Positions 1 through 12,589 of a stretch of 12,589 bases of DNA are shown in pieces (the stretch's first letter is position 1; each line of letters opens with the position of its first letter). The position numbers and the translations under genes are program-made. The notes below the pieces were generated by a model. It made no database searches, had not been told where the DNA came from, and saw only the letters and a list, made by a program, of their open reading frames with translations. This stretch comes from Neisseriaceae bacterium (GTDB lineage: Bacteria > Pseudomonadota > Gammaproteobacteria > Burkholderiales > UBA11063): contig CANISK010000022.1 of the NCBI GenBank assembly GCA_947470205.1, forward strand, positions 1 to 12,589, given 5' to 3'.

Positions 1-26
1 TGCCTTAAGTGCAGGGGATTGGAGTC

Positions 27-63
27 AAGAGGATAAGGGGTATGCATATACCCCTGTCCTTTT
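27..63 (+). terminator. Strong imperfect hairpin, possible rightward terminator
   Basis: AGGGGTAT (36-43) and ATACCCCT (48-55) form an 8-bp perfect stem around a GCAT loop. After a small internal loop the stem continues with AAGAGGA (27-33) against TCCTTTT (57-63), including one G-U pair. The right arm ends in TTTT, so it could terminate a rightward transcript entering from the left. The U-run is short, and a structural role (cruciform at an origin or transfer site) is an alternative. Confidence 0.45.
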
Positions 64-123
64 GAATAGGATGTGGAGTGTTGCTGTGTGAGATACAAAG
101 CGGCTACAATTTGGTTTTTATTG

Positions 124-171
124 AAGTTTTCATATTTCATAATTAAGATTACTTAAATATTAAGTATGAAA
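124..171. repeat. 48-bp direct repeat, copy 1, with inverted repeat: candidate partition/operator site
   Basis: This segment matches 1873-1920 at 46 of 48 positions (differences at 151 and 164). Its core is TTCATATTTCATA (129-141), facing its exact reverse complement TATGAAATATGAA (165-177, running just past the repeat), with a small CTTAA/TTAAG palindrome (152-156/160-164) inside. The TTCATA/TATGAA element also recurs upstream of parA (2571-2668). I infer a binding site for the RHH protein encoded at 1594-1842, acting as centromere (parS), operator or both. It lies about 95 bp before the gene at 272. Confidence 0.7.
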
Positions 172-190
172 TATGAATTAATTGAAATAA

Positions 191-199
191 TTATCCACT
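191..199 (+). promoter_or_regulatory. DnaA-box-like 9-mer
   Basis: TTATCCACT differs at one base from the DnaA box TTATCCACA. It sits 13 bp to the right of the inverted repeat at 129-177. A single near-match is expected now and then by chance in AT-rich DNA, so its value lies in the position next to repeats. Confidence 0.3.
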
Positions 200-271
200 T
201 AAATTTAATGTGAGTTAAAATTCCAATTGATGTACTTACATATATAGTAAATATGATTTAAAGGTAATTTA

Positions 272-1462
272 TTGAAAGATTCTATAAGCGATAACAGTTA
301 TATTCAACCAATATGCGATAAAGTTTATACCAACCACTTATATGCTTATGCTGATGAGACTGCATATATAGCACAAACCTCGGAAGAGTATAATCTTATT
401 GGATACGGAATATTCATAACCCCACAAAAAGAAATTACCTGGTTACCCAACAGTAATAGCAGAAAATGTAATGGTATACATGACTATGGAAAATATCTAA
501 AATGCGATTTAAACAATAATTTTCATGCAACTGATGACTGTTTTGATGTTAGAATACAAATAATAGACGCTATTAATAGCAATGCATGTGGTATATTTTT
601 ATTCCATTACGTAAAAACAAAAGAAAACGTCACAGATCAAATAAAAAAGAGACTCTGGGATCGATTATTGACGGTTTTATATATAGAGCAAGCACAACCA
701 GAAACTAGCTTTTATATTGAGAATCGCAATGACCTAACTCAGCAAGTTATTAATAGAATCATCTTAACAATAAAAGATGCCATATTATATACCCATCCCA
801 ACAAAGAACCAAAACCTTTTATTTGCAAGCCATTCTATAAAATTGAAGTAATTGAAACGGACAAGACCTCTCCTGGAATTACCATAGTTGACTACCTTAC
901 ATGGACTTGTCAACGAAAAATAAGAAACACCGAAAAGAATCCATCTTTTGATAAATTTTCTTGGACTGATATTATTACTACAGATTCTGAATCTTTAACT
1001 TCATCGGATTTCAAAAGTGGTTGCCTGCAGCGTTATCTTGGCAACTATGGTAATAACCGCCATCGTAGTATACTTAACTATCCATTTATGCAAAGTAGTA
1101 TAAACATTAATGACTATCACCAATGTAATCTACTAATGTGCTACCTTAAAATAAAACATATAGTGGAAAGCATTATTACTCAAAAACCGACCTCATTACA
1201 ACATTTAAATAGTGAATATGAGGAATATTTAGAGAATAAACGGGTTAAAAATTATACCAATATGATAAAGCAAAACTGCAAAATTTTTTTATGGACATGC
1301 GATACTTTACCAATATGGCAGGATTTTGCTATTACTGATATACCTAAATGGAAAGATTTTCTACAATTAAAGTATGTTGCACTATATATATGCAAGTTAG
1401 ATCATATTGAGTTAATTTATTTATGTAGATGGTTAATGGAATCTGGAAGCTATAACAGATAA
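272..1462 (+). CDS. DUF3800-like protein (putative RNase H-fold nuclease-like)
   Basis: A 396-residue protein, the only protein gene on the + strand. The start is TTG at 272: AAAGG at 260-264 stands 7 bases before it, and no in-frame ATG occurs in the N-terminal half. Two spaced motifs resemble DUF3800: an early YADET with D28/E29 after a hydrophobic strand, and TSPGITIVDYLTW (199-211) with D207, like the family's 'D-S-K..pGLQ-lAD' signature. The middle (85-170) has the expected alternating strand/helix pattern. The C-terminal half (about 250-396) is not recognised and makes the protein longer than typical members. DUF3800 proteins have an RNase H-like fold with conserved acidic residues; their roles are mostly unknown, and many lie in mobile or defence regions. 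The gene is flanked by the 48-bp repeats at 124-171 and 1873-1920 and converges on the leftward par genes, suggesting cargo. The family call rests on motif reading only. Confidence 0.6.
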   Translation: MKDSISDNSYIQPICDKVYTNHLYAYADETAYIAQTSEEYNLIGYGIFITPQKEITWLPNSNSRKCNGIHDYGKYLKCDLNNNFHATDDCFDVRIQIIDAINSNACGIFLFHYVKTKENVTDQIKKRLWDRLLTVLYIEQAQPETSFYIENRNDLTQQVINRIILTIKDAILYTHPNKEPKPFICKPFYKIEVIETDKTSPGITIVDYLTWTCQRKIRNTEKNPSFDKFSWTDIITTDSESLTSSDFKSGCLQRYLGNYGNNRHRSILNYPFMQSSININDYHQCNLLMCYLKIKHIVESIITQKPTSLQHLNSEYEEYLENKRVKNYTNMIKQNCKIFLWTCDTLPIWQDFAITDIPKWKDFLQLKYVALYICKLDHIELIYLCRWLMESGSYNR

Positions 1463-1593
1463 TGATTAAATACCCATTGTCTATTTTATGTTACTGTTAA
1501 ACATCATAATTAGTGCAAAAATTTTTGAGATGTCCTATTTTTACACGTATCGGGGCATGACCCGTATTTACCTCGAATATGAAGCAACACCCA
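1463..1593. other. Convergent intergenic region with perfect 12-bp palindrome
   Basis: The gap between two convergent genes. CAAAAATTTTTG (1516-1527) is a perfect palindrome inside AATTAGTGCAAAAATTTTTG (1508-1527), which nearly recurs at 4963-4980. A short CGGG/CCCG hairpin (1551-1554/1561-1564) has no U-run. No clear Rho-independent terminator is visible for either gene. Confidence 0.4.
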
Positions 1594-1842
1594 TTATTGT
1601 AAATATCTATTTTCTAAAATTGTAGACTCTATAACTTCTCTCAAAAAGGCTGACACGGTGCGATTTTCTTGTTTCGCTCTTTTTCTTTTTCTGACAATCT
1701 CATCTATTTTATCAAATAATTCACCACTTAAGCTAATGGTAATTCGTTCTACTCTTTCATTTAAGCCATATGGTTTATCTGCCATGTTATTAATAAATTT
1801 TTCTGGCGATTTTTCTTCTGAATTTCTTAGTTTAATACCCAT
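1594..1842 (-). CDS. Ribbon-helix-helix partition protein, ParG-like
   Basis: An 82-residue basic protein with a flexible, charged N-terminal part (about 1-30) and a C-terminal ribbon-helix-helix fold. RITISLS (33-39) is the DNA-contacting strand, followed by helix A (about 40-57) and helix B (TVSAFLREVIESTI, 62-75). Size and layout match ParG-type centromere-binding proteins that partner small ParA/ParF ATPases. These bind the centromere, repress the par promoter and stimulate ParA ATPase through the N-terminal tail. It lies downstream of parA on the same strand, but 70 bp away rather than overlapping, with a 48-bp repeat between them. AAGGA about 8 bases before ATG 1842 supports the start. 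The function is inferred from fold and context; a general CopG-type repressor is the alternative. Confidence 0.8.
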   Translation of the reverse strand: MGIKLRNSEEKSPEKFINNMADKPYGLNERVERITISLSGELFDKIDEIVRKRKRAKQENRTVSAFLREVIESTILENRYLQ

Positions 1843-1872
1843 TTTGGAATTCCTTTTTACAATTTATTATTT

Positions 1873-1920
1873 AAGTTTTCATATTTCATAATTAAGATTG
1901 CTTAAATATTAATTATGAAA
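1873..1920. repeat. 48-bp direct repeat, copy 2, between parA and the RHH gene
   Basis: This copy matches 124-171 at 46 of 48 positions, 1749 bp away in the same orientation. It overlaps the parA stop codon (1913-1915) and ends 30 bp before the RHH start. It carries TTCATATTTCATAATTAA on the left and TTAATTATGAAA on the right, the same elements found upstream of parA. It is probably bound by the RHH protein and could control that gene separately from parA. Confidence 0.75.
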
Positions 1921-2560
1921 GAATATTTTTTATTTCATTGTAAAGCATGCTAACCTCATTGATAGCATCATCGTTTCCTAATTCTAATACTGACTTACCC
2001 TCGCTTATAGCATCTTTATATATTTTTCTAAAATAATTTACAGAATTGAGGAGTTTGAAGACCTCGAATTGATTTATATACTCTTTAAAATCTTTTCTTT
2101 CTTTATCTTTAACCTTTAGGTTTGTTGATGCCATAGTTTGATAAATGTATGTTTTTAATTTAGGGTTAAAATCACCAGCTTGAACTACTTGCTCCTTTAA
2201 TTCACCCAAAGTGTCTAAATCTGGTTGACTGCATTGTAATGGGCAAATTAATAAATCACTTGAGAGCATAGAGCTTAACATTTCTCTACTATTTCTACCG
2301 GCTACATCAACCAGCACTACATCATATTTATCCCTTAATTGATTTAACGATGATTGTACATTATCATATTTTTGCAGGATTTGGATATATGGTGCAACTT
2401 TATAGTGCTCTCTATCGCCACCCCATCGCGAAGCAGTAGATTGTCTATCTGCATCTAATATTAAAACTTCTTTTTTATCTTTTGCAAATGCAATTGCTAA
2501 ATTTGTTACAGTGGTAGACTTACCACACCCGCCTTTATTAGAGCCTATTAAAATTATCAT
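1913..2560 (-). CDS. parA: ParA-family partition ATPase (small ParF-like type)
   Basis: A 215-residue P-loop ATPase. The deviant Walker A motif KGGCGKST (9-16) carries the signature lysine of ParA/MinD proteins. DADRQSTASRWGG (about 37-49) and VDVAGRNS (about 87-94, Walker B/A' region) follow, and the C-terminal SEGKSVLEL is typical of ParA. There is no N-terminal HTH domain, so it is the short type Ib (ParF-like) form, which pairs with an RHH partner such as the next gene. ParA forms ATP-dependent assemblies on the nucleoid and moves plasmid copies apart. I chose ATG at 2560 because AAAGG lies 6 bases upstream; the TTG at 2566 would abut that site. Repeat clusters lie on both sides. The protein could also stabilise an integrative element rather than a plasmid. 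Confidence 0.92.
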   Translation of the reverse strand: MIILIGSNKGGCGKSTTVTNLAIAFAKDKKEVLILDADRQSTASRWGGDREHYKVAPYIQILQKYDNVQSSLNQLRDKYDVVLVDVAGRNSREMLSSMLSSDLLICPLQCSQPDLDTLGELKEQVVQAGDFNPKLKTYIYQTMASTNLKVKDKERKDFKEYINQFEVFKLLNSVNYFRKIYKDAISEGKSVLELGNDDAINEVSMLYNEIKNILS

Positions 2561-2570
2561 AAGCAACCTT

Positions 2571-2668
2571 TCATAAATATTAATTATTATATCATAAATA
2601 TTAATTATGTATTCATAATTAATAAATAATATTTATGCAGTATGTTTTATGAATTATGATTTCATAAA
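2571..2668. promoter_or_regulatory. Candidate par operator/centromere: repeat cluster upstream of parA
   Basis: Two identical 17-mers TCATAAATATTAATTAT start at 2571 and 2592, 21 bp apart (two helical turns). The second opens an imperfect palindrome: TTAATTATG (2601-2609) faces CATAATTAA (2614-2622), and CATAAATATTA (2593-2603) faces TAATATTTATG (2627-2637). A separate pair, TTTATGAA (2646-2653) and TTCATAAA (2661-2668), follows. The TTCATAATTAA element is shared with the 48-bp repeats. Repeats surrounding a partition promoter are the usual site for an RHH autorepressor and can serve as the centromere. Confidence 0.75.
2586..2591 (-). promoter_or_regulatory. Candidate parA -10 element
   Basis: Read leftward, a perfect TATAAT occupies 2591-2586, between the two 17-bp repeats and about 26 bp before the parA ATG. 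The bases at -35 (about 2608-2614) are a poor match, which suits a promoter whose core lies inside a repressor-bound repeat array. There is no transcript evidence. Confidence 0.45.
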
Positions 2669-2702
2669 TAATTGCACAATTCGTGATGTCTACACCGTTA
2701 CC

Positions 2703-4856
2703 TCAATACCCACCATTCCTCACCCCAATCCTCACAGGCTTCATCCTACTTGCCTTCCTATATAGAAACCCTTCGCCTGTACTCAAGTTCTTCAACTGTT
2801 CAGGATGCACATTAAATGCCTTTATCGATTTAGAACTCCCCATGCCTGTTGCACCTCCAACCGATACGTCAATCTGTGTTGTCACCTCAAATACATCCCT
2901 AGTGTTATACACCTTACTCATTATCTCGGCATCTTGTTCATTGTTAATCGCTAAACATAAATAAGTATTACAACAACTTTTTAATTCCTCAGCAACACGT
3001 TTTGTCTCTTCGGATTTTAGGCTAACCGATACTATAGACTGTGTACCAATGATTGCACACATACCTTTTGACCTCATGAGGCTTATCGTATCAGATAGAT
3101 TACTACTTGCATAACTTGCAAACTCATCAAATACACAATAGGAGTACTTCGGTGTGCTTAGTTCTGAGAAGCTAGAATTAATGTCATTAATAATTAGCTT
3201 AGCCATTTTCTCAGTATCGCTTTTGTATGAGGAGCTATCTAATAAGAATAACACCATCTCATTGTTTTCAATTGCACTACGTAGACTAATGACATTATCT
3301 TGGTTTTGTGTTTTAAATAACTGTCCATAGCTAGATTCTACAAATAGCCCCAACATGATGGCTACGTCTTTAACTAATGCTTTATCTATCTGCTCTAACT
3401 TATGAGCTAACTTATCATCGTTATACTTATGTGCTGCCTCTATAACGATATCTATATTAGATAGCATAGTATACAAAAAATCTAAATCAATTGTCTTATT
3501 CATCTTAAATAGTACTTGAGCTACTGAATTAATTAAGTCTTCCTCCATTAGTGCAAAATGTTGTTGTCCCTTACCCCTTACTTCTGCAAATAATGATAGT
3601 ATCCTGTTTTTCCATTCCGTAAATGTTCCTGATGCAAATGGATTATATGCAGATACATGATGCTGATATTTTGATGGAATTGCCTCAGGTCGTAGAGTAA
3701 ACACCCTAAACTTTCTGTTATAGTGCTGTGCAATTTTAGATAAACGCTCTACTAGGTCAGTTTGACCTTTGCCATCCAAAAAGATTAATGGATAGTTTTT
3801 GTTGGCACAATGTACCACCATATTTAAAATAGCCACTGTTTTACCTGCTCCTGTTGTGCCTATGATAAACATATGCTGATTAAGTTCTTTATCGCTCAAT
3901 CCTATTTGTTTGCCGTTATCTAAGTTAGTACCTATAATAAAATCACTCTTGTTGTATTTTTGATGAGATGGTCTATTGAGGTTCTGCTCTTTGATTTTAC
4001 TGTATGTATTTTTTGAGCAAGAAAGCTCAAATGTTAGCTTAATGATAATATAGGGCAATAACCAGATGCTAGCTGATTCTACAAATAAACTAATAGTGTT
4101 TTTAAGTTGTAACTTAATAAAGTCTATTACTCCAAGATGCAATAAATAAGTAATCATGATATTCGGTAGAACAAATATCATATTTGAATATGATGATATG
4201 GTTGTAGCTATTATAATGATACAGCATATAAGTAGCATAATGATTTTAGATTGTCTCTTTGAGTACAATAAACAACACTCAACGATCATAAGTGCAATTA
4301 AACCAAGATAGCTAATCCATAATAGACAACCACATAGTATTACAAACAATATCAAGTGTATGTTTAGATTAATATTAAATAACTCATCAGGATCTATTTG
4401 TATACCCATTAAGTCTCTATCAATGATATTAGTTCGCCTAAATTCCACATTAATTACATACAGTAACACCCCAACAGCAAAACTAAAAATAATGTGTTTG
4501 ATGTGTAATAATTTAGGTATGTTATATGCTATATAAGTTAGGTATGTATCTATGTGTGATATATCAGTATCTGGCTTATTGAGTACATAGTAGTTAGTAT
4601 CTAGCTTTATAAAAAAACTCAGTACAAATGACAGATAAAACACCACAGCTAAAAAATGAAATCTAGATAATCCCATTTGATATATAGCTCTTCTATAAAA
4701 CCAGAGGGTTTTATAGAAGATATAACCACCAATTGATGTTATGATACCAACTTGCCAATTATAGTAAATAAAACTTGCGCATAATATGATAGATAGAGAG
4801 TTATTCCAATAATAAATCGCATACTCAATCTTGTTTAAATCTTTTACTTCTTTCAT
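2703..4856 (-). CDS. VirD4/TraD-type conjugative coupling protein
   Basis: A 717-residue membrane ATPase. Walker A GTTGAGKT is at 333-340 within FIIGTTGAGKTVAIL, and Walker B YCVFDEFA is at 573-580 (D577/E578). GTQS (604-607) and the C-terminal TraG/TraD-like segment (STGEGFLYRK) follow. Coupling proteins recruit the relaxase-DNA complex and pump DNA into the type IV channel. The N-terminal about 280 residues hold roughly seven hydrophobic segments (near 20-48, 66-84, 120-137, 166-197 as two, 205-240 as one or two, and 262-278). Most VirD4 proteins have only two, so this domain is odd. The protein lacks the long acidic tail of F TraD. GAGG lies 9 bases before ATG 4856. The gene stands alone between a structured 162-bp gap and the parA control region, on the same strand as its neighbours. 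Confidence 0.9.
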   Translation of the reverse strand: MKEVKDLNKIEYAIYYWNNSLSIILCASFIYYNWQVGIITSIGGYIFYKTLWFYRRAIYQMGLSRFHFLAVVFYLSFVLSFFIKLDTNYYVLNKPDTDISHIDTYLTYIAYNIPKLLHIKHIIFSFAVGVLLYVINVEFRRTNIIDRDLMGIQIDPDELFNINLNIHLILFVILCGCLLWISYLGLIALMIVECCLLYSKRQSKIIMLLICCIIIIATTISSYSNMIFVLPNIMITYLLHLGVIDFIKLQLKNTISLFVESASIWLLPYIIIKLTFELSCSKNTYSKIKEQNLNRPSHQKYNKSDFIIGTNLDNGKQIGLSDKELNQHMFIIGTTGAGKTVAILNMVVHCANKNYPLIFLDGKGQTDLVERLSKIAQHYNRKFRVFTLRPEAIPSKYQHHVSAYNPFASGTFTEWKNRILSLFAEVRGKGQQHFALMEEDLINSVAQVLFKMNKTIDLDFLYTMLSNIDIVIEAAHKYNDDKLAHKLEQIDKALVKDVAIMLGLFVESSYGQLFKTQNQDNVISLRSAIENNEMVLFLLDSSSYKSDTEKMAKLIINDINSSFSELSTPKYSYCVFDEFASYASSNLSDTISLMRSKGMCAIIGTQSIVSVSLKSEETKRVAEELKSCCNTYLCLAINNEQDAEIMSKVYNTRDVFEVTTQIDVSVGGATGMGSSKSIKAFNVHPEQLKNLSTGEGFLYRKASRMKPVRIGVRNGGY

Positions 4857-5018
4857 GGTAATTTACCTCACTTTTACTCTACTTGTTAACTGAAATTCAC
4901 ACTAAAAAACCAATCATAAATTGATAGCCTCAATTAATTGAATAACTATCAAGCCAGTTTAAAATTGGTGCAAATTTTTGTATTATCTTTTAGTTCGTAT
5001 TTATATAACAACAATTAA
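4857..5018. other. Intergenic region with nested palindromes upstream of the coupling-protein gene
   Basis: TTGATAG (4921-4927) faces CTATCAA (4946-4952), and the palindrome CAATTAATTG (4931-4940) lies inside. A second inverted repeat, AAAATT (4961-4966) and AATTTT (4973-4978), follows within AATTGGTGCAAATTTTTG (4963-4980), nearly the same sequence as 1508-1527. These are likely operator or transcript-end structures for the genes on either side. I see no gene here. Confidence 0.45.
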
Positions 5019-5753
5019 TTAAAGACCAAGTCTTGCTCTTAGCTGTTGTTTCTCATTAAATTGGCTTGTTATTATGTTATTGTTAATCATTTCATTATGG
5101 GGTTTTTGGTTCATAAATTCTTTTGAATTTATGATGTCATCTTCATTGATTATTTTAAATTTAAATTTACTATCTAGGGTGTTATTATTTGTCATGACGG
5201 ATGCAATTTTATCGGTTGTATAATAGATAACTTCTTTATAATCACTAAACTTATATTGCCTCATGATTGTTGCAATTCTTGATGCATTTTTAAGACTAAT
5301 TTCAACCTCAATTGCGGTTGTATCATTTAAGACTAAGTCAGGGATTTTTATCCTTCTATCTTTGCTTAAATTAACCTGATATTTAAGTTCAAATTCAGTT
5401 ACAATGCTCTGCGGATTTTGTTTTAAATATTTAATGAGTAGTCTGGCTACCATATCATCATGTTTAGCATTTTGTAACACGAATTTAGGTTCATTTATTG
5501 CATCATTAAAATCAGCACCCAATTTAGAAAAGCACCAGTAGTTAGGCAGTCCTGCTATAAATCTTTTTTTGATGATATAGCCATGTTTTTGTAGTCTAAA
5601 TCCTATACCACGTATAATAGTATTTACTTTATTGTCTGCATAATCTAAACCTAAAAAATATGCAATATTATCCTGTCTTATCCATCCTAGTTTTTTGATT
5701 AATTCAAATATTTTTATATCTCTATCCGTTAGCTCCATACTTCCTCTTCTCAT
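5019..5753 (-). CDS. Winged-helix / PD-(D/E)XK-like protein, replication-relaxation-like (possible mobilisation accessory)
   Basis: A 244-residue protein. Residues about 6-90 look like a winged helix: LTDRDIKIFELIKKLGW, a recognition-helix-like stretch, then GYIIKKRF and a WCFSKLG wing. A nuclease-like core follows: KIPDLVL (about 136-142) and AIEVEISLKN (147-156) give the pattern PD...ExExxxK, and later strands YKEVIYYTT and KFKFKIINEDD fit an alpha/beta fold. This combination resembles the 'replication-relaxation' family, MobC-like proteins of mobile elements linked to relaxosome or replication functions. Whether it cuts DNA is unknown, and some family members may be inactive. It sits between the coupling-protein gene and the structured region 5754-6290, as expected of an origin-binding accessory. 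Either ATG 5753 (AAAGG 8 bases upstream) or ATG 5738 (AGAGGAA just upstream) could be the start. Confidence 0.55.
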   Translation of the reverse strand: MRRGSMELTDRDIKIFELIKKLGWIRQDNIAYFLGLDYADNKVNTIIRGIGFRLQKHGYIIKKRFIAGLPNYWCFSKLGADFNDAINEPKFVLQNAKHDDMVARLLIKYLKQNPQSIVTEFELKYQVNLSKDRRIKIPDLVLNDTTAIEVEISLKNASRIATIMRQYKFSDYKEVIYYTTDKIASVMTNNNTLDSKFKFKIINEDDIINSKEFMNQKPHNEMINNNIITSQFNEKQQLRARLGL

Positions 5754-5776
5754 CTCTACTACCTTTCTTTTTTTTA

Positions 5777-5804
5777 AATATAATTAATTATTATTTTGTT
5801 GTAA
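5777..5804 (-). promoter_or_regulatory. Candidate leftward promoter for the replication-relaxation-like gene
   Basis: On the minus strand, TTACAA (5804-5799) and TATATT (5782-5777) are separated by 16 bases, about 25 bp before ATG 5753. The match is moderate and AT-rich DNA gives such hits by chance. The position next to the giant inverted repeat is its main support. Confidence 0.35.
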
Positions 5805-5813
5805 TTTATGTTC

Positions 5814-5931
5814 GTGTTGAGTGTTTCAATCATCTCACTCACTGGCTCCAGACCCCTTCATCGTTAAAAACGAAGTTTAGAGGGAGGGGTCTGGAGCCAG
5901 TGAGTGAGTTTTGATGATTTACACTCAACAC
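5814..5931. repeat. Giant inverted repeat (24-bp perfect inner arms, 11-bp outer arms)
   Basis: The inner arms at 5834-5857 and 5885-5908 are perfect reverse complements over 24 bp, and are much richer in G+C than the surroundings. The outer arms GTGTTGAGTGT (5814-5824) and ACACTCAACAC (5921-5931) are also perfect. Between inner and outer arms, AATCATC (5828-5834) can pair with GATGATT (5913-5919). The 27-bp loop contains its own CGTT-AAA-AACG hairpin. The whole 118-bp element could extrude as a cruciform or fold on single-stranded DNA. The right arm is followed by TTTT, so a rightward terminator is conceivable, but no rightward gene precedes it. I see no target-site duplication or transposase. 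Confidence 0.9.
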
Positions 5932-5953
5932 ACACCATCGCAAAAACTATTTA

Positions 5954-6088
5954 TTATCAGTATGTTATCAGTGGTTAGCATTTTTAATGAAGTATCATGC
6001 CACCAACAACCCACCAACAGACTGTTGGGGCTTTGTTGGTGTCTTGTTAGGGCATTTGTTGGTGTCTTGTTGGTGTCTAAACTGATAA
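5954..6088. repeat. Iteron-like cluster: 11-bp TTGTTGGTGTC units with inverted copies
   Basis: TTGTTGGTGTC starts at 6033, 6056 and 6067, and a degenerate unit (TTGTTAGGGCA) starts at 6044, making a tandem array of 11-12 bp units. The 17-mer TTTGTTGGTGTCTTGTT is exact at 6032-6048 and 6055-6071. Inverted copies CACCAACAA (6001-6009) and CCACCAACAG (6011-6020) lie to the left. TTATCAGT occurs twice on the left (5954-5961, 5965-5972; 11 bp apart), and its reverse complement ACTGATAA lies on the right (6081-6088). The cluster is therefore roughly symmetric, with helical-turn spacing, as in arrays bound by replication initiators or transfer accessory proteins. Confidence 0.75.
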
Positions 6089-6277
6089 TTGATTTTGTAG
6101 TTTTTATTTTTTTCACTGATATTTTTCTTATAATTTTTGGGTTATTTTTTTATCATTTATTAGTGCTTTTTAGTGATATTTTATATATTTGTTATATTTT
6201 CTTTATTAGTTTATTTGTGCATTGTTTATGCTTCAATATCAATGATATTCATATAATATCAAAAATTTCTGGGGTTT

Positions 6278-6288
6278 GGGCATAGCCC
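6278..6288 (-). terminator. Short hairpin just downstream of the transglycosylase gene
   Basis: GGGC (6278-6281) and GCCC (6285-6288) surround an ATA loop, immediately past the stop codon of the leftward gene ending at 6291. Read leftward, a T-stretch follows only after about a dozen bases, so it is a weak terminator at best, perhaps one that protects the message end. Confidence 0.3.
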
Positions 6289-6290
6289 TC

Positions 6291-7409
6291 TTAAATTACT
6301 AGCATATTTGGTGCATTTCTTATATGCTTTGGGTTGGTTTGCATGTGTTGTTTATTGTTAGGTTTTTGATTTATTGTTTGGTTTTTTATAACTAAATGTT
6401 GATTAGTTTTTATGTCGTTTGTAGTATTATTTTGATTTAGATTTTGATTGACTTGTGATGATTTTTTATTTAAAATTTGCTTGTTTTTTGGTGTAATTTG
6501 TGTGTAGTCTTTATCTAAAATGTTATGATTTTTTAATGCAATTGTTGTGTTGTTTTTGATTAAATTTGTGTTATTTTTAGGTGTGGTTTGTATGAGATTT
6601 GTCTCTGATAATTGATTAGATTTTGTGATAATTTGTGGGGTGTTTTTATTGATTTTTTGTGATAAATTTATGTAGTTTTTTTCTTTATTTTTAAATAAAA
6701 TTTGATTCACTTCTTGTGTGTATTTTTGATTGGTATTTGATATCTCTTGATTGTTGTTTATTAATGAATTTGAGTTATGTTTTAATTTAGTATTTGGTAT
6801 ATTTTGGGGGTTATTTAGTGTGGTGTTTTGATAGTCTTTTGATATGATAGTTGGTGTGTTTTTATTATTATTTTGTACTGTATCTTGGTTATATTGCGAT
6901 AATGTATTGTTAGTTATTTGTGTGGTGGTTTGTTGTTGTTTGGTTGAGGTATTAAGTAGTAGAGCGGGGTATGTTTGTTTGATTCTGTTATAGATTTTTG
7001 TTGCATATCTTAAGTTAATATCATGCCCGTTATATCTTTGAATTGCAGTCCAGTTTAGTCCATAAAGTTTAATGTTATTTGCAAGAACCCATGCACCCAT
7101 ATAGATATTTTGGCATGGATTATAGAGCATTTGTTCATTGATATTTAGAGTAGATAGTTTAGGCAACCACGATGAGTTAATTTGCATTAATCCGATATCA
7201 AAAGTGCCATTATTATTTTTATTATATGCATTAGGATTGTAATGACTTTCAACATAAGCTATAGCCTTTAGTATCTCTTTTGGTACTTGATAATACCTCT
7301 GTGCAGTAATAAAACATGCATCATATTTGTCGTTATCAACAATAGTATCTGCATGTGATAAATGAGCTAGAAATAAGCTTATAATGATGATTAATTTATT
7401 GACTTTCAA
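6291..7409 (-). CDS. VirB1-like lytic transglycosylase with long Asn-rich tail
   Basis: From TTG 7409 the protein has 372 residues. A signal peptide (MKVNKLIIIISLFLAHLSHA, 1-20) is followed by an SLT domain (about 25-145): AYVESHYNPNA with catalytic Glu54, GLMQIN (73-78), MGAWVLANN and QRYNGHD, then YATKIYNRI. Such enzymes cleave peptidoglycan in the periplasm so the type IV channel can be built. From about residue 150 to the end runs a low-complexity tail of Asn, Lys, Thr, Gln and Ile, with no Gly, Cys or Trp and degenerate repeats around NTP-x-IITK. The frame is open up to 7580, but that extension overlaps the upstream gene, has no signal-peptide character and would bury the signal sequence 57 residues inside, so I place the start after 7462. 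No clear ribosome-binding site precedes TTG 7409; translational coupling to the upstream gene is possible. Confidence 0.82.
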   Translation of the reverse strand: MKVNKLIIIISLFLAHLSHADTIVDNDKYDACFITAQRYYQVPKEILKAIAYVESHYNPNAYNKNNNGTFDIGLMQINSSWLPKLSTLNINEQMLYNPCQNIYMGAWVLANNIKLYGLNWTAIQRYNGHDINLRYATKIYNRIKQTYPALLLNTSTKQQQTTTQITNNTLSQYNQDTVQNNNKNTPTIISKDYQNTTLNNPQNIPNTKLKHNSNSLINNNQEISNTNQKYTQEVNQILFKNKEKNYINLSQKINKNTPQIITKSNQLSETNLIQTTPKNNTNLIKNNTTIALKNHNILDKDYTQITPKNKQILNKKSSQVNQNLNQNNTTNDIKTNQHLVIKNQTINQKPNNKQHMQTNPKHIRNAPNMLVI

Positions 7410-7461
7410 TTTGGCATACTTTGATATCAAGGATTGATTTTTAATTAAAAGCAGTATGCTT

Positions 7462-7770
7462 TTATGTTTGATTTGGTATATTAATTGACGTGGATGTTCG
7501 GTTATTTTGCATATCAAGTGTAGTTGTCTGATTGATGGTATTGGCGTTGGTTTTATTATTGATTTTTTGAAGTTCAGCAATTAACTTATGAGCAAATTTA
7601 TTAAAATTTAACTTATTGGCTTTATTGTTTTTATTAAAAATGGATAATTCTCGCTCAAAATCATCAACTAAAGATTTGCTAACTGGAAGTTTTATTATAC
7701 CTAATAATTGAGGTTGTTCTATTGTAATTAGTGACACAGTTTCTTTCTCCATAAATGTTATTGTTTTCAT
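7462..7770 (-). CDS. Small hypothetical protein of the transfer region
   Basis: A 102-residue protein I do not recognise. From ATG 7770 it begins MKTITFMEKETVSLITIEQP, continues with LLGIIKLPVSKSLVDDFERELSIF (a short strand and an amphipathic helix), a Lys/Asn-rich middle and a Thr/Asn-rich disordered C terminus. No signal peptide, membrane segment or known motif is visible. It lies 52 bp upstream of the chosen transglycosylase start on the same strand and is the first gene downstream of the 23-bp iteron array, so it may be regulated by, or encode the ligand of, those sites. The frame extends upstream to ATG 7842 and TTG 7863, but the extra N-terminal sequence runs through the inverted iteron and looks non-coding. 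The start is uncertain. Confidence 0.5.
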   Translation of the reverse strand: MKTITFMEKETVSLITIEQPQLLGIIKLPVSKSLVDDFERELSIFNKNNKANKLNFNKFAHKLIAELQKINNKTNANTINQTTTLDMQNNRTSTSINIPNQT

Positions 7771-7810
7771 GAGGTTACCAAGTAAAATGGTGTGTAAATA
7801 TACACTAATG

Positions 7811-7833
7811 TGTAATAATACATAACATGGACA
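7811..7833 (-). repeat. Inverted copy of the 23-bp iteron
   Basis: Read on the minus strand this 23-mer begins TGTCCATGTTATG and ends in TATTATTACA, resembling the direct copy at 7926-7948 (TGTCCA, then TTA, then ATTATTACA). It is separated from the first direct copy by exactly 23 bp (7834-7856), so it sits on the same lattice. It overlaps the possible N-terminal extension of the 102-residue gene. Confidence 0.65.
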
Positions 7834-7856
7834 GTGATTCATATGTTGATAAAAAC

Positions 7857-7948
7857 TGTCCAAGTTAAATCACATTTGCTGTCCAAGTTAAATATTAATG
7901 ATTGTCCATCAAAAATATGAATGGGTGTCCAAATTACATTATTACACA
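7857..7948 (+). repeat. Array of four contiguous 23-bp iterons
   Basis: TGTCCA starts at 7857, 7880, 7903 and 7926, exactly 23 bp apart with no spacers. Copies 1 and 2 share TGTCCAAGTTAAAT; copies 3 and 4 keep TGTCCA and a degenerate A/T-rich remainder. Directly repeated units of about 20-23 bp (about two helical turns) are the classic form of plasmid replication iterons bound by Rep proteins, and also occur as multi-site operators. The array stands about 87 bp upstream of the ATG at 7770. No Rep gene is visible in the window, so origin and operator remain open. The units adjoin each other, so this is not a CRISPR array. Confidence 0.8.
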
Positions 7949-8054
7949 ATAAATCAATCTATCAATCGTTAATAAAGGGCTCATTGCCGCCCTCTTGCCA
8001 TACTTCGTGTGTCAATTCACCGCTAGAATTTGTACCAAAGTAATGTATGAGCTA

Positions 8055-8063
8055 TGCTATAAT
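8055..8063 (+). promoter_or_regulatory. Extended -10 promoter for the small RNA
   Basis: TGCTATAAT (8055-8063) is an exact extended -10 element (TG-N-TATAAT), predicting a start near 8070. The closest -35-like hexamer, TTGTAC (8030-8035), is 22 bp away, too far for standard spacing, but an extended -10 can work with a poor -35. Confidence 0.6.
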
Positions 8064-8069
8064 ATCTCT

Positions 8070-8130
8070 GTCGCTCTGTAGGAATACAACGACAACCGAA
8101 GTAAGCCCCAGTAAAATGGGGTTTCTTTTT
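8070..8130 (+). ncRNA. Candidate small structured RNA (about 60 nt)
   Basis: A compact unit: an extended -10 promoter (8055-8063), a predicted start near 8070 and a clear intrinsic terminator ending near 8130. The 5' part folds as a hairpin: TGTCG (8069-8073) with CGACA (8090-8094), a small internal loop, then TGTA (8077-8080) with TACA (8085-8088) around a GGAA tetraloop of the GNRA type. A 12-nt linker (AACCGAAGTAAG region) leads into the terminator stem. I see no ribosome-binding site and no useful reading frame. It lies next to an iteron array and opposite the leftward transfer genes, recalling plasmid antisense or copy-control RNAs, but no complementary coding target is visible nearby. 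It is not a known family that I recognise. Confidence 0.55.
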
Positions 8131-8132
8131 TT
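8106..8132 (+). terminator. Rho-independent terminator of the small RNA
   Basis: CCCCA (8106-8110) and TGGGG (8117-8121) form a 5-bp GC-rich stem with a GTAAAA loop, followed at once by TTTCTTTTTTT (8122-8132). It is a textbook rightward intrinsic terminator, and nothing but the small-RNA candidate is upstream on this strand. Confidence 0.88.
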
Positions 8133-8282
8133 ACATCAAATTTGACCATAAAAACCTCGCATTTGTGCAACCCCAATCCAGATTAATTTTCCGTTTCATA
8201 TTTTTTAGTCAATAAATAAAAACCAAAAAGTCATAAATAATGATTTTTTATTGTTAATAAAATTATTGTAAGACACCACGCT

Positions 8283-8305
8283 AAAAAACACCTCACCCAT
8301 GAGGT
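8283..8305 (-). terminator. Rho-independent terminator of the VirB4-TraF operon
   Basis: On the minus strand, ACCTCA (8305-8300) pairs with TGAGGT (8295-8290) around a TGGG loop, followed by G and then TTTTTT (8288-8283). It lies about 124 bp past the stop codon of the TraF-like gene and would end the leftward operon, isolating it from the transfer genes further left. Confidence 0.8.
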
Positions 8306-8428
8306 AGTAAGCCACATTTTTAATGTATCTTATACCATTCATAAGCACATATACCATTCAATCCATATAGCCCCTTATTTCGCCATTAAACCGCATATGG
8401 TAAATTTGACCCATTTTTCTTGTTGGAT

Positions 8429-9049
8429 TCATTGAAAATAGAATGCTTTTCCAATATAATCAGCCTTACTAATTATGTTGGCCATACCAATCACACCAAA
8501 ATATCTACTATCAAATGAATTATCACCATCACCCATCACAAAATATTCATCCTGAACCAATCTATGAGTATAACCAATTGGTAATGGATTTAACGCCACA
8601 CCTCTTATGGATTGATATGCTTTTGAATGCTTGAGTAAATGACCATTAATTAGCATTCCAAAACTATTAACACTCACTACATCACCAGAGACTGCAATAA
8701 TACGTTTTAGAAGTGTATTTGTATTTGTATGATAGCCTAATCTTTTTATTGTATGCATGTTAGTCTCTGGTAGTTTGATGGTATATAGACCACCTACCTT
8801 AATATCTTTTATCTCTATATCATGATATGGATTTACAACATACCAACCTATTGGCTCTGATGCTGTATTATTATAAACAACCCATCTAGATAGTGATAAC
8901 CATAAACATAATCCAATCAATAAACAACAAGATATAATAAAATGTAACCTATAATTACATTTGTTTGGTATGTTAGTTACTGGTGTATTGGCTACTGCTA
9001 TGTTATCTATGGGCATTTTACCTACTTGCATTTGAGGTGTTATCATCAT
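8429..9049 (-). CDS. traF: TraF-like conjugative signal peptidase (S26 family)
   Basis: A 206-residue membrane serine peptidase. One membrane segment (about 35-54) follows a 34-residue cytoplasmic leader. The S26 boxes are all present: SEPIGWY (64-70) with catalytic Ser64, LLKRIIAVSGD (113-123) with catalytic Lys115, and GDGDNSFDSRYFG (173-185). TraF of RP4-type systems matures and circularises the TrbC pilin at the outer face of the inner membrane; the SEPIGWY form fits TraF rather than housekeeping LepB. It follows virB4 by 8 bp in the same operon. ATG codons at 9049 and 9046 are both possible; neither has a strong ribosome-binding site, suggesting coupling to virB4 translation. No pilin gene is in the window, so the substrate is inferred. 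Confidence 0.88.
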   Translation of the reverse strand: MMITPQMQVGKMPIDNIAVANTPVTNIPNKCNYRLHFIISCCLLIGLCLWLSLSRWVVYNNTASEPIGWYVVNPYHDIEIKDIKVGGLYTIKLPETNMHTIKRLGYHTNTNTLLKRIIAVSGDVVSVNSFGMLINGHLLKHSKAYQSIRGVALNPLPIGYTHRLVQDEYFVMGDGDNSFDSRYFGVIGMANIISKADYIGKAFYFQ

Positions 9050-9057
9050 AAGTTTAT

Positions 9058-11517
9058 TTACAATTGCATCATATATTGAGGTAAATTACAGTATTCTAGC
9101 CATTTTTTAGCGAAACACTCAGGGTGATGCTGTTTTATCTCTTTTGCCTTCACTAAGTCTTCCATCTTAGAATTACAAAAAAATGCTTTACTTACAATGA
9201 AGTTATCCATATCTAAATTAAATAATTTGCAACCATCTGGGTTCATGAAGTAATACTGGCGTTTTACTTGAGCATGACTTAAGATATCTAGCTGTCTATT
9301 AGTTAATCCAAATTCTAAATATGCATCTCTTACTTGATTATCTTTATCTAATTTAACATTTGGGGTTAAAATTGTTGTTAGGCATTGTTGTAATAATGTA
9401 TCTTTGATGTTACTTTTAGCCACTTGCGTGACACTTAGAGTAGCAAGCACTATATTTACATTTAATTTACGCATTGTATCTAGCCATTTGGCTAATTCTT
9501 TACTAAACGTTGGGTTATTAAATACCATCCATGCCTCTTCTATGATGATGGTAGTTGGTCTACCATCTAACTGCAACATAATCTTATAAAATAGATACTT
9601 TAAAACTGGTATGATCGTAGTATCACCCTTATCCATAACCTCAGACATCTCAAACACATTAAATCTGTTTAGTGTTATTCTATCTATATGGGCACTAAAT
9701 ACTTTTGCTTTTAATGTATCTTCACCTTGATACATTTTTAATACTTCAGATACTTCCAAGTTGATACCACTTATATGCATATATAGGGCATGTACGGTTC
9801 TTAATTCAATTGGTAGCTGTTTTAATGAAGAGACCCCATCATGTATTGCATTGGTATGTTCTGATTTTATTGTGAGGTTATTTAACTCACAAATAAGACT
9901 TATCCATTCAACCGCAAAATCAAACCCATTTGTTGTATCTACATTAGCAAATGGTTGAAATATGGTATCATCACGACCTATATCGTAGTATTCACCATCT
10001 ATGCCGTATGTAAATGGCATCATTGAGTGCTTATAATCAAATACAAATACTTGTGAATTTTGATATCTCAATTGAGAGAATGCTAAAAACAACAGCAAGG
10101 TTGATTTACCGCTACCAGTTGAACCTAGCACTAAAGTATGACCTATATCTTGCCAATGTAGGCTACCTTTAAATATTTCATGATTGGGAGTATCCACATA
10201 GAATAGGGGAGGTGAATTCTCTGGATACATATTTGATGGATGAGTATTATATCCAGACCAACTGCTACTAATTGGCATAAATTCAACTAAGTTTTGGGTG
10301 GAGACTAAAAATCTACGTCTGTTTTTATATATCTCACCATCTAGGCTACCTAGATATGATTGCATAGCTCCCATAGTCTCTAATCTATTTTTAAACATAA
10401 GTTCATCAAATATATGTCTGACTTCTTTTACTCTATCTGATAATAAAGATTCATTATCGCTATATAGCACTACACAACAATTATATTTACCGTGATTGGT
10501 GCCATTAATAACACTATCTCTCTTAGCCTCCTCAGCTTCGTCAAATAAATCATAGGATGATCTATTGATATTAACTGACATACCACTCCTAGATGCAATT
10601 GATGCTGTTGGTGATAATAGATTTTGTTGGTGTAGGTCTGATAGGTGTTGAATGTTATTGCGAGATTCTATATTAGTTAAAAAGAAGAACCTTGTATGCC
10701 ACCTAAACTCAAAATTCAGACTATTTAATCTCTCTAAAATTAATGGTTGACTTTCTTCTGGGAAGCCTTGGTCAATAGATATCACTCTAACATACATATC
10801 ACCCACTTTAGGTTCAAATCCTGCTATAAAGTCTTCGGCTAGATAATGTTTTAATTCAGTGAATGCATTATTTGGTAATTGCAATTTAGACCATTTGCCA
10901 CTTATTAGATAGTGCAGATAGCTTAATGTCTCATTACTATCCATTGGTGTTAAACGTATTGCTCTATCTATTAATCTGGTTGCTTGTTCTAGCCTTTGTA
11001 TAAAATGCTCATAGTAAAAGCTATACGCATCATGTTTATTGTTTGTTTTATTGCTTTGACTAAATTTAGAGCCAAGTTTATTAAGTGCTTTATCTTGTGG
11101 TAAATATGTAAATGTAATTGCGGTTTTGGTTATAAATAAATCTTGTGAATTAGTGAAATAATATCGTCTATCTTTATCTATTAAGTCTAGTAATTCATGA
11201 TTGAAATGGTTGTCTTTTTTGTCAATATAGTCACTTATTTTAAGACGGATGCTATTTACATGAATGACCCACCCTGTTTCAAATCCTGCAAATATTAAAT
11301 TAAGATAACGCGTGATACCAAGCTTTTGATACATCTCGCTACTTTCTAAATCATGCCCATTAAAGTAGAATGACTTTTGATAAGAACCATCTAAGTTATA
11401 TATTACCCCGTCCGCAATAAAATGACTATATAAAAGCATATCTGAGAATCCTAATTGATAGGTATCTTGATTCTTGTGGGGGTTGAATTCATCAATGTTT
11501 CGCATATATATTTTCAA
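9058..11517 (-). CDS. VirB4/TrbE-type conjugation ATPase
   Basis: An 819-residue ATPase of normal family length. The N terminus (LLYSHFIADGVIYNLDGSYQKSF region, then HDLES) matches the TrbE layout (a 'VL-KDGSFQ...F-G-DL-S'-like stretch). CagE/VirB4 N-domain sequence runs to about 420. Walker A GSTGSGKST (465-473) follows, then VFVFDYKHS, Walker B TIIIEEAW (656-663), and a C-terminal MRKLNVNIVLATLSVTQV motif typical of VirB4. It energises pilus assembly and DNA passage at the inner membrane. The start is TTG 11517, four bases after the stop codon of the Fic gene, or ATG 11505; neither has a clear Shine-Dalgarno, so coupling to the Fic gene is likely. The usual neighbours VirB3, VirB5 and VirB6 are absent, and a Fic gene sits directly upstream, an odd operon order. 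Confidence 0.93.
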   Translation of the reverse strand: MKIYMRNIDEFNPHKNQDTYQLGFSDMLLYSHFIADGVIYNLDGSYQKSFYFNGHDLESSEMYQKLGITRYLNLIFAGFETGWVIHVNSIRLKISDYIDKKDNHFNHELLDLIDKDRRYYFTNSQDLFITKTAITFTYLPQDKALNKLGSKFSQSNKTNNKHDAYSFYYEHFIQRLEQATRLIDRAIRLTPMDSNETLSYLHYLISGKWSKLQLPNNAFTELKHYLAEDFIAGFEPKVGDMYVRVISIDQGFPEESQPLILERLNSLNFEFRWHTRFFFLTNIESRNNIQHLSDLHQQNLLSPTASIASRSGMSVNINRSSYDLFDEAEEAKRDSVINGTNHGKYNCCVVLYSDNESLLSDRVKEVRHIFDELMFKNRLETMGAMQSYLGSLDGEIYKNRRRFLVSTQNLVEFMPISSSWSGYNTHPSNMYPENSPPLFYVDTPNHEIFKGSLHWQDIGHTLVLGSTGSGKSTLLLFLAFSQLRYQNSQVFVFDYKHSMMPFTYGIDGEYYDIGRDDTIFQPFANVDTTNGFDFAVEWISLICELNNLTIKSEHTNAIHDGVSSLKQLPIELRTVHALYMHISGINLEVSEVLKMYQGEDTLKAKVFSAHIDRITLNRFNVFEMSEVMDKGDTTIIPVLKYLFYKIMLQLDGRPTTIIIEEAWMVFNNPTFSKELAKWLDTMRKLNVNIVLATLSVTQVAKSNIKDTLLQQCLTTILTPNVKLDKDNQVRDAYLEFGLTNRQLDILSHAQVKRQYYFMNPDGCKLFNLDMDNFIVSKAFFCNSKMEDLVKAKEIKQHHPECFAKKWLEYCNLPQYMMQL

Positions 11518-11521
11518 TCAT

Positions 11522-12139
11522 TTAATTGTTTTTTCCAATAGCAAATTTAAGTAATGCAGTATAGTCTTTTTTGTCCGCTAATTTTAATGCATTAATATAA
11601 TTAGTACGATTTTTACTTGCAATTGCAATATTATCATTAGAACCCCATTGAAATTGTTGACCTCCTAATGCCAATTTTAATTCATCACTAAAAATACGAG
11701 AGAATCTGCCATTGCCATTTGGAAATGGATGTATCCAAACAAGTTGATGATGCAATCTAATACAAATTTCATCAATAGGAAATATAGAATTTTCAATCCA
11801 ATACGTAACATTATCTAAAGTATTTTTAATACTAGGTTGTATCTGTTCTGCTGCAGTAAAACCAATGTTAACAGCATATCGTCTTAACTGACCAGCCCAT
11901 TTCCATGTTTTATCAAACATTTTCTTATGCAATTCAAAAATAAATCTCATAGTTAATATATCTTGATATTTATGATTCTTTTTTCGTACCCAAAGTAATG
12001 CATTAATAATATTTGCCTTTTCAAATTCATCCAAATCTTTTCTGGTAAATATATGCTTTGGTATCAAACCATCCATATCATCTGGAGTTAATTCTGTAGC
12101 ACCATATGGTAAATGTTCATTAATTAATAATTGAGTCAT
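11522..12139 (-). CDS. Mobile mystery protein B (Fic-domain protein)
   Basis: A 205-residue Fic/Doc-fold protein. The N terminus LPYGATELTPDDMDGLIPKHI followed by TRKDLDEFEKANI is characteristic of mobile mystery protein B. The Fic core includes RFIFELHKKMFDKTWKWAGQLR (65-86) and the catalytic loop HPFPNGNGRFSR (137-148), with His137, anion-hole GNG and Arg145. The Mg2+-coordinating acidic position of the Fic consensus is Asn141 here. Fic enzymes usually transfer AMP to target proteins; the substrate of this family is unknown to me. Its ATG follows the stop codon of mobile mystery protein A with no gap (TAAATG), and virB4 follows after 4 bases. I do not see a clear (S/T)xxxE(G/N) inhibitory helix in it. 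Toxin of a toxin-antitoxin-like pair is a reasonable inference, unproved. Confidence 0.88.
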   Translation of the reverse strand: MTQLLINEHLPYGATELTPDDMDGLIPKHIFTRKDLDEFEKANIINALLWVRKKNHKYQDILTMRFIFELHKKMFDKTWKWAGQLRRYAVNIGFTAAEQIQPSIKNTLDNVTYWIENSIFPIDEICIRLHHQLVWIHPFPNGNGRFSRIFSDELKLALGGQQFQWGSNDNIAIASKNRTNYINALKLADKKDYTALLKFAIGKNN

Positions 12140-12589
12140 TTATTTTTTATTCCAAAAATTACGAGCCCAAGATTGTAAATAAGATTGTTTTAATTTTTCT
12201 ATATTCTCCTCTTGATATTGTTTCGATGTATTTTGTGCCTCTAAACTCATATGTTTTTCTGCGTATGAATCTATACTTCTTGCATTTTTGTATGCTTGTT
12301 TCTCTCTTAATTTTGACAGTGAATCATCTTTGGGTACTAAAAAATATACCAATTCACACTCTAAACCATCAGCAACCTTTCTTAAGGTGCTAAGCGTAAT
12401 ACTGTCATTAATTTCTCCTTTTTCTATCAGTGAAATTCTAGACTGTGCCAAACCAACTCTTTTACCTAAGGCACAAGCACTCATGTCTAAGGCTTTACGA
12501 ATAAGGTTAATCCAACCTCGTTTGGGTTTAATAAAATCTTTGTGGTTTTTAAATTTAGCTATCATTTCATCTATTTGCTTCAATTGTAA
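12140..12589 (-). CDS. Mobile mystery protein A (HTH regulator), 5' end probably outside the window
   Basis: About 147 residues are visible from TTG 12583. KPKRGWINLIRKALDMSACALGKRVG leads into a Cro/C1-type helix-turn-helix (about 34-56, AQSRISLIEKGE in the recognition part), then SITLSTLRKVADGLECELVYFLVP (61-84) and a charged helical tail. This pattern is the mobile mystery protein A family. The frame stays open to the last base, and family members, as I recall them, start several residues before the QIDEMI region, so the true start is probably just beyond 12589; TTG 12583 and ATG 12565 are alternatives. It abuts the Fic gene on the same strand and most likely represses their common promoter, and may neutralise or regulate the Fic protein. 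Confidence 0.85.
   Translation of the reverse strand, partial: LQLKQIDEMIAKFKNHKDFIKPKRGWINLIRKALDMSACALGKRVGLAQSRISLIEKGEINDSITLSTLRKVADGLECELVYFLVPKDDSLSKLREKQAYKNARSIDSYAEKHMSLEAQNTSKQYQEENIEKLKQSYLQSWARNFWNKK

Follow-up and report, generated by a model that had tools for sequence, protein, structure and literature searches.

A nested palindrome beside a divergent MOBC-type relaxase candidate as a probable origin of transfer in a Neisseriaceae bacterium

A long palindrome, a set of repeated boxes and a T-rich tract share the non-coding region at 5754-6290 of a Neisseriaceae contig, and the locus raises the question of whether this region is an origin and, if so, whether it serves transfer or replication. 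The window analyzed here is the whole contig (C22 of assembly G000; 12,589 bp), part of a 1.43-Mb assembly of 197 contigs that is 88% complete. We conclude with high confidence that the region, with its core at about 5814-6080, is the origin of transfer (oriT) of a conjugative element encoding a divergent MOBC-type relaxase at 5019-5753, in which the palindrome would bear a G|GTC nick site and the box array would serve as a docking site.

The palindrome and its genetic setting

The main inverted repeat of the window (5834-5908), which is proposed as the nic-bearing core of the oriT, has perfect 24-bp arms at 5834-5857 and 5885-5908 that enclose a 27-nt loop. It lies within an outer stem of perfect 11-bp arms, GTGTTGAGTGT at 5814-5824 and ACACTCAACAC at 5921-5931, which brings the total span to 118 bp (5814-5931). 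The two stems are nearly coaxial, with centers 1.5 bp apart; neither they nor the box array are assigned to a strand. The best palindrome score is 24, a value reached by none of 200 dinucleotide shuffles of 5754-6290 (maximum, 13; mean, 8.3), and the 118-bp repeat with 24-bp perfect arms in the preliminary description is thereby confirmed. Folded as single-stranded DNA, 5814-5931 has an energy of -44 kcal/mol (z = -13.3). A DNA search of the assembly with the region, covering both strands of the palindrome, returned only the region itself; 72,556 plasmid records held no DNA relative at E 1e-5, and the 23 genomes of the genus yielded, besides the region itself, only short DNA matches, the best being 47 bp (E 1.8e-4).

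All nameable genes of the window are on the minus strand. From high to low coordinates, they are the mobile mystery protein pair A/B, a VirB4/TrbE transfer ATPase (9058-11517), a TraF-like conjugative signal peptidase (8429-9049), a frame at 7462-7863, a VirB1-like lytic transglycosylase (6291-7580) whose stop codon borders the non-coding region, the non-coding region itself, the gene for a 244-aa protein, a 717-aa type IV coupling protein (TrwB_AAD_bind/TraG-D_C; 2703-4856), a ParA partition ATPase of the plasmid-type backbone (1913-2566), and a ribbon-helix-helix protein. The ATPase, peptidase, transglycosylase, coupling protein and ParA assignments rest on family matches; the frame at 7462-7863 and a plus-strand frame at 272-1462 have no family match. 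The occurrence of the coupling protein, VirB1, TraF and VirB4 in one run bears out the transfer-region setting that had been claimed. The mystery pair (11522-12583), a helix-turn-helix protein and a Fic protein, stands beside the transfer genes, and two overlapping AT-rich palindromes at 2572-2672, located between the start of the ParA gene and the stop of the coupling-protein gene, are a candidate partition site or operator.

A coupling-protein gene directly adjoins the relaxase candidate in loci L034, L035, L038-L042, L069, L082-L084 and L086 as well. None does so in L036, L037, L043 and L045, the L043 and L045 stretches being short; the L037 contig carries a coupling protein together with VirB4, VirB8, TrbI, SLT, CagX, TrbL and T2SSE. 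Behind a Rep3 gene on the same contig (15730-16788) stand five TACTGTAAATAA(A/G)GC iterons with 22-bp spacing (16843-16948), the probable oriV of that related element. Searches of the 88%-complete assembly with the PF03432 and PF03389 relaxase families gave no match. A TrwC-type relaxase-helicase of 931 aa is encoded on another contig of the assembly, C25 (L071, 216-3011), beside a large restriction/helicase-like gene (named by eye).

A remote MOBC-type relaxase candidate

The 244-aa protein (5019-5753, minus strand) matched no relaxase in Pfam, NCBIfam or PDB sequences, and PHROGs returned nothing useful. Membership by family model fails: PF13814 gave no match to the protein at E values up to 10, and the 16 families that members of the 14-row alignment A2 match do not include it. 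Among 5.8 billion proteins, the sequence found 19 matches. The window protein and 17 of these (P0017 and P0019 [partial] left out) make up alignment A1, and the 14 rows of A2 are the window protein, seven of the 19 matches and six homologs from the genus; a third alignment, A3, holds the CloDF13-type protein of L048 and 11 of 35 CloDF13-type matches.

Thirteen columns are invariant in A2, including H98, E122, P138, D139, A147, E149, E151 and K155. P138, D139, E149, E151 and K155 are identical in 14/14 rows and have equivalents in 12/12 CloDF13-type proteins, and the elements H, P-D and A-x-E-x-E-x-x-x-K follow each other in the same order in A2 and in the CloDF13-type MobC proteins of A3. To judge from this pattern, the PD..E-x-E..K residues are probably catalytic and of the PD-(D/E)xK type, which points to a nuclease. 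Profile-profile comparison (hhalign) of A2 with A3 gave a probability of 98.3% (E 1.3e-14) over 172 columns, spanning residues 9-194 and thus the winged helix and the nuclease domain; against 20 column-permuted versions of A3 the value never exceeded 1.2%, and against reversed A3 it was 0.1%. With A1 alone, the value against A3 was 93.5%, and those against a single CloDF13-type protein and a single pAM373 protein were 15.7% and 10.8%.

Single comparisons link the protein to the same class by two routes. It is 29% identical (E 6e-29) to a protein of the Sporomusa plasmid pSSP59 (L069), itself 29% identical (E 1e-14) to a Paenibacillus "replication-relaxation family protein" on a MOBC-typed plasmid; it is also 24% identical (E 3e-9) to the protein of L035, which passes the PF13814 cutoff (28.5 versus 25.3 bits). 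MOBC relaxases are described as related to PD-(D/E)xK nucleases (PMC12857230). Because of the profile match, the sequence chains and this kinship, we regard the 244-aa protein as a divergent MOBC-type relaxase candidate, formal PF13814 membership failing, and the "replication-relaxation-like" neighbor gene of the preliminary description is upheld by remote homology. A protein search of the genome contigs with the 244-aa sequence gave no match, and a profile scan with A1 then gave L034 and L035; in 398 genomes from the phylum, only its own genome was matched at E 1e-5, and the viral contigs held no relatives. The pSSP59 protein had 22 matching plasmid records, and five others were examined.

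Palindrome structure and a common nick core

Upstream sequence was computed per strand because the genome loci came in contig orientation, and the gene starts of some diverged homologs were set by eye. Read in gene orientation, the palindrome lies at -155 to -81 in the window, -132 to -59 in L034, -173 to -116 in L036 (of the homologs in other genomes of the genus, the closest), -222 to -165 in L037, -116 to -43 in L038 (at a contig end) and -326 to -280 in L035, which places it 43 to 326 bp upstream of the gene in these six loci. In pSSP59, the gene is preceded at about 0.6 kb by an inner palindrome (5313-5387) that sits within an outer one (5274-5407).

The relative L034, 56% identical, differs from the window at 6 of 24 arm positions. 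Both palindromes are perfect, so all six changes are paired on the opposite arm. Six stretches folded as DNA (window, L034, L036, L037, L038 and L069) beat all 200 of their own shuffles, with z values of -8.0 to -13.3, and nested outer stems recur in L036, L037, L069, pAM373 and the Paenibacillus loci L083 and L084. The palindrome is thus conserved as a structure, its pairing being kept while its sequence has diverged. Short stretches are shared: GACCCCTCCCTCT where the arm meets the loop in the window, L034 and pSSP59, and CAGACCCCTCCCTCT in the palindromes of the window and pSSP59. No palindrome scoring at least 13 was found upstream of the gene in L040, L041, L042, L043, L045 and L046 (6 of 26 loci), all diverged homologs of the same genus, nor one scoring at least 15 in the 5,973 bp of G004:C21 (L044). 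Plasmid DNA resembling the L037 palindrome came to one match, at chance level. In L036 (8030-8175) and L037 (17552-17680), a small additional hairpin between the outer and inner stems, on their 5' side, would form a three-way junction. The record of L034 is labeled an uncultured Bacteroidetes bin, and mis-binning is possible. A different palindrome, GGATTCCCGC..GCGGGAAT, occurs on two contigs of this genome (L039, 6942-7042; L071, 9517-9593) and perhaps represents a chromosomal repeat family.

A nick core can be proposed by analogy. The nic site of ICEKp1, of MOB type C1, is given as GGTTG|GTCGCG (PMC7755788, Table A3). In pMET1 and HPI-ECOR31, nic sits inside an inverted repeat (PMC2262945) and is therefore present in two mirror copies. 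The window shares this two-copy property, with GGTC in both arms. The predicted core is the GGTC of the gene-proximal arm (5851-5854, minus strand), where G|GTC would be cut between 5854 and 5853; its mirror image in the other arm (5888-5891, plus strand) would be cut between 5888 and 5889. The nic site of CloDF13 is GGGTG/GTCGGG.

The GGTC tetranucleotide stands out in the loci surveyed. We took the sequence preceding the gene in 26 MOBC-type or candidate loci, for up to 2.7 kb, or less where the stretch ended (120 bp in L038, 758 bp in L048 and 1058 bp in L042). These loci, which are no random sample, include 17 of the 22 genus matches of A2 (G004:C21, G022:C53, G002:C7, G008:C201 and G007:C86 left out) and exclude L084, which is nearly identical to L083 in the relevant arms. 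A palindrome scoring at least 13 was present in 20 of the 26, the cutoff and the 2.7-kb reach having been set after palindrome scores and distances were known. GACC/GGTC occurs in an arm of 14 of these 20 (3.9 expected; standard deviation, 1.7), a count reached by none of 2000 arm shuffles, and in 11 of 17 loci once three near-duplicates were dropped (3.3 expected). It is the top 4-mer class, followed by CCAA/TTGG in 12 loci (6.0 expected). These figures supersede an earlier count of 13 hand-picked arms, in which GACC/GGTC appeared in 10 (1.4 expected). The palindromes of L036, L039, L048, L072, L085 and L086 (6 of 20) lack it; in L048, a GACC-bearing palindrome exists that went uncounted because its score is only 11.

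A second, clearly CloDF13-like MOBC group occurs in the genus: L073 gave 99.8% against A3 and is 30% identical to CloDF13-type MobC. The arms of L073, L074, L075 and L077 carry GACCAACC, which is the ICEKp1 core GGTTGGTC in reverse complement, and that of L076 carries GACCCAACC. The palindromes in question (L073, 1102-1187; L074, 2180-2265; L075, 1527-1610; L077, 2428-2513) contain GAGACCAACC, whose reverse complement GGTTGGTCTC matches GGTTG|GTC, and lie about 2.5 to 2.7 kb upstream of the gene. Two other search keys were discarded, short motifs alone being unspecific. The loop motif CCTCTNNAACNTCGT, a pattern that the window falls outside by being one base shorter, was found in 2 of 23 genomes, one match lying in an unrelated gene, and a backward control gave 10 matches; GACCCCTCCCTCTNAAC occurred on 4 viral contigs, never in a palindrome, and these are chance matches.

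The box array, competing explanations and known systems

The box CACCAACA (reverse complement, TGTTGGTG) has 7 copies in the window, against 0.37 expected, and none of 200 shuffles reached 7. Five of the copies cluster, in both orientations, at 6001-6075, the proposed binding site of the relaxase or an accessory protein. The array consists of two 19-bp half-units (6001-6019 and 6057-6075) that are 89% complementary and separated by a 37-nt spacer. These boxes recur in L034 (6318-6392), where 19-bp half-units again flank a 37-nt spacer; L036 repeats the layout in another sequence with a 34-nt spacer (7902-7977). Array and palindrome are 92 bp apart in the window, 98 bp in L034 and 94 bp in L036; L037 shows no such array beside its palindrome, and L038 ends at the contig edge. 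A terminator-like hairpin of 6 pairs with a 3-nt loop and a T-rich tail lies inside the window array (6014-6028, plus strand; 1 found, 0.2 expected).

The remaining components of the proposed origin fared less well. TTATCAGT has three exact copies, at 5954 and 5965 on the plus strand and 6081 on the minus strand, all within 135 bp (0.86 expected); this part of the claimed box set is weak because at least three copies also appear in 11 of 200 shuffles of the window, and L034 has none. The T-rich tract (about 6097-6290) does exist; its strong AT skew, however, extends into the gene at 6291-7580, and the tract has no counterpart in L034, where 32 bp separate the box array from the end of the VirB1-like frame. 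The preliminary description is retained for the CACCAACA boxes in both orientations and for the existence of the tract; judging by the shuffles and this one close relative, the TTATCAGT boxes and the tract are probably incidental and not part of the oriT.

We hypothesize that the relaxase, with its winged helix and PD-(D/E)xK-like domain, or a helper protein would dock on the CACCAACA array about 92 bp from the palindrome, which would be extruded or read as a hairpin. A single strand would then be nicked at G|GTC in the palindrome arm, and the neighboring coupling protein would hand it to the TrbE/VirB4-type channel.

A vegetative replication origin (oriV), with the array as iterons for a plasmid Rep protein and the T-rich tract as unwinding element, is an unlikely alternative reading of the same parts. 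The boxes are iteron-like, the flank is AT rich, a ParA gene is nearby, and both pSSP59 and the related contig L037 carry rep-type genes. Family searches, however, recognized no rep gene in the window (the frames at 272-1462 and 7462-7863 being without family match), the spacing of array and palindrome is maintained in the window, L034 and L036, and L034 lacks the tract. Moreover, replication and transfer origins look separate in L037, because its Rep3 gene and iterons are about 630 bp from the palindrome. Of the two functions named in the preliminary description, transfer is well supported in silico and replication is not. We give still less credence to the palindrome as a transcription terminator or RNA leader of the relaxase operon with the boxes as regulator operators. 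Its position 81 to 155 bp upstream of the start codon, the repeats on both sides, which could be operators, and the short terminator-like match in the array would suit such a role, but the gene strand has no T-run after the palindrome, TTTT occurring on the other strand alone (by eye), and none of 17 Rfam matches, mostly miRNA models that fit long hairpins, reached its gathering score. Nor does this explanation account for the outer stems and the nick core that MOBC-type elements from several phyla have in common. The silence of the terminator scan on the palindrome is no test, since the scan allows loops of 3 to 8 only; promoter-like matches numbered 2, against 3.0 expected.

The 931-aa TrwC-type gene in the same genome, together with the lack of a relaxase family match for the 244-aa protein, could mean that the latter is an accessory DNA-binding protein or repressor and that a TrwC-type (MOBF) relaxase from C25 nicks at this or another oriT. 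That, too, seems very improbable: the invariant PD..E-x-E..K residues and the MOBC homology point to a nuclease, no link between C25 and C22 was found, the other C25 frames look unrelated (by eye), and many elements pair such a gene with one for a coupling protein, with L036, L037, L043 and L045 as exceptions to direct pairing. An oriT beside another relaxase of the element, which the preliminary description had named as counterevidence, was not found within the 12.6-kb contig, the TrwC-type gene being on a different one.

The preliminary description had regarded the region as a type that could not be matched to a known oriT. This fails because anatomy and nick core fit the MOBC class, whose oriT is a known kind; it is the divergent relaxase candidate beside the region that the Pfam and NCBIfam models tried miss. 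The CloDF13-type plasmid of Citrobacter (MOBC1; L048) resembles the window in its 243-aa Replic_Relax protein with the same PD..E-x-E..K pattern, the coupling protein alongside, and upstream nested inverted repeats with GACCACCC and GGGTGGTC in the arms; TTTTGCGGGTGGTC also lies in a palindrome arm of this region. It differs in that the protein is only remotely alike, the order is oriT-mobB-mobC rather than oriT-relaxase-coupling protein, the GACC palindrome is shorter, with a 47-nt loop, and the plasmid is a small mobilizable one of ColRNAI replicon type. The enterococcal plasmid pAM373, typed MOBC, has a palindrome 0.6 to 0.74 kb upstream of a Replic_Relax gene, with perfect 25-bp arms that include GGTCAGGA, a 27-nt loop and a further stem nested around it; we read this palindrome as the putative pAM373 oriT. 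For oriT2 of pAD1, TraX is described as bound to five direct repeats 70 to 120 bp from nic (PMC12857230), and the arrays of window type, with their putative binding role, lie 92 to 98 bp from the palindrome in three loci. Sequence, phylum and secretion system differ in pAD1 and pAM373, and the window array is of mixed orientation. With ICEKp1, HPI-ECOR31 and pMET1, compared by published description only, the window shares the G|GTC core and a placement within an inverted repeat that would hold nic; they have GGTTGGTCGCG where the window has GGGGTCTGG, and another relaxase branch.

More tentatively, and with somewhat less than even confidence, these elements may form a deep MOBC-type branch that the models tried overlook and that spans at least two phyla; its oriT would be recognized mainly by shape (a nested long palindrome with freely changing paired arms, a short G|GTC core and array docking at a near-fixed distance of about 95 bp) and nicked in nuclease fashion without a lasting covalent link. 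For MOBC relaxases, no covalent intermediate has been seen, and strand recruitment, transfer and rejoining are described as open (PMC12857230). In the literature searched, the primary CloDF13 and pAD1 relaxation papers aside, we found no description of this branch or of its oriT sequence. MOBC relaxases are poorly understood, and a branch missed by Pfam and NCBIfam with a recognizable oriT offers a comparative set for nic and binding sites. Sporomusa pSSP59 combines the 29%-identical protein, a coupling-protein gene directly downstream and the nested palindrome sharing CAGACCCCTCCCTCT; it differs in its Bacillota host and in its array, which consists of palindromic units and separates the palindrome from the gene. 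PLSDB gives its MOB-suite type as non-mobilizable, and our results suggest that elements so typed may be transmissible. Its five palindromic repeat units of about 40 to 43 bp, at 5476-5744 between the palindrome and the relaxase candidate, are a possible binding array.
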